Assembly: GCA_030758115.1 (NCBI GenBank)
Contig: JANREX010000065.1
Span: 1-64,000, forward strand
Source: Paracoccaceae bacterium
GTDB lineage: Bacteria; Pseudomonadota; Alphaproteobacteria; Rhodobacterales; Rhodobacteraceae
DNA length: 64,000 nucleotides
Reading direction: 5' to 3'
Below, piece after piece: positions 1 through 64,000 of this stretch (position 1 is the stretch's first letter; each line of letters starts with the position of its first letter). The notes below the pieces were generated by a model, which ran no database searches, had not been told where the DNA came from, and was given only the letters and a program-made list of their open reading frames with translations. The position numbers and the translations under genes are program-made.

Positions 1-1
1 T

Positions 2-109
2 TTCAAAACCATCTACGGTGTGCGTCCCGGCGCATGGCGCCGTACCCTGCGCGACAATGAAAAAGGGGCCGATACGCGCCGCGCGCGATCCTATGCCGAC
101 TGGCCCTGA
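2..109 (+). CDS. AraC-family regulator, C-terminal fragment (cut by window edge)
   Basis: Only the last 35 codons lie in the window. They read FKTIYGVRPGAWRR followed by a short basic tail and a TGA stop at 107-109. The phrase F-K-x-x-Y-G-x-x-P-x-x-W-R is the end of the second helix-turn-helix of AraC/XylS-type regulators. The gene would therefore be a DNA-binding transcription factor, but its sensor domain and targets lie upstream of the window. It reads toward the IS6-like fragment and the CheB-CheR hybrid gene; no functional link can be seen. Confidence 0.75.
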   Translation, partial: FKTIYGVRPGAWRRTLRDNEKGADTRRARSYADWP

Positions 110-223
110 CCGGCGTTGCAGGAACCCGACCAGACCCGTGCCGGAGCAGGGGGGGCGAGTTCGGCAAGCACCGAACCGGTGCCATCTGGGGGCGGGTTGC
201 ATCGCCCCTCAAGTCCTGTGGCT

Positions 224-328
224 GCACAGGCTGTGATGCGGCACCTGCGGTTTGCGCTGTCACTTCGCAGTGTCGCAGACCTGCTGCATGAGTGCAGCCG
301 CAAGATGAACCATGAAACTGTGCGGTAG
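224..328 (+). pseudogene. IS6-like transposase remnant (left copy)
   Basis: One frame reads AQAVMRHLRFALSLRS followed by VADLLHECSRKMNHETVR and an immediate TAG. This matches, from memory of the family, the N-terminal segment of IS6-type transposases (pattern: AVMLYVRFPLSLRNVEDLLHERGI, then HETVR, paraphrased). There is no start codon context, no DDE catalytic domain and no visible terminal repeats, so it is a decayed fragment. A second fragment from the same region of the transposase lies at 5019-5120, on the other side of the CheB-CheR gene and in the same orientation. Confidence 0.6.
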
Positions 329-797
329 TGATGGCAGCGGCACTCCCCGTGGCGGGCCGTGGATCACGACGGCTTGGCGCGCCACAGGGCAGCGCCACCG
401 TTCAGGCAGGGTCTTCGGCCGCCCGTTTTTCTTGCGTGACTTGAGCGGTAGAGAGGAGCCCACCCCACCGGACTTGTGCGGCAAAACCTCAGTGGGGGCA
501 CCTGTTTTTATCTTTAGGTATTGATAAGCGTTAAAAGATAAAATTATTGTCAAATTACTGTGCTACAAACACAAGCAAAGGCTGCAATGCAGGGGCAAAA
601 AATCAACTGCCCCATGTCGTGCCACAGGCTACCAGCTCAGTCTGTTCGATCAAAGCTTAGCTTCATGACTTCGCATGTCGTGTGAAGAAACATAAGTGAC
701 AAACCATCGGTTTTTAATGCCCGTCGACGTCTGACAGGTTGGTCCGCAATTTCCGAGTAACCGTCATGTTTGATGCTGAAACTTGGGAATTTGAGTC
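329..797. other. Intergenic stretch with AT-rich upstream region of the hybrid kinase
   Basis: No credible gene is seen here. Positions 329-480 are GC-rich, while about 500-600 are clearly AT-rich (runs of TTTTA, TTAAAAGATAAAATTATT), unlike the surrounding DNA. TTGATA at 521-526 could be a -35 element, but no well-spaced -10 was found, so no promoter is claimed. The start codon of the next gene at 798 follows TTTGAGTC, a weak ribosome binding site. Confidence 0.4.
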
Positions 798-3700
798 ATG
801 ACAGAAAAAAACACCATCATTGTTGGCATTGGTGCGTCAGCCGGAGGAATTCAGGCGCTGAAAGGTTTCTTTAGCCAGGTTCAGGATGCTGCTGACATGG
901 CGTTTGTCATTGTAACTCACCTCAGTCCGACCCGTGAAAGTCATTTGCACGAAGTCATCAGTCACTTCACGACGCTGCCCGTCGAGGTCATCAAGCATGG
1001 TGCTTCAGCAAGGGCCGGGATTGTGCATGTCATGCCTGAACACGTCTGTCTGTCCATCAGTGACGGGCATTTCAGGTTGCTGCAGTCAGACCCAAAGAAG
1101 AGCCAACGAAAGCCGATCGACTTTTTCTTCCGCGCTCTTGCCGTGGATCAAGAAGAGAAGGCAGTCGGTATTGTGCTGTCAGGGTCAGGTGATGATGGCA
1201 CACTCGGCTTGCAGGCGATCAAAGCGCATGGGGGCCTGACGTTTGCGCAGGTCACTAGCGGCAAAGGGCTTGACTACCCGCAAATGCCAGAGAGCGCATT
1301 GTCCAGTGGAGCGGTTGATTTTGCTCTTCCCGTCGAGCAGATGCCCGAAAAGTTGCGCAACCTGCAAAAGGCAGCGGCGATGCTAGGAGCCGGGGTGCTG
1401 CACGGGGAGGTCAGCACTCCGGAATTGGCACAACGGCGCATGCAAGACGAAATTTCGAAATTGCTGCGGGATTATTCAGGCCAGGACTTTGCAGGCTACA
1501 AAAGCAAGACATTCTTCCGACGTGTTGCACGGCGAATGCAGGTGGTGAACTCTCCGACGCCAGAGGCCTATCTCAAGCGGTTGAACGAGGACCCGGCAGA
1601 GGTGATGGCGCTTTTTAACGATCTGCTCATCAGCGTCACGGATTTCTTCAGGGACAAAAGTGCGTTCGATGCCTTGGGCGAGCAGGTCATGCCATCCCTC
1701 ATGGCAAATAGGGGTTCTCAGGATACCATCAGGGTCTGGGTGCCCGGCTGCGCGACGGGCAAAGAGGTTTATTCCTTGGCCATCCTGATACGTGAAAACA
1801 TGGCGGTAAATTCCGCTCATCCACAGGTTCGCATTTTTGCTACCGACATTGATGAACCTGCGTTGAACGTGGCTCGATCCGCACGCTACAGGGACATCGA
1901 ACTCAAGAACGTATCAAAGGAACGCAAGGAGCGCTTTTTCCGCCAGGATGGGTCAACCCAAGTGCTCGTTCCCGAGATCCGCGACATGTGCATCTTCTCG
2001 TCCCATAACTTGATAAACGATCCTCCGTTTTCCCAGATGGACCTGGTGTCATGCAGGAACCTGTTGATCTATCTTGATGTCCGGCTTCAGGAGCGCGCCA
2101 TATCGACGTTTCACTACGCGTTGAAGCCGGGCGGATTCCTGTTTCTGGGCGGTTCGGAAAGCCTGGGTCAGCGTGACAACATGTTCGTTGCCATTGACAA
2201 GAAGCATCGGATTTATCGAAGACTGGACCTCGACAACAAGCGGGCGCGTCTGCCGATCCCTCTGAAGGAGCTATTCAAAAGCCCCCCTCAATTTGAACAG
2301 AACTACCGCCCGAGGAACATGACTGCACATCAAGTGCGTCATCGAGCAGAACATCAGATATTTGAACGCCACAGCCCTGCGCATGTGGTCATCCGTGGCG
2401 ATGGTGAAATTGTCTTTTTCTCGGCGCTTACTCAACGTTATTTCGAGACGCCTCGAGGTGCCCCCAATAGGCAACTGTTTGAGACAGTTCGCCGAGAGTT
2501 GCGGCATCAAATGCGCCTGGCTTTGCGCAAGGCGATTGAAACAGGTAAACCTGCCTCCCACACCATGGTTCTGCAGGAGAATGACGCCGCGTTCAACGTT
2601 ACTCTCGTTATTGAGCCGCTCAATAATGGCGAGGATGCAGAGCCCATGTTTCTCGTCGTGTTCAAGCCCGTCGGCGACGGGGCCGTCAGTCATGAGAAAA
2701 GCACAGAGTCTTCCAAAAACAAGGAAGATGAAGACATCTATGAGCGGAACTTGAATGATCTGCAAGAGCGCCTGCAATCGACAATAGAGGAATACGAAAC
2801 CGCACTGGAAGAATTGAGCACTTCGAATGAGGAGCTGATTTCAGTCAACGAAGAGGCCCAGTCAGCAAATGAGGAGCTGCAAGCCTCGAAAGAAGAAATG
2901 CAGTCTTTGAATGAGGAACTCAGCACCGTAAATGCTGATTTGACCGACAAAGTCGAAGAGCTTGGCAAGGCCAATACTGATTTGCGTGATTTGCAAGATG
3001 CTACAGGTATTGCCATTGTTTTTCTTGATCGTGACATGATGATCCGGAGCTTCACACCCGCCGCTTCAAAATTACTGCATTTGCGCGAGGCAGATATCGG
3101 TCGCCCGCTCACAGATCTTGCCAGCTTTGTTGCCTATTCCTTTCTGCAAAAAGACATCCATGAGGTGTTCAGCACAGGCTGCACGGTAGAGCGTCGGCTA
3201 CCACAAAGCGGCGATCCAACACACTACCTTGTACGGACCGTGCCTTATCTGGAAGGCGGGGAGACGACTGGGGTTGTCATCACTTTTGTGGACGTGACAT
3301 CCCTGGTTGATGCCGAAAAGCAGCGTGTTTTGTTGATTGAGGAGGCTGCCGAGCGCGCAGTGAACTCCAACAACGCGCGCTTGGAGGAAGTGCAAGCGGC
3401 GGACGCGCGCAAGGCACGATTGATAGCTGTGCTGGCACATGATCTGCGCACGCCACTGGTTGCGATACTGAGCACGCTCGATTTGTTCCGAAACAAAACC
3501 GAGAACCCGGCCAATGACAAAATGCTGCATCGCCTCAAGACAGAGGGGCACGGCATGCTTCAACTTATCGACGATGTGCTGGAATTGGCAAGGCTCGGCG
3601 CGGGCGAGGCACGGCTCAGGCCCGAGCCTTTCAAGCCGAGTGATATGCTGACGCAGATTGGCGATCTTGTCCGATCGACCGCGGATCGCCATAAGACCGA

Positions 3701-4892
3701 GGTCGTGGTGCAGGTCGATGATTTGCCCATGTTGATTGGTGATGTGATGTCACTGCGGCGGATTCTGTTGAACTTCGCAACCAACGCCGTGAAGGCCACG
3801 CGCGGCGGTAGCGTCCACCTTTCCGCCACGCGCGAAGCTGATGACTCGGACGGTCATACGGTAACATTTTCAGTCACGGATACAGGTTGTGGCATTGCGC
3901 CTGAGGATATCCCGCGACTGTTTCGCGACTTTGGCATGCTGGAGCGCGATGCGATCGGGCGGGATGGTACCGGCTTGGGCCTTGCCATTTGCCGCAGGCT
4001 CGCAACGGCGATGGGCGGTGAAGTGGGTGTTGAAAGCTCTCTGGGTTCGGGATCACGGTTTTGGCTGCGGCTTACGCTGCCTGAGTGCGGCAGCGAAACT
4101 CCCGCTCCTGACCAGGCGGAAAATGATCTCACTGCTGTTCTTCGCGGCCTCAAGGTGCTGGTCGCCGAAGATCACGACATCATCCGACAACTGACATGCG
4201 CGAACCTGACGCGCTTCGGCATGTTTCCGACCGAGGCCGCCGACGGGATGATTGCCGTCGAATTGGCAGCCGCAGGAAAATTCGATCTGATCCTGATGGA
4301 CCTGCAGATGCCACGCCTCGATGGGGACGAGGCCGCATCTCGTATCCGTCGTGGCGATGGTCTTTCGGCCAATGCCCGGATCATCGGAATTACCGCGCAT
4401 CAGGCCCCTGAAATCGCTGTCATGTTGAGCGATCTGGCTTTTGACGCCTGCCTGCCAAAGCCGCTTGATATACAGCGACTTGCGGCTTGCGTGCGGGGCG
4501 ATATCCAGCCCCCGCCACCGCTTGGCCCGACCTCGTTCGAGGACTTCGACGCTGAAAACCTGACCTCGCTGCGCGATATTGACGGCGGCGTCCTGCTCAG
4601 CCGTACACTGAAGGAGTTTTCCGCCGAGATCGGGGCAACCTGGGCTGGTCTATCAGAGATGATCGCCGAGCAAGATAGCGTCGAGGCTGGCCGATTGGTT
4701 CACAAGCTCACCGGTTTCAGCGATTTGCTCGGTGCCCGGACACTTTCATCTGAACTGCGCAATTTCCAGAACCTGATCGAGGATGAGGACCAGAATGTGT
4801 TGGCAGAGGCTCTCGAAGCGATCGACGCAGTCATGACCAAGACCCGGAGCCAGTTGAGCCAGCTGATCGAGGAGGCGGATCGTTCAACATAG
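798..4892 (+). CDS. CheB-CheR-PAS-histidine kinase-receiver-HPt fusion protein
   Basis: This 1364-residue signalling protein carries six modules in order. The first is a CheB methylesterase-like domain (about 5-190) with candidate triad Ser14 (IGASAGG), His41 and Asp133. The second is a CheR methyltransferase domain (about 210-475) with the SAM loop PGCATGKE near 316-323 and the motif SCRNLLIYLD. A long Glu-rich coiled coil (about 640-740) and a PAS domain follow. The kinase core has His881 in LAHDLRTPL and ATPase boxes DTGCGI and GTGLGLAI. A receiver has phospho-acceptor Asp1168 (MDLQMP), and an HPt domain has His1302 (VHKLTGFSDLLGA). No transmembrane segment is evident, so it is probably cytoplasmic. 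No chemotaxis genes are adjacent. Whether the CheB/CheR parts act on receptors or only as sensory modules is unknown. IS6-like fragments lie on both sides. Confidence 0.93.
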   Translation: MTEKNTIIVGIGASAGGIQALKGFFSQVQDAADMAFVIVTHLSPTRESHLHEVISHFTTLPVEVIKHGASARAGIVHVMPEHVCLSISDGHFRLLQSDPKKSQRKPIDFFFRALAVDQEEKAVGIVLSGSGDDGTLGLQAIKAHGGLTFAQVTSGKGLDYPQMPESALSSGAVDFALPVEQMPEKLRNLQKAAAMLGAGVLHGEVSTPELAQRRMQDEISKLLRDYSGQDFAGYKSKTFFRRVARRMQVVNSPTPEAYLKRLNEDPAEVMALFNDLLISVTDFFRDKSAFDALGEQVMPSLMANRGSQDTIRVWVPGCATGKEVYSLAILIRENMAVNSAHPQVRIFATDIDEPALNVARSARYRDIELKNVSKERKERFFRQDGSTQVLVPEIRDMCIFSSHNLINDPPFSQMDLVSCRNLLIYLDVRLQERAISTFHYALKPGGFLFLGGSESLGQRDNMFVAIDKKHRIYRRLDLDNKRARLPIPLKELFKSPPQFEQNYRPRNMTAHQVRHRAEHQIFERHSPAHVVIRGDGEIVFFSALTQRYFETPRGAPNRQLFETVRRELRHQMRLALRKAIETGKPASHTMVLQENDAAFNVTLVIEPLNNGEDAEPMFLVVFKPVGDGAVSHEKSTESSKNKEDEDIYERNLNDLQERLQSTIEEYETALEELSTSNEELISVNEEAQSANEELQASKEEMQSLNEELSTVNADLTDKVEELGKANTDLRDLQDATGIAIVFLDRDMMIRSFTPAASKLLHLREADIGRPLTDLASFVAYSFLQKDIHEVFSTGCTVERRLPQSGDPTHYLVRTVPYLEGGETTGVVITFVDVTSLVDAEKQRVLLIEEAAERAVNSNNARLEEVQAADARKARLIAVLAHDLRTPLVAILSTLDLFRNKTENPANDKMLHRLKTEGHGMLQLIDDVLELARLGAGEARLRPEPFKPSDMLTQIGDLVRSTADRHKTEVVVQVDDLPMLIGDVMSLRRILLNFATNAVKATRGGSVHLSATREADDSDGHTVTFSVTDTGCGIAPEDIPRLFRDFGMLERDAIGRDGTGLGLAICRRLATAMGGEVGVESSLGSGSRFWLRLTLPECGSETPAPDQAENDLTAVLRGLKVLVAEDHDIIRQLTCANLTRFGMFPTEAADGMIAVELAAAGKFDLILMDLQMPRLDGDEAASRIRRGDGLSANARIIGITAHQAPEIAVMLSDLAFDACLPKPLDIQRLAACVRGDIQPPPPLGPTSFEDFDAENLTSLRDIDGGVLLSRTLKEFSAEIGATWAGLSEMIAEQDSVEAGRLVHKLTGFSDLLGARTLSSELRNFQNLIEDEDQNVLAEALEAIDAVMTKTRSQLSQLIEEADRST

Positions 4893-5018
4893 GGACCGGA
4901 AACGGACTCGGATCCGGCAAGCTGATCAATTGAGCGATGCCGCAATCAGGGCTGTCCCGCCCGGGTGCTGTCAGAAGAAACCGGCATGCGGCGGGGCAGG
5001 GCGGTCGCATGGCCTCGC

Positions 5019-5120
5019 CGGATCACAAAACGCAGCCCGTTTCAGTGTTTCAAAGCCAGCCCCGAGATCATCCGCCTGGCGGTCATACTTGACCTGCGCT
5101 TTGCGCTTTCGCGTCGGAGA
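5019..5120 (+). pseudogene. IS6-like transposase remnant (right copy)
   Basis: One frame reads RITKRSPFQCFKASPEIIRL followed by AVILDLRFALS, then turns into unrelated Arg-rich sequence. The block S-P-E-I-I-R-L-A-V-x-x-x-x-R-F-x-L-S is the start of IS6-type transposases as I recall the family. It overlaps in family position with, and complements, the left copy at 224-328, which continues further into the transposase. The coding frame is not maintained, so this is a decayed fragment. The remaining bases from 4893 to 5157 contain nothing else I can name. Confidence 0.6.
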
Positions 5121-5157
5121 CGGGTTCGAATTTGGCGGGCCGCACCCTGCCTGATCG

Positions 5158-5790
5158 TCAGGCCGGACGGATCCGGGCCAATATCATCGCGCGCATTTCG
5201 ACCACCAGGGCACGGCCCACGGCAGGGTCGAAACCGCTGCGCTGCCACGCCACCACATTGCCCCCATAGGCCCCAACGATGCCGAGCGCGGACGTCGCCG
5301 GGACGATATCGCGGGAGAATTCCCCGCTTGCCACACCTTCGGTCAAGATCTCTTCAATGATCTTTTCTTGTCGCTTGAATATGGTGCGCACTTGCTCTGC
5401 GATCGGGCTGTCAGCACCGGCGAAGCTGAATGAGCAAAGCACCAGCATGGTGAAGGCTTTCGGATTTTGCACGGCATAGGCAGCCTGGGCGTGGAGAAAC
5501 GCCAGCAACCTTTGGGTCGCCGTTGTCGTCGCATTGCCTTCCTTGCGCTCGAGGCCCGCGAGGATGCGCGTGTCGATGTCCTGCAGCAAGGCCAGTATGA
5601 TTTCATCCTTGGACGCGAAATAATGGTAAACCGCGCCCTTGGTCATACCCAGTGCCCGTGCGATCGCTTCGATGTGGCAATTGTGATAGCCACGTTCGAC
5701 AAACAGATCCGTTGTTGCGTCCTTGATCAGGCTGATGGTCTTGTCGCGTGAAACCTCGTGCTTGGTCCTTTTTTTGGCTTGCTGTGGCAC
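5158..5790 (-). CDS. TetR-family transcriptional regulator
   Basis: A GTG start at 5790 is preferred, giving 210 residues, the usual TetR length; GAGGAG lies about ten bases upstream. The reading frame stays open to 5922, but that extension is low-complexity and overlaps the divergent promoter region. The N-terminus has the TetR helix-turn-helix (AIARALGMTKGAVYHYFASK), followed by a helical ligand-binding domain. It is divergent from the acyl-CoA operon starting at 5985, and a 16-bp near-palindrome covers the -10 region of that operon. The likely role is repression of that operon until an acyl-CoA or related ligand is bound; this is inferred from position and family, and the ligand is not predictable. 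Confidence 0.9.
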   Translation of the reverse strand: MPQQAKKRTKHEVSRDKTISLIKDATTDLFVERGYHNCHIEAIARALGMTKGAVYHYFASKDEIILALLQDIDTRILAGLERKEGNATTTATQRLLAFLHAQAAYAVQNPKAFTMLVLCSFSFAGADSPIAEQVRTIFKRQEKIIEEILTEGVASGEFSRDIVPATSALGIVGAYGGNVVAWQRSGFDPAVGRALVVEMRAMILARIRPA

Positions 5791-5903
5791 GTTTCTTTTA
5801 CTCCTCGGCCTGTTGGCGCGCTCGGGCCTGCCTGTCCTGACATAGCATTCCGCGCCCCTACTGTGACCCCAAAATGTAGCCCCGCTCGGAACCGCCAAGC
5901 CGC

Positions 5904-5932
5904 TTGACAGACTCGCTTGCACGATTTTACAT
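5904..5932 (+). promoter_or_regulatory. Candidate sigma-70 promoter of the acyl-CoA operon
   Basis: A perfect -35 hexamer TTGACA (5904-5909) is followed by 17 bases and TTACAT (5927-5932). The transcript would start near 5940 and enter the operon at 5985, which has a good GGAGGG ribosome binding site. Confidence 0.6.
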
Positions 5933-5947
5933 ACCTACGCGAAGGTA
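5932..5947. promoter_or_regulatory. Near-palindromic operator, probable TetR site
   Basis: TACCTACGCGAAGGTA is an inverted repeat of the form TACCTnCGCGnAGGTA, matching at 14 of 16 positions. It starts at the last base of the candidate -10 and covers the expected start of transcription, an ideal place for repression by the divergent TetR protein. Confidence 0.65.
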
Positions 5948-5984
5948 GGCAAATTTAAAGCAACACCTTCCAACGGAGGGCCTC

Positions 5985-7031
5985 ATGGAACACGCGCAAA
6001 TCAAAGAACTCGTCGGCCGCGTCACGAATTTCGTGCTGCACAACACCGAGGAGCGGGATGTCTGGGAAAAATCGATCGCACTTACGGCTATTCTGACCTG
6101 GAATGACCCGGACGCAGTGCAAAAGGCCGAACCCATCATTGCGCGTTCGGTCGCCACACAAAACAGCGACGGCAACCTGAACTACGCCGACACCGCCGAC
6201 GGGTTGCCGGGGCATATCAAAACCTTCACCCCGATTGCGTCTCTCACCAGCAGCCTCGCACGGCCCTTGCTGGAATATTACAAACGCACCGGCAACGCCG
6301 CCTATCTTGAGGCTGCGGACCTGCAGATGCAGGCGCTGATGAACACACCGCGCACCTCGGGCGGTGGATTCTGGTCGCGCGGCGAAGGGCCGGAACTCTG
6401 GATCGACATGGTTTACTTGATGACCCCGTTTCTGGTGTCCTATGGCCAGATCAAGAACGATCCCAGCTATCTGGAAGAAGCGGTTTTGCAGCACCGCGTT
6501 GCAACTGAACGCCTGGTCGATCCGTTCACCGGTCTGAGCCGCCACGCATGGTGCGAAGTGCCCAACCATTACCCGCAGTCGACATTCTGGGCGCGCGGCA
6601 ATGGCTGGCTGACGGCCGTGACCGTGGACCTGCTTGAAATGATGGGGCCGCATCCTGCCCGTGATTTTATTGCGGAAACCGGAATGCGCGCCCTGCGCGA
6701 GATGTCAAAGTACCAGGATCGGTCTGGCTTTTTCCGCCACATCCTGGACGGGCCGGGCAGCAAGAAAGAGGCCTCGGCCACCCTGATCTATGCCTACTCT
6801 GTGGCCAAGGCCGTGCGGTTGGGCCTGTTGGAAGAAAGCTGGCTGGACAGCGCATGGCGCGCGTTCAACGTCGTTGCCGGATCGGTGAAAGAGAACGGCA
6901 TGGTGCCGGGTGTCGCCATTCCGCCGGGTGGTCCGGGCGTTCCTTTTGCCTGGTCGCCGTTTGGTCAGGGCTTCTTCATTCTGGCCGCGCATGAACTGCT
7001 TGGGCTTGCAGGCGAAAAGGCCGCAAAATGA
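5985..7031 (+). CDS. GH105-type glycoside hydrolase (unsaturated glycuronyl hydrolase-like)
   Basis: The 348-residue protein matches the alpha/alpha-barrel GH88/GH105 group. Motifs seen are WIDMVYLMTPFL (139-150), in which Asp141 aligns with the catalytic Asp of YteR-like enzymes, the RHAW segment near 186, and WARGNGW (202-208), the hallmark of GH105. GH105 enzymes hydrate the 4,5-unsaturated uronic acid at the non-reducing end of oligosaccharides made by polysaccharide lyases. There is no signal peptide, so it is expected to be cytoplasmic. It is the first gene of a CoA-ester operon, which is an odd setting, and overlaps the next gene by four bases (ATGA). No polysaccharide lyase or sugar transporter is adjacent, so its substrate is open. 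Confidence 0.82.
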   Translation: MEHAQIKELVGRVTNFVLHNTEERDVWEKSIALTAILTWNDPDAVQKAEPIIARSVATQNSDGNLNYADTADGLPGHIKTFTPIASLTSSLARPLLEYYKRTGNAAYLEAADLQMQALMNTPRTSGGGFWSRGEGPELWIDMVYLMTPFLVSYGQIKNDPSYLEEAVLQHRVATERLVDPFTGLSRHAWCEVPNHYPQSTFWARGNGWLTAVTVDLLEMMGPHPARDFIAETGMRALREMSKYQDRSGFFRHILDGPGSKKEASATLIYAYSVAKAVRLGLLEESWLDSAWRAFNVVAGSVKENGMVPGVAIPPGGPGVPFAWSPFGQGFFILAAHELLGLAGEKAAK

Positions 7032-8203
7032 CCGCGAACCGCCCACTTGCAGGGATCCGCGTGATCGACCTGTCGCGACTTGCCCCCGGCCCCTATGCCA
7101 CGATGTTGCTGGCCGATATGGGCGCCGAGGTCATCACGGTTGGCGCTGGCGGTGACCCGGGCGTCACGCCCGTTGTCGCACGCGGCAAGACGCTGATCCG
7201 GCTTGATCTGAAGTCCTCCGAAGGCCGCGAGGCGTTGCACCATCTGGTGCAAAGCGCCGACGTTCTGGTCGAAGGGTTTCGCCCCGGTGTGGCCGCCCGC
7301 ATTGGCGCCGGATCTGACGAGTTATGTGCCCTGAACCCGAGATTGGTTTACTGCTCGCTCACCGGATACGGACAGGACGGACCGCGTGCTCAAGAAGCGG
7401 GCCACGACATTAACTATCTCGCATCAGCGGGGGTGTTGGGGGCTATGGGGCCGCACGATGCGCCGCCCACCGTGCCGCTCAACCTTGTTGCAGATTTCGG
7501 GGGTGGCAGCCTGTTCGCGGTGGTCGGCATCCTTGCGGCGCTGACCGAACGCGCCCGCACAGGCAAGGGCAGGGTGATCGACGCCGCCATGGTTGATGGC
7601 TGCCTGTCGATGATGGGTATGCATTCCGAAATGTGGGGCACCGATTACATGCCCTCTCGTGGGCGCGGCTTGCTGGATGGCGGCGCGCCCTTTTACCGCT
7701 GTTATGAAACCGCAGATGGCGGCTACATGGCCGTAGGCGCGCTTGAGCCAGCGTTTTTCAAGAATTTCTGGACAGGGCTCGGGTTTGACGACCCCATTCC
7801 CAACTATATGGACCCTGACCTATGGCCCGCGCTTGAGGCGCGTTTTGCACAGGCATTTGCCAGCCGAAGCCGCGCCGAATGGAATGCGGTGTTCGAGGGG
7901 GCCGACGCCTGTGTCAATCCGGTTCTGGCCCCAAGTGAGGTGCGCAATGATGCGCAGATGGCCCACCGCCTGACCGGCGCACCCACCACGGTGCCACTGG
8001 CGCCGCGGTTTGACGGCGATGACCATTCCCCGCCCCCAGTCGACATGACCGACCGGACGGAAGCGGTGCTGGCCGCGTCAGGCTTGTCCCCCGACACGGT
8101 TGCCGCCGTGCTCAAAACCAACGGCGCGGCCAAGACACGCAGTCTGCAATGGCCCCCACGCAGGCCCAAAAAACCAACCGGGAGCAATGAAAGCAATGAG
8201 TGA
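7028..8203 (+). CDS. CaiB/BaiF family protein, alpha-methylacyl-CoA racemase-like
   Basis: This 391-residue class III CoA-transferase fold protein carries residues matching the racemase branch: His126 and Asp127 (GHDINY), Asp156 (ADFGGG) and Glu240 (GALEP). From memory, these correspond to the catalytic residues of mycobacterial alpha-methylacyl-CoA racemase (His126, Asp156, Glu241). The segment [20 protein letters not shown] is also typical of racemases. It would interconvert 2R- and 2S-methylacyl-CoA so that the acyl-CoA dehydrogenase encoded next can act. It overlaps both neighbours, indicating translational coupling. A CoA-transferase role is the main alternative, since the fold is shared. 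Confidence 0.82.
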
Positions 8204-9332
8204 CGGCTGGGATACCTATGAGGCCTTTCGCGACACGGTGCGCCGGATCGCCCGTGACAAGATCGCGCCACTGGCCGTCGATTTGGACAAGACCGGCGGC
8301 CCGCCCGAGGCGCAATTCGAAATCTTTCGCGAGAACGGACTGCTCGGCCTCGGCCTGCCCGAAGAATATGGCGGCGGCGGCGGCGATCTGATGGCGCAAG
8401 TCATCGCGGTCGAGGAAATGGCGCGGGTCTGTTCGGCCTCGGCGCTGACGATGTCCGCCGCTTGGGGCACGATTGATCCGCTGGTGCGGTTTGGGTCGGC
8501 CGAGCTGAAGCAGGCGATCATCCCGCCCGTTGCCGCAGGCGAACTGCGCACGGCATGGTGCATCACCGAGCCGCAAGGCGGCACCGACATGGCCGGCATG
8601 ACCACGCGCGCCGTCCAAGATGGCGAAGCTTGGGTGATCAACGGCACCAAACGCTTCATCACCAACGGTGGCTGGGCGCATTGGCATCTGGTCGTTGCCC
8701 GACTGGACGAGGATTTCGCCATTTTCATGGTCCACGCCGACGACCCCGGCATCAGCTTTGGCCCACCCGAAGACAAGATGGGCCTGCGCGGTTCGCCCAC
8801 CTGCGACGTGATTTTCGACGATTGCCGCATCCCGCTGGACCGCATCGTCGGAGACCGCAGCGGCGGACTGGTGCGCATGGGCCGCTCGCTGACCCATTCG
8901 CGTCCGGTGATCGCGGGGCAGGCGCTTGGCGTTGCACAAGGTGCGCTGGATCAGGCCGCCGCCTACGTCAAAGACCGTAAATCTCAGGGCAAGCCGCTGG
9001 CGCGGTACCAACTGATCCAGGAAAAGATCGGTGACATGGCCATCCGGGTCGAAAGCGCGCGTGCGTTGCTTTATCGTGCGGTCGATTTCTCGATGCGCGA
9101 TCACCCACACGCCCGCAGCCTTGCCTCAATGGCCAAGGCCGCCTGTTCGGATGCCGCGATGTCGGTTGCCGTTGACGCCGTGCAGTTGCACGGCGGCTAT
9201 GGCTATCTGCGGGGTGTGCCGGTCGAGCGCATGATGCGCGATGCCAAGATCACGCAGATCTATGAGGGCACAAACGAAATCCAACGCTTGATCGTTGCCA
9301 AGGCGTTGCTGAGCGATGGAGAACAGTCATGA
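8187..9332 (+). CDS. Acyl-CoA dehydrogenase
   Basis: This is a FAD-dependent acyl-CoA dehydrogenase of 381 residues from the ATG at 8187; an ATG at 8196 is the alternative, and both overlap the preceding gene. The frame is open further upstream to 8100, but that would be a long overlap. Family motifs are [14 protein letters not shown], the strand segment [13 protein letters not shown], and near the C-terminus [10 protein letters not shown], with Glu360 in the place of the catalytic base. It introduces the trans-2 double bond of acyl-CoA esters, passing electrons to ETF. The pairing with a racemase-like protein suggests a branched 2-methylacyl substrate, which is inference. Confidence 0.92.
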
Positions 9333-10480
9333 GCATTCTGAGTGGATACAAGGTTGTTGAACTCACGGAAGTCTTCCAAGGGCCCGTGGCAGGACAGGTG
9401 CTGGCTGATTACGGCGCTGAAGTCATCAAGGTGGAAAAGCCGGGGATCGGCGATATTTTCCGGAACACGGATGTTTTCGGGCTGAAGAACAACTGCTTAA
9501 GCAGCCATTTTGCGGCTGCTAACCGCAATAAAAAGTCGATCTGTATCGACATCACGACGGACAAGGGCAAAGAGGTGTTGATGGCCCTTGTCAAGGACAG
9601 CGATGTCTTGCTGCACAACTACCGCCCCGGTGTGCTGGATCGCTTGGGCTTTGGTTACGAAGCTCTTGCCGAAATAAACCCCAGACTGATTTACGCCGGC
9701 GCATCCGGGTATGGGGAAACAGGTCCACTGGCCACATTCGGCGGTCAGGAGATTGTCGTTCAGGCGTTGAGTGGCTACTGCGCAACGAACTCGGGCAAGA
9801 AAGCGCCCGTGATCGTCAATACGCCCTCGATCGATTTCGGCTCTGGCATGGTCATGGTCCAGGGCATTCTTCTGGCGCTGATGGAGCGTGAAAAATCAGG
9901 CAAAGGTCAGAAAGTCACCACCTCATTGCTGGGAACGGCGGCGGCCATGCAGGGGGTTGAAATCTCCTCCCTGTTGAACTCCGGCATAGCGATCAATTGG
10001 TTTGAAATAGGTCTGAACTTTGTCTTCGAGACAACGGACGGTTGGGTGCTTGCCCTGAGCTTTTTCCGGGACAACCCATTGGGTCTTATGTGTAAAGCGC
10101 TTGGCGTGGAGGACTTGAGCAAGAAACTGGGCATTGAAAAAGCCAACATTCTTGAGCTTGCCCAGTACAAAAGCACTGTTGAGCCGACCCTCATGGAGGC
10201 GTGCAAAAAGTTCAGCACAGAGGAAGCTCTGGCCCGCCTGCGGGAGCAGGATTTGTTGTGCGCGCCGATCCTGAGTGTCGAAGACGCGATGGCGCAGCCG
10301 CAAATGAAAGAAATCCATGCAATGGCAGAAGCCAAGGTTACCGGACAACGATCCCTGCGGGTTGTCGATAACCCATTGTCTTTTTCCCGGACACCAAGGC
10401 GGGAAACCACGACGGTTGCTTTGCTTGGAGAGCACACGGAAGAAATCTTGGCGCGCCTTGGATTGGACCAGAACTCATGA
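9329..10480 (+). CDS. CaiB/BaiF family (class III) CoA-transferase
   Basis: The protein has 383 residues and overlaps the dehydrogenase gene by four bases. The N-terminal block [20 protein letters not shown] and [14 protein letters not shown] are typical of formyl-CoA-transferase-like enzymes. Asp169 in SIDFGSG stands exactly where the catalytic Asp of class III transferases is expected. Unlike the CaiB homologue at 7028, the His of racemases is absent: the equivalent segment reads [11 protein letters not shown] true CoA-transfer reaction that activates a carboxylate with CoA from another acyl-CoA is therefore likely. The DNA from here to 11866 is visibly richer in A and T than the genes before it. 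Confidence 0.88.
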
Positions 10481-10563
10481 GCTGCCACCCGTTCACAGAT
10501 CGGGGTTAACGCGCTCAAAACATGCGAAATCCATGTTTCGCTATCCAAAAAGAGGACAGGAAT

Positions 10564-11025
10564 ATGCCGCTCACAGTCGTTGCCAAGGACGAGCTCGTCA
10601 ATGCAATAGGGACCAAGCTTCCCTCAAGCCCATGGATTGAGCTTTCACAGGAGCGCATCAACACCTTCGCCGACTGCACAGGGGATAACTACTTCATTCA
10701 TGTTGACGAGGAAAAAGCGAAGCAAACCCCGTTGGGTGGAACCATTGCGCACGGCTTGTTGACGCTGTCGTTGCTGCCTGCGCTGATGGAAAACTTTGTC
10801 GTACCCGAGAATATGGTTCATGGTCTGAACTATGGGTTCGACAAGGTTCGGTTTCTGGCTCCGGTCCGTTCGGGTAAACGCGTGCGCCTTCACAGCGAAG
10901 TTCTGAATATCGAACGCAAGGACGAGAACCGCTTTGTGTTCAAGATCGCTGTAACCGTTGAAATTGAAGGCGAGGAAACCCCGGCACTGATCGCCGAATG
11001 GATGAACCTGTTTATCACGAACTGA
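10564..11025 (+). CDS. MaoC-like (R)-specific enoyl-CoA hydratase
   Basis: The 153-residue hot-dog protein starts at the ATG at 10564, behind AGGACAGGAAT; the open frame further upstream is not needed. The R-hydratase motif is clear: Asp41 and His46 in DNYFIHVD, followed by PLGGTIAHGLLTLSLLPAL. Enzymes of this family add water to trans-2-enoyl-CoA to give the (3R)-hydroxyacyl-CoA. It lies 83 bases after the CoA-transferase gene. With the (S)-type hydratase-like crotonase next to it, the operon holds two hydratases of different folds. Confidence 0.88.
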   Translation: MPLTVVAKDELVNAIGTKLPSSPWIELSQERINTFADCTGDNYFIHVDEEKAKQTPLGGTIAHGLLTLSLLPALMENFVVPENMVHGLNYGFDKVRFLAPVRSGKRVRLHSEVLNIERKDENRFVFKIAVTVEIEGEETPALIAEWMNLFITN

Positions 11026-11077
11026 GCTCGTTTGCTTGATCAATACGTGGCTGCAGGCCGATAGGGAAGAAACTCAA

Positions 11078-11866
11078 ATGAATACCAGCTATGAAACAAT
11101 CAATGCGTTTGAAAAAGACGATATATTCTATTTGGAAGTAAACAGGCCCGACAAGCTCAATCCATTGAATGAAACGGTTTTGCGGGAATTGCTGCACGCC
11201 ACAAACAATATCGATGTCTCAAAATATCGAGGCGTCATTCTGACGGGTGCCGGAGATCAGTCGTTTATCGCAGGTGCCGATATCGAGGCAATGTCTGATA
11301 TGACGGCGCAGGAATCGACAGCCTTTGCAGAGCTCGGACACTCCGTCACCCTGGCCTTGGAAGAGTTGCCCCTGCCAACGATTGCCTGCGTTCATGGCTT
11401 TGCACTTGGCGGTGGATGTGAAATGGCAATGTCGTGCGATTTCATTTTTGCGTCGAAGCAAGCAATTTTTGGACAGCCTGAGGTGAGGGTAGGTGTGATA
11501 CCTGCTTTTGGTGGAACCCAAAGACTTTCAAAGTACATCGGCCTAAACCGCGCAAAAGAACTTATCTACTCGGGCAATCACATCGATGTCGACACGGCCT
11601 ATCAGTGGGGATTGGTGAATAGAATATTGAACGACAAGGCAAGCTGCTTGCAGGCAGCGGTTGACTATCTGCATGCGCTGAAAAAATGTGGCCCGCTTGC
11701 TATTGCGCGTTGCAAAGAAGTTATGAACGCTGGATATCATCTGTCAAACAGAGATGGTCTTAGAATTGAGGCAACCATATTTGGAGATATTTCTGCCTCA
11801 AATGATAGACGGGAAGGGACCAGAGCATTTGTAGAGAAGAGAAAGCCCGAGTTTAAGGGAAACTAA
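11078..11866 (+). CDS. Enoyl-CoA hydratase/isomerase (crotonase fold)
   Basis: The protein has 262 residues from the ATG at 11078. Crotonase features are FIAGADIEAM (oxyanion hole) and the two hydratase acids Glu115 (GGGCE) and Glu135 (GQPE), spaced by 20 residues as in classical hydratases. It probably hydrates an enoyl-CoA in the last step encoded by this operon. No thiolase or 3-hydroxyacyl-CoA dehydrogenase follows, so later steps must come from elsewhere. The gene is clearly AT-richer than the window average, hinting at separate acquisition. Confidence 0.9.
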   Translation: MNTSYETINAFEKDDIFYLEVNRPDKLNPLNETVLRELLHATNNIDVSKYRGVILTGAGDQSFIAGADIEAMSDMTAQESTAFAELGHSVTLALEELPLPTIACVHGFALGGGCEMAMSCDFIFASKQAIFGQPEVRVGVIPAFGGTQRLSKYIGLNRAKELIYSGNHIDVDTAYQWGLVNRILNDKASCLQAAVDYLHALKKCGPLAIARCKEVMNAGYHLSNRDGLRIEATIFGDISASNDRREGTRAFVEKRKPEFKGN

Positions 11867-11913
11867 CCCGCTTATGAAGGGTTTCCAAGCTTTGTCGCAC
11901 AAGACCCTATCGC

Positions 11914-11940
11914 CCCCGTGACCCCCTCGTGGTCATGGGG
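11914..11940. terminator. Stem-loop between convergent genes
   Basis: CCCCGTGACC (11914-11923) pairs with GGTCATGGGG (11931-11940) around a 7-base loop, with one G-T pair. There is no T-run. It lies between the rightward crotonase gene and the leftward hydratase gene, so it may end transcription from both sides. Confidence 0.5.
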
Positions 11941-11955
11941 CCTTCCGTACTAAAT

Positions 11956-12726
11956 TCAGGTCAACCGCATCGCAACGGACCCGATCCCATCAAAATGGGC
12001 AGAAAACCTGTCTCCTGATTGTCCGATCAGCATGTCACAGACGAGGCCCGTCGCAACGAAATCCCCTTTCTTGAGACTGATGTTCCTTGATTTCAGATGA
12101 TCCGCCAGCCACACCAAGACGGAAATCGGACTGCCCATGGCGTTCGATCCGATGCCTTCGGAAACTGGTGTCCCGTTTAAGTCCACCTTCACCTTCAGCA
12201 TGGCCACATCAATCTCTGGCGAAAATGCCGTTCCTTCACCAACCACAATAGCTTGGTTAATTCCGCCATCCGCAATGATCCATGGCGCGGTTTCACGCAT
12301 GCCCCCTGGCAACCGTTTCGTGGCAAGCTCAAACATCGGATGAATTGACGCGATGGCAGACAAGATGTCTGATTGCGTAAACTCTGCTGCGCTTGTGTCC
12401 AAATCGGCGCCAAGTCTGAAACAAATTTCGGCCTCGACAATCCGCAGGTCACTTTCAGAAACCTTCAATTCCGCATTGTCGTTGAACACGGAACCTTCAA
12501 AAAGTGGCCCTGACATCGGTTCTGCGACACCCATCATGTCCTGAGATGCACGTGATGTAAGGCCGACTTTCCAACCAACCACGGGTGCTGACATCGAACG
12601 CGTCATCGCGTCCTGGATCTGATAGGCCTCATCCAGGCCAAAAGGCGCATCCGTGGGATATTCATCCAGTTTAACGGATCTTTGTCGTGCATCAGCCAGT
12701 TGCGCACCAATTTTGTCAAAATCCAT
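11956..12726 (-). CDS. 2-keto-4-pentenoate hydratase / FAH-superfamily protein
   Basis: The protein has 256 residues from the ATG at 12726 (MDFDKIGAQLADARQ). The frame extends to 12822 but that part looks non-coding. Family signs are GWKVGLTS near residue 50, the metal-ligand segment IVEAEICF, and the C-terminal FDGIGSVAMRL. Members hydrate 2-keto-4-enoic acids or act on related 2-keto acids with a divalent metal. It follows the rhamnonate-dehydratase-like gene (12867-14075) in the same direction, 140 bases downstream. A role on the 2-keto-3-deoxy acid made by that dehydratase is plausible but inferred. Confidence 0.82.
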   Translation of the reverse strand: MDFDKIGAQLADARQRSVKLDEYPTDAPFGLDEAYQIQDAMTRSMSAPVVGWKVGLTSRASQDMMGVAEPMSGPLFEGSVFNDNAELKVSESDLRIVEAEICFRLGADLDTSAAEFTQSDILSAIASIHPMFELATKRLPGGMRETAPWIIADGGINQAIVVGEGTAFSPEIDVAMLKVKVDLNGTPVSEGIGSNAMGSPISVLVWLADHLKSRNISLKKGDFVATGLVCDMLIGQSGDRFSAHFDGIGSVAMRLT

Positions 12727-12866
12727 TTTGTTCGCTCTCACTTGTGTTTGGCCAGCACATGTTTTTTTCGATTGGATCACCGGGTGCGTGATGTGCGATG
12801 TCAGCGCCCCGGTTGTACGCAAAGCGTCACCAAATCCATGGGCAGATTGCTGCGCCGCCCACCATT

Positions 12867-14075
12867 CTATGCCCAGCTGAGGATGCGTTCTGACTCGATC
12901 TTGCTTTCGTCCAGATCAAGGCCAACACCCGGCGTTGTCGGGGGCGTGAAGAACCCATCGACAGGGGCCAGTGGAGCAGCCAGGAAGTGCTGTGTCATGA
13001 GGCGGAAGGGGATCAGGTCTTCCATCATCGGCACGACTGCTGCGTTTTGGGCGAAAGACACATGGGCATTGACGTGCTGTGACGTTCCATGCGGGATGAC
13101 AGGGACGTCATAGACCGACCCAAGGGTGCATATCTTGACCATCTCGCTGAGGCCGCCGGTCCACAGGGGATCCATCTGGTAGATGTCACAGGCTTCCATA
13201 TCCATCATCTGTTTGGTGCCCCAGCGGGTGAACTCGTGCTCGCCTCCGGCGATGTTCACAGGGCAGTCGCGACGCAGCCGGGCATAGCTTTGCGGCAAAT
13301 CCGTTCGAACGGGTTCCTCAAACCAATAGGGATCGTACTCCTCCATCAGGCGCGCCATTCGCAACGTGTAAGGCACGTCCCAGCCGCTCCAGGAATCCAG
13401 CATGATTTTCATGTCCGGCCCGCCTGCCTCACGGATCGTTTTGATCAGTTCCACGTTCTTGCGCTCGCCCTCTGGTCCATCGGTGGGGCCTTCGCGGACA
13501 AACCACTTGGTGGCGGTATATCCTTGCGCGCGCAATTGCGTGACTTTTTCAAAGACCTTTTCAGGCTCAAGCGAGAAGCCGACCGTGCTGGCATAGGCCG
13601 GGATTTTCTGCTGCACCGGACCGCCCAACAGGTGCGAGACCGGCAGGCCCAAGGCCTTGCCCTTGATGTCCCACAACGCCACATCGACGTAAGAGATGGC
13701 GTGCATGTGAAACCCTTTGCGCCCATGCGGCGCCGAGCGATACATCTGGTCCCACAAAAGCTCGGTCGCGAAGGGGTCGCGGCCCATCAGCAGCGGTTTC
13801 AGCTGCGCCTCGATATAAACGCAAGGAATGGTCCAGTTGATCGGACCCGCGATGCCGGTGATGCCCGCATCGGTGTGGATTTCGACAAAGACGCTTTTGA
13901 CCAACGAGCTGTCACCCTCGCTGATGAAGTTCCACGCTTTGTAAAGCTCCCGCCCGCCGCGCGCCTTGGCCTCGGGGTAGATATCCATCGGACTGCGCTG
14001 TCGTTCCTGGAAATGATCGTCTGGGTAATGGATGCTTCCGGTCAGCTCCCGGATTCGAACATCGGTAATTTTCAT
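12867..14075 (-). CDS. Enolase-superfamily sugar-acid dehydratase, L-rhamnonate dehydratase-like
   Basis: This is a 402-residue mandelate racemase/muconate lactonizing enzyme family member. The capping domain begins MKITDVRIREL. Barrel ligands appear as LDSWSGWD, YWFEEPV and AGGEHEF, followed by DIYQMDPLWTGGLSEM and VIPHGTSQHVNAH, whose first His would be the general base. The GEHEF...PHGTS layout resembles L-rhamnonate dehydratase. The reaction would be dehydration of an acid sugar to a 2-keto-3-deoxy sugar acid. Its upstream region carries the 11-bp motif shared with the TRAP operon promoter, so it is probably controlled by the LysR protein encoded just upstream. Confidence 0.85.
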   Translation of the reverse strand: MKITDVRIRELTGSIHYPDDHFQERQRSPMDIYPEAKARGGRELYKAWNFISEGDSSLVKSVFVEIHTDAGITGIAGPINWTIPCVYIEAQLKPLLMGRDPFATELLWDQMYRSAPHGRKGFHMHAISYVDVALWDIKGKALGLPVSHLLGGPVQQKIPAYASTVGFSLEPEKVFEKVTQLRAQGYTATKWFVREGPTDGPEGERKNVELIKTIREAGGPDMKIMLDSWSGWDVPYTLRMARLMEEYDPYWFEEPVRTDLPQSYARLRRDCPVNIAGGEHEFTRWGTKQMMDMEACDIYQMDPLWTGGLSEMVKICTLGSVYDVPVIPHGTSQHVNAHVSFAQNAAVVPMMEDLIPFRLMTQHFLAAPLAPVDGFFTPPTTPGVGLDLDESKIESERILSWA

Positions 14076-14123
14076 CGCCTTAGCCCTCTTTGTTATCCCA
14101 AGATTACAAAAGAGCTTTCATTC

Positions 14124-14134
14124 GGTCCAATTTG
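14124..14134 (-). promoter_or_regulatory. Shared motif CAAATTGGACC upstream of the dehydratase gene
   Basis: On the minus strand the sequence CAAATTGGACC lies about 50 bases upstream of the start codon at 14075. The identical 11-mer occurs at 15199-15209 in front of the TRAP operon. The core TTGG-A-CC is part of a dyad (TTGGACCAA) in the other copy. It is a candidate LysR binding site. Confidence 0.5.
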
Positions 14135-14199
14135 AAAAACTGTTCGTCGGACATAAACTTGCGAATGATATGGCGGCTGCGCTTGCTTGACCGATGGCG

Positions 14200-15102
14200 T
14201 CACATCTTGGCGGACGCCTCCACGATTGTCTTTTTCAGGCTGGGGATTGCGGGATGAAGCACCGCGTTCTTGAGGGTCACCGCGTACCAATTGCCCGAGG
14301 TTTTCAGTTCTACCGGCAGCTCTACAAGAAGGTTGGCATTCAAGGCGTTGCGCACGCAGCCACGCGTTGTCAGCAATATCAGGTCGCTGTTCATTGTGGC
14401 ATCGCGCATGAGCGAGATGTTGTCGCTTTCGATGGCAAGTTCGATGAGCGTGTGGGACTCCAGATTGTGGAGCTGCGCAAGATGTTCGAGCAGCGCCTTG
14501 GGAAAATGCGATCCGGCAAAACGGTAGGGCAACAGATCGCGAAACGACATCTGCGGAAGGTCGAGAACAGGGTGCCCGGTGCGGCAATAGGCATGACCGT
14601 CCTCGGAGGTGATGGGAACCAAGTCAAACTCGGATAAATCCTTGGGCAGGTCGCGGCTGTCTACGATGATCAGGTCCATCTTCTCGGTCTGCAAAATGCC
14701 CAAGAGAACCAGAGTGTCTGCAACGGTGACATCCACACGCATTTTGTCATTCTCGGCCAGCCACTTGCCGAGGATGACCCCACCGAAGCTTGCGGAACTG
14801 ACCGAGGTCATCCCGATCTTGAGCTCGCCCGCCAGACCCTGGGCCAAGAAGCTGACTTCTTTTTCCACGTCCCGCGCAGCCTTCAAAAGCTGATCAATTC
14901 TACTCAGAATGTTATGCCCTGCGGGTGTGAGTCGGATCGGACGTTCGCTTCTGTCGAAAAGCTGCACCTCCATGCGCTCTTCGAGAATGCGGATCGAGTT
15001 GCTGAGCGCAGGTTGCGTGATATGTGCCTTGCGCGCGGCTGCCGCGAAATTTCCAGTTTCCGCAACGAACCTAAAGTGCTGCAACTGGTTGAGATTAAGC
15101 AT
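14200..15102 (-). CDS. LysR-family transcriptional regulator
   Basis: The protein has 300 residues from the ATG at 15102, chosen because AGGAGG lies five bases upstream; the frame also runs to 15129. The N-terminal winged HTH is typical (FAAAARKAHITQPALSNSIR, then ILEERM). The rest is a periplasmic-binding-like effector domain starting near GELKIGMTS. It is divergent from the TRAP operon and lies upstream of the dehydratase gene. The same 11-bp motif occurs in the upstream regions of both units, so it probably controls uptake and the first dehydration step in response to a sugar acid. Confidence 0.92.
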   Translation of the reverse strand: MLNLNQLQHFRFVAETGNFAAAARKAHITQPALSNSIRILEERMEVQLFDRSERPIRLTPAGHNILSRIDQLLKAARDVEKEVSFLAQGLAGELKIGMTSVSSASFGGVILGKWLAENDKMRVDVTVADTLVLLGILQTEKMDLIIVDSRDLPKDLSEFDLVPITSEDGHAYCRTGHPVLDLPQMSFRDLLPYRFAGSHFPKALLEHLAQLHNLESHTLIELAIESDNISLMRDATMNSDLILLTTRGCVRNALNANLLVELPVELKTSGNWYAVTLKNAVLHPAIPSLKKTIVEASAKM

Positions 15103-15197
15103 CAAACCCTCCTGTTTCGTGGCGCGCACGAGCTGTCCCAGGTGGGTCCTGCGCTGCTGAAGCAGTATTCGTTAAATCTTCTCTAATGCAAGAAAAA

Positions 15198-15216
15198 CCA
15201 AATTGGACCAAATTTC
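15198..15216 (+). promoter_or_regulatory. Candidate LysR site upstream of the TRAP operon
   Basis: CCAAATTGGACCAAATTT contains the dyad TTGG-A-CCAA and two copies of CCAAATT spaced by ten bases. The inner 11-mer CAAATTGGACC (15199-15209) recurs exactly upstream of the sugar-acid dehydratase gene. Confidence 0.5.
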
Positions 15217-15269
15217 GAGTGCCATCTACACTTTGCCCCATGCGTCAAAACGTCTTGGGAGGATGGACA

Positions 15270-16301
15270 ATGAACGTACTCAAAACTGCAGCAACAGCGG
15301 TGGCTTTCGCGGCCACTTTGTCGTCGGGCGCGGCCGCAACCGAGCTCTGGAAGGTGCCGATCTCGTATCCGTCTGGCCTGCCGGGCATTGGCGAGCCCTT
15401 GAAGGATTTTGCAGCGACGATCAATGCGGCTGATGCCGACATTCAGATCAAACTGTTCGAACCGGGTGAGATTGTCCCGGCATATTCCGTGCTTGATGCG
15501 GTTCGTGACAGCAAAGTGCCCGCGGGCATGGTGGTCATGGGATACTATGGCGGCACCATTCCTGCAGGCAACTTGCTGTTCGGTGTCCCTTTCGGGCTTG
15601 GTCCGCGTGAATATGCGGGATGGTACTATCAGGGTGAAGGCAAAGAACTGACGCAAGCGCTCATGAGCAAGAGCGGTGTGCACGGTATGCTGTGCGGGAT
15701 GATCGGCGCAGAAATGGGGGGCTGGTTCCGCGAGCCGGTCAATTCCCTTGAGGATCTCAAAGGGCTGCGCTTCCGCATCACTGGTCTTGGTGGCGAGGTG
15801 CTTGCCCGGCTTGGCGTCTCTGTGACAAACATTCCGATCGGCGAGTCGTTCCCGGCGCTTGAGCGCGGCGCAATCGATGCGGCGGAAGGATCGCTTCCTT
15901 CTGTGGACGTGGCGCTTGGCTTCAACAAGGTTGCCCCGCACGGATATTTCCCCGGCTGGCATCAGCCTACCGCGACCGGCCACCTGGCTGTCAATCAGAG
16001 CGTATGGGACGGCCTTTCGGATGTGCAGAAAGAAGCACTCGAGACGGCTTGTGAAGCCATTACGATGAAGAACCTGACGATCAGCGATGCGATCCAGGCC
16101 GCTGCGATGGCCAAGGCCAAGGACGGTGGTGCCGAATTCCACGTCTTCTCGGACGAGATGATGGCAGCGTTCCGCGCGGCGAACGACGAAGTCATGGCTG
16201 AACAATCTGCAAAAGACGCGGATTTCAAGCAGATCTACGAGTCGCTGCAAGCACACAAGGCGCTGGTGTCCGAGTACATCAATTTGACGAGCGCCGACTG
16301 A
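15270..16301 (+). CDS. TRAP transporter solute-binding protein (DctP type)
   Basis: The protein has 343 residues from the ATG at 15270 (GGGAGGA upstream), which opens a clean signal peptide ending in SSGAAA. The mature part is a periplasmic C4-dicarboxylate-type binding protein. It contains LKGLRFRITGLGGEVLARLG and the surrounding DctP fold, the region that usually holds the Arg that binds the substrate carboxylate. The bound acid is delivered to the DctQM permease encoded next. Its position beside sugar-acid dehydratase genes suggests a sugar acid (aldonate or uronate) as cargo, which is inferred from context only. Confidence 0.9.
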   Translation: MNVLKTAATAVAFAATLSSGAAATELWKVPISYPSGLPGIGEPLKDFAATINAADADIQIKLFEPGEIVPAYSVLDAVRDSKVPAGMVVMGYYGGTIPAGNLLFGVPFGLGPREYAGWYYQGEGKELTQALMSKSGVHGMLCGMIGAEMGGWFREPVNSLEDLKGLRFRITGLGGEVLARLGVSVTNIPIGESFPALERGAIDAAEGSLPSVDVALGFNKVAPHGYFPGWHQPTATGHLAVNQSVWDGLSDVQKEALETACEAITMKNLTISDAIQAAAMAKAKDGGAEFHVFSDEMMAAFRAANDEVMAEQSAKDADFKQIYESLQAHKALVSEYINLTSAD

Positions 16302-16326
16302 CACGACCATCGTCTAGTCGCAAAGA

Positions 16327-16349
16327 GGGGCCGCCGGAGCGGCGGCCCC
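16327..16349 (+). terminator. Strong stem-loop between dctP-like and dctQ-like genes
   Basis: GGGGCCGCC and GGCGGCCCC form a perfect 9-bp stem with a 5-base loop, followed by TTCGTCCTTT. In this intercistronic position it probably lets the binding protein be made in excess over the permease, by partial termination or by protecting the upstream mRNA. Confidence 0.7.
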
Positions 16350-16376
16350 TTCGTCCTTTGACGCAGAGTGAATGAG

Positions 16377-16925
16377 ATGTCAGAACAGCAAACCCTCGAC
16401 GCCGAATCCGGTCCTTTGCCGCACACGGCGTTTTCACGCACGGCAGACGCAATCATCTTTCGACTTGGTGTGATCTTTTCCGCAGTCTGGTTCTTGCTGG
16501 TTCTGGTCATCATTCTGAACGTCGTGTTGCGGTTCGGGTTCAGCGCCACCAAGATCTATATCGAAGAGCTGCAGTGGCACATCTATGCCGTTGGGATCGC
16601 CTTTGCGATGTCCTTCGCTTTGGTCGTAGACGCGCATATCCGGATTGATTTGCTGAGCTCCCGCTTCAGAAAACGCACGACAAGCTGGATCGAGGTGATC
16701 GGAACGCTGGTTTTCCTGCTGCCTTACTGCGTCTTTGTTCTGATCTATTGCGTCCAGTTCGTGTCGCATAGCTTTGCCAGCGGAGAGGTATCAATTTCTC
16801 CCGGTGGCTTGCCCTATCGCTGGATCATCAAATCCATGCTGCCCTTGGCATTCCTGCTTGTGGCCATCGCCGCGATTTCCCGATTAACCCGATGCATCGC
16901 GTATCTGCGCGACGCACGTCGCTGA
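16377..16925 (+). CDS. TRAP transporter small permease subunit (DctQ type)
   Basis: The protein has 182 residues from the ATG at 16377; a GTG at 16368 in frame is an alternative. Four hydrophobic segments are visible, the first around FSAVWFLLVLVIILNVVLRF. The motif WHIYAVGIAFAMSFALVVDAHIRIDLL is typical of the DctQ family (quoted in paraphrase: a W-H pair, then a conserved A-H-I-R-I-D-L). It pairs with the large permease encoded next to form the sodium-driven membrane part of the importer. Confidence 0.88.
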   Translation: MSEQQTLDAESGPLPHTAFSRTADAIIFRLGVIFSAVWFLLVLVIILNVVLRFGFSATKIYIEELQWHIYAVGIAFAMSFALVVDAHIRIDLLSSRFRKRTTSWIEVIGTLVFLLPYCVFVLIYCVQFVSHSFASGEVSISPGGLPYRWIIKSMLPLAFLLVAIAAISRLTRCIAYLRDARR

Positions 16926-16942
16926 GCGCAGAGAGTTTACCG

Positions 16943-18310
16943 ATGGATCTCGTCATTACTGACTACATGGCCATTTCAATGTTTGTGGCCTTTATCGCTC
17001 TCATCTTCACGGGCTACCCTGTCGCATGGACCTTGGCAGGTCTGGCGATCGTCTTCTCCGCGATCTCGGTTGTATTGGGCGCCTATACCGACCTGCTGGA
17101 CAACACGTTCTACGCAATCGATTGGGGCTATACCTCGTCCATTGTCGATCGCAACTGGGCGGTCATGGAAAACTGGGTCTTGGTTGCCCTGCCCATGTTC
17201 ATCTTCATGGGCCTTTTTCTCGACAAATCCGGGATCGCACGTGAGTTGATGGAAAACTTCGCGCGTCTCCTGGGGCGGATCCGGGGCGGTCTTGCAGTCT
17301 CGGTGGCCATCATCGGCATCCTGTTGGCTGCCTCAACGGGCATCATTGGCGCCTCGGTCGTGCTGCTGACGCTTCTGGGTGTTCCGGTGATGTTGAGCGC
17401 CGGCTATGACAAGTCCTTTGCAGTTGGCACGGTCTGCGCGGTCGGCACCTTGGGCATCCTTATCCCGCCCTCGATCATGCTGGTGCTTATGGCGGACCGG
17501 CTGGCAATCTCCGTGGGCGATCTGTTCATGGGGGCGATGATCCCCGGGCTGATGCTGGGACTTATCTACATCGTGTTCATTCTGATTTGGGCGCGCCTGC
17601 GTCCGGGCGCGGCCCCGTCGATGCAGAATGTGGAGCCCATGCACCTGCGCGATGTCGTTATGGTGGTGTCCGCCATGTTCCCACCGGTTCTGTTGATATT
17701 GGCAGTGCTGGGAAGCATCTTTTTCGGCATCGCCACTCCGACAGAAGCCTCCGGGGTAGGGGCCCTGGCAACCGTTCTCCTTGCCGCAGCGAAGCGGCGT
17801 CTGACATTCGATGTGCTGAAAGAAGTCTCGATCGAGACGATGAAAACCACCGGTTTCATTTTCGCCGTCGTATTCGGCGCTACGGCCTTTTCACTCGTCT
17901 TCCGGGGACTTGGCGGAGACGAGTTGATCGCGGGCATTCTGCATGCAGCACCCATTTCGCCCAATGGCGTGGTTATTTCGGTGCTGCTTTTGACCTTCGT
18001 GCTGGGCTTTTTCCTCGATTGGCTGGAAATCACGCTCATCATCTTGCCGCTTGTCGGGCCTGCCATCGCCGGGCTTGGGATTGATCTGGTCTGGTTCGCC
18101 ATCCTGTTCGCGATTTGTCTGCAGACTTCCTTCATCACACCGCCGGTTGGCCCGGCATTGTTCTATGCGCAAGGCGTTGTGCCAAAGGGTATCACCTTGC
18201 CAGATATCTATCGGGGCATCGTTCCGTTCGTTATCCTGCAGCTGATCGCCCTGGTACTGGTCTTCGAGTTTCCAAGCCTTGCCCTATGGCTGCCCTCCAT
18301 TGCTTACTAA
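16943..18310 (+). CDS. TRAP transporter large permease subunit (DctM type)
   Basis: The protein has 455 residues from the ATG at 16943 (MDLVITDYMAISM), 17 bases after the small subunit gene. It is hydrophobic throughout, with roughly 12 membrane segments. DctM features include ASTGIIGASVVLLTLLGVPV, GTLGILIPPSIMLVL and, near the C-terminus, TSFITPPVGPALFY. It forms the transport channel that receives acid substrate from the binding protein encoded at 15270. Confidence 0.92.
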   Translation: MDLVITDYMAISMFVAFIALIFTGYPVAWTLAGLAIVFSAISVVLGAYTDLLDNTFYAIDWGYTSSIVDRNWAVMENWVLVALPMFIFMGLFLDKSGIARELMENFARLLGRIRGGLAVSVAIIGILLAASTGIIGASVVLLTLLGVPVMLSAGYDKSFAVGTVCAVGTLGILIPPSIMLVLMADRLAISVGDLFMGAMIPGLMLGLIYIVFILIWARLRPGAAPSMQNVEPMHLRDVVMVVSAMFPPVLLILAVLGSIFFGIATPTEASGVGALATVLLAAAKRRLTFDVLKEVSIETMKTTGFIFAVVFGATAFSLVFRGLGGDELIAGILHAAPISPNGVVISVLLLTFVLGFFLDWLEITLIILPLVGPAIAGLGIDLVWFAILFAICLQTSFITPPVGPALFYAQGVVPKGITLPDIYRGIVPFVILQLIALVLVFEFPSLALWLPSIAY

Positions 18311-18341
18311 GAAAACCCGATAAACGAGTGGGAAAATACCA

Positions 18342-21300
18342 ATGACTGAACATCTGCGCACCTCTCGCTTGGAAATGACACTTGAAGACCGTCTTCATCA
18401 GGAAGAGGGCTGGGTTTACATGACCGGCATGCAGGCGCTGGTGCGACTGCCGATCCAGCAGCGCAAGCGGGACATTGCGGCGGGGTTGAACACCGGGGGA
18501 TACATCTCCGGCTATCGCGGATCTCCCGTGGGGACCTACGATATGAACCTCATGCAGGCCGAGAAGGAACTCAAGGCGCACAACATCTATTTCCAGCCTG
18601 GTTTGAATGAAGATCTGGCCGCCACGGCGAGCTGGGGCGCGCAGATGGTCGGACTGTTCCCCGGGGCACGCGTAGATGGCGTGTTTTCGATCTGGTACGG
18701 CAAGGCACCGGGCATGGACCGCTCGATGGACCCGCTGCGCCACGCCAATCTTGCAGGCACCAACCCCTTGGGGGGCACGCTTGTCTTGGTGGGCGATGAT
18801 CACGGGGCCAAATCCTCAACCGTGGCCTGTTACTCGGACATGAACTTTGCCTCGCTTGGCATGCCGCTGCTCGCGCCTGCCAATGCGCAGGATGTGCTGG
18901 ATTTCGGCCTGCACGGTATCGCCATGAGCCGCTATTCGGGCACTCTGACCGGTATCAAGCTTGTGACCGATGTGGTCGAGGGCGGCGGCTCGGTGCTGGT
19001 ATCGCCCGATAGCCCACGCATTGCCCTGCCAGAGCAGGACGGGCCGCATCCGAGCATCAAGCCCTTCGTGCCATTCATGGAGCAGGAGCGCATTCTCTAT
19101 GATGTGCGCCTGAAACGGGTGCTGGCGTATGCGCGCGCCAATGGCATCAACCGGATCGAAGGGGACAAGGCCGCGCGGATCGGCATCATCGCCGCGGGCA
19201 AAGCCTGGCAGGATCTTAGCCAGGCGCTGGCGGGGATGAACTATGCTGATGGCAAGCTGGGCAACATGCCCACGCGCCTTTTGAAGGTCGGCATGGTCTG
19301 GCCTCTGGATGAACAGATCATCCGCGAGTTCGCCGAAGGGCTTGAGACCATTATCGTGGTCGAGGAAAAGCGCCCGCTGCTGGAAGACCAGATCAAATCC
19401 TATCTCTATGGCACCGGGTTGAACCCGCGCCTGATCGGCAAGACTTTCGGCAACCATGTCTATTCGGCGCAGGCCGGGGACTGTGCCTTTCCCAATATCG
19501 GCGAAATCGACCCGAACATGATTGCGCGCGTTGTCGCGCGCGCGGCCAATGAAATGGACGCGGACTGTGGCCTTGCGATTTCAAACCAGCCTGATCAGCC
19601 ACCGGTTCTGATCGCCGGAGGCGCGCAACGCCCGCCGTCGTTCTGTGCCGGATGCCCGCATGGGCGTTCGACCAAGGTGGTAGAGGGCAGTCGCGCATTG
19701 GCTGGAATCGGGTGCCATGGCATGGCCATGCTCACCGACATCACCAAGACGAATTCCATGAGCCATATGGGCGGGGAAGGGGTGATGTGGCTGGGTCAAT
19801 TCCCGTTCACAGACGAAAAGCACGTGTTTACCAACATGGGCGATGGCACCTATTTCCATTCGGGCCTGTTGGCCATCCGGGCCGCAATCGCCGCCAAGGC
19901 GACGATCACCTACAAGCTCTTGCACAACGGTTTTGTGTCCATGACCGGCGGTCAGGCCCATGATGGCGAGGTCAACCCCGAGCAGATGCTGCGCCAGGTG
20001 CGCGCCGAGGGGGTCGAGCGTATCGCGCTGGTGTCGGACGAGCCTGAAAAATACGACGGCAAGAACCTGGGCACGGGCGTCACGGTGCACCCGCGCACCG
20101 AGATGGAGCTTGTCCAGAAAGAACTGCGCGAATTGTCCGGGGTGACGGTCATCATCTATGACCAGCCCTGCGCAACCGAGCGCCGCCGCCTGCGCAAGCG
20201 CGGAAAATGGGTGGATCCCGACAAACGGGCCTATATCAACCCCGAGGTCTGCGAGGGCTGTGGCGATTGCTCTACTGTCTCGGGCTGCATGGCGATTGAA
20301 CCGCTTGAAACGGATCTGGGGCGCAAGCGGCAGATCAACCAGTCTTCCTGCAACAAGGATTTCAGCTGCGTCGAGGGCTTTTGCCCGTCATTCGTGACCA
20401 TCAGCGGTGCCACCCCGCACAAGGCCAAGACGGGTGATGTGACCATTGATGTCAGCCACCTGCCCATGCCCACCCCGCGCCCGATAGACGGGTCATGGTC
20501 GATCCTTGTCTCGGGCATCGGCGGCGCCGGTGTGGTGACCGTGGGTCAAACGCTGGCTGTGGCTGCGCATGCAGACGGGTATTTTGCCTCCAACCTCGAC
20601 ATCACCGGCCTGGCGCAGAAATACGGCGCCGTGCACAGCCACATCAAGCTGGCAGTCAGCCCCGACCAGATGCGCGCAACCCGGATTGCCACGGGCGAGG
20701 CCGATGCGCTGATCGGTTGCGATCTGGTTGTTGCGGTCGGCGACGAGGCCATGTCCAAACTGACACCCGGCAAATCGGTTGCAGTGACAGATATGACCGT
20801 GGTGCCGACATCGGAGTTTTCCAGAAACCCCGACTGGCAACTGCGCGGCGACGAACAGCTTGCACGCCTCACCCGGACGTTGGGCGAGGCGGGGCGCGGC
20901 ATGGATGCGCAGGGTTTGGCGGAGAAGGTCATGGGCGACCGTGTCTTTGCCAATATGCTGCTCATGGGCGCGTCCTGGCAGCAGGGGGGTATCCCGCTGT
21001 CGCTTGAGGCAATCCACCGCGCGATCGAATTGAACGGCGTCGCCGTCGCCAAGAACAAGCAGGCCTTCGATCTGGGCCGTCTGGCTTACGCCGATGCACC
21101 GGCCGCGCTCAAGCTGGCGCGGGGGAACGCGCCTGTGTTGCTGGATGCGCGTCGTGAAAAGACGCTGGAGGAGATCCTTGCGCTGCGCACCGCCAATCTG
21201 ACCGACTACAAGGACGCCGCCTTTGCCAAGAGCTACAGGGATACTGTTGCGCGGGTGCAGAATGCAGGTCTCGGCGAGGCGGCCACCAAAGCCGTGGCGC

Positions 21301-21800
21301 GCGGGCTCTACAAGCTGCTGGCGGTCAAGGACGAATGGGAGGTGGCCCGGCTCTATTCCAAGCCGTCGTTCCGCGAGGGTCTGAAAGAGACCTTTGACGG
21401 CGATATGGAGCTGACATTCTACTTCGGGGCTTGGCCATTCGGGGGGCGCGACGCCAAGACCGGCAAGATGGTCAAGGGGGCCGTCTCGGGTCGCAAAGCC
21501 ATGCGGTTCTTTGGCCTGATGAACAAGGCCCGCTTCCTGCGGGGCACGGTTCTGGACCCCTTCCGCAACACGGATGAGGCAAAGCTGGCGCGCAAATTGT
21601 TGGCTGACTATCACGCCGACATCGACTTTGCGCTGGCCAACTGGTCCGACGCGAAGGCCACGGAAATTACCCAGCTTCTGGACCTGCCCGAACATATTCG
21701 CGGGTATGGCCACGTCCGCGAAAGACATGCGGCGGAGGTCGCCAAGAAACGCCAGACCCTGCGCGGGGAAATCCTGGGCAAATTGGAAGCGGCTGCATGA
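18342..21800 (+). CDS. Indolepyruvate:ferredoxin oxidoreductase family protein, IorA-IorB fusion
   Basis: The 1152-residue protein is a single-chain thiamine-diphosphate 2-oxoacid:ferredoxin oxidoreductase. The order is an N-terminal pyrimidine-binding region, a TPP domain ([15 protein letters not shown] and GIGCHGMAM), a ferredoxin-like Cys cluster starting at Cys637 ([14 protein letters not shown], then more Cys in [14 protein letters not shown]), and a C-terminal gamma-like domain beginning [20 protein letters not shown]. The annotated activity is oxidative decarboxylation of aryl 2-oxo acids to acyl-CoA. Here it sits between a TRAP importer and ilvD and overlaps ilvD by four bases. It may therefore act on a 2-oxo acid made in this pathway, which is inference. 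Confidence 0.9.
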
Positions 21801-23668
21801 AGCTCAGATCGGATAAAGTCACCGTAGGTGCCATGAACACAGCCGCGCGCGCATTGTGGCGCGCGACGGGAACCACCTCGGAAGAATTCGGTCGCCCGAT
21901 CATCGGCATCGCCAATTCCTTCACCGAGATGGTTCCGGGGCATGTTCACCTGCAGGCGCTGGGGCGGCTGGTCGCCCGCGAGATTCGCGCGGCGGGCGGT
22001 GTACCGAAAGAGTTCAACACCATCGCGGTGGATGACGGCATCGCCATGGGCCACGAGGGGATGATGTATTCGCTGCCCTCGCGCGAGCTGATTGCGGACG
22101 CCTGCGAATACATGGCCAATGCCCATGCCATTGACGCGATGATCTGCCTGAGCAATTGCGACAAGATCACGCCCGCCATGCTGATGGCGGCGAACCGGCT
22201 GAACATTCCGACGATCTTTGTCTCGGGCGGGCCGATGGAGAGTGGCAAGTTCGACTTCAGAGGCGAGACGAAGCGTGTTGACGCCATCGACACGATCTAT
22301 GTGGCAGGCGACCCGACAGCCACGCAAGACGAGATCGACGCCGTCGAAGAGGCTGCCTGCCCGACCTGCGGGTCCTGCGCGCTGATGGGCACCGCCAATT
22401 CGATGAATTGTCTGACCGAGGCGCTTGGCATGGCGCTGCCCGGCAACGGCACCATCGTCGCCACCCATACCGACCGGGAAGAGCTGTTCAAGAACGCAGC
22501 GCATCGGATCGTCGCAATGGCGCAAGCCTACTATCGTGACGGGGACGACAGCGTTCTGCCGCGATCCATTTGCACGCGCGAGGGGCTGGAGAACGCCGTG
22601 CGCATGACGATGGCCATTGGCGGATCGACCAATACCATCCTGCACCTGCTGGCGGTGGCGCAGGAATCCGGCGTCGATTTGTCGATCGACGATTTTGACC
22701 GCATCAGCCGTGACACCCCGTGTCTGTGCAAGGTGTCGCCGTCGGCGCATGAGATCTTTATAGAAGACATGCATCGTGCGGGCGGCGTGATGTCCGTGGC
22801 GCACGAATTGCTGAAAGCGGGAAAATACCACGGCAGTGTGCCCACGGTGCTGGGCAAGCCGGTGGCAGAATATCTGGCTGACTGGGATATCACCAATCCT
22901 GACAACACCGAAGCGCGCAAGATGTTTTCGGCGGGGCCGGGGGGTATACGGTCGATCCGCGCCTTTTCGCAATCCAACCGTTTCAAGGAGCTGGATACAG
23001 ATCGCGAAACGGGCGTGATCCGCAGCGCTGAACACGCGTTTTCACACGATGGTGGCCTCGCGGTGCTGCGTGGGAACCTGGCACCCGACAGCTGTGTGGT
23101 GAAATCCGCCGGTGTGCCGGAAAACCTCTGGCAGTTCCGCGGAACCGCGATTGTCTGTGAGAGCATGGAAGAGGCGCTTGAGAAGATCCAGAACGGCACT
23201 GTGAAGGCCGGTCATGTGGTGGTGATCCGCTATGAAGGGCCGCGTGGCGGACCGGGCATGCGCGAGATGCTGACACCGACTGGCCTGATGAAAGCGATGG
23301 GGCTGGGCGACAAGGCGGGCCTGATCACCGATGGGCGCTTTTCGGGGGCGACGTCGGGCCTTTCTGTCGGTCATGTCTCGCCCGAGGCGGCCTCGGGCGG
23401 GACCATCGCGCTGGTGCAGGATGGCGACGCGATCGAATTCGACATCCCCAACCGCCGTGTGCATCTGGACGTCGGCGACGCAGAGCTTGCCGCCCGCCGG
23501 GCAGCGATGCTGGCCCAAGGCGACAAGGCATGGCGTCCTGCCACCCGGCAGCGAGAGGTCTCGGTTGCGTTGAGGGCCTATGGCCTGCTGGCGGCATCAG
23601 CCGACAAGGGGGGTGCGCGCGACCTTGACCGTCTGGCCGCGCTCGAGCGGCTCTCTGCAACATTTTAG
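21797..23668 (+). CDS. ilvD: Dihydroxy-acid dehydratase (IlvD/Edd family)
   Basis: The 623-residue protein closely follows E. coli IlvD along its length. The N-terminus reads [10 protein letters not shown]-like, and GHVHLQALG and [20 protein letters not shown] are present. Iron-sulfur Cys residues lie in SNCDKITP (Cys121) and [18 protein letters not shown] (about 194-211). [20 protein letters not shown] marks the C-terminal domain. IlvD makes 2-oxoisovalerate or 2-oxo-3-methylvalerate for branched-chain amino acids. The four-base overlap with the oxidoreductase gene ties it to this catabolic operon. A sugar-acid dehydratase role, known elsewhere in the IlvD/Edd family, is therefore a real alternative. 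Confidence 0.9.
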
Positions 23669-23778
23669 AAGTTGGAAGGGGGCTCAATGACATATGCCGT
23701 TTCGCTTTCTTGCCCGCTAGTCCCTCGCAAGGTCACCCGATTTAACGTCATTGCAAATTTCGTTCTTGAGGAAAGACC

Positions 23779-24737
23779 ATGAAAATCACAGACGTCACAA
23801 CATGGACCGTTGGAAACTCCGACTTCTATCTGGGCGGCACCTATTGGATTTTTGTGAAACTGACGACTGACAACGGAATTTCGGGCTATGGCGAGGTTTG
23901 CGGCGTGCCGTTTGCGCCTGGTTTGGACTGCCAGATGGTCGAAGACGTGGTTGCCCGCCATGTGGTCGGGCGCAGTCCTTTCGACATAGAGAACATCTGG
24001 CGCATCCTGTATTCTTCCGGCTTCAATCAACGCCCCGATGTCAATATGGGCGGCGCCGCGAAACTGACAGCCGCCCTGCGCGAGGTGGCGGGCAGCAAGG
24101 GCGACCTGATGATCAAGACGCATGGTCAGATGACCACCTCCAGTGCGATCCGGCTGGCGAAACGGATGGAAAAATTCGACTCGCTTTGGTTCGAAGAACC
24201 GGTTCCGCCCAGCAACCCCAAGGAAATGGCGCGCGTTGCGGCCTCTACCTCGATCCCGATCTCGGGGTTGAACGCCTCGTCAGCCGCTATGAGATTTCGC
24301 AGATGCTCGAAGCTCAGGCAATCCAGATCCTGCAGCCTGCCCTTGGCCGCATCGGCGGGAACATGGAAGGCAAGAAGATCGTCGCCATGGCAGAGGTGCA
24401 TTGCGCGCAATTCGCGCCGGATTTGTTTGCCGGCCCCATCGAGGCGATCGCCAACATCCAGTTGTCCGCCTCGCTGCCGAGCTTCCTGATCCTCGAGAGC
24501 ATAGAAACCTTTCGCGGCCTCTATGCCTCGCTGCTGAACAAGTCGATAGAGTGGGAAGATGTATATGTGAGCGTGACCAACGAACCGGGCCTGGGCTTTG
24601 AGTTGAACGAAGAGGTGGCCGATGCAAACCCCTACACCTCGGACGCCATCTTTCCGCCGTTGGCCCAAGTGCCGCTTTGGGCCGTCAGTCTTGCAGATAA
24701 CCCAAACAACGCAAATGAATTTGGAGAATGGACATGA
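23779..24737 (+). pseudogene. Enolase-superfamily (mandelate racemase/MLE) gene, internally deleted and frameshifted
   Basis: The reading begins at the ATG at 23779 (MKITDVTTWTVGN), with GAGGAAAGACC as ribosome binding site. It keeps frame through FEEPVPPSNPKEMARVAAST. At the run GGGG near 24264-24267 one base appears to be missing. Adding one base restores ISGVERLVSRYEISQMLEAQ, and the gene continues in the next frame to a TGA at 24735-24737. The reconstructed protein is only about 319 residues, against about 400 in the family. The sequence jumps from NQRPDV straight to a late barrel segment (AALREVAGSKGDL), so roughly 80 residues, including the first part of the barrel, are gone. The following paralogue starts inside its stop codon (ATGA). 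Confidence 0.85.
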
Positions 24738-25843
24738 AAATCACCGATGTAACGGTTACGCTGTTCAAGTGGGAAAACATTCCGACCAAAAGCTATGACC
24801 ACGAGGTCAAGATCGTCGGTACCAATAGCGATCTGGGGTTGGTGCGCATCACCACGGATGAAGGCATCGAAGGCCATGCCCTGCTGGGTTTGTGCGTACA
24901 CCCGGCCAGCCTGGAAGCCCCCTATATCATCCGCTTTCTGAAGCCGATCCTCATGGGGCAGAACCCCCTTGATCGGGAGCGACTGTTCCAACGGATGCAG
25001 AAAATGCGCGCGCAGGTGAGCACGCAGGTAGTCTGTGCGCTCGACATCGCCTTGTGGGATCTGGCGGGCAAGATCAGCGGATTGCCGATCCATGCACTGA
25101 TGGGAACCTTCCGCGACAAGATCCCGGTCTATGCCAGCTCTGAGATACACGACACGATTGACGGCTATGTGCAGCAGGCGTTGGCCGTCAAGGAGGCCGG
25201 TTTGCACGGCTATAAGCTGCATCCCAAGCAGAATTGGCGTGACGATATTGCCGCCTGTCAGGCGGTGCGGGCAGCGGTGGGCGATGATTTCAACCTGATG
25301 CTGGATTCGCGTTTTGCCTATGACCTTGGCGAGGCGGTCAAGGTCGGTCGGGCGATCGAAGAACTCGGGTTCCTGTGGTATGAGGATCCTTTGCCCATGA
25401 CCGATATCTACAACACCGCCAAGCTGCGCGAAAAGCTGGACATCCCGGTGATGGCCACCGAATTTCCCACCGGATGGCTGGATGACTATGCGCCATGGAT
25501 CATGAACAAGGCGACCGACATGTTGCGCGGTGATGTGCTGCTCAAGGGAGGCATTACATCACTTCTCAAGATTGCGCATCTCGCCGAAGCCTTTGCAATG
25601 AAGCTCGAAATTCACCATGGCGGCAATGCGTTGAACGATGTGGCCAACCTCCACATCCAGATGGCCATTCCGAACACAACCTTTATGGAAGTGCTTTTGC
25701 CTCATGAGGCGTGGTGGCATGGGCTGGTCGAAGACATCGAGATCGACAAGCAAGGCTATGCGCACGCGCCCACCAAGCCGGGGCTTGGGTATGACATTGA
25801 TCTCGAACTTGTCGAACGAGAGAAAATTACAGTGTTGAGTTGA
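24734..25843 (+). CDS. Enolase-superfamily dehydratase/racemase (mandelate racemase/MLE family)
   Basis: The protein has 369 residues from the ATG at 24734, behind GGAG. The fold shows a capping domain (MKITDVTVTLFKWEN) and barrel ligands in LMLDSRFAYDLGEA, FLWYEDPLP and MATEFPTGW. A KLHPK segment near residue 163 could hold a base Lys, and EIHHGGNALNDVANL holds the C-terminal His pair. These fit acid-sugar dehydratase or racemase chemistry at the carbon next to a carboxylate. It is the intact partner of the broken gene just upstream and the last gene of the sugar-acid operon. The exact substrate cannot be assigned. Confidence 0.88.
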   Translation: MKITDVTVTLFKWENIPTKSYDHEVKIVGTNSDLGLVRITTDEGIEGHALLGLCVHPASLEAPYIIRFLKPILMGQNPLDRERLFQRMQKMRAQVSTQVVCALDIALWDLAGKISGLPIHALMGTFRDKIPVYASSEIHDTIDGYVQQALAVKEAGLHGYKLHPKQNWRDDIAACQAVRAAVGDDFNLMLDSRFAYDLGEAVKVGRAIEELGFLWYEDPLPMTDIYNTAKLREKLDIPVMATEFPTGWLDDYAPWIMNKATDMLRGDVLLKGGITSLLKIAHLAEAFAMKLEIHHGGNALNDVANLHIQMAIPNTTFMEVLLPHEAWWHGLVEDIEIDKQGYAHAPTKPGLGYDIDLELVEREKITVLS

Positions 25844-25874
25844 GACCTTGAGCCCTCTCAGGCCTTGGTAGACC

Positions 25875-26786
25875 CTACTGCAGGGCCGCGTCCAAAACAG
25901 CGCGCGCGGCCTCAGGGTCAAACTGGTCTTTCTCGCCGATAAAGACCAGCGCGCAGCCTGCGCCGACCTCCTTGCGGGGGGCCAGGGTTGCGCGTTGGCC
26001 TGCAAGCTGGAACACAAGCTGCCCCTCCGGTTTTTCGACCAAGGAAACAAATCCTTTGGCCCGCAACACCTTGGGAGAAATTGATGCTATTGCACCTTGA
26101 AAGGCCTGCATTGGGATAGCCCCCTCACAGCGCCATTCCAGCGTGGCGAACCGCTCTGCGGTCTGGACCGCTTCGCGGCCTGCGGCGCGCGGCGCATCGC
26201 GGCTGAACTCCAGCAGGGCGTTTAGGGGCTCTTTGTCGGCATCCAGGCCGAAGATCGCATTTTTTCCCATGGCGTGTAACTGCATGGTCACGTTGGAAAG
26301 GTCTTCGGCCACCATGCCGTCAACCTTGCTCAATTGAACGATATCCGCCGCCTTTACCTGTGCAAGCCAGAGAGGGTCGGCAACGCGCTTGGCATTCAGG
26401 GTGATGTCGGGTGCATCGACAACGCAGACGACGCTTGCCAGCAACACGGCCGGCCACAAGATCGGGTCCATCAGCCCGTCAATGATGCCCTGCGGGTCCG
26501 CGACGCCGCTGGCTTCGATCACGATCAAATCCGGGGCAGCACCGGCAAGAACCTGTTTCAACGTGCGCAGCAGATCGCCCTGAAGCGAACAGCAGATACA
26601 GCCGTTCTTCAGCCCGATCACCTTGTCGGTCGCGCTCTGAAGCAGTGCTTCATCTATGTTGATCGCGCCGAAATCATTGACGATCGCCGCGATGCGTTTG
26701 CCGTGTTCGCCGATGAGCAGATCATTGATGAAGGTCGTCTTGCCGCTGCCCAGAAAACCTGTAACCAGCAGGATGGGAACACTCAT
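25875..26786 (-). CDS. CobW/P47K G3E-family GTPase, putative metallochaperone
   Basis: The 303-residue protein has Walker A GFLGSGKT (10-17), a switch segment near IVNDFGAINID, and the metal-binding motif C63-x-C65-C66 in NGCICCSLQGD. The base-recognition motif appears as LSKVD rather than the usual N-K-x-D. The C-terminus is the CobW-C domain. G3E GTPases deliver Zn, Ni or Co to partner enzymes. It is the last gene of a leftward operon and overlaps the deacylase gene by four bases. The metal-dependent deacylase and the two M81 proteins of the same operon are the natural client candidates, by inference. Confidence 0.9.
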   Translation of the reverse strand: MSVPILLVTGFLGSGKTTFINDLLIGEHGKRIAAIVNDFGAINIDEALLQSATDKVIGLKNGCICCSLQGDLLRTLKQVLAGAAPDLIVIEASGVADPQGIIDGLMDPILWPAVLLASVVCVVDAPDITLNAKRVADPLWLAQVKAADIVQLSKVDGMVAEDLSNVTMQLHAMGKNAIFGLDADKEPLNALLEFSRDAPRAAGREAVQTAERFATLEWRCEGAIPMQAFQGAIASISPKVLRAKGFVSLVEKPEGQLVFQLAGQRATLAPRKEVGAGCALVFIGEKDQFDPEAARAVLDAALQ

Positions 26787-28279
26787 TCAGATGCCCGCCG
26801 GATGGGCCGTCCGGGGCTGGCGGTGGTGTCGAGCACGCCGTCGGATATCACCGCCTGACCGGCGATCAACAGGTGAACGACCCCTTCTGACGGCAAGTTC
26901 ATCGTCTGGAATGTTGCGCGGTCCGTCAGACGGTTCAAATCAAACACGACGATGTCCGCATCAAACCCGGCCCTGAGCCGGGCCTTTCGTGCAATCTGGG
27001 GTGCGCAACCCTCGATGACCCGCGCAGGGTAAAGCGTGCATTTCGCCAGCGCCTCGATCAGCGGCATCGTCTCGCGTTCGCGCACATATTCTCGCAAGAA
27101 GCGGGTGAAAGTGCCCGCGGAACGTGGATGCGAGAGCGCCTGATCGGGCAGGGGCCATTCCATGCCATCATAGATACTGCCATCCGGCTCAATCCATGGC
27201 ATTGCGTCAGATGCGATGGATCCACCGGGATAGGTCACCGAAGCATCCAGCAGCCTGCGATGGTGATCGTTTGCCTCAACATCCAGAAAGTGCCAGACGA
27301 CAAGGTCGGATGGGTTTTCATCACTTGCTTTCAGCAGGTCGTCGCGTCCCGAAAAGCGGTGGTGGTTCTTTACCAGTTCGATCGTGGAATAATCGGTGCC
27401 GGACTTTTTGGTGAACTCCGGATCAGCAAAGAAACCCGCCCCCACAACGGTGGACCCCGCGCCATAGGGATAGGCTTCGGTGGTCACGGGCAGGCCCATC
27501 TGTTGGGCTTTCGCGATCAGTTCGACCACCCGTTCAATGTCCAGAAGACTGGTCGAATTCATGTGGCAGATGTGCATATGCGCGCCGGTCGCACCGGCAA
27601 GGCCGATGAGCTTGACATAGCTTTCAATCGAACTTTGGGGGTCGATGTTGCTGGCATAGGCGATATGGGTGAAGGTCGGACAGTCAAACGCGGCGGCCAG
27701 ATCGCAGATGCGGGTCAGCTCTTTCACACCCGCACCAGGGGCATAGCCGTTGGGAATGCCGATGCCGATGGCACCTTCCTCCAGACCCTGTCGGGTCAGC
27801 GCAACCAGGGCTTTGGTCTGCGCGTCACCTGCCGCCGCGACGGACCAGCTGTTGTCGTTCGATGCCTTGCCCAACTGTTCAATCGGATGGGCCGCTCCGT
27901 CCAGTTGAAACCCCTCAAAGGCCGCGCGGCGGGCAAAGATCCACGCCGCGGAAGTCCCGTAGTTGAGCACGCGCGGACGTTTTTCCTGCGCATCATACCA
28001 TGCAGACACGGGCAGTGCGCCAACTTCCAGTTCCAGCGCGGTTGTGACCCCGTCAAAGGCCTGCATCCGGTCTGCCGCAACCGATTGGCCGTGGGCATGG
28101 ATGTCGATGAAACCGGGGGCGACGATCAGGCCCGTGGCGTCGATTTCCCGCACAGCTTCGCCGAGATCAACCCCGACAGCGACGATCGTATCGCCGCTGA
28201 TCGCCACATCGCAGACCGCGTCAAACCCGGACTCGGGGTCAATCACGCGGCCATTGCGAATGAGAAGGTCATGCGGCAT
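26783..28279 (-). CDS. Amidohydrolase, N-acyl-D-amino-acid deacylase family
   Basis: The protein has 498 residues. The metal-dependent hydrolase signature FIDIHAHGQSV lies near residue 60, with FTHIAYAS, HMHICHMNST and a C-terminal dihydroorotase-like barrel end (ADIVVFDLNRL). D-aminoacylases remove the acyl group from N-acyl-D-amino acids; relatives act on N-acyl-D-glutamate, dipeptides or other amides. The gene lies 17 bases after the RidA gene and overlaps the CobW gene. It may act late in the pathway, releasing a free D-amino acid for the FAD oxidase encoded first in the operon. The exact substrate is unknown. Confidence 0.87.
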   Translation of the reverse strand: MPHDLLIRNGRVIDPESGFDAVCDVAISGDTIVAVGVDLGEAVREIDATGLIVAPGFIDIHAHGQSVAADRMQAFDGVTTALELEVGALPVSAWYDAQEKRPRVLNYGTSAAWIFARRAAFEGFQLDGAAHPIEQLGKASNDNSWSVAAAGDAQTKALVALTRQGLEEGAIGIGIPNGYAPGAGVKELTRICDLAAAFDCPTFTHIAYASNIDPQSSIESYVKLIGLAGATGAHMHICHMNSTSLLDIERVVELIAKAQQMGLPVTTEAYPYGAGSTVVGAGFFADPEFTKKSGTDYSTIELVKNHHRFSGRDDLLKASDENPSDLVVWHFLDVEANDHHRRLLDASVTYPGGSIASDAMPWIEPDGSIYDGMEWPLPDQALSHPRSAGTFTRFLREYVRERETMPLIEALAKCTLYPARVIEGCAPQIARKARLRAGFDADIVVFDLNRLTDRATFQTMNLPSEGVVHLLIAGQAVISDGVLDTTASPGRPIRRASE

Positions 28280-28296
28280 CGCTGGTCCTTACCCGG

Positions 28297-28683
28297 CTAT
28301 CTTGCAGAGGCGATCGCCTCGATCTCGACCAATGCGCCGGGAATCGCGAGCGCAGACGTCACGGTTGAACGGGCTGGAATATCCGCACCGAAGGCCTCGG
28401 CATAGGCTGCGTTGAACTCGGCGAAATGGGCCATGTCCGTCAGCCAGACGGTGGTCTTGGCCACATCGGCAAGGGATGCCCCGGCCTGCGCCAAAACCGC
28501 CCGTAGGTTGGCAATGGCTTGGCGCGTCTGGGGGCCCGCGCCCCCTTCGACCAATTTGAAATTCGCATCCACGCCCAAGGCGCCAGAGCAAAAGATCAAA
28601 TCCCCCACCCGCGTTGCAGGGACAAGTGGCACAGTCATGCCATTGGGCAGGACGGGCGGTGCTCCGATACGTTCAACAGTCAT
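28297..28683 (-). CDS. RidA/YjgF-family imine deaminase-like protein
   Basis: The 128-residue single-domain protein has the RidA fold pattern: GDLIFCSGALGVD, TRQAIANLRAVLAQAGASL, VAKTTVWLTDM and a C-terminal IPARSTVTSALAIPGALVEI. In this last segment the Arg of IPARS matches the active-site Arg of RidA. RidA proteins hydrolyse reactive enamine/imine intermediates. An FAD-dependent amino-acid or amine oxidase in the same operon would produce imines, so the pairing makes biochemical sense. It is flanked by the deacylase and M81 genes with gaps of 17 and 12 bases. Confidence 0.9.
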   Translation of the reverse strand: MTVERIGAPPVLPNGMTVPLVPATRVGDLIFCSGALGVDANFKLVEGGAGPQTRQAIANLRAVLAQAGASLADVAKTTVWLTDMAHFAEFNAAYAEAFGADIPARSTVTSALAIPGALVEIEAIASAR

Positions 28684-28695
28684 TGGTGTATCCCT

Positions 28696-30144
28696 TCAAG
28701 AGAACGGGTTTTCGACCTTGGGCCAGTAGTTCCCGTCGCGTTTTGTAAACGGGATGATCGTCATGTCCGGCGTTACCGCGCCGGGGCTGCGGACGTGGAT
28801 CACCTGCGGGCTGACCCTGTCAAAGTTCTGGAAGAAGTGGTTGGTCGATTTGGGGATAAGTGCCTTCATCTCGGTGATGTCGATGCCCAGTTCGGTGTAA
28901 ACCGAAGGCGAGAAGTTCTGCGTGCGCACGGTCGATACGATCAGGTGAACGCCGTCCGCATCCAGCCAGACACCGGTGCCCATTGCCATGTTTGCATCGC
29001 CCAGTTTCTGGGTCATGTTCTCGCGGATTGCGCGCACAGTGACGTCCAGATCGACGGTTTCACCGGATTCGGCGCAGATCTTGCCGCCAAGGCGGACCTT
29101 CATGCGCGCACCCACACCCGCATCCTGACACATGGCAACCAGAACAGGATCCCAGAAAATGCCATGTGCGACGTCTTTCATGCCGCGCTTCAGAATTTCC
29201 TGAAGGAAATAGGTTGAATCCGCCGGCGCACCGCCTCCGGCATTATCGCCCATATCCGCCAGAGTGACGGTCTTGTGATTGGCCGCTTCGACGATATCCA
29301 GCGCCTGAGAAATATCGGGGTAGTCCATGCGCAGCCCCTCGCGGATGCCCCACAGCTTGTCGGCAAAGACCTTGGCGGTCGTGGCGGCCTTGTCGGCATC
29401 GCCGTCGGCAATGACCAGCATCTTGGCACCCACATCGGCCACATCCGCCCAAGGAAAGCCATGGACCAGAGAGACCGACAGAATGCCGTCCTTGCCCTCG
29501 GCATCCTTCATGTCCTGCACAAAGGTCTTGGCCGGTTCCTTCATCGTCTGGATGATCGTCAACATCCGGCAGTCATGGAGCCGCATCACCGGTTTGATCT
29601 TACCGTCGGCGGTGTCGGCCGCCATGGTGAACATTTCGCGCGCGCGCTCGGGCGCGTCGACATGGGGATATTCCTTGAGGGCGACGATCAGCGTCGCGTT
29701 GTCCACCATGGCTTTGGTCATGTGATTGTGCGGATCAAGCACCAGCCCGATCACCCGGTCCGGGCCCATGATCGCGCGGGCGCGGGCCATCATGTCACCT
29801 TCGCAATCGTCATAGCCATCGGCCACCATGGCGCCGTGCATGACCATGAGCAGCATGTCGGGCTGATGGGTCTTGATATCGTTCAGGATCTCATCGCGGT
29901 ATGCCTCATAAACCTCGCGGACCGTGATGCCGGCGGGTTGCGCGGCTGCCGCCAGGCTTTCGATGACCTCCCAGCCACGCGCCTCGCCCATGCGCCTCCA
30001 TTCGTGCAGCGGCTCGGTAAAGAGGTTGGCGGGCAGTTTTGTCGCCTCACGCGAAACGAAGGTGTTTTCAAAGGCGTTCCGCCCGGTGGGCATTGGCGAG
30101 AAAGTGTTGGTCTCGGTGGCGAGGGTTGCGATCAGAAGTTTCAT
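28696..30144 (-). CDS. M81-family (MlrC-like) metallopeptidase, copy 1
   Basis: The 482-residue protein starts MKLLIATLATETNTFSP and has the MlrC N-domain motifs MHGAM (102-106), DGYDDCEGD and DPHNH (137-141), followed by the MlrC C-terminal domain (GDNAGGGAPADSTYF). MlrC, the name-giver, cleaves a linear peptide late in microcystin degradation and needs zinc. Most homologues have unknown substrates. Same-length copy 2 lies directly upstream in the operon, and the two differ over much of their sequence, so they are diverged paralogues and probably not redundant. No signal peptide is present, so it should be cytoplasmic. Confidence 0.88.
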   Translation of the reverse strand: MKLLIATLATETNTFSPMPTGRNAFENTFVSREATKLPANLFTEPLHEWRRMGEARGWEVIESLAAAAQPAGITVREVYEAYRDEILNDIKTHQPDMLLMVMHGAMVADGYDDCEGDMMARARAIMGPDRVIGLVLDPHNHMTKAMVDNATLIVALKEYPHVDAPERAREMFTMAADTADGKIKPVMRLHDCRMLTIIQTMKEPAKTFVQDMKDAEGKDGILSVSLVHGFPWADVADVGAKMLVIADGDADKAATTAKVFADKLWGIREGLRMDYPDISQALDIVEAANHKTVTLADMGDNAGGGAPADSTYFLQEILKRGMKDVAHGIFWDPVLVAMCQDAGVGARMKVRLGGKICAESGETVDLDVTVRAIRENMTQKLGDANMAMGTGVWLDADGVHLIVSTVRTQNFSPSVYTELGIDITEMKALIPKSTNHFFQNFDRVSPQVIHVRSPGAVTPDMTIIPFTKRDGNYWPKVENPFS

Positions 30145-30159
30145 GGCGGTGCTCCTTGC

Positions 30160-31608
30160 TCAGGCGAATGGGTCTTCAACGCGCGGCCAGTAGGTCGGCG
30201 CGCGCTTGACATAGGGGATCACGGCGAAATCCGCCGTCAGCGTTCCGGGGCTGGCGATATGGATCACCTCAGCTGCAATGGGCGCAAATCCGGCATAGAA
30301 ATGGTTGGTGGATTTCACGATCACGGTTTTCATCTGCGCCAGATCAATGCCCAGATCGGTAAAAAGCGACGGGTGCAGACACTGTGTGCGGCTGGTGTTC
30401 ACAACCAGATGCACGCCATCCGCTTCGATCCAGACGCCGGTGCCAAAAGGCGATGGCACCACGCCGAAATCCTGCACCATGTTTTCGCGGATCCCGCGCA
30501 CTGTCACGTCGAGATCAACGGCCTGGCCGGATGCCTCCGACCGTTTTCCACCCAGCCGGACACGCATCCGCGCGCCGACGCCTGCATCCATGCACATCGC
30601 CACCAGAACAGGGTCCCAATAGACCGCCATGGCCACATCCTTCATGCCCCGCGCCAGCACGTCTTGCAGCACGAAGGTGCTGTCAGAGGGTGCGCCGCCG
30701 CCGGCATTGTCGGCCGTGTCTGCCAGCACCACGGGGAAAGCCGTCGCCGCCTGTGCGCGGTCCAGGGCCGTCGCGATATCCGGCCAACGGATGCGCAGCG
30801 CGTCGCGGCTGTTAAAAAGCCGCAGGCCGAAATCCTGCGCCACCTTGGTCGCCTTGTCTGCATCGCCATTCGCAATCGCAAGCATTCGGGTGCCCGTGAT
30901 CGCGGTGTCGCCATAGGGAAAGCCATGTGCAAGCGACAGCGACAGGATGCCGTCCGTCCCTTCGGTGGCCATCATGTCATCGACGAAGGCCCGCATGATG
31001 GGGCCTTGCGTCGGATACATCGAAATCATGCGACAGTCGAAATCACGCATCACGGGCCTGGTGCGCCCTTCGGCGGCGTCAACCGTGAGGGCAAACAGAT
31101 CATGCGCCCGTTCCGGCACATCCGTATGCGGATATTCCTTGAAGCAGACGATCAGCGTGGCCGCCTCCATCATCTGCGCGGTCAGATGGCAGTGAGGATC
31201 AATCTCAAGCGAGATGATCGCCTCTGCGCCAAGAATGGCGCGGATACGCGCCATCAGATCACCCTCGCAATCGTCATAGCCATCGGCAATCATCGCGCCG
31301 TGCATCGACAGCATCACGATATCGGGGCGCTCGCGGGCCACGTCCTCCAGGATGATATCGCGGAATTCTTCATAGATCGCGCGCCCGACCATCCCCGCGG
31401 GCTGCGCCCAGGCGGCAAGGCTGTCGACGACGTCCCAGCCTTTGGCCTCGCCTGATGCGCGCCAGATATGCAGCGGCATGGTGCAGGGCACCGCGGGATC
31501 GGCGGTAGGCGTGCGGGTGATCAGTTTGTCGGCAAAGGCCTTGCGCCCGACAGGGATCGGGGAAAACGTGTTGGTCTCATTGAACAGGCCGGCCAGCAAC
31601 AGTTTCAT
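30160..31608 (-). CDS. M81-family (MlrC-like) metallopeptidase, copy 2
   Basis: The 482-residue paralogue has MKLLLAGLFNETNTFSPIPV at the start, the MHGAM and DGYDDCEGD block, DPHCH in place of DPHNH, and DTADNAGGGAPSDSTFVLQ in the C-terminal domain. It starts four bases inside the end of the TRAP small-subunit gene and ends 16 bases before copy 1. Equal lengths and shared layout show a tandem duplication. Divergence suggests either successive cuts on one molecule or a heteromeric enzyme; both are inferences. Confidence 0.88.
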   Translation of the reverse strand: MKLLLAGLFNETNTFSPIPVGRKAFADKLITRTPTADPAVPCTMPLHIWRASGEAKGWDVVDSLAAWAQPAGMVGRAIYEEFRDIILEDVARERPDIVMLSMHGAMIADGYDDCEGDLMARIRAILGAEAIISLEIDPHCHLTAQMMEAATLIVCFKEYPHTDVPERAHDLFALTVDAAEGRTRPVMRDFDCRMISMYPTQGPIMRAFVDDMMATEGTDGILSLSLAHGFPYGDTAITGTRMLAIANGDADKATKVAQDFGLRLFNSRDALRIRWPDIATALDRAQAATAFPVVLADTADNAGGGAPSDSTFVLQDVLARGMKDVAMAVYWDPVLVAMCMDAGVGARMRVRLGGKRSEASGQAVDLDVTVRGIRENMVQDFGVVPSPFGTGVWIEADGVHLVVNTSRTQCLHPSLFTDLGIDLAQMKTVIVKSTNHFYAGFAPIAAEVIHIASPGTLTADFAVIPYVKRAPTYWPRVEDPFA

Positions 31609-32126
31609 GCCGCGTCGCGTCCCGCCAGCGCGTTTGCCAGATGCGACACCAGATGCAGAAGGATCAGGCTGAACCCGATCGGGACCGCCATGGCAAAGGC
31701 GGACATCGGGACATCGACCGTTTCAGCCAGTTGTTTGGCGTTGCGCGCGATATAGCCGGACGCCATGCTGCCGTTCAGACCAAAGACACTGTACCACAGA
31801 ATGGGTGTGATAAAGATCAATGCGCCGATCGAGCGGATGACGGCAAAAACACGGCCAACGCCATCGGTACGCTCTCGCGCCGCAGGAAACAGCGAGGGGT
31901 CGGCATTGGCGCGAAAGGCGCAGGATGCCCCCAGAAGGCCGGCCCAGACCATGGTGTAACGGGCCAGTTCCTCGGTCCAGGAAGGGGGCTGATCCAGCAG
32001 GTAACGCGCGGCGGCCTGCCAGCCCGCCAAGAACACCAAAGCCGTCACCGCCAGCACCGCCCCGACAAGGGCGATGCGGTCGGCAAAGGCCGAGATACGG
32101 TCAAGCAGGTTTATCGCCGCGCGCAT
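31605..32126 (-). CDS. TRAP transporter small permease subunit (DctQ type)
   Basis: The protein has 173 residues from the ATG at 32126 (MRAAINLLDRISAF). The family motif is seen in PPSWTEELARYTMVWAGLLG, followed by further hydrophobic segments, four in all. It overlaps the M81 copy 2 gene by four bases and begins only five bases after the binding-protein gene ends. It forms the membrane part of the importer with the large subunit at 33154. Confidence 0.88.
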   Translation of the reverse strand: MRAAINLLDRISAFADRIALVGAVLAVTALVFLAGWQAAARYLLDQPPSWTEELARYTMVWAGLLGASCAFRANADPSLFPAARERTDGVGRVFAVIRSIGALIFITPILWYSVFGLNGSMASGYIARNAKQLAETVDVPMSAFAMAVPIGFSLILLHLVSHLANALAGRDAA

Positions 32127-32131
32127 CGTTG

Positions 32132-33109
32132 TTATTCCCCGATCGCAGCTTGCCAAGCGGCAAGTGCACCTTCAGGCATCGGAACCATGTTGTGCAACGG
32201 GGTGCTCAACTCCTTGAACTCGGCCCAGGCCTCGGGCGTGAGTTCGGTCACCTCAATGCCAGCTTCACGCAGCTGGTCGAGCTCTGCGGAACGCGTGTCC
32301 AGCCAAGCACGGTTTGTCGCGGTTGCGGCTGCCGCTGCATCCATCACCGTCTTCTGCTGCTCAGCCGACAGACCCTGGAACCAGTCCTCGGAAATGATTG
32401 CGGTCCGGCTGCTCAAACCAACCTTGGCGTTGGTGAAATACTTGATGAAGCCGGTATGGCCAAACATCAGCGGCACCATCGGCGGGTTCAGATAGCCATC
32501 TGCAATGCCGGTTTGCAACGCATTCGGGACTTCGTCCCACGCCACGATGGTGCCGTTTGTGCCCCACATCTTGTAGACACCGATCTGGGTGTCATCCAGC
32601 GCACGCATCCGCAGGTCCGCCATGTCGGCGGCCGAGTTGACCGTTTTCTTGGTGTTGAAGATACCAGCCGGAGAGCCGAGCGCGACAAGCGCAAGAACCC
32701 TTACGCCCTGCGGTGTCGTGCCTGCGTTGATCTTGTCCAGCATGCCGTTTGAAAGCCCGCGATCGACGCTGGCCCAATCAGGGAACAGGTAGGGCAGGGT
32801 AACCGGGGTAATGTGGCCGTCCAGTTTGCCAACACCCTTGGTGTCGGACAACGAAACCTCCAGCAAACCCTGCTGGACCTGGTCCATTTTTTCGGCCTCT
32901 GCCCCCAATGCACCGCGTTCATATTCTTCGGCCGTCATACCGTTTGCGTTCAGGTATTGCGAGAATGCATTGGCCCAGACATACGAGCCGGAATTTTCCA
33001 GATCCTTGGCGGAATCGAGGGCGATTTTCACAGTCTGCGCGGTGGCTGGGCCGGCCATTGCAAGTGCCAGCGATACGCCCGCAGCCCCTAGAAACTTGGT
33101 GAATGACAT
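32132..33109 (-). CDS. TRAP transporter solute-binding protein (DctP type)
   Basis: The protein has 325 residues from the ATG at 33109, behind GGAGGAAAT. The signal peptide ends GPATAQ. The mature protein has the DctP fold with MADLRMRALDDTQIGVYKMW, in which the RMRA Arg is the usual carboxylate clamp, and LSSRTAIISEDW. It should bind a carboxylate-bearing compound in the periplasm. The operon content suggests an acylated amino acid or peptide-like acid, but this is not shown by sequence. Confidence 0.9.
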   Translation of the reverse strand: MSFTKFLGAAGVSLALAMAGPATAQTVKIALDSAKDLENSGSYVWANAFSQYLNANGMTAEEYERGALGAEAEKMDQVQQGLLEVSLSDTKGVGKLDGHITPVTLPYLFPDWASVDRGLSNGMLDKINAGTTPQGVRVLALVALGSPAGIFNTKKTVNSAADMADLRMRALDDTQIGVYKMWGTNGTIVAWDEVPNALQTGIADGYLNPPMVPLMFGHTGFIKYFTNAKVGLSSRTAIISEDWFQGLSAEQQKTVMDAAAAATATNRAWLDTRSAELDQLREAGIEVTELTPEAWAEFKELSTPLHNMVPMPEGALAAWQAAIGE

Positions 33110-33153
33110 TGATATTTCCTCCTCTGTTTGGCCCTCATTGGGACCGGTTGAAC

Positions 33154-34434
33154 TTAGTTCCACAGCCCCATTGCGCGGGGCAAAAACAAGGTGATCTCAG
33201 GCACGAAGATCAGCACCCCCAGCACCAGGATTTCCACGAAAACAAACGGGATCACCGCACGGGCAAGCGCCCAGTAGTTCAGCCCCGTAACCGTCGAAAC
33301 GATCAACAGGCATCCCCCCATCGGCGGCGACACCAGACCAATGGTCAGGTTGAAACAGATCACGATGCCCAGGTGCACCGGGTCCGCGCCCTGCGCCAAA
33401 GCCACTGGCGCCACCAACGGCACCAGCAGGGCCAGCGCCATTGGGATGTCCAGGAACATGCCCGCCAGAATGAACAGCAGGTTCATCGCCAGCATGAAGC
33501 CGATAGGGCCAAGGCCCAGATCGGTGATCAGCGCCGAGATCGCCTGCGGAATGCGTTCGAGAGAGGCCAGATGGCCAAAGGCGGCAATCGCGCTGAGCAC
33601 GACAAAGATTGACCCGGTCAGCATCGCCGTGCGGCGGATGCTTTCGAACAGCGCCTCGCGGCTCAGGCCCTCGTAGAAAAAGGCGGCCAGTCCCGCCACG
33701 ACCACGGCCACAGCGGCGGCTTCGGTTGGCGTCATCCAACCAAAGACAATCCCGCCGACAATGATCACGGGCAGACACAGCGCAGGCAGCGCGCGGCCCA
33801 ACGCCGGAAAGACGGCCGGTGCGTCGCCTTTTTCAATGCGCGGGTGATCGTCGCGAATGGCGAAGTAGGCGTTCAGTGCGAACAGCGCCGATGCCAGCAA
33901 CAGCCCCGGCAGAATGCCTGCCACAAACAGCGCCGCAACGGATGTCTGCATGATCGCGCCGTAAAAGATCAGGATGATCGACGGCGGCACGATTGGCCCG
34001 ATGATGGATGAGGCGGCTGTGATGGCACCTGCATAAAGCTTGGTGTAGCCGCGTTGCTCCATCGCCGGGACCAGCGTGTTTGACAAAGACGCCGCATCAG
34101 CGACAGCCGATCCGGAAATCCCTGCGAAGAAGACAGAGGTCATGATGTTTACATGACCCAGCCCGCCACGAAGGCGGCCCACCAGCGCCATGGAGAAGTC
34201 GATCAACGCCTTGGTGACGCCGCCTCGGTTCATCAACTCGCCCGCGAGGATGAACAGGGGCATCGACAACAGCGCAAAGACGCTGATCTGCGAGAAAACC
34301 TTTTGCGGCAGGATCGCAAGATAGCGTTCGTTGTCGGTCAGGATGAACGACACAACTGCCGCGCCGCCAACCACATATGCCAACCCCAAACCTGACGCCA
34401 AAAGCACGATCAGAATGATTGGAACGAACCACAT
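33154..34434 (-). CDS. TRAP transporter large permease subunit (DctM type)
   Basis: The protein has 426 residues from the ATG at 34434, whose first base is the last base of the oxidase stop codon (TGATG). DctM features include FFAGISGSAVADAASLSNTL, GPIVPPSIILIFYG and VSPPMGGCLLI near the end, with about 12 membrane segments. Gene order in this cluster is M-P-Q rather than the common P-Q-M seen in the other TRAP set at 15270-18310. Confidence 0.92.
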   Translation of the reverse strand: MWFVPIILIVLLASGLGLAYVVGGAAVVSFILTDNERYLAILPQKVFSQISVFALLSMPLFILAGELMNRGGVTKALIDFSMALVGRLRGGLGHVNIMTSVFFAGISGSAVADAASLSNTLVPAMEQRGYTKLYAGAITAASSIIGPIVPPSIILIFYGAIMQTSVAALFVAGILPGLLLASALFALNAYFAIRDDHPRIEKGDAPAVFPALGRALPALCLPVIIVGGIVFGWMTPTEAAAVAVVVAGLAAFFYEGLSREALFESIRRTAMLTGSIFVVLSAIAAFGHLASLERIPQAISALITDLGLGPIGFMLAMNLLFILAGMFLDIPMALALLVPLVAPVALAQGADPVHLGIVICFNLTIGLVSPPMGGCLLIVSTVTGLNYWALARAVIPFVFVEILVLGVLIFVPEITLFLPRAMGLWN

Positions 34435-35579
34435 CACAGGCCAAGCCCTTCTCGATCCGGCTGGATCGTTTGCGGATCAAGCCGCTCTGCGAGTATATGT
34501 TCGGGAACCGGTTTTCCCATCAGTTCCGCCGCTGCATATTGTGCAAGGCCGGGTGCGGACTGGATGCCGTAGCCACCTTGCCCGGCCAGCCAATAAAACC
34601 CGTCAACCTTGCGGGAAAATCCCGCCACCGGCGATTTGTCGGCAACGAAACTGCGCAAGCCTGCCCAGGGGCTTTCAACCCGCTTGACCGACACGTCAAA
34701 GGCACGCTCGATCCGGTCCACGCAGATTGCGATGTCCATCTCATCGGGCTGCACGTCGCAGGGCGGCTCGGGGTCTTCGTTTGCAGGGGAGATCAGCAGC
34801 TTGCCCGCGTCGGGTTTCAGGTAGAACTCTTCGGCAACATCAATCGTCAGTGGCAGTGACCTGGTGTCATAGCCTGCGGGCGCAGCAACCATCAGCGCCG
34901 TGCGGCGTTTCGGTGTCAGCCCGATCCGTTCGGCCCCGGCCATGTGTCCCAATGCATCGGCCCATGCCCCCGCGGCGTTCACCACTTTTCGCGCGCGGAT
35001 GTCCCCTTGCGGTGTGGCGATCTGCCAGGCCTCTGCGCCATGCGTCAAGCCGGTCACGGGCGCGCGGGTCATGACAGTTCCGCCATGTTCCTTGAACATG
35101 CGCAAATAGCCCTGATGCAGCGCCGCCACGTCGATTTCCGATGTGCCGGTGTCCCAAAGGGCGGCCACTGCATAGCCCTCGCGCAGCAGCGGCAGCCGTT
35201 CATACAGCGCGTCCTGGTCAATCCGGCTTACGGTTGACGCATCGGACAGCTCTTGCTCCATCGCGTCCAACTGGTCCAGTTGGTCCGCGCGCGCCACAAA
35301 GACCGCGTCGATGGGCGACAGAAGCGGACGCTCTGCAAACCCGGCGGGAGGGTTTTCGAAAAACAACAAGGAGGCACGTGTGAGCGCGCGGATCGGCTGT
35401 GGTCCGTAGATCGGGGAATAGACAGCGGCGGAACGCCCTGTGGTGTGATACCCGGGCTGGCTTTCCTGCTCGATCAGAACGACCTTTGCGCCCGCCGTGG
35501 CAAGCTCTGCCGCGACAGAGGCCCCTGCGATGCCCGCACCGATCACCGCGACGTCAAAAGGGTGTTCTGCGTTCGGCAA
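34434..35579 (-). CDS. FAD-dependent oxidoreductase, DadA/glycine-oxidase type
   Basis: The protein has 381 residues from a TTG at 35579, preceded by GGGAG seven bases upstream; no ATG or GTG fits better. The N-terminal Rossmann motif is VIGAGIAGASVAAELATAGA, with an FAD ribose Glu in VVLIEQES. VNAAGAWAD lies mid-chain, and the C-terminal GFYWLAGQGGYGIQSAP closes the FAD site. The family oxidises amino acids or N-substituted amino acids to imines. It is the first gene of the leftward operon and faces the XRE-cupin gene. RidA in the same operon fits removal of its imine products. Confidence 0.88.
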   Translation of the reverse strand: MPNAEHPFDVAVIGAGIAGASVAAELATAGAKVVLIEQESQPGYHTTGRSAAVYSPIYGPQPIRALTRASLLFFENPPAGFAERPLLSPIDAVFVARADQLDQLDAMEQELSDASTVSRIDQDALYERLPLLREGYAVAALWDTGTSEIDVAALHQGYLRMFKEHGGTVMTRAPVTGLTHGAEAWQIATPQGDIRARKVVNAAGAWADALGHMAGAERIGLTPKRRTALMVAAPAGYDTRSLPLTIDVAEEFYLKPDAGKLLISPANEDPEPPCDVQPDEMDIAICVDRIERAFDVSVKRVESPWAGLRSFVADKSPVAGFSRKVDGFYWLAGQGGYGIQSAPGLAQYAAAELMGKPVPEHILAERLDPQTIQPDREGLGL

Positions 35580-35634
35580 AAGTATCTCCCAAAGTCAGAA
35601 TCGTTTCCAGTTGCTTGCAAAGGATGGTAGTTAA

Positions 35635-35675
35635 TTTTCGTATCGGAAAAAAGAAAAACTTTTCGTATCGGAAAA
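35635..35675. promoter_or_regulatory. Two tandem copies of a 16-bp operator in the divergent promoter
   Basis: TTTTCGTATCGGAAAA occurs exactly twice, at 35635-35650 and 35660-35675, 25 bases apart. Each copy has inverted ends (TTTTC/GAAAA). They lie between the oxidase operon (start 35579, leftward) and the XRE-cupin gene (start 35689, rightward). They are the best candidate binding sites for that regulator, which would then control both directions. Confidence 0.8.
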
Positions 35676-35688
35676 TTTGGGTGGTTAT

Positions 35689-36318
35689 ATGCAGCAGCCG
35701 ATGAAGCTTCTTGAACCAAGTGCGACGACCCCGGAGGCCAACCTGGGCGCGCGTGTGCGTGACATCCGCAAATCGCGAAAATGGACCCTCAAGGAAGTTG
35801 CCGCGCGTACCGGCCTTGCCATCTCGACGATATCCAAGATGGAGCGTGGCGAGATTTCGCTGACATATGACCGCTTCATGCGCTTGGCCCAGGGGCTTGG
35901 TCTTGACGTGGGCGAGTTGTTTGACGCCGACGCGGAAGGCTTTTCGCATGGCACCGTTTCCGTGACCCGGGCAGGCGATGCGCCCGTGCACCGATCCGCG
36001 ACCTATGACTATGACATGCTGGCCTCGGATGTGACCGGCAAGCACATGGTGCCAATGGTGGGCCATATCAAAGCCCATAGTTTCGGCGCGTTCGAGGATT
36101 TCATCTCGCACCCCGGCGAAGAGTTCATCTACGTGATCGATGGCACGCTGGACGTATACCTGAAAGGGCGCGATCCCATCACGTTGAGCAAGGGCGACAG
36201 CATCTACTTCGACAGCGGGTTGGGGCATGCTTATGTCTCGACCAGCGAGAAAGACGCGACCGTCCTGGGGGTGTGCTGGAAGCCGGGTGAGCAACGCTCG
36301 GGTGGAACATCGGGTTGA
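35689..36318 (+). CDS. XRE-family regulator with C-terminal cupin domain
   Basis: The protein has 209 residues from the ATG at 35689 (GGGTGG upstream); an ATG at 35701 is possible. The HTH reads LKEVAARTGLAISTISKMER. The cupin half carries HPGEEFIYVIDGTLDVYLKG and ends with HAYVSTSEKDATVLGVCW. PuuR/SutR-type proteins of this layout repress catabolic genes until a small ligand occupies the cupin. The two operator copies start just 14 bases before its start codon, indicating autoregulation. Confidence 0.92.
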   Translation: MQQPMKLLEPSATTPEANLGARVRDIRKSRKWTLKEVAARTGLAISTISKMERGEISLTYDRFMRLAQGLGLDVGELFDADAEGFSHGTVSVTRAGDAPVHRSATYDYDMLASDVTGKHMVPMVGHIKAHSFGAFEDFISHPGEEFIYVIDGTLDVYLKGRDPITLSKGDSIYFDSGLGHAYVSTSEKDATVLGVCWKPGEQRSGGTSG

Positions 36319-36337
36319 GATATCGAGAGCAAACAGC

Positions 36338-37375
36338 ATGCAGACACTGACCCCCGACTTCGACGACGCCAAACTCGGGCGCTATCTGGAAGCTCATATT
36401 GACGGATTTCAGGGCCCGCTTACGTCAAAGAAGTTTTCAGGCGGGCAGTCGAACCCGACGTTCCTGTTGAGCGCGGCAAGCGGGAAATATGTGCTGCGTC
36501 GCAAGCCGCCGGGCACATTGCTGGCGTCGGCCCATGCGGTGGATCGTGAATACCGCGTGATGAAAGCCCTGCAAGGCAGTGCAGTTCCCGTCGCCACGCC
36601 GCATGTCTTGTGTGAGGATCCAGATATCATAGGCAGCATGTTCTATGTGATGGGCTTCGCGGAGGGACGCATCTTTTGGGATCCGGCCTTGCCGGACTTG
36701 CCCCAAGATGGCCGCAAGCCCATTCATATGGAGCTGGTCCGCATCATGGCGGCGCTGCATGACATTGATGTCGACGCCGTCGGCCTGTCCGACTTTGGCA
36801 AGCGCGGGGACTACTTCGCCCGCCAATTCGCCCGCTGGGAAAAGCAATACAGGGCCTCCGTGACCGGCGACATCCCGGCAATGGATGAGCTTGCCAGCCT
36901 TCTGGCCGGAAACCTTCCCGCAGATGATGGGCAGGTCAGCCTCGTGCATGGCGATTTTCGCATCGACAATGTGATCTTTCATCCCACCGGACCTGACGCC
37001 CTGGCCCTGATAGATTGGGAGTTGTCGACACTGGGCCATCCGATGGCCGACCTGTCCTATTTCTGCATGGGGCTTCGTTTGCCCGATCTTGGTTCCGTGA
37101 TCGGCATGGCTGGCAAAGACCGCAGGGCACTTGGTGTTCCGCAGGAAACCGAATTGGTGGCGCAGTATTGCGCCTTGAGGGGCATCGCGCCGCCCGGCGA
37201 TTGGAACATCTACCTCGCCTTTGCCTTCTTCCGTCTCGCTGCCATCGCTCAGGGTGTCTACAAACGCGCGATCGATGGCAACGCCTCGAACAAGAAAGCC
37301 CTCGCCATCGGCGCGAAAGTGACACCGCTGGCCGAAATGGGCCTCAAGGCGGCGCATGAAACTTCCCCTTTTTGA
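36338..37375 (+). CDS. APH/choline-kinase-like phosphotransferase (ACAD10/11 kinase-domain type)
   Basis: The protein has 345 residues from the ATG at 36338, 20 bases after the regulator gene. The kinase-like fold shows FSGGQSNPTFLL near the N-terminus, the catalytic loop VHGDFRIDNVIF and the metal-binding segment LALIDWELSTLGHP. Homologues are often annotated as aminoglycoside phosphotransferases, but those encoded near CoA or amino-acid catabolic genes phosphorylate metabolites such as 4-hydroxyacyl-CoA. Antibiotic resistance is not implied. As a probable partner of the neighbouring operon it may phosphorylate a hydroxyl group of the same substrate or of a product; this is inferred. Confidence 0.85.
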   Translation: MQTLTPDFDDAKLGRYLEAHIDGFQGPLTSKKFSGGQSNPTFLLSAASGKYVLRRKPPGTLLASAHAVDREYRVMKALQGSAVPVATPHVLCEDPDIIGSMFYVMGFAEGRIFWDPALPDLPQDGRKPIHMELVRIMAALHDIDVDAVGLSDFGKRGDYFARQFARWEKQYRASVTGDIPAMDELASLLAGNLPADDGQVSLVHGDFRIDNVIFHPTGPDALALIDWELSTLGHPMADLSYFCMGLRLPDLGSVIGMAGKDRRALGVPQETELVAQYCALRGIAPPGDWNIYLAFAFFRLAAIAQGVYKRAIDGNASNKKALAIGAKVTPLAEMGLKAAHETSPF

Positions 37376-37793
37376 CAGGTTGCCGAAATAGTCCCGCCTC
37401 GACAGCGATTTGAGAACATCAGTCACCCTTCGCATGGCAACGGCGGGGGTGAAGATGCGCAGGACGGACGAGACAAGCGGGTCGCTGTTCAGTGATGTTG
37501 ATCTTGAGCAGCGCATCCCCGCGCGCCAGCTTTAGTGCAGGATCCGGCCAGCAACCGGGGCAATCTGGCAAGGTTGTTGGTGGCCATTGTCATGATGCAC
37601 CGCGACCGGACGCGATTGACGCCGCGATAGACGGTTCGTGCCATGCCGCCGACGGTTTTCGGGCCTGTTTTTGCGCCGCTTTTGATGGTGCGCAGGTGCC
37701 TGTTGGCGCCGTGGTGCGGCGTGGCGGGTCGACGGGGTTGCAGTTCCCCCGGCGAAGGGTCACACAAGTGCCAAGCAGCAGTGGGAACAATCC
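37376..37793. other. Non-coding stretch holding an IS fragment
   Basis: No intact gene fits here. The only recognisable part is a transposase C-terminal fragment on the minus strand (listed separately). The stretch separates the catabolic locus on the left from the membrane-protein/molybdoenzyme block on the right. Its end at 37793 leads straight into the next start codon without a clear promoter. Confidence 0.5.
37546..37674 (-). pseudogene. Transposase C-terminal remnant (IS1182/IS5-like)
   Basis: The minus-strand frame reads TVGGMARTVYRGVNRVRSRC then IMTMATNNLARLPRLLA. The pattern Y-R-G-x-x-R-V-R, then M-T-M-A-x-N-N-L-A-R-L-P, is the end of IS1182/IS5-type transposases as I know the family. 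Nothing of the catalytic part is left and the flanks show no clear inverted repeats. It is a relic of an earlier insertion. Confidence 0.65.
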
Positions 37794-39188
37794 ATGAGAT
37801 CGCGCAGCTTGGCGGACAGGGTGGCGGGGATATTGCTCTGTGCGATCACCGTGCTTGTCATCTGCAACGAATGGGGGCTGGCGCGATGGTCGGAACCGGC
37901 CAAGGCCTTGCTGGTTCTGCTGCTTGTCCCGATCCTTGCCGCGCAGGTGCGCCCGACCCGGCAAGCCTTCGTGGCGGTGGGTGTCCTGCTCAGCCTGGCC
38001 CTGGCCGGCACCAATCCCGATTGGCGGGCCATCGCGGTGGAGGGGCTTGTGACATCGGCCTTCATCGGCGCTTTCTTTACGGCCCTGTCGACGCTGCGCA
38101 CGGTTGCCGAAACATCGCCCGCCATTCAGCGTGCGGGTGCCTTTCTCGCCGGACAACGCCCCGGCAGGCGCTATGCCGCGCTGACTGCGGGGGGGCAGGC
38201 CTTTGCCTTGCTGCTGAACTATGGCTCGCTGCAATTGCTGGGCGCGCTGGCCATGGCGAATGCGAAACTGGAACCCAATGCAGAGGTCCGCGCACACCGG
38301 GTCAGGCGCATGCTGCTGGCGATCCAGCGCGCCTTCGTGTCCACCTTGCCCTGGTCGCCCCTGTCCTTCGCCATGGCGATCTCGATCAGCGTGATCCCGG
38401 GGACAAGCTGGTCCCAAGCCATGCTGCCGGGGTTGGTCAGCTCCTTGATCCTGGTGGGGATCGGTTGGGCGCTTGATGCGGCCTTCAAGCCCCGTCTGGC
38501 CGCAGCGCCGATCCGCACCGAGCCGCAGGGCAGCTGGGCCCTGATGTTGCCGCTTCTGGCGCTTCTGGCTGTCCTTGTGGTCTCTGTCGTCGGGCTGGCC
38601 CAGCTGACGGACGTGCGGATCGTGGGGCTTGTCGCGGTTGTCGTGCCCTGCATCGCATTGATCTGGATGATCATTCAGCATTGGTCGGACGCGCCGCTGG
38701 CCCATGTGGCCGGGCGCATCAGGGACTATGTACTGAAGGAACTGCCCGGCTATCGCGGCGAATTGGTGCTGCTGATGATGGCGGGCTATATCGGCACCGT
38801 CGGCGCGCAGCTCGTGGGGCCCATGATGCTGCGGGCCGGGCTCGATGTGTCGATGGTTCCGCCCTGGCTGATCCTGGTCTCTTTCGTCTGGATCATCCCG
38901 CTGGCCGGGCAGGCGGGGATGAACCCGATCCTTGCGGTTACCCTTCTGGGTCCCCTGATCCCCGAGGCCGCCAGCCTGGGGGTTGAGCCGACGGCGCTGG
39001 TCGTGGCGCTGACGGCGGGTTGGGCGCTGAGCGGCGCAAGCTCGCCCTTCACCGCGACAACGCTGCTGATCGGGCATTTCGCCGGGATCAGCGCGCTGCG
39101 GGTCGGGCTGATCTGGAACGGCGTCTACACGCTGATCTGCGGTGTCGCCTTGTGTTTCTGGGTGCTGATCCATGCATTCGCATTATAG
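37794..39188 (+). CDS. Polytopic inner-membrane protein, ion-transporter-like, family not recognised
   Basis: The 464-residue protein is hydrophobic along its length, with about ten to twelve membrane segments. It begins with short basic residues (MRSRSLADRV) and lacks a cleavable signal. A duplicated architecture with re-entrant-like motifs (LLNYGSLQLLGALAMA and ALSGASSPFTATTLLIG) resembles the ion-transporter superfamily (ArsB/NhaD/citrate type), but I cannot name the family. It is followed after 69 bases by the molybdopterin oxidoreductase gene, suggesting that it moves the substrate or product of that enzyme. This link is inferred from position only. Confidence 0.75.
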   Translation: MRSRSLADRVAGILLCAITVLVICNEWGLARWSEPAKALLVLLLVPILAAQVRPTRQAFVAVGVLLSLALAGTNPDWRAIAVEGLVTSAFIGAFFTALSTLRTVAETSPAIQRAGAFLAGQRPGRRYAALTAGGQAFALLLNYGSLQLLGALAMANAKLEPNAEVRAHRVRRMLLAIQRAFVSTLPWSPLSFAMAISISVIPGTSWSQAMLPGLVSSLILVGIGWALDAAFKPRLAAAPIRTEPQGSWALMLPLLALLAVLVVSVVGLAQLTDVRIVGLVAVVVPCIALIWMIIQHWSDAPLAHVAGRIRDYVLKELPGYRGELVLLMMAGYIGTVGAQLVGPMMLRAGLDVSMVPPWLILVSFVWIIPLAGQAGMNPILAVTLLGPLIPEAASLGVEPTALVVALTAGWALSGASSPFTATTLLIGHFAGISALRVGLIWNGVYTLICGVALCFWVLIHAFAL

Positions 39189-39189
39189 T

Positions 39190-39211
39190 CGGGCAGGAGC
39201 AAAGCTGCCCG
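39190..39211 (+). terminator. Small stem-loop between membrane-protein and molybdoenzyme genes
   Basis: CGGGCAG (39190-39196) pairs perfectly with CTGCCCG (39205-39211) around an 8-base loop. No T-run follows, so it is more likely an attenuator or processing site than a strong terminator. It is much too small for a molybdenum-cofactor riboswitch. Confidence 0.35.
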
Positions 39212-39257
39212 GTTCACGCTAGCCGGGGGCTGATGTCCGGTGGAAGGTCAAGACAAC

Positions 39258-41297
39258 ATGCCTGATCGTCGCAGTTTCAAGACAATGTGCCCGATGAACT
39301 GTCATCCGACCCTGTGCGGCATGACCGTGACGGTCGAGGCCGATGGCGGTGTGACGATTGCGGGGGATGACACCAACCCCGATAGCGAGGGATTTCTGTG
39401 CATGCGGGGCAAGGCCGCGCATGAGATCCTTGGGAACGACCGCCGCCTGCTCAAGCCCATGGTGCGTGCGTCGCGCGGCACCGCGACCTGGGACGAGGCA
39501 GGTTGGGACGATGTGCTGGACCGGATCGCGGGTCGCATGCAGGCGGTCGGACGCGAGGCTGTCGGGTTCTGGCAGGGCCACGGCAATGCGGTGAACGACT
39601 ATGGCTTCGGGTTGAAACGCGGCCAGATGGAACGCTTTGCCAATCTCTATGGCTGTCAATACTGGAACCCTGCGATGACATGCTGGGGTTTGGGCGGGTT
39701 CGGTCTGGGTCTGACCGGGGCGCTTGAAACCTCGACCAAGGAGGATCTGGGCGCCAACGCGGACTTGGTCATCCTGTGGGGTGTCAACACCGTCAGCCAG
39801 GCCAATACCCTGCGGCATGTGGAGCGCGCGAAACGGCGCGGGGCGCGGATTGTCGCCATCGACATGCGCAAGACCGAGGCTGCGGCGCTGGCCGACGAGG
39901 TGATCCTGGTGCGCCCCGGATCCGATGCTGCGCTGGCGCTGGCGATGATCCATGTGATCATCGCCGATGGCAGCTGGGACGCGGGGTTCGTTGCGAAACA
40001 TACGCTGGGTTTCGATGCCCTGAAGGCGCATGTAGAGCCGATGACGCCCCTTTGGGCGCAGGCGCGCACGGGCGTGCCTGCGGACCTTATCATCGCACTG
40101 GCGCGCAGCTATGCGGCGACCCGGCCCGCGATGATCGTCATTGGCGGATCATCGCTGCACAAGGGTGACAATACCTGGAATGCAGCACGCGCGATTTCCT
40201 GCCTTGTGGGGCTGAGCGGGAATTTCGGCCGCCCCGGTGGCGGGATCGGCCCGCGCCACGGCAGCCGCAGCCATGGCGCCGGATTTGCCGACCTGTCGGC
40301 CGCCCATCGCCGCAAGCCCGGCACCTATGTGCCGAACCAGATGGAGGCGATCATCGCCGCGCTGGAAAGCGGTGCGGTCAAGGTTCTGTTCTCGATCGGG
40401 TCCAATTTCCTGTCTTCGTTTCCCGATACCAATCGCGTGCGCGCGGCCCTCGCCAAGGCCGAGATGGTGATCGCCTATGATATCTTCCCCAATCAGATGA
40501 TCCGGGAGGCTGCGGATATCGTGCTGCCCGGCACGGTCTGGCTGGAGGAAATCGGCGCGAAGGCCACGAATACGCATGTGCATCTGTCGGATCGCGTCCT
40601 GCCGGCGCCGGGCGATGCAAGGCCGGCATATGCGATTTATCAGGGTCTGGCCCAGCGGCTGGGTGTCGCCGATGTCTACCCCTGGACGGACCAGGAGGCG
40701 GCGATGAATGCCGCGCTTGATCACCCTGCAACGGGCCATGCCACCGTTGACATGATGCGCGCGGCCGGTGGCCGGGTGCCGCTGAAGATATCGCATGTCG
40801 CCTACCCGTCGTTTGAATTCGCCACACCGTCGGGCAAGATCGAATTCCTGTCCGAACGGGCCGCCGCGATGGGGCTGCCCGCATTGCCCGTGGCGGCTGA
40901 TCCCGCGCCGGAGGCGGGCGGTCTGATCCTGGCGCATGGACGCACATTCGCGCATTTCCACGCCTTCTACGATCACGGGCGCGCCCTTCCGACGCTGGCC
41001 GCGCGGGAGGATGCGGCGGATCTCTGGATCGCCCCTTGCGATGCACAGGTCAGAGGGGTGTCTGACGGGGACATGATCGATGTGACGAATGCGGGGGGAT
41101 GCTTTCGCGCGCGGGCGAAGGTGACAGCCCGGATGCCTGCCGGGGCGGTCTGGATCAGGGATGGCTGGCCTGGCCTGAATGTGCTGACCGATGGGGCTGC
41201 CGTTCTTCCCGATACGGCGCTGGATGCCTTTGCCTTTTCCGTGGGACAAAGCCATTTCGGCGCGCGGGTCGAGGTGCGGGTGGCGCAGGGGGGCTGA
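39258..41297 (+). CDS. Molybdopterin oxidoreductase (DMSO-reductase family)
   Basis: The protein has 679 residues from the ATG at 39258; GTG at 39240 is the alternative. The N-terminus has the 4Fe-4S domain (CPMNCHPTLCGM, then C in FLCMRGKAA), followed by the Mo-bisMGD domains. Cys142 in MTCWGLGGFG is in the place where this family puts its Cys, Ser or Sec molybdenum ligand. SGNFGRPGGGIG and VLPGTVWLEEIGAKATNTHVHLSDR are family blocks. No Tat signal is seen, so it should work in the cytoplasm, unlike respiratory members. The likely electron partner is not encoded nearby. The substrate is unknown; a formate-dehydrogenase- or arsenate-like role is possible but unsupported. Confidence 0.85.
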   Translation: MPDRRSFKTMCPMNCHPTLCGMTVTVEADGGVTIAGDDTNPDSEGFLCMRGKAAHEILGNDRRLLKPMVRASRGTATWDEAGWDDVLDRIAGRMQAVGREAVGFWQGHGNAVNDYGFGLKRGQMERFANLYGCQYWNPAMTCWGLGGFGLGLTGALETSTKEDLGANADLVILWGVNTVSQANTLRHVERAKRRGARIVAIDMRKTEAAALADEVILVRPGSDAALALAMIHVIIADGSWDAGFVAKHTLGFDALKAHVEPMTPLWAQARTGVPADLIIALARSYAATRPAMIVIGGSSLHKGDNTWNAARAISCLVGLSGNFGRPGGGIGPRHGSRSHGAGFADLSAAHRRKPGTYVPNQMEAIIAALESGAVKVLFSIGSNFLSSFPDTNRVRAALAKAEMVIAYDIFPNQMIREAADIVLPGTVWLEEIGAKATNTHVHLSDRVLPAPGDARPAYAIYQGLAQRLGVADVYPWTDQEAAMNAALDHPATGHATVDMMRAAGGRVPLKISHVAYPSFEFATPSGKIEFLSERAAAMGLPALPVAADPAPEAGGLILAHGRTFAHFHAFYDHGRALPTLAAREDAADLWIAPCDAQVRGVSDGDMIDVTNAGGCFRARAKVTARMPAGAVWIRDGWPGLNVLTDGAAVLPDTALDAFAFSVGQSHFGARVEVRVAQGG

Positions 41298-41382
41298 CCC
41301 GATCCTGAAGCCTGCCAGGGATCGACACCGGCAGTGCGCATCCAGACTGTCCTTGGTGGCGACGACAGCGCAGCGCTACCTG

Positions 41383-41748
41383 CTAGAGCCGCTCATCCTT
41401 GAGCAGCGCGCAGAGCGCATCCAGTTGGGTGCTCCCCGCGCCGCTGGCTTCCTGCTCGAACGCGCGGTAGAGCGTCAGCACGCGCTGGCCCGCCTCGGTC
41501 AGGCGCGCGCCGCCGCCGCCCGGACCGCCGCGTGTGCTGTCCACCAGGGGGTCGCGGAACATATCGTTCAGGGTGCCGATCAATTGCCAGGCGCGCTTGT
41601 AACTCATGCCCATTTCCCGGCCTGCCGCCGCGATCGAACCCGTGCGGGCAATCCGTTCCAGCAGCTCGGCCTTTCCGGGGCCGATCATCTCGTCGGCGCC
41701 AAAGACGATGCGGATGCGCAAGCGGGGGCGTGGTGGGTCCTGATCCAT
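41383..41748 (-). CDS. ModE-like winged-helix DNA-binding protein
   Basis: The 121-residue protein is a lone HTH domain of the ModE N-terminal type: LLERIARTGSIAAAGREMGM, then SYKRAWQLIGTLNDMF and a Gly-rich loop (GGPGGGGARLTEAGQRVL). It has no molybdate-binding (TOBE/MOP) domain. Short ModE-like regulators of this kind often accompany molybdoenzymes. It converges on the molybdopterin oxidoreductase gene, so a regulatory link to that gene is plausible, though the target sites are not visible. Confidence 0.85.
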   Translation of the reverse strand: MDQDPPRPRLRIRIVFGADEMIGPGKAELLERIARTGSIAAAGREMGMSYKRAWQLIGTLNDMFRDPLVDSTRGGPGGGGARLTEAGQRVLTLYRAFEQEASGAGSTQLDALCALLKDERL

Positions 41749-41902
41749 GCCGCGACATTCCTACCCGCGCCAGCCGAATGCAAGCGCCACGCGACGGGTC
41801 GGAATGCGGCTGCGCTTGCGCTGCGGCGGTGGATCGTCCAGATAGAGGCCCTGCCGCAAGGCTGCCGCGCGGCTTTGCGCTGACGTGAATGGAGCAAACC
41901 CA

Positions 41903-41980
41903 ATGACGTACCCACAGGCGACGGTCGCATCGGATCAGGCGGGCCTTGTGCCGGCGGTCACCCGGATGGTGCAGCCGTGA
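41903..41980 (+). CDS. Short upstream ORF (25 residues) coupled to the RsmB-like gene
   Basis: A GGAG eight bases before an ATG at 41903 starts a 25-codon frame (MTYPQATVASDQAGLVPAVT then RMVQP). Its TGA overlaps the GTG start of the next gene as GTGA. I recognise no domain. It may be a leader peptide that couples translation, or a chance ORF. Confidence 0.35.
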   Translation: MTYPQATVASDQAGLVPAVTRMVQP

Positions 41981-43143
41981 CGCCCGCCGCCAGACTGGCC
42001 GCCGCAGCCCAGGTGCTGGATCAGATTCTCGCCGGAGAGCCTGCGGAAAAGGCGCTGATCGGCTGGGCGCGGCGCAGCCGCTTCGCAGGCTCGGGCGATC
42101 GCGCTGCGTTGCGCGACCTGGTGTTCGATGCGCTGCGCCGCAAACGCTCGCTTGCGGCGCTTGGCGGCGCGATGACCGGACGCGGTCTGATGCTGGGCCT
42201 GCTGCGGGCCGAGGGGCAGGATCCGGACGCGCTTCTGACCGGGCAGGGACACGCGATGGCCCCGCTGACCACGGAAGAGCGGCAGGGCGGGCGTGCACCT
42301 GCGCCGGGGGCCGAGGCATGCGACATGCCCGACTGGCTCTGGCCGCTGCTGCTGGACAGCCTGGGGGACAGGGCCGAGCCGGTCGCATCCGTCCTGCAAA
42401 GCCGTGCGCCGGTCATGCTGCGTGTCAACCTGGTCAAGGCCAGCGCGGCGCAGGCCATTGATGCGCTGGCCAAGGACGGCATCGCCGCCACGCCGGATCC
42501 GGTGGCAAGTACCGCGCTGAGGGTTGGCGAGGGGGCGCGCAAGCTTGCGCAATCGCAGGCCTATCTTGCGGGGCTTGTCGAACTGCAGGATGGCTCAAGC
42601 CAAGCCACGATGGATGAACTTGTCCTTCCAAGCCAAGGGAAAATATTGGATTTCTGTGCGGGTGGCGGGGGCAAGTCGCTGGCGATGGCGGCGCGGACCG
42701 AGGCGCGGATCATGGCCCATGATGTGCAGCCTTCGCGGATGAAGGATCTTCCGGCGCGGGCCGCGCGGGCCGGTGCGCGGATCCGGCTTCTCGATGGCGA
42801 GGCCATGGCCGAGGCGGGGCCCTTCGACCTGGTTCTCTGCGACGCCCCCTGCAGCGGATCCGGGGCCTGGCGCCGCGCGCCCGAGGGGAAATGGGGCCTG
42901 ACCCCGCAAAGGCTGACCGAACTTTGCGCGATACAGGCCAGCATCCTCGAGACTGCATCCGCCCTTGTGATGCCGCAGGGCGTTCTGGCCTATGCCACCT
43001 GTTCGGTGTTGCGCGACGAGAACGAGGCGCAGGTTGCGGCCTTCCTGTCAGCGCATCCGGAGTGGCGTCAAATCGGTGTCAGGCGCTGGGATCCGGGCCC
43101 CTCGGGGGATGGATTCTTCCTTGCGCAGCTGTGCAGGGGTTGA
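41977..43143 (+). CDS. RsmB/NOL1/NOP2-family m5C RNA methyltransferase
   Basis: The protein has 388 residues from a GTG at 41977. The N-terminal NusB-like segment is short, and the SAM-binding motif I is ILDFCAGGGGKSLAM. Motif IV has DAPCSGSGAWRR, and motif VI has YATCSVLRDENEAQV with the catalytic Cys. Such enzymes methylate cytosine C5 in rRNA (E. coli RsmB: 16S C967). The start is the only good choice and overlaps the short ORF at 41903-41980. The rRNA target is assigned by family. Confidence 0.85.
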   Translation: MTPAARLAAAAQVLDQILAGEPAEKALIGWARRSRFAGSGDRAALRDLVFDALRRKRSLAALGGAMTGRGLMLGLLRAEGQDPDALLTGQGHAMAPLTTEERQGGRAPAPGAEACDMPDWLWPLLLDSLGDRAEPVASVLQSRAPVMLRVNLVKASAAQAIDALAKDGIAATPDPVASTALRVGEGARKLAQSQAYLAGLVELQDGSSQATMDELVLPSQGKILDFCAGGGGKSLAMAARTEARIMAHDVQPSRMKDLPARAARAGARIRLLDGEAMAEAGPFDLVLCDAPCSGSGAWRRAPEGKWGLTPQRLTELCAIQASILETASALVMPQGVLAYATCSVLRDENEAQVAAFLSAHPEWRQIGVRRWDPGPSGDGFFLAQLCRG

Positions 43144-43176
43144 AAATTCGTGTGAAAATCGCCTTTGGCGCGAAAA

Positions 43177-43191
43177 TTAAGTCGTGATTAA
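43177..43191 (+). promoter_or_regulatory. CtrA-type binding site in front of cckA
   Basis: TTAA-GTCGTGA-TTAA is a perfect TTAA-N7-TTAA, the alphaproteobacterial CtrA consensus. It ends 40 bases before the ATG of cckA at 43232. It suggests that CtrA feeds back on the kinase at the head of its own phosphorelay. Confidence 0.7.
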
Positions 43192-43231
43192 GCTCTGCTC
43201 TGGCATGCTGTGATGGTGCGATTCGCGGTTG

Positions 43232-45589
43232 ATGTCGGGTGCAAGTGGTTTGAATACGGTAACAAGTGACAGCGCAGGCGGGTCGATGACCCGCGCATGT
43301 GCCAGTATCATCGCTCATGCGGGGGTTTTGGCCCTGCTTGCGTTGCTGTCGCTGGTGCTTGCCCTCGCGATCGACGACGAAGGCCTTGCGCAACTCTTTC
43401 TGGCGGTCACATCGGTTTTGGGGGCCACGCTTTTGCTGGCCTTCCTGGGGCGGCGCATGTTGGCCATGGCGGCCACACGGCGGTCGGGTGCGATCAGGGA
43501 TCTGGTGGCGCGCGACATCACCCCCGCGATCCTGTCTGATGCGGATGGGGAGGTGACATTCTGCAACCCGGCGGCTGTCGCGCGTTTCGCCCCGCAGGGC
43601 GGGCAAACCCTGCAATGGCTGTTTCGCGGTGTCCTGGCCAATCCGGGTCCGCTGCTGTTCCGGCTGCAGGCAAAGGCCACGGCGCAGGGGGCCGCGCGCG
43701 AGGATGTGGTGATCCGGGGGGGGCATCTGCGCCTGGCCGTGACCCGTCTGGACGGGGGCGCCTTCCTTTGGCGGGCCGAGGATATTGCAAGCCGTCCGCC
43801 CGCTGCGCGGGGCATGACCGGGACTGATATCGCGATGCTCACGGTCGGGCGGGGCGGGGCGATCCTGTCGATGAACGACGCGGCACGATGTCTGATCGGG
43901 GAACGGGTGAAGTCGCTCGATCGCTTGTGCACCGATCTGCCGTTTCGCCAGGGACAGGTTCATCGCATCGCGACGGCCAAGGGGCTGACGCCCTGCCTGG
44001 TGGTTGAAACCGAACCGGGCATCGGACGGCGCGAGGTTTTCCTTCTACCCATGCCCGAAAGCGCCGAAACCGTGCAGGATGGCGGCACAGATCTGCAGGA
44101 AGGCTGGCGCTTTTTCGATGCTTTGCCGGTACCCTTGCTGAAACTCGATCCCGAGGGGGATGTTCTTCTGTCAAATCGTCCCGCGCGCGAGTTGCTGGGA
44201 TATCGCGATGCGGCGCCGCGGCGCATGTCCGACCTGATGGAGGGGTTGGGCCGCTCGATTGCCGATTGGCTCGCAGAGGCTGCGGTGGGCCGCGCCGGTC
44301 CGCATTCCGAATTCCTGCGTTTGACGCGCACCGATAACGAGGTCTTTGTCCAGGTCACGCTGAACCGGGTGCAGGATCGCGGCCAGCCTGCGCTGATCGC
44401 GGTACTGTCCGATGCGACCGAACTCAAGACGCTGGAGGCGCAATTCGTCCAGAGTCAGAAGATGCAGGCCATCGGCGAATTGGCCGGCGGCGTGGCGCAT
44501 GATTTCAACAACTTGCTGACCGCCATTTCAGGCCATTGCGACCTGCTGTTGTTGCGTCACGACCAGGGCGACCCGGATTATGGCGACCTGGTTCAGATCC
44601 ATCAGAACGCCAACCGGGCTGCGGCGCTGGTGGGCCAGTTGCTGGCCTTTTCGCGCAAACAGACCCTCCGGCCGGAGGTTCTGGACCTGCGTGATACGCT
44701 GTCGGACCTGACCCATCTGCTGAACCGGCTTGTCGGCGAGAAGATCACCCTGACGCTGACCCATGAACCGGTGCAGCAGGCGGTGCGCGCGGACAAGCGG
44801 CAGTTGGAGCAGGTCTTGATGAACCTGGTCGTCAATGCCCGCGATGCGATGCCCGGCGGTGGCGAGATCCGGATCGAGACCGAGGGGTTGCTCTTGCGCA
44901 AGCCGATGGAGCGGGACCGCGTCACGCTTCCGCCGGGCTCCTATGTCTCGGTCAAGGTCTCGGATCATGGGCATGGCATACCGGCCGACAAGCTGCAGAA
45001 GGTCTTCGAGCCATTCTACACGACCAAGCGCACGGGCGAGGGGACAGGCCTTGGCCTGTCCACGGCCTACGGGATCGTCAAGCAAAGTGGCGGCTATATC
45101 TTCGTGGACAGCGTGGTCGGGCAGGGCACCTGTTTCACCCTGCTGTTTCCTGGCCATGATCTTGTCACGGCGCCCGTGGTGCCGGCCCCGGCCGCGGTGC
45201 TGTCGGGCAAGGGACAGCGCCTGGGCGATGGCGTGGTTCTGCTGGTCGAGGATGAAGCGCCGGTGCGGGCCTTTGCCTCGCGGGCGCTGCGTCTGCGCGG
45301 CTATACCGTGATCGAGGCGGATTCGGCCGAGCAGGCCCTGCGCACGCTGGAGGACAGCACCCTCAGCGTCGATATCTTCGTGACCGATGTGATCATGCCC
45401 GGCATGGATGGGCCAAGCTGGGTGCGAGAGGCGCTCAAGCAAAGGCCGGATGTGCGGGTGGTTTTCGTCTCGGGCTATGCCGAGGAATCATTCGGCGATG
45501 CCCAGGCAAGCATTCCGAACTCGGTTTTCCTGCCCAAGCCGTTTTCGCTCAACGATCTGACCGAAACGGTGAAGGGACAGCTGCATTGA
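43232..45589 (+). CDS. cckA: CckA-type hybrid histidine kinase
   Basis: The protein has 785 residues from the ATG at 43232. Two membrane segments lie near the N-terminus (about 27-75), followed by PAS-like domains. His423 stands in GGVAHDFNNLLTAISGHCDL, the CckA H-box. The ATP-binding boxes are NLVVNARDAMPGGG, DHGHGIPADK and GTGLGLSTAYG. A receiver domain at the C-terminus has Asp719 (VTDVIMP). CckA passes phosphate via ChpT to CtrA and CpdR, controlling cell cycle, motility and gene transfer agents in this order. The neighbouring recA-alaS order fits Rhodobacterales. A CtrA box lies upstream. Confidence 0.93.
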   Translation: MSGASGLNTVTSDSAGGSMTRACASIIAHAGVLALLALLSLVLALAIDDEGLAQLFLAVTSVLGATLLLAFLGRRMLAMAATRRSGAIRDLVARDITPAILSDADGEVTFCNPAAVARFAPQGGQTLQWLFRGVLANPGPLLFRLQAKATAQGAAREDVVIRGGHLRLAVTRLDGGAFLWRAEDIASRPPAARGMTGTDIAMLTVGRGGAILSMNDAARCLIGERVKSLDRLCTDLPFRQGQVHRIATAKGLTPCLVVETEPGIGRREVFLLPMPESAETVQDGGTDLQEGWRFFDALPVPLLKLDPEGDVLLSNRPARELLGYRDAAPRRMSDLMEGLGRSIADWLAEAAVGRAGPHSEFLRLTRTDNEVFVQVTLNRVQDRGQPALIAVLSDATELKTLEAQFVQSQKMQAIGELAGGVAHDFNNLLTAISGHCDLLLLRHDQGDPDYGDLVQIHQNANRAAALVGQLLAFSRKQTLRPEVLDLRDTLSDLTHLLNRLVGEKITLTLTHEPVQQAVRADKRQLEQVLMNLVVNARDAMPGGGEIRIETEGLLLRKPMERDRVTLPPGSYVSVKVSDHGHGIPADKLQKVFEPFYTTKRTGEGTGLGLSTAYGIVKQSGGYIFVDSVVGQGTCFTLLFPGHDLVTAPVVPAPAAVLSGKGQRLGDGVVLLVEDEAPVRAFASRALRLRGYTVIEADSAEQALRTLEDSTLSVDIFVTDVIMPGMDGPSWVREALKQRPDVRVVFVSGYAEESFGDAQASIPNSVFLPKPFSLNDLTETVKGQLH

Positions 45590-45616
45590 TGTCATGACGC
45601 CGATAGGGTCGGGGCC

Positions 45617-46225
45617 TCAGCCACCCCGCACCGGGATCGCGTCCCAAAGTGCGAATTCCTCGGCGCAGACATGCCGCAGCCGCTCTTCGACCACCGGCGA
45701 GAGTGTCAGGTCCATCTCGGGCGAGACATTGCTGCGCGGCAGAACGATTCGCATCTCCAGCCGATCCTCGAGGAAGCGCAGCAGCCCCGGCTGATCCTCG
45801 TAGCGGAACAGATGATCGATCGCCGTGCCGTTCGGGCGGGGTTCCAGGAAACGGGCCTGGCTGCCGACATTGGCAAAACCGGGCGTGTCCTTCTGCATGT
45901 AGGCGGTCACGAAATCGTCGAAACTGACGTCGAATGTGGCATTGGGCTTGCCCTGCATGAAGGGGCGACGGCGAAACCTGTACCAGCTGCCCAGCCAGCT
46001 GATCGGCTCGCGCATCACGGCCAGGGTTTCGACCGTATCGGTCTTGCAGGCCTTCTCGAACATCGGCCGAAAGAAGCGGTTATAGCGGTAAAGTGGCGCA
46101 TGTTTCAGCTCGGGCGGGTCAAGCACCGCGATCGCGGCATGAGGGGCCAGGGCCTCTTCCCAGGCCGTCGTTCCGGTCTTGGGCACGGACAGAAAGACCA
46201 GACCTTGCTTCCAGAAAACCAGCAT
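45617..46225 (-). CDS. Sulfotransferase-family protein
   Basis: The 202-residue protein starts MLVFWKQGLVFLSVPKTGTT; the Lys of SVPKTGTT lies in the 5'-PSB loop that binds PAPS phosphosulfate. REPISWLGSWYRFR gives the 3'-PB loop. It could transfer sulfate to a hydroxyl or amine group of a glycan or small molecule. It converges with cckA and is divergent from recA; no related genes are near. The acceptor is unknown. Confidence 0.75.
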   Translation of the reverse strand: MLVFWKQGLVFLSVPKTGTTAWEEALAPHAAIAVLDPPELKHAPLYRYNRFFRPMFEKACKTDTVETLAVMREPISWLGSWYRFRRRPFMQGKPNATFDVSFDDFVTAYMQKDTPGFANVGSQARFLEPRPNGTAIDHLFRYEDQPGLLRFLEDRLEMRIVLPRSNVSPEMDLTLSPVVEERLRHVCAEEFALWDAIPVRGG

Positions 46226-46319
46226 GTGACCTCTCTTGTCGCGGGATACCGAACCGTCTTCACACCCTTAAACTACTCCTTAACCAGTTTGGGCAAAAGT
46301 GGAACCACGAAAATTGATC

Positions 46320-46348
46320 TTGAAATGTTCCTGTTTTGGTCTCATAAC
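46320..46348 (+). promoter_or_regulatory. Candidate recA promoter
   Basis: TTGAAA (46320-46325), 17 bases and CATAAC (46343-46348) make a plausible sigma-70 promoter. The LexA box at 46358-46372 would fall just after the transcription start, blocking initiation in the repressed state. Confidence 0.5.
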
Positions 46349-46357
46349 CAAAAACAA

Positions 46358-46372
46358 GAACAAGACAGGAAC
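46358..46372 (+). promoter_or_regulatory. LexA (SOS) box of recA
   Basis: GAAC-AAGACAG-GAAC is a perfect GAAC-N7-GAAC direct repeat, the alphaproteobacterial LexA site. It lies 52 bases before the recA start. A weaker relative, GTTC-N7-GGTC, lies at 46327-46341. Confidence 0.9.
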
Positions 46373-46423
46373 ACAGGCAATCGTTGCCGCCCGCGACCGG
46401 GTGTGGAATAAGGGGTCATAACA

Positions 46424-47500
<1,077 letters not shown>

Positions 47501-47542
47501 TCGTGCCGGGGTCCTGCGGGGCCCGGCCTTGCCTTCTTGCTC

Positions 47543-47571
47543 AAAGGCCCGCCCTGACCGGCGGGCCTTTT
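47543..47571 (+). terminator. Rho-independent terminator after recA
   Basis: AAAGGCCCGCC pairs with GGCGGGCCTTT around CTGACC and runs into TTTT. It ends 98 bases before alaS, so recA and alaS are probably separate transcripts. Confidence 0.85.
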
Positions 47572-47668
47572 GCATTTGCGCGACGCACATCGCCAAGCGC
47601 CTGTGGACAGCCGCGCCTGTGCCCGTTACATCAGCGCAAAGCCCGTGACCTTAACGGAAAGTCCGCCC

Positions 47669-50329
47669 ATGCCCACGCTGAATGATATCCGATCGACCTT
47701 CCTGTCCTATTTCGCCAAGCAGGGGCACGAGGTTGTGCCCTCGAGCCCGCTTGTGCCACGCAATGACCCGACGCTGATGTTCGCGAATTCGGGCATGGTG
47801 CAGTTCAAGAACCTGTTCACCGGGGTCGAGCATCGCGATTACAAGCGCGCGACCACGGCGCAGAAATGCGTGCGCGCCGGTGGCAAGCACAATGACCTGG
47901 ACAACGTGGGCTATACCGCGCGGCATCACACGTTTTTCGAGATGCTGGGCAATTTCAGCTTTGGCGACTATTTCAAGACCGAGGCGATCCCCTTCGCCTG
48001 GGAATTGCTGACCAAGGATTTCGACATCCCCAAGGACCGTTTGCTGGTCACGGTCTATCATACCGATGACGAGGCCGCGAATATCTGGAAAAAGGTGGCC
48101 GGGCTCTCGGATGACCGGATCATCCGTATTCCGACCAATGACAACTTCTGGATGATGGGGCCGACCGGACCATGCGGGCCCTGTACCGAGATCTTCTTTG
48201 ACCATGGCGATCACATCTGGGGTGGCCCTCCGGGCAGCCCCGACGAGGATGGTGACCGTTTCGTCGAGATCTGGAACCTTGTCTTCATGCAATACGAGCA
48301 GTTCGAGGATGGCAGCCGGCGCGAACTGGCCGCGCAATCCATCGACACCGGCATGGGGATCGAGCGGGTTGCCGCCCTGCTGCAGGGCACCAATGACAAC
48401 TATGCGACCGATCTGATCCGCAGCCTGATCGAGGCCAGTGCGCATGTCACCTCGACCGACCCGGACGGTCCGGGCAAGACCCATCACCGGGTGATCGCGG
48501 ATCACCTGCGGTCGACCTCGTTCCTGATTGCGGATGGTGTGATGCCGTCGAATGACGGGCGCGGCTATGTGTTGCGCCGGATCATGCGGCGCGCGATGCG
48601 TCATGCGCATCTGCTGGGTGCGAAGGATCCGGTCATGCATCAGCTGGTGCCCGCATTGGTGCGCCAGATGGGCGCGGCCTATCCGGAACTGGCGCGCGCT
48701 CAGGCGCTGATCGAAGAGACGCTGCGGCTGGAGGAATCCCGCTTCAAGCAGACGCTTGATCGGGGTCTGCGGCTTCTGGATGACGAACTGTCAAGCCTGC
48801 CCGAAGGGGCGGCCTTGCCGGGGGCGGCGGCGTTCAAGCTTTATGATACCTATGGTTTCCCGCTGGACCTGACGCAGGATGCGCTGCGCGAAAAAGGCCG
48901 GGCGGTGGATACCGATGGCTTCGATACCGCGATGGCCGAGCAGAAAGCCAAGGCGCGCGCGGCCTGGTCGGGCAGCGGCGAGGCGGCTGATGCCACGATC
49001 TGGTTCGATATTGCCGACACGCATGGGGCCACGGATTTCCTGGGCTATGACACGGAAACCGCCGAAGGCCAGGTGATGGCGCTGGTGCGCGAGGGGGCAG
49101 AGGTTGCCTCGGCCAAGGCGGGCGAGAGCGTTCAGATCGTCATGAACCAGACTCCCTTCTATGCGGAAAGCGGCGGTCAGGTGGGCGATACGGGGTTCCT
49201 GCGCGGGCATGACCTGCTGGTGCGGATCACCGACACGCGCAAATCTGCCGGTGTCTTCATCCATTTCGGCGAGGTCGTCGAGGGCGAGATCGTCAAGGGC
49301 GGCCATGGCGCGCTTGAGGTGGATCACGCGCGGCGCGCGGCGATCCGCGCCAACCACTCGGCCACGCACCTGCTGCACGAAGCCCTGCGCGAGGCGCTGG
49401 GTGATCATGTCGCGCAGCGCGGGTCGCTGAACGCGCCGGATCGTCTGCGCTTTGACTTCAGCCATTCCAAGGCGCTGAGCGCCGAGGAACTGGGCCGCGT
49501 GGCGGAACAGGTCAATGCCTTCATCCGCCAGAACAGCCCGGTCGAAACACGTATCATGACCCCTGACGATGCCCGCGACATCGGGGCGCAGGCGCTTTTC
49601 GGCGAGAAATACGGCGAGGAGGTGCGTGTCGTGTCCATGGGGCGCGCCGATACGGGCAAGGGCCATGATGGCAAGACATGGTCGATCGAACTCTGCGGCG
49701 GCACCCATGTCGCGCGTACGGGCGATATCGGCGTCTGCGTGATCCTGGGCGACAGTGCCTCCAGCGCGGGGGTGCGCCGTATCGAGGCGCTGACCGGTGA
49801 GGCCGCCGTGGCGCATGTCAGGGCCGAGGCGCAACGCCTGGCCCAGGCCTGTGACACGCTCAAGGCGCAACCTGCGGATCTGGCGGATCGTCTGCGCGCC
49901 CTTCTGGACGAGCGTCGCGCGCTGTCCAACGAGGTGGCGCAACTGCGTCGGGAACTGGCCATGGCTGGTGGCGCGGGGCAAGGTGCAGCACCAGAAGCCA
50001 AGGAAATCAACGGTGTGTCCTTCATTGCTCAGGTGTTGTCGGGGGTGTCGGGCAAAGACCTGCCCGCGCTGATCGACGAGCACAAGCAGCGCATCGGATC
50101 CGGTGCGGTTCTGCTGATTGCGGATGCCGATGGCAAGGCGGCGGTGGCGGCCGGTGTGACGGCGGATCTGACGGGCCGCGTGTCGGCCGTGGACATGGTC
50201 CGCGCGGCGGTGCCTGCGCTGGGTGGCAAGGGCGGCGGTGGCCGGCCCGACATGGCCCAGGGCGGTGGCGCGGATGCATCCAAGGCGGCCGAGGCGATCA
50301 TGGCCGTCGAAGCGCTGCTTGGCGCCTGA
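47669..50329 (+). CDS. alaS: Alanine-tRNA ligase
   Basis: The protein has 886 residues from the ATG at 47669 ([15 protein letters not shown]); the frame extends upstream without coding character. The class II catalytic core has [20 protein letters not shown]. The editing domain has the zinc-binding HxxxH ([12 protein letters not shown]) and [13 protein letters not shown]. The C-terminal C-Ala domain carries a Gly-rich stretch ([16 protein letters not shown]). The enzyme charges tRNA-Ala and clears Ser- and Gly-mischarged tRNA. Confidence 0.97.
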
Positions 50330-50344
50330 GGGAAGGAAAAGACC

Positions 50345-50629
50345 ATGACAGCCTATATCATCGCGCGGATCGAAGTGACGGATCTTGAGGATTACAAGAC
50401 CTATGCCAGCCAGACGGTCGCACAGGCCGAAGCGGCTGGCGGCACCTTTCTGGTGAAGGGCGGGCCGATGGTGCAGGTCGAAGGCCAGGGACCCGACCGC
50501 CATGTCGTGATCAGTTTTCCCACGCGGGAACAGGCGCTTGCATGGTACAATTCACCTGAATACCAGGCGATCCTGCCGATCGCCCTGCGCAGCAGCCGCC
50601 GCGATCTGGTGATCGTGGACGGGATCTGA
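50345..50629 (+). CDS. DUF1330-family small protein, copy 1
   Basis: The 94-residue alpha/beta-barrel-type protein has the DUF1330 pattern: YIIARIEVTDLEDYKTYA, GGTFLVKGGP, then VVISFPTREQALAWYNSPEYQ. It starts 15 bases after alaS behind GAAGGAAAAG. The function is not known; dimeric ferredoxin-like folds of this kind often act as small-molecule binders. Copy 2 follows after 15 bases, showing a tandem duplication. Confidence 0.85.
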   Translation: MTAYIIARIEVTDLEDYKTYASQTVAQAEAAGGTFLVKGGPMVQVEGQGPDRHVVISFPTREQALAWYNSPEYQAILPIALRSSRRDLVIVDGI

Positions 50630-50644
50630 AGAAGGAAAACACCG

Positions 50645-50932
50645 ATGAGCGCACTCTGGATTGCCCATGTGACCGTGACCGACCCCGACGCATACGGGCG
50701 TTATGCGCAGCTGGCGGGCCCCGCCATCGCCAAGCACGGTGGCGCCTTCATCGCCCGTGGCGGGCGGTTCGTGCAGCTTGAGGGCAAGGAACGCCCGCGC
50801 AACGTGGTGGCGCGCTTTCCTTCGGTCGAAGCGGCGGAAGCCTGCTATCACTCGCCCGAATACCAGGAAGCGCTGAGCCATGCGCGCGGCGCATCCGAGC
50901 GCGAGCTGGTGATCGTCGAAATCACCGAGTAA
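50645..50932 (+). CDS. DUF1330-family small protein, copy 2
   Basis: The 95-residue paralogue of the preceding gene reads WIAHVTVTDPDAYGRYAQ, GGAFIARGGRFVQLEGKER, then FPSVEAAEACYHSPEYQEAL. The two are clearly diverged but share the D-x-Y, GG and SPEYQ landmarks. Both have the same ribosome binding context (GAAGGAAAACACC here), so they are likely to be translated together. The function is unknown. Confidence 0.85.
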   Translation: MSALWIAHVTVTDPDAYGRYAQLAGPAIAKHGGAFIARGGRFVQLEGKERPRNVVARFPSVEAAEACYHSPEYQEALSHARGASERELVIVEITE

Positions 50933-50980
50933 GCCGCCTGCGCGGGACTGGACCGGGTCTGTGTTCGGCCTAGCTTTCGG

Positions 50981-51556
50981 ATGACCGTTCCGAAAGCAGG
51001 TTCCATCTTGTCCCGTTTTTTCGCGCTTATCCTCCTGATCCTGCCAACAGGTCTTTGGGCCAATGACTGGGACGCGCTGCGCGCACCCGGCGCCATCGCG
51101 CTGATGCGGCATGCCATCGCGCCCGGTGGGGGCGATCCTGCGGGGTTCGTGCTGGGCGATTGTGCGACCCAGCGCAATCTGGACAATCGTGGCCGCGAGC
51201 AGGCGCGCCGCACGGGCGAGGCGCTGCGCGCGCAGGGCATCGCCTTCGATCAGGTCTGGTCAAGCGGCTGGTGTCGCTGTGTGGATACCGCGCGGCTGCT
51301 GGACATGGGCCCGTTCGAGGTGCGCCCCTTCCTGCATTCCTTCTTCGGCAATCGCGCGGATGGTCCCGCGCAGACGCGCGAGGCGCTGGCCGCGATCGCG
51401 GCCCAGCCCATGGATGCACGGCTTTTGCTGGTGACCCATCAGGTCAATATCTCGGCCCTGACCGGCGTTGTGCCATCCTCGGGCGAGATCATCGTCGTGC
51501 AACGGCGCCCCGACGGCGGTCTTGAGGTGTCAGGGCGCGTGAGTATCGCGCCCTGA
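50981..51556 (+). CDS. Histidine-phosphatase-family protein, probably exported
   Basis: The 191-residue protein has a hydrophobic N-terminal segment (FFALILLILPTGLWAND) that looks like a signal peptide. The phosphatase motif is LMRHAIAPGG (Arg43, His44), and a second His in LLVTHQVNISAL completes the pocket. Members hydrolyse phosphate esters with a phosphohistidine intermediate. A TTG at 51008 would give a tighter signal peptide and cannot be ruled out as the start. It converges with typA. The substrate is unknown. Confidence 0.82.
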   Translation: MTVPKAGSILSRFFALILLILPTGLWANDWDALRAPGAIALMRHAIAPGGGDPAGFVLGDCATQRNLDNRGREQARRTGEALRAQGIAFDQVWSSGWCRCVDTARLLDMGPFEVRPFLHSFFGNRADGPAQTREALAAIAAQPMDARLLLVTHQVNISALTGVVPSSGEIIVVQRRPDGGLEVSGRVSIAP

Positions 51557-51566
51557 CACATTGATA

Positions 51567-53387
51567 TCACTTGGCTTTCGCGTGGCGCTTGCGCTCGTGC
51601 GGATCCAGGTAGCGCTTGCGCAGGCGGATCGCGTTGGGCGTCACTTCGACCAGTTCGTCATCGTCGACATAGGCGATGGCCTGTTCCAGCGTCATCGTGA
51701 TCGGCGTGGTCAGGCGTACCGCCTCATCCGTGCCCGAGGCGCGGACGTTGGTCAGTTTCTTGCCCTTCAGCGGGTTCACGTCCAGGTCGTTGTCGCGGCT
51801 ATGCTCGCCGATGATCATGCCCTGGTAGACATCCGCCTGCGCGCCGATGAACAGGCGCCCACGCTCTTCGAGGTTCCACAGCGCATAGGCGACCGAGGTT
51901 CCGTTCTCCATCGAGATCAGCACACCGGCGCGGCGGCCGGGGATGGCGCCCTTGTGGGGGGACCAGCTGTTGAACACGCGGTTCAGAACGCCGGTGCCGC
52001 GCGTGTCGGTCAGGAATTCGCCGTGATAGCCGATCAGGCCGCGCGAGGGCACCATCGCGATGATGCGGGTCTTGCCGACGCCTGCGGGTTTCATCTCGAC
52101 CAGTTCGCCCTTGCGGGTGCCGGTGATCTTTTCGATCACGACGCCGGAATATTCGTCATCCACGTCGATGGTGACTTCCTCGATCGGTTCCAGACGCTCG
52201 CCGTTCGGGCCTTCGCGGAACAGGACCTGCGGGCGCGAAATGCTGAGTTCAAAGCCTTCGCGGCGCATGTTCTCGATCAGGACGCCCATCTGCAGTTCGC
52301 CGCGGCCGGCCACTTCGAAGGCTTCGCCGCCAGGCGTGTCGGTCACCTTGATGGCGACGTTGGATTCGGCCTCTTTCATCAGGCGCTCGCGGATCACGCG
52401 CGATTGCACCTTCTTGCCGTCACGGCCGGCCAGCGGGCTGTCGTTGATGCCGAAGGTCACGGTGATGGTGGGCGGATCGATCGGCTGGGCGGGCAGGGGC
52501 ACATCCACGGCCAGGGCGCAGATCGTATCGGCCACGGTGGCCTTGGTCATGCCGGCCAGGCTGACGATGTCGCCTGCGACGGCCTCGTCGATGTCCTGCT
52601 GTCCCAGGCCGCGGAAGGCCTGCACGCGGGTCACGCGGAACTGTTCGATCTTCTGGCCGATGCGGGACAGCGCCTGCACGGTCGCGCCAACCTTCAGGCG
52701 GCCCGATTCGACGCGCCCGGTCAGAAGGCGGCCCACGAAAGGGTCCGATCCAAGAGTGGTGGCCAGCATGCGGAAAGGTTCATCGGCGTGCTTTTGCTGC
52801 TTGGGCGCGGGCACGTGCCGCACGATCAGGTTGAACAGCGCGGCCAGATCCTTGCGCGGTCCCTTGAGGTCGGCATCGGCCCAGCCGGAACGGCCCGAGG
52901 CGTAGAGATGGGGGAAATCCAGCTGGTCCTCATTGGCGCCGAGGTTGGCGAAAAGATCAAAGCATTCGTCCAGCGCGCGATCGGGTTCGGCATCGGGCTT
53001 GTCGACCTTGTTCAGCACCACGATCGGGCGCAGGCCAAGCGCAAGTGCCTTGGATGTCACGAATTTTGTCTGCGGCATCGGACCTTCTGCGGCATCGACC
53101 AGCAGCACGACGCCATCGACCATCGACAGGATCCGCTCCACCTCGCCACCGAAATCGGCGTGGCCGGGGGTGTCGACGATATTGATCCGCGTGCCCTTCC
53201 ATTCGACCGAGGTCGCCTTGGCAAGAATGGTGATGCCACGCTCACGTTCCAGGTCATTGCTGTCCATGGCGCGTTCGGTCGTTGCCTGGTTTTCGCGATA
53301 GGTGCCCGACTGCTTGAGCAGCTCGTCCACCAGGGTCGTCTTGCCGTGGTCCACATGCGCGATGATGGCGATATTTCGCAGGTCCAT
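51567..53387 (-). CDS. typA: Ribosome-associated translational GTPase TypA/BipA
   Basis: The protein has 606 residues from the ATG at 53387 (AAAGGACAGACA before it). The N-terminal GTPase has [16 protein letters not shown] (G1), RERGITI (G2), [12 protein letters not shown] (G3) and NKVDK (G4), followed by EF-G-like beta-barrel and domain V sequences and the TypA-specific C-terminal region. BipA supports 50S assembly and growth in the cold. The frame runs upstream to 53450 but the start at 53387 is the only one with a good ribosome binding site. Confidence 0.96.
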
Positions 53388-53451
53388 TGTCTGTCCTTTG
53401 GGGAAGTTTGCGGCGGGGTACATGACACTTTGCAAAAAGACCAGACGCAAA

Positions 53452-53484
53452 GGGCCGCATGGCCCCGCAGAAGCGATTTTCTGC
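53452..53484 (-). terminator. Two weak stem-loops between the M50 protease gene and typA
   Basis: GGGCC-GCAT-GGCCC (53452-53465) and GCAGAA with TTCTGC (53467-53484) form two short hairpins in the 130-base gap between leftward genes. Reading leftward, the first is followed by TTTG, so partial termination is possible. Confidence 0.35.
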
Positions 53485-53517
53485 GTTGCAGCGTGTCGAT
53501 CCTGCCGCCGTTCCTGC

Positions 53518-54606
53518 CTATCCGGGATCGCGGCTGTGCAGGATCATCAGCTCGCCCAGGTTTTCGCGCGTGACATAGCCCAGGGCGCGCCCGTCGGGCG
53601 TGCAGATGGCGATGGCGCTGGCCTGCGCCGCGTGCATCTTGTCCAGCACATCCGTCAGCGGCACATGCGGCGCCACGCAGGGCAGCGGTTCAAGCGGCAC
53701 CGCGTCAAGGCTGGTCAGTTGCGCGGCCGGGTCGCCCAGGGTCGCGAAGATCGTGGACCGGGTCAGCAGCCCGATGGGGCGATCATCCTGATCCAGCACG
53801 GGAAACTCGTGCTGTGTCGTGCGGATCAGCGCCTGTCCGGCCGCCTGCAGCGTGTCCTCGGGGCGCAAGGCCTCGTAGGAGGTGATCATCGCATCGGTGG
53901 CGCGCAGGCGGCGCGAGAGCGCGCGCATGGTGACGTCCTGCGCCTCGGCCCCGGCGGCGATGAAGATGAAGACCCCGATCAGGATCAGCATCGGATTGCC
54001 CGAGACAAGCCCGAGGAACCCCATGCCAAAGGCCAGCATCCGCCCGGCGCCCGCTGCGATCTCGGTCGCGCGCACCCGGCTCATGCGCGTGGCCAGCGCC
54101 GCGCGCAGCACCCGGCCGCCATCCATCGGAAAGGCGGGCAGCAGGTTGAAGACCGCCAGAAACAGGTTCACGCCGGCCAGGCGGCCCACAAACCCCTCAA
54201 GCGTGCCACCCGACAGCATCATGTCATCGACCTGCGGCATGCGCCCGCCCAGCGCCAGCATCAGCAGCGCCCAGATGACCACGTTCACCGCGGGGCCAGC
54301 GAGGGCCACGGTAATTTCCTGCCGGGGATTTTCGGGCATCCGTTCCAGACGCGCCAGCCCGCCAATGGGTAGCAGGGTGATATCGGGGGTCTTGATCCCG
54401 TAGCGGCGCGCGGTCAGGGCATGGCCGAATTCATGCGCCACGACGCAGGCGAAGAGGGCGAGGATGAAGATCACGTTCTCGACCGCAGCGGGCAGGCCGC
54501 CCGCGCCATATCCCACGATCCCGATCCAGATCAGGATCAGGAAGAAAGTGGCGTGAACGCGCAACTCGGAACCGAACAGCCGTGCAATGGGGAAAGACCA
54601 TGCCAT
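53518..54606 (-). CDS. Site-2-protease-family (M50) membrane zinc protease with CBS domains
   Basis: The protein has 362 residues from the ATG at 54606; GGAAGG lies about nine bases upstream, which favours it over GTG 54615. Membrane segments flank the zinc motif HEFGH (58-62), and the third ligand is in NLLPAFPMDGGRVLRA. The second half holds a CBS pair (AMITSYEALRPEDTLQAA and DVLDKMHAAQAS), known in related proteases to bind adenosine nucleotides. Such enzymes cut single-pass substrates in the membrane in stress signalling. The substrate is unknown. Confidence 0.9.
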   Translation of the reverse strand: MAWSFPIARLFGSELRVHATFFLILIWIGIVGYGAGGLPAAVENVIFILALFACVVAHEFGHALTARRYGIKTPDITLLPIGGLARLERMPENPRQEITVALAGPAVNVVIWALLMLALGGRMPQVDDMMLSGGTLEGFVGRLAGVNLFLAVFNLLPAFPMDGGRVLRAALATRMSRVRATEIAAGAGRMLAFGMGFLGLVSGNPMLILIGVFIFIAAGAEAQDVTMRALSRRLRATDAMITSYEALRPEDTLQAAGQALIRTTQHEFPVLDQDDRPIGLLTRSTIFATLGDPAAQLTSLDAVPLEPLPCVAPHVPLTDVLDKMHAAQASAIAICTPDGRALGYVTRENLGELMILHSRDPG

Positions 54607-54638
54607 GGGCAGCACCTTCCGTCGGTCGTTAAGTCAAA

Positions 54639-54662
54639 CGCCCGCGCCTTGTGGCGCGGGCG
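54639..54662 (-). terminator. Terminator of ssb
   Basis: CGCCCGCGCC and GGCGCGGGCG form a perfect 10-bp stem with a 4-base loop (TTGT on the + strand). Read leftward, downstream of ssb, it is followed by TTT. It separates ssb from the protease gene. Confidence 0.75.
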
Positions 54663-54673
54663 GTATGATCTGG

Positions 54674-55201
54674 TCAGAACGGGATTTCGTCGTCGATGTC
54701 GCGGGATGGGGCGCGTCCGCCGCCGCCGCCACCTCCACCGCCGCCGCCCTGCGAGGGGCCGCTGTCATAGCCGCCGCCATAGTCGCCACCGTAATCGCCA
54801 CCGCCGCCGCCGCCATAGCTGGCACCGCCGCCACCGCCACCGCCACCGGACGGGCCATCCAGCATGGTCAGCGTACCGTCATAGCCCTGCAGCACGATTT
54901 CCGTGGTATAGCGATCCTGGCCGGACTGGTCCTGCCATTTGCGCGTTTGCAGCTTGCCTTCGATATAAACCTTCGAGCCCTTCTTCAGGTACTGCTCGCA
55001 GATGCGAACAAGCCCTTCCTGAAAGACCGCAACGCTGTGCCATTCGGTGCGTTCCTTGCGCTCTCCCGATGTGCGGTCCTTCCATTGTTCGGATGTGGCG
55101 ATCCGCAGGTTGCAGACCTTGCCGCCGTTCTGGAATGTCCGCACCTCGGGGTCGCGACCCAGGTTGCCGATCAGAATTACCTTGTTCACCGAGCCGGCCA
55201 T
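54674..55201 (-). CDS. ssb: Single-stranded DNA-binding protein SSB
   Basis: The protein has 175 residues from the ATG at 55201 (GAGGAGA upstream). The OB fold begins [20 protein letters not shown] and includes [20 protein letters not shown]. The linker (about 120-165) is almost pure Gly with Tyr, Asp and Ser, interrupted by [10 protein letters not shown]. The acidic tip DIDDEIPF, needed to bind partner proteins, is intact. SSB coats single-stranded DNA in replication and repair. Confidence 0.96.
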
Positions 55202-55412
55202 GCCTGTCTCTCCTCGAATCTCTGTCAGATGCGCGACCCTGTGGATCACGTCCTCCGTTTTCCTGCAACATGGTTAAAACAGGCCTAACGGAGGAACGGA
55301 AGCGGAAAACGGCACGCAGGGCGACCTGCTGCGGCGCGCGCAGAGCGACAAAGGCTGGATTCCCCCGCCGGGACCGATATAGTGCCGGGCGGTAACCGTG
55401 GGGCTGACAAAG

Positions 55413-56006
55413 ATGTACAAGACCGTTGCAGGCGCCGTGATCATGGCACTTGGGCTGGGTGGCAGCGTTCAGGCCGATGTTCTGTCAAGCCAGTCACGGG
55501 TCAAGCTTTTCGCATCCCAGACCCGCGTTCTGGATACCCGTGCCAGCCAGCAATACAATTCTTCCGTGCGATTGCAGCCGCCATCGGTGAACACGCCGAC
55601 AAAATGGGGCAACGGTAACGGGCAGGCCTATAACGGGCGCTATACCGGGCCCTATCTTGCGATGGCGCGCGATGCCGCCCGTCGCCACGGCGTGCCCGAG
55701 GATCTGTTCCTCAAGCTGGTGCAGCAGGAATCGGGATTCAACCCCAAGGCCAGATCGCACAAGGGTGCGCTGGGGCTGGCGCAGCTCATGCCCGAGACCG
55801 CCCGCGAACTGCGCGTCGATCCGCTGGACCCCTATCAGAACCTGGATGGTGGCGCGCGCTACCTGATGCAGCAGTATCGCACCTTCGGCAATTGGCGGCT
55901 GGCGTTGGCGGCCTATAACGCGGGGCCGGGCGCCGTGCAGAAACACGGTGGCGTGCCGCCGTTCCGCGAGACGCAGAATTACGTCAAGGTCATCTGGGGC
56001 GGCTAG
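55413..56006 (+). CDS. Lytic transglycosylase (SLT domain), exported
   Basis: The protein has 197 residues from the ATG at 55413; GTG at 55398 is the alternative. A signal peptide ends near SVQA. The SLT domain carries catalytic Glu106 ([11 protein letters not shown]) and the landmarks [23 protein letters not shown] and [12 protein letters not shown]. It cleaves the MurNAc-GlcNAc bond of peptidoglycan to 1,6-anhydro products, for cell-wall turnover or insertion of envelope machines. It is divergent from ssb. Its stop TAG shares the palindrome CTAG with the stop of the convergent next gene. Confidence 0.9.
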
Positions 56007-56353
56007 GGCCGCAGGGCAGGACGGTCCTCGGGGCCGCTGTAATGCCGCTCCACCCGTGCCACGCGCAGGCGGTAATGGGTGTACCAGCGATCCTGCCCAA
56101 GCTGCTGCGCGACCAGGTGCTGTGCATCGGCCTTCCATGCCAGGATCGAGTCTTCGTCCTGCCAATAGCTGACAGTGATGCCGAAACCATCCGCGTCCCG
56201 CGTGCTTTCCATGCCGATGCACCCGGGGCTGGCCAGGGCCATGTCGCTCATCCGGGCGGCCATCGCAGCATAACCATGATCGCCCGCGGCGCGCTGCGCC
56301 GTGAAGATCACCGCGAAATAGGGCGGATCGGGCAGGGCCGCGAAGCCGGACAA
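56003..56353 (-). CDS. Antibiotic-biosynthesis-monooxygenase-like (ABM) protein, TTG start
   Basis: The protein has 116 residues from a TTG at 56353, five bases after the stop of the ATPase gene, with GGAG overlapping that stop. No ATG fits without running deep into the ATPase gene. The ABM dimeric-barrel pattern is [10 protein letters not shown], then [19 protein letters not shown], and [21 protein letters not shown]. The C-terminal VARVERHY is typical. Such proteins are small oxygenases or heme-degradation/stress proteins. Its place as the last gene of the peptide transporter operon suggests co-expression, with no known functional link. Confidence 0.7.
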
Positions 56354-56357
56354 GGGC

Positions 56358-58442
56358 CTACTCCGCGGCGATCTGGATGACCGGTTCCATCGTCGCCAGT
56401 TCATCATCCGACAGGTGGCACTTGATCTGATGGCCCTCGGCCAATTGGCGCACCGGCGGCACCTCGCGTTCGCACAGGCCACCCGGCACGCGCGATTTCC
56501 AGCCGCAGCGCGTCTGGAAGGGGCAGCCCGGTGGTGGGTTCATCGCCGAAGGGATGTCCCCCTCGAGCACGATATGCTTCTTCTTGACCCGCGTATCCGC
56601 GATGGGAACAGCCGAGAGCAGCGCCTCGGTGTAGGGGTGGTAGGGCGGGCTGAAGACCTGGTCGGTGCTGCCCAGTTCGACCACATGGCCCAGGTACATG
56701 ACCATCACCCGGTCGCTGAGATAGCGCACGATGCTCAGGTCGTGGCTGATGAACAGCAGCGTGGTGCCGTGCTCGCGCTGGATCTCCATCAGAAGGTCGG
56801 TCACCGCCGCCTGGACCGAGACATCCAGCGCCGAGACAGGCTCGTCCGCGACCACGATCCGCGCATCGCCGGCAAAGGCGCGGGCAATGCCCACGCGCTG
56901 TTTCTGCCCGCCCGACAACTGGCGCGGCATCCGGTCGGCAAAGGCGCGCGGCAGCTTCACAAGGTCCAGCAGCTGCAGCATGCGATTGCGCCGCTCTTCC
57001 TCGGAGTTGCCCACGCCGAAGATTTCCAGCGCGCGGATGATCTGCCGGCCCACGGTCATCGACGGGTTCAGCGTATCGAACGGGTTCTGGAACACCATCT
57101 GCACATCGGCCACGGTCTTGGTGTCGCGTTGCTGGATCGGGATGTCGCCGATGCTGCGATTGTCCAGCAGGATCTGGCCGTCGGTCGCGGTCTCCAGCCC
57201 CATCAGCACCTTGGCGAAGGTGGACTTGCCGCAACCGGATTCGCCCACGATGGCCAGCGTCTCGCGCTCGCGCGCCTCGAAACTCAGGGTCTCGTTGGCC
57301 TTCACCACCTTCGTGGCGCCACCGCCGAACAGCTTGCTTGCGGCCACCTCGTAATATTTCTTGAGGTTGTCCATCTTCAGGACCACCTTTCCGATCTCGC
57401 CTTTCTGCTTGACCTCGGCCTTGGCGGGCGGCGCGGTCCAGTCGATCTCGGAAAAGCGCAGGCAGCGGGTCTCATGGGTAGCGGCCTCATCCACCGGGGC
57501 CATGCTGACATAGCCCTGATCGCAGCGCCCGGCTTCGAAATAGTCGCAGCGCGGGCCGAAGTTGCAGCCGTCGGGGCGTTCATGGGGCAGGGGGAAATTG
57601 CCGGGGATCGCGATCAGCGGGCTTGCGTTCTTGTCCGCGCCGGGCAGCGGGATCGACCGGAACAGCGCCTGCGTATAGGGATGGCGCATCTTGTCGAAGA
57701 CATCGGTGATGCTGCCGCGCTCGACCGCCTCGCCCGAATACATCACGCAGATACGGTCACAGGTTTCCAGCACCAGGCCCAGGTTGTGGCTGATGAACAG
57801 CATCGAGGTGCCGTATTTGCGGCCCAGGTCCTTGACCAGTTCCACGATCGCCGCCTCGACCGTCACATCCAGCGCGGTGGTGGGCTCATCGAGGATCAGC
57901 AGCGCCGGTTTCGACATCAGCGCCATGGCGATGACGATGCGCTGCTGCTGACCGCCCGACAACTGGTGCGGATAGGCGCGCAGGATCCGCTCGGGGTCGG
58001 GCAGTTTCACATCGCGGATCACCTGCAAGGCGCGCTCTTCTGCTTCCTTCTCGGAAATGCCCTCGTGGATCATCGGCACTTCCATCAACTGCTTGCCGAT
58101 GCGCATGGCCGGGTTCAGGCTGGCCATGGGTTCCTGGTAGATCATCGCGATCTCGTTGCCGCGGATGTCGCGCAGCTCTTCCGCCGACATGGCGCCCAGG
58201 TCGCGCCCCTTGAACTTGATCGACCCGCCCACGATGCGCCCGTTCACGCCCAGGTCCTGCATGACCCCCAGCGCCACGGTGGACTTGCCGCAGCCGCTTT
58301 CGCCGACAAGGCCCACGGCCTCGCCCGGTTGCACGGTGACCGAGAAATCCATGACGGCCGGGATTTCGCGCAGCCGCGTGAAGAAGGAAATCGACAGCTT
58401 GTCGATCTCGAGGATCGGCCCGTCATGGTCCCATTTCGCCAT
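56358..58442 (-). CDS. Peptide ABC transporter, fused double ATPase (DppD-DppF type)
   Basis: The 694-residue protein is two complete ABC ATPases in one chain. Half 1 has Walker A VGESGCGKSTVAL and signature LSGGQQQRIVIAMAL. Half 2 has Walker A VGESGCGKSTFAK and signature LSGGQKQRVGIARAF. Each half ends with an oligopeptide/dipeptide C-terminal domain rich in Cys (FGPRCDYFEAGRCDQG; PPPGCPFQTRCGWK). In many bacteria these are separate DppD and DppF proteins. It energises uptake by the permeases encoded upstream in the same operon. Confidence 0.93.
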   Translation of the reverse strand: MAKWDHDGPILEIDKLSISFFTRLREIPAVMDFSVTVQPGEAVGLVGESGCGKSTVALGVMQDLGVNGRIVGGSIKFKGRDLGAMSAEELRDIRGNEIAMIYQEPMASLNPAMRIGKQLMEVPMIHEGISEKEAEERALQVIRDVKLPDPERILRAYPHQLSGGQQQRIVIAMALMSKPALLILDEPTTALDVTVEAAIVELVKDLGRKYGTSMLFISHNLGLVLETCDRICVMYSGEAVERGSITDVFDKMRHPYTQALFRSIPLPGADKNASPLIAIPGNFPLPHERPDGCNFGPRCDYFEAGRCDQGYVSMAPVDEAATHETRCLRFSEIDWTAPPAKAEVKQKGEIGKVVLKMDNLKKYYEVAASKLFGGGATKVVKANETLSFEARERETLAIVGESGCGKSTFAKVLMGLETATDGQILLDNRSIGDIPIQQRDTKTVADVQMVFQNPFDTLNPSMTVGRQIIRALEIFGVGNSEEERRNRMLQLLDLVKLPRAFADRMPRQLSGGQKQRVGIARAFAGDARIVVADEPVSALDVSVQAAVTDLLMEIQREHGTTLLFISHDLSIVRYLSDRVMVMYLGHVVELGSTDQVFSPPYHPYTEALLSAVPIADTRVKKKHIVLEGDIPSAMNPPPGCPFQTRCGWKSRVPGGLCEREVPPVRQLAEGHQIKCHLSDDELATMEPVIQIAAE

Positions 58443-58470
58443 CGCTCGTCTCTCCTGTTCCCTGACCGTC

Positions 58471-58525
58471 TGTTTCTTCTTGCGTCAAATATCCCGGGGG
58501 GTCCGGGGGGCTGGCCCCCCGGCCT
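58471..58525. repeat. GC-rich intergenic hairpin, probable rhodobacterial repeat
   Basis: CCGGGGGG (58503-58510) pairs with CCCCCCGG (58515-58522) and is followed on the minus strand by a second C-run and GGGATATTTG. This layout (GC hairpin, then C-run, GATATTT and an AG-rich tail) is, from memory, an intergenic repeat common in Rhodobacterales genomes. It sits between the DppC-type permease gene and the ATPase gene, where it may act as an attenuator or mRNA stabiliser. Confidence 0.55.
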
Positions 58526-58534
58526 GTCGTCTTG

Positions 58535-59710
58535 TCAATCGCGCAGGCTTTCCTCGCGCAGACCATCCGCCAGCAGGTTCAGCCCCAGCACAAGGCTCAA
58601 CAGCGCCATGGCGGGCGGCAGCGCCGGGTGCAGGTAGATCGACAGCAGCTTGCGCCCCTCGTTGATCGTGCTGCCCCAGTCGGGGCTTTCCGGGCTGAGG
58701 CCCAGGCCGAAGAAGCCCAGCGTGCCCAGAAGGATCGTGGTATAGCCGATGCGCAGGCAGAAATCGACGATCAGCGGGCCGCGCGCATTGGGCAGGATCT
58801 CCCACAGCATGATGTACCAGGGGCCTTCGCCACGGGTCTGGGCCGCGGCCACGTAGTCGCGGGTCTTGATGTCCATCGCAAGGCCCCGCACGATCCGGAA
58901 GACGGTGGGTGAATTGACGAAGACCACGGCCACGAAGACCACCAGCAGGTTCGGCGGAAAGCTGATCAGCCCCAGCGGATCCGCATCCCAGGCGATCCCC
59001 AGATAGACCCAGAGCCCGATCACCAAGGTCAGCGCCACATAGAGATTGCGCTTGGACGGTTGGGTGAAGAAACGCGAGTTGAACAGGATCGTCAGGAAGA
59101 TGATCGGGAACAGGAACAGCACGCCCGCCATGTAGACCGGAATGCCCGTCAGCACGATTTCAGGCGTCACCAGCAGGTAGAACAGCAAGATCACCGGGAA
59201 GGCCAGGATCAGGTTTGCAAGGAACGACAGGAAAGTGTCCAGCTTGCCGCCGTAATATCCCGCCGGCAGGCCCAGTGTTATGCCGACCATGAAGGCGAAA
59301 AGCGTGGCGAAGGGGGCGATCTTCATCACCTCCCATGCGCCCACGACCATGCGGCTGAAGACGTCGCGCGCCAGGTTGTCGCCGCCCATCAGGTAATAGG
59401 GGTAAAGCCCCTGCGCCGCGGCATCGGGCACCGGCGTGCCGGGCACCTTGTTCTTGAGCCCCGAAATCTGCGAGAGCGTGTCATGGGTCACGATCCAGCC
59501 GAAGGCGCCGCCGAAGATGCCGGTATAGACCCAGAACATCACGAGGGCGAAACCGGTCATGCCGATCACGCTGTCGAAAAGCTTGCCGTACAGCCCCAGC
59601 CGCCGCTTGTAGATCAGCGACAATGCGAATGTCACGACCAGCGCGATCCAGACGGGGGTGAATTGGGTCAGGATACGGGTGATGATCTCACCCCAGCCGA
59701 TAATGTCCAT
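58535..59710 (-). CDS. Peptide ABC transporter permease (DppC/OppC type)
   Basis: The 391-residue protein has a large N-terminal loop (after two membrane segments) and the ABC permease core with six membrane segments. The EAA motif region is seen in DYVAAAQTRGEGPWYIMLWE and ILPNARGPLIVDF. GTLGFFGLGLSPESPDWGS is the family's C-terminal mark. It forms the membrane channel with the DppB-type protein. It starts 13 bases after that gene ends. Confidence 0.93.
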   Translation of the reverse strand: MDIIGWGEIITRILTQFTPVWIALVVTFALSLIYKRRLGLYGKLFDSVIGMTGFALVMFWVYTGIFGGAFGWIVTHDTLSQISGLKNKVPGTPVPDAAAQGLYPYYLMGGDNLARDVFSRMVVGAWEVMKIAPFATLFAFMVGITLGLPAGYYGGKLDTFLSFLANLILAFPVILLFYLLVTPEIVLTGIPVYMAGVLFLFPIIFLTILFNSRFFTQPSKRNLYVALTLVIGLWVYLGIAWDADPLGLISFPPNLLVVFVAVVFVNSPTVFRIVRGLAMDIKTRDYVAAAQTRGEGPWYIMLWEILPNARGPLIVDFCLRIGYTTILLGTLGFFGLGLSPESPDWGSTINEGRKLLSIYLHPALPPAMALLSLVLGLNLLADGLREESLRD

Positions 59711-59722
59711 GCGCCCCTGCTC

Positions 59723-60775
59723 CTATGATACGCTGATGCGCGGGTTGAGATAGACATAGCCGACATCCGAAATCAGCTGCGTCACCAGCACCACGATCAC
59801 GGATACGACCGAAACACCCAGCAGCAGTTCGATGTCGTTATTGCCGGCGGCCTGCACCAGCACCCAGCCGAAGCCCTTGTAGTTGAACAGGGTCTCCACG
59901 ATCACCACCCCGTTCAGCAGCCAGGGAAACTGCAGCATGATCACCGTGAAGGGGGCGATCAGCGCATTGCGCAGGGCGTGTTTCATGACGATGTCGCTGA
60001 ACTTGACGCCTTTCAGGCGCGCGGTGCGGATATATTGGGCCGTCATCACCTCGGCCATCGAGGCGCGGGTCATGCGGGCGATATAGCCCATCCCGTAGAG
60101 CGCGATGGTCAGCACGGGCAGGAAGAAATTGTTGAAGGTGGCATCCTCCATCGCGCTTGTGGCGGTGCCGTTGAACCATTTCAGCCCCACGGCGGAGGAG
60201 GCGAAGACCGCGATCAGGATCACCCCCGAGACATATTCGGGCGTGGCCGTGGTTGTGATGGCGAAGGTCGAAAGCGTCCGGTCCGTGCGCGATCCCTCGC
60301 GCATGCCCGCCAGAACGCCCACCAGCAGCGCCGAGGGCACCATCAGCACCATGACCCAGAACATAAGCTTGCCGGTCAGGCCAAGCCGGGTTGCGATGAT
60401 GCCGCTCACCTCGTCCTTGAAGACGGTCGAAAAGCCCCAGTCGCCCTGCAGGATGCCGCAGAAACGTGGGGCCGCGGCCAGAACCTCGGGGGCGACGGTG
60501 CCTTGGACACAGCGGCCGCGCATGCCCTCATCGACCTCGACCGTCCAGCCCGGCAGCACGCCCAGCCATTGCCCGTATTTGACGGGCAGCGGGTCGAGAT
60601 ATCCGTTCCGTCCCAGGTAGCTGGCGACCTCGGCATCGCTCATGCGGAAGTTGCCCTGGGTCTTGGCCAGCTTTTCAAGGTTGGGATAGAGGTTCGTCAT
60701 GAAAAAGACGATGAAGGTCAGGCAGAGTGCCGTCAGGATCATGATCCCGAGCCGGCGCAAGATGAACAGGCCCAT
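59723..60775 (-). CDS. Peptide ABC transporter permease (DppB/OppB type)
   Basis: The 350-residue protein starts MGLFILRRLGIMILTALCLT, the usual DppB first membrane segment. The periplasmic loop is followed by permease segments with YIRTARLKGVKFSDIVMKHA (EAA loop) and LLGVSVVSVIVVLVTQLISD near the end. It pairs with the DppC-type protein. The preceding binding-protein gene is 164 bases upstream, with a stem-loop between. Confidence 0.93.
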   Translation of the reverse strand: MGLFILRRLGIMILTALCLTFIVFFMTNLYPNLEKLAKTQGNFRMSDAEVASYLGRNGYLDPLPVKYGQWLGVLPGWTVEVDEGMRGRCVQGTVAPEVLAAAPRFCGILQGDWGFSTVFKDEVSGIIATRLGLTGKLMFWVMVLMVPSALLVGVLAGMREGSRTDRTLSTFAITTTATPEYVSGVILIAVFASSAVGLKWFNGTATSAMEDATFNNFFLPVLTIALYGMGYIARMTRASMAEVMTAQYIRTARLKGVKFSDIVMKHALRNALIAPFTVIMLQFPWLLNGVVIVETLFNYKGFGWVLVQAAGNNDIELLLGVSVVSVIVVLVTQLISDVGYVYLNPRISVS

Positions 60776-60896
60776 GCTGTGCCCCCTGGTTTAGGTGCCC
60801 GCCGTCATGCGGGCCTTGGCAGGTCTTCGGCGACCCGTCCTTTTTCTGTCGGTGCTTGTGCTCGCCCCTTGCCGATCACGGCCTTCGGGCGAAGTG

Positions 60897-60921
60897 CCGC
60901 GCCCCCGATCGGGGGGCGCGG
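60897..60921 (-). terminator. Stem-loop between binding-protein and permease genes
   Basis: CCGCGCCCCC and GGGGGCGCGG form a perfect 10-bp stem with a 5-base loop. It lies just after the stop codon of the binding-protein gene (leftward), where it would favour excess binding protein over permease. Confidence 0.65.
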
Positions 60922-60939
60922 ACTTGCAGGGCTGCCTGA

Positions 60940-62601
60940 TCAGGCGGCCATGCCCCACTTGTAGTGATGATGTTCGAAGGAGATGTGCATCTCGGCACCC
61001 ATCACACCTTCGCGCATGTGCCGGTAAAGCGAGCGCCAGTAAGGCTGGATCGTCACGCCTTCTTCCTGGATCAGCGCCTGCATCTTGGCGCTGACTTCGC
61101 GGCGCTTGTCGGCATCCGCGATCGACAGGGCCTCTTCCAGCAGGGCGTCGAACTCGGCGTTGGACCAGCCGAATTCATTCCATGCCTCACCCGAGCGATA
61201 GGCCAGGGCCAGGATCTGCACACCCAGGGGGCGGTGGTTCCAGTTGGTCGAGCTGAACGGATATTTCGTCCAGTCGTTCCAGAAGGTCGAACCGGGCAGA
61301 ATGGTCCGCTTCACGTTGAAGCCCGCGTCGCGCAGCTGCGCTGCCACGGCATCGGTGGTGTTGCGGCGCCAGTCGTCGTCGATCGAGATGATCTCGTGCT
61401 CGAAATCGGCCAGGCCGGTTTCGTCCAGAAGCGCCTTTGCTGCGGCCGGGTCGTATTTCTGCGGCGGCAGCTCGGCATATTCGGGATGCACCGGGGCGAC
61501 ATGGTGGTTTTCAGCAGGAACCCCCAGGTTGCCATAGCCCAGTTCCAGGCAGACGGCGTTGTTGACGGCCATCTGGATCGCCTGGCGGACGCGCTTGTCC
61601 TCGTAGGGGCGCACGCCGTTGACCTCGGCCAGCTGGTTCGGGCGCACCACGATGGTGGCGCCGGTCACGACCTCGGACTTGACCAGGCCAAGACCGTCCA
61701 TGATCTCGATGAACTCGCCCACGGATTCGTGCAGCATGTCGACTTCTTCGCTTTCAAGGGCTGCCAGCCAGGCCGCGCTGTCGGTGCCGAAGTCGATGTA
61801 TTCGATCCGGTCCAGATAGGGCCCGCCATAGACATCGGTGCCCCACCAGGTGTGGCCATCTGCCTTGACCAGCGTGCATTTCACGCCGACTTCCAGCTCT
61901 TCGATCACATAGGGGCCGGTGCCGACGTTCTGGATCGCATCGGGGTTGTAGGAGCTGTGCACAACGGCTGCCGGATAGTCCGAGAAGCCGGGAATGATCG
62001 AGATGTCGGGGCGCGGCAGCGTCAGTTTGACGGTGTGGCTGTCCACGACGGTGATCGCCCCATCGGCGGCCTTGTTGGTGGCATCGTCGATCAGCGCGCT
62101 GACGCGGCCGGCCATCGAGTTGCCTTCGACATCACGCTCGCACCAGCGGGTCAGGTTGCGGGCCACGTCCTCGGCGGTGAAGTCGTCGCCATTGCTCCAC
62201 TTCACGCCCTTGCGGACGTTCAGCATGTATTCGGTCGCGTTGTCGTTTACCGACCAGCTGTCCAGCAGCATGCCGCGGATCGAGCCGTCGTTGTTGTATT
62301 CGACCAGATATTCCAGCGTGCCGCGGGTCTGGTTGGCGATTTCCGACCAGTCGGCGGTGCGGCTGTCCTTGAGAGCGCGCACGCTCATCTGGCAGCGCAG
62401 CGTGCCGCCCATCGGGGGTGTCGCCTGCGCCTGTGCCGGGGTGCCAAGACCGCCCAGCGCATAGGCCGCGGCGGCTGTCACACCCAGTCCGGTGGTGCGG
62501 GCCAGGAATTCGCGACGGCTGAGCTTGCCGGCCTTGAATTCATCCGCATACATCACGGCGGCCTTGTGCACTGGCTGGCCCTTGAAGGTCATATCGTTCA
62601 T
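60940..62601 (-). CDS. Peptide ABC transporter solute-binding protein (SBP family 5), Tat-exported
   Basis: The protein has 553 residues from the ATG at 62601 (GGGAG upstream). The N-terminus has the twin-arginine motif SRREFL (28-33), then a hydrophobic stretch ending PAQAQA, so export of the folded protein is expected. The SBP_bac_5 fold shows [29 protein letters not shown] and later [17 protein letters not shown]. These proteins bind di- or oligopeptides or related compounds in the periplasm. It is the first gene of the operon and lies 307 bases after the AraC gene. Confidence 0.92.
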
Positions 62602-62908
62602 GTTCAACTCCCTGTTGTTTTTTTCAGGCTGATCGGTCGACAGCCTGTCAGCCTGCATTATCCTGCAGATTCTTGACCGCGTTCGCGCTTCATCCCTTGC
62701 CGCATTCGGCACCAGAACGGGCTTTGCGTCAACGCATGGTTTCGGCATTCTGCGTATGAAAACCGACATCGTCCCATAACAAAAACGACATCGGTGTCGC
62801 TTGCAAGCCATAAACGCGACAGCTGCGTCGATTTTCTGTTTCACAGGTTCAAACTGGCTGGCGGCGCCAGACTTGCCACAAAATCGGCGACCCGACCCGG
62901 CACCATGC
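62602..62908. other. Upstream region of the peptide transporter operon
   Basis: The 307-base gap between the AraC gene and the binding-protein gene holds no gene. It contains two CGACATCG repeats (listed separately) about 165 bases upstream of the operon start. No convincing -35/-10 pair was found; TTGACG near 62725-62730 on the minus strand is the best weak -35. Confidence 0.45.
62764..62793. promoter_or_regulatory. Direct repeats CGACATCG spaced by 22 bases, probable AraC-type site
   Basis: CGACATCG occurs at 62764-62771 and again at 62786-62793, on the same strand and 22 bases apart, two helical turns. This spacing suits the tandem half-sites bound by AraC-family dimers. It lies between the AraC gene and the transporter operon. 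Confidence 0.5.
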
Positions 62909-63805
62909 TCAAAGCGGCGCGCCAAGCCTGGCTGGTGCCGGCTTGGCGGCGGCGGGCGTGGCCTCTTGCCGTTTGGCGACGCGCCGCAGATTGCTGGGCG
63001 ATTGCCCCGTGTGATGCTGCACGAAGCGCGAGAAATAGGCGGCACTGCTGAAATTCAGGCTTTGCCCGATATCCTGCAACGGCCGGTTCGTGGTTTCGAT
63101 CTGGTCGCGCGCCGCATAGAGGCTGCGTTGGGTCAGGATCTCAGCGGCCGTCAATCCCGACGCCTCGCGGCAGGACCGGGTCAGATGGGTCGGGGTGACG
63201 CCCAGCTCATGCGCGTAATCGCCCATCAGTTTCGGGCCGGCATAGTCGCGCGCGACCATGGCGCAAAAGGCCTGCACCAGGCGCTGCGCCGCCGATATGC
63301 GTGGCATGTCATCCGCATGGTCCAGCATTTGCCGCCGCATCCAGACGGACAGCAGGATCGAATGGGCGCGCATCGCCTCGTCGAAATAGGGACGGTTGCC
63401 GGTTTGCTCTCGCTGCATGACGTCAAGGATGCCCGAGATTTCCGCCTGGGCCTGCACGTCGCGGATCCGCAGGTGCTGCGGTTCCTCGGGCAGACCCAGA
63501 TCATGAGTGGTCGGCAGGTGCAGCGCCAGCCCGAACCCCTGCTTGCCGAGATCCAGCGCCAGAAGCGTATGGGCAGGCACGAAAACCGCGTTATGGGTGC
63601 CGATGCCGCTGCGCAGGCCCTGCAGGATCATGCGGCCCTGGCCGCGCGTGATCCACAGCAGGATATCGTGGTCGTGGCTGTGCAACTGCTCCAGCCGCCA
63701 GGCCGTGCCGCGGGCCATCTGCGCGATGCTGCCGATGCGAATGCCGCCCGTGCCGCGCGCGGGGGGCACCGATCCTTGATCCGTTTTCGTGCTGCTGGCC
63801 TGCAT
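62909..63805 (-). CDS. AraC-family transcriptional regulator
   Basis: The protein has 298 residues from the ATG at 63805. The N-terminal half is a cupin-like sensor with [20 protein letters not shown]. The C-terminal half holds two HTH motifs: [20 protein letters not shown] and the second with [20 protein letters not shown], ending QSPSNLRR. It reads in the same direction as the peptide transporter operon and is the likely activator of it, acting through the repeats at 62764-62793. Confidence 0.9.
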
Positions 63806-63909
63806 GGATCCCGCTCCGTCCGCGTCGGTCCGCGATTACTGCGCCAAGACTAGCAACAGCTATGTTCCCGTAAAGGGGAGTGGTTGAAAAAAGACAAGTT
63901 TCGCCGATT

Positions 63910-64000
63910 TCAGGCAGGAACTGGCCGATAGGCGGTCCAGGCGCGCATCCGGGCACGGAACCAGGTCCTTTGGCGCTTGGCGAATTGCCGCGTGGCGATG
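63910..64000 (-). CDS. miaA: tRNA dimethylallyltransferase MiaA, C-terminal end (cut by window edge)
   Basis: The last 29 codons read IATRQFAKRQRTWFRARMRA, then WTAYRPVPA and a TGA at 63912-63910. The signature R-Q-x-A-K-R-Q-x-T-W-F is specific to MiaA, which adds a dimethylallyl group to A37 of tRNAs reading UNN codons. The rest of the gene lies to the right of the window. Confidence 0.9.
   Translation of the reverse strand, partial: IATRQFAKRQRTWFRARMRAWTAYRPVPA

Follow-up and report, generated by a model that had tools for sequence, protein, structure and literature searches.

Two identical sites in a divergent intergenic region

The 64,000-nucleotide stretch of DNA analysed here (the window) contains a gene for a regulator of the XRE-cupin type that is divergent from a gene for an FAD-dependent oxidase, and the same 16-mer occurs twice in the short gap between them. 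The locus thus raises the question of whether the two copies are operators, and if so, which protein binds them and with what effect on the genes on either side. The features considered are as follows.

35635 to 35650, no strand: probable operator site 1, TTTTCGTATCGGAAAA, exact; counterpart in 12 of 12 close orthologous loci
35660 to 35675, no strand: probable operator site 2, the identical 16-mer TTTTCGTATCGGAAAA, exact; counterpart in 12 of 12 orthologous loci
35689 to 36318, + strand: XRE-cupin regulator (P0001, 209 aa), the proposed binder; Pfam HTH_3 48.3 bits and Cupin_2 56.5 bits, above cut-off
34434 to 35579, - strand: DauA-like FAD oxidase (P0002), a DAO-family protein encoded by the proposed first gene of the operon; Pfam DAO 203 bits
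33154 to 34437, - strand: large permease of a TRAP transporter, DctM; Pfam DctM 331.5 bits
32132 to 33163, - strand: TRAP solute-binding protein, DctP (coordinates of the listed open reading frame; translation may in fact start further downstream); Pfam DctP 135.3 bits
31605 to 32120, - strand: TRAP small permease, DctQ; Pfam DctQ 66.7 bits
30160 to 31608, - strand: M81-family metallopeptidase, copy a; Pfam DUF1485 239.5 bits and MlrC_C 168.6 bits
28696 to 30144, - strand: M81-family metallopeptidase, copy b; Pfam DUF1485 265.6 bits and MlrC_C 164.8 bits

Both sites lie in a gap of 109 bp (36% G+C) between the oxidase operon on the - strand and the XRE-cupin gene on the + strand, with a start-to-start period of 25 bp and 9 bp between the copies. 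Site 2 ends 13 bases upstream of the ATG of the XRE-cupin gene at 35689, and 55 bases separate site 1 from the probable TTG start of the oxidase gene at 35579 (a distance of 56). Inverted arms of 5 bp (TTTTC/GAAAA) and a central AT are present in each copy; 6 of the 8 symmetric positions match. In the whole 64-kb window, TTTTCGTATCGGAAAA is the sole exact non-overlapping 16-mer repeat within 60 bp. A comparable exact repeat was found in none of 100 order-2 Markov sequences of window length and in none of 100,000 shuffles of the 109-bp intergenic region. When up to 3 mismatches were allowed, just the two sites were found in the window; in the corresponding control, 2 of 100 dinucleotide shuffles gave at least 2 matches (mean, 0.17). 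Since shuffled sequences sometimes match at this level, the remarkable features are the exact identity of the copies and their pairing. Thus, the preliminary description of this gap, which had reported two exact 16-bp copies with inverted ends at 35635 to 35675, 13 bases from the XRE-cupin start codon and 56 from the oxidase start, and had judged the repeat not to be expected by chance, was correct in each of these points.

Identity of the flanking genes

The oxidase gene, dctM, dctP, dctQ and the two M81 genes lie on one strand with operon-like close spacing. The regulator has the architecture of an XRE-cupin protein, with an N-terminal Cro/CI-type helix-turn-helix and a C-terminal cupin domain, and would share with that class a palindromic site that adjoins both the regulator gene and a neighbouring metabolic target, as predicted from sequence and conservation. 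An AlphaFold model of the protein built from 11 sequences had a mean pLDDT of 51.7 and was too poor for use.

The oxidase matched D-arginine dehydrogenase (PDB 3nyc) with an E value of 3.1e-94 (phmmer, 319 bits, residues 6 to 376 of 381). By sequence it thus resembles DauA of Pseudomonas aeruginosa (3NYC) throughout, and counterparts of R222, R305, Y53, Y249 and E246 are kept. In contrast to DauA, E87 is replaced by Ala (aligned position 92) and H48 by Val. According to the accessible part of PMC11193025, R222 and R305 of DauA bind the carboxylate, and E87, with E246, contacts the guanidinium group of D-arginine. Since E87 is an Ala and H48 a Val in the oxidase studied here, D-arginine need not be its substrate.

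MlrC is described in the accessible part of PMC12474180 as cleaving the Adda-Glu bond of microcystin fragments. Both M81 enzymes are relatives of MlrC; an assignment as microcystinase (NF041767) was rejected, since they reached 302.5 and 320.8 bits against a cut-off of 999 bits, and they are classified as M81-family proteins only. Also rejected as part of the module was a kinase-like phosphotransferase gene of the APH family (open reading frame taken as 36227 to 37375) close behind the regulator gene, which was undetected at 12 of 12 orthologous loci; the sequence of two of these, L012 and L017, stops no more than about 0.6 kb from the regulator.

Conservation of the paired sites

A contig scan with the regulator protein gave 41 loci. 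The closest 12 (L009 to L020, 58 to 93% identical) came from Shimia, Seohaeicola, Ruegeria, Thalassobius, Carideicomes, other genomes or metagenome-assembled genomes labelled Rhodobacteraceae or Paracoccaceae, and one Notoacmeibacter metagenome-assembled genome. A pair of sites was present directly upstream of the regulator gene in all 12, 23 to 25 bp apart and of the form TTTTC(C/G)NATN(G/C)GAAAA, with a degraded second site in L017 and one arm mismatch in L019. The divergent oxidase was likewise found at 12 of 12 loci (in L019 as just a 95-residue match), dctM at 10 and M81 at 9; L015 and L018 are cut by contig ends. In L017, no TRAP or M81 match was found in 6 kb on that side, and operators, regulator and oxidase are present; in L095 (G222), M81 is present and no TRAP match was found. 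The TRAP and M81 genes are therefore not constant at the locus, a point against the proposed circuit, and to judge from L017, the module may be built around the oxidase and the regulator. Seven more distant XRE-cupins (43 to 50% identical) that are divergent from an oxidase have kept the pair at 21 to 23 bp. No pair was seen upstream of L021 to L024, the 4 of the 29 remaining distant loci that were inspected.

Two further observations concern the gene content of these loci. A second M81 copy at the locus edge is also found in L009, L010, L012, L013 and L014. The 95-residue oxidase stretch of L019 (5524 to 5808) stands beside a regulator, transporter and sites that are kept, a possible case of decay or divergence of the oxidase gene.

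The sites were also searched for independently of the protein. A strict double-site pattern matched in 4 of 394 genomes of the family, and a relaxed pattern, which had been loosened after inspection of the more distant loci, matched in 14 of 394 at 15 places. A class-wide scan of 289 genomes returned 3, of which one is that of the window and two belong to other families. With the reversed control pattern, no match was obtained in any of the three scans (strict family, relaxed family and class-wide). When the places were checked by tblastn with the proteins of the window, 13 of the 15 in the family lay between an XRE-cupin gene and a divergent oxidase gene (the XRE-cupin gene of G325 is cut by a contig end), both new class-wide places were gaps of the same kind, and all 17 front an oxidase and/or an XRE-cupin gene. 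The orthologue-bearing genome G272 escaped the pattern owing to a site mismatch. The data sets overlap, as the same records occur in both (G005/L010, G031/L013, G038/L018, G220/L015 and G272/L019).

This conservation, in 12 of 12 orthologues and at 17 of 17 pattern places, strongly supports the earlier proposal that the 16-mers are operators of a regulator. As far as sequence comparison can tell, the paired operators are genuine, and the comparative support for them is unusually clear.

Spacing and candidate promoter elements

The consensus was compiled from 46 sites at 23 mutually non-redundant places and has TTTTC and GAAAA as its arms and AT at its centre; position 6 is C (34), G (9) or T (3), position 11 is G (40), C (4) or A (2), and positions 7 and 10 are N. 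T2, T4, C5, A8, T9, G12 and A13 were invariant in all 46 sites; A8 and T9 were imposed by the pattern at three places (L086, L103 and L125), and the other 20 places entered via the regulator protein. The start-to-start distance was 25 bp at 10 places, 24 bp at 2, 23 bp at 4, 22 bp at 4 and 21 bp at 3. The 25-bp spacing given for the window is thus not a fixed property of the pair, which ranges from 21 to 25 bp over the 23 places. Centre-to-centre distances of this range equal 2.0 to 2.4 helical turns and therefore do not fit a rigid cooperation of two dimers.

A conserved element was found next to site 1 on the oxidase strand.

35624 to 35629, - strand: candidate -10 element (TACCAT) of the oxidase operon, predicted from its conserved offset 5 bp beyond site 1

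TAnnnT lies exactly 5 bp past site 1 at 10 of the 13 loci of group A, to which the window belongs, against 5 of 13 at the next best offset; an incomplete form is present in L010 and L018, and none in L015. At the more distant loci, group B, it lies 7 bp past site 1 in 8 of 8 and is preceded by TGC in 7 of them. Site 1 is therefore placed just upstream of the probable -10 element of the oxidase gene. Since a sigma-70 consensus scan of 35400 to 35800 detected no promoter and no terminator, conservation is the ground for this assignment.

In the direction of the regulator, group A has a less regular -10 on the + strand than on the - strand (by eye), and the regulator starts about 0 to 14 nt after site 2 in the ten loci with a clear start. 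In group B, 6 of 7 loci have a -35-like element of the regulator gene, TTGGCn, about 4 to 6 bp after site 2, and 6 of 7 have a putative regulator -10 that ends 6 nt short of the ATG (both by eye); the sequence suggests that the regulator message is leaderless in this group. Autoregulation could be weak or even positive in group B, with a likely regulator promoter that starts right after site 2.

Repression or activation of the oxidase operon

We consider it highly probable that the two sites are tandem operators of the XRE-cupin protein, which would repress the oxidase-TRAP-M81 operon locally, control its own gene and be released by a ligand. To judge from the association across genomes that is described below, the XRE-cupin is very likely the binder of both sites. 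From its family, it is most likely a repressor. Repression and ligand release are proposed because, in the accessible part of PMC7901475, the XRE-cupins of P. aeruginosa with determined regulons are inhibitors and PuuR is said to leave its site on sensing putrescine; there, 6 of the 7 studied regulate at least one adjacent gene.

According to this proposal, one XRE-cupin dimer would bind each 16-bp palindrome. The dimer at site 1, just upstream of the -10 element, would exclude RNA polymerase from the promoter of the oxidase-TRAP-M81 operon, and the dimer at site 2, just before the regulator start codon, would lead to autoregulation and probably limit the synthesis of the regulator itself. A metabolite of the imported substrate would occupy the cupin domain, upon which the protein would be released and the operon expressed. 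That this ligand is related to a D-amino acid is speculative.

Conversely, the XRE-cupin could be an activator, or could repress the oxidase operon while activating its own gene. The lambda CI protein represses one promoter while activating its own gene from O_R2. In group B, the short distance between site 2 and the -35-like element would allow a dimer at site 2 to touch RNA polymerase; in the window, however, the ATG follows 13 nt after site 2, which leaves no room for such a promoter. Furthermore, the position of site 1 directly upstream of the -10-like element of the oxidase gene fits repression, as do the P. aeruginosa XRE-cupins with determined regulons, described as inhibitors in the accessible part of PMC7901475. 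Activation is thus an improbable reading.

The sites follow the regulator and not the oxidase

Relatives of the oxidase at E values up to 1e-95 were found in 43 of 394 family genomes, and 30 loci were read. An XRE-cupin gene lies within the 1.5-kb flank of the oxidase gene at 12 of these and was not detected at the other 18. The pair was present at 8 of 8 oxidase loci whose XRE-cupin is at least 43% identical (with one arm mismatch in L154 and L159), whereas the 4 loci with an XRE-cupin of 35 to 42% identity have single or diverged sites only. At oxidase loci with no detected XRE-cupin, the pair was absent in 17 of 18, of which L134 and L155 show about 130 and about 90 bp upstream before the contig ends. 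Thus, the pair is present with the closer XRE-cupins and mostly absent where none was detected, and therefore it follows this regulator, not the oxidase.

Genome G128 provides a natural control, since regulator and operon are separated there and paired operators are found at both. Its oxidase-TRAP-M81 operon on contig C9 has the pair with no adjacent XRE-cupin gene, and a separate pair precedes an XRE-cupin gene on contig C10 whose product is 46% identical to that of the window. This unlinked case, and the absence of the pair at the 17 oxidase loci, support by sequence association the neighbouring XRE-cupin, already favoured in the preliminary description, as the probable binder.

Alternatively, the sites might belong to another regulator that is encoded elsewhere, with the XRE-cupin gene as a mere target. 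The one locus that favours this is L153 (G255), where a weak pair, 21 bp apart, precedes the oxidase gene and no XRE-cupin was detected nearby. Against it, the pair tracks this type of XRE-cupin across genomes, the unlinked G128 case included, and is absent at the 17 of 18 loci mentioned; moreover, no such sites were seen in the inspected DNA upstream of nine XRE-cupin relatives of about 40% identity (including L084 in the window's own genome), a class that is common in the family. We therefore regard control by another protein as quite unlikely. It is less likely still that the repeats function at the RNA level, by forming a hairpin in the 5' leader of the regulator message that hides the ribosome-binding site: the two copies pair in the fold predicted for 66 nt (-11.7 kcal/mol, no shuffle control) and the AGGAAAA of site 2 immediately precedes the ATG in L012 and L013, but a single site folds weakly (-1.9 kcal/mol), the pair at the G128 operon lacks a neighbouring XRE-cupin gene, and in the oxidase direction the -10-like element comes after the sites, which would hence fall outside the oxidase mRNA.

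Some neighbouring variants were seen in the course of this comparison. In L143, L147, L150 and L152, XRE-cupins of 35 to 42% identity stand beside a DauA-like oxidase, and the site is single or diverged, for example TTTTCGTATACGATAA; in G128 and G092 this type occurs alongside the paired one. Covariation with the recognition helix was set aside as an approach, since the helix core is near-identical in operator-bearing and L143-type proteins. In L065/L093 (G304), an XRE-cupin of 46% identity, with no oxidase detected, has three variant TTTTCGTATACGCAAT-type sites upstream (by eye), and its neighbours are ABC-transporter genes and a gene of the enolase superfamily (MR_MLE); L065 was read together with the nine relatives of about 40% identity but is a protein distinct from them.

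Search for further targets

The genome of the window comprises 3.39 Mb in 112 contigs and is 97.8% complete. When it was scanned for the 16-mer with mismatches, as envisaged in the preliminary description, the two exact copies were found and otherwise six matches with 3 mismatches, compared with 10 matches for the reversed control pattern. A search of the 3.39 Mb with the degenerate palindrome TTTTCNNATNNGAAAA returned just the known two sites and no third. The regulator therefore looks strictly local here, and the expectation that the 16-mer would lead to other targets failed in this genome by both scans. In the relative G128, one candidate second target can be named: on contig C10 (L087, 3538 to 7228), the XRE-cupin gene is divergent from TctC and TctA genes, with a small open reading frame between these, and this tct-type transporter is a candidate for control by the regulator.

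Relation to known systems and possible function

The locus is like PA0535-pauB1, PsdR-mdpA/dppA3 and PauR of P. aeruginosa in domain architecture, metabolic neighbour targets and palindromic sites, as far as these are described in the accessible part of PMC7901475, where the consensus sites of three XRE-cupins are palindromic. The comparison concerns arrangement and site symmetry. The P. aeruginosa targets include the FAD oxidoreductase PauB1 and the metallodipeptidase MdpA with the transporter component DppA3 (same source and part), whereas the proposed binding and repression here would concern a DauA-like oxidase, a TRAP transporter and two M81 enzymes. The regulator would thus belong, by its sequence, to a known class of local metabolic repressors, and the finding would be of a familiar kind. 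The approach, too, has a precedent in a collection of palindromic motifs that were found upstream of XRE-family genes by use of the upstream DNA of homologues; its accessible part gives 5622 motifs in 223 clusters, with 9 of 10 tested motifs bound (PMC12565409). The motif of the window may or may not be in this collection.

PuuR of Escherichia coli (NF007408) is the best NCBIfam match of the regulator over the helix-turn-helix and cupin regions, yet the score of 34.2 bits is far below the cut-off of 211 bits; an assignment as PuuR was rejected, and the likeness named here is one of protein sequence. The best PDB sequence match is the XRE-cupin 1Y9Q of Vibrio cholerae (residues 19 to 190, E value 4.2e-6), which is described with D-methionine in its cupin pocket in the accessible part of PMC7901475. 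Since the similarity to 1Y9Q is weak, the identity of the ligand is not transferable.

A limited literature search found no description of a locus with a DauA-like oxidase, two M81 enzymes and a TRAP transporter; for tandem operators and XRE-cupins it found a cyanobacterial regulator pair only, and for XRE regulons in Rhodobacterales a different regulator only. With a probable operator assigned to an unstudied regulator, the function of the operon becomes directly testable. With its DauA-like oxidase, TRAP transporter and pair of M81 enzymes, the operon points towards the use of D-amino acids or unusual peptides; that it encodes a pathway for D-amino acids or for D-amino-acid-containing peptides is no more than a fair guess. 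Tentatively, and with more doubt than confidence, we extend this to a dedicated regulon, in which a D-amino acid, or a peptide or amide containing one, would be taken up by the TRAP transporter, hydrolysed by the M81 enzymes and oxidized by the DauA-like oxidase, with the XRE-cupin sensing the D-amino acid; such a regulon would be chiefly one of Rhodobacteraceae-type genomes, with sporadic occurrences in the rest of the class. If so, the loosely spaced tandem operators would let the specificity of the regulator drift while the circuit is kept.

Elsewhere in the window, a molybdopterin oxidoreductase gene is followed by a convergent gene for a small LysR-type helix-turn-helix protein (39240 to 41748), which, we assume, may be ModE-like.
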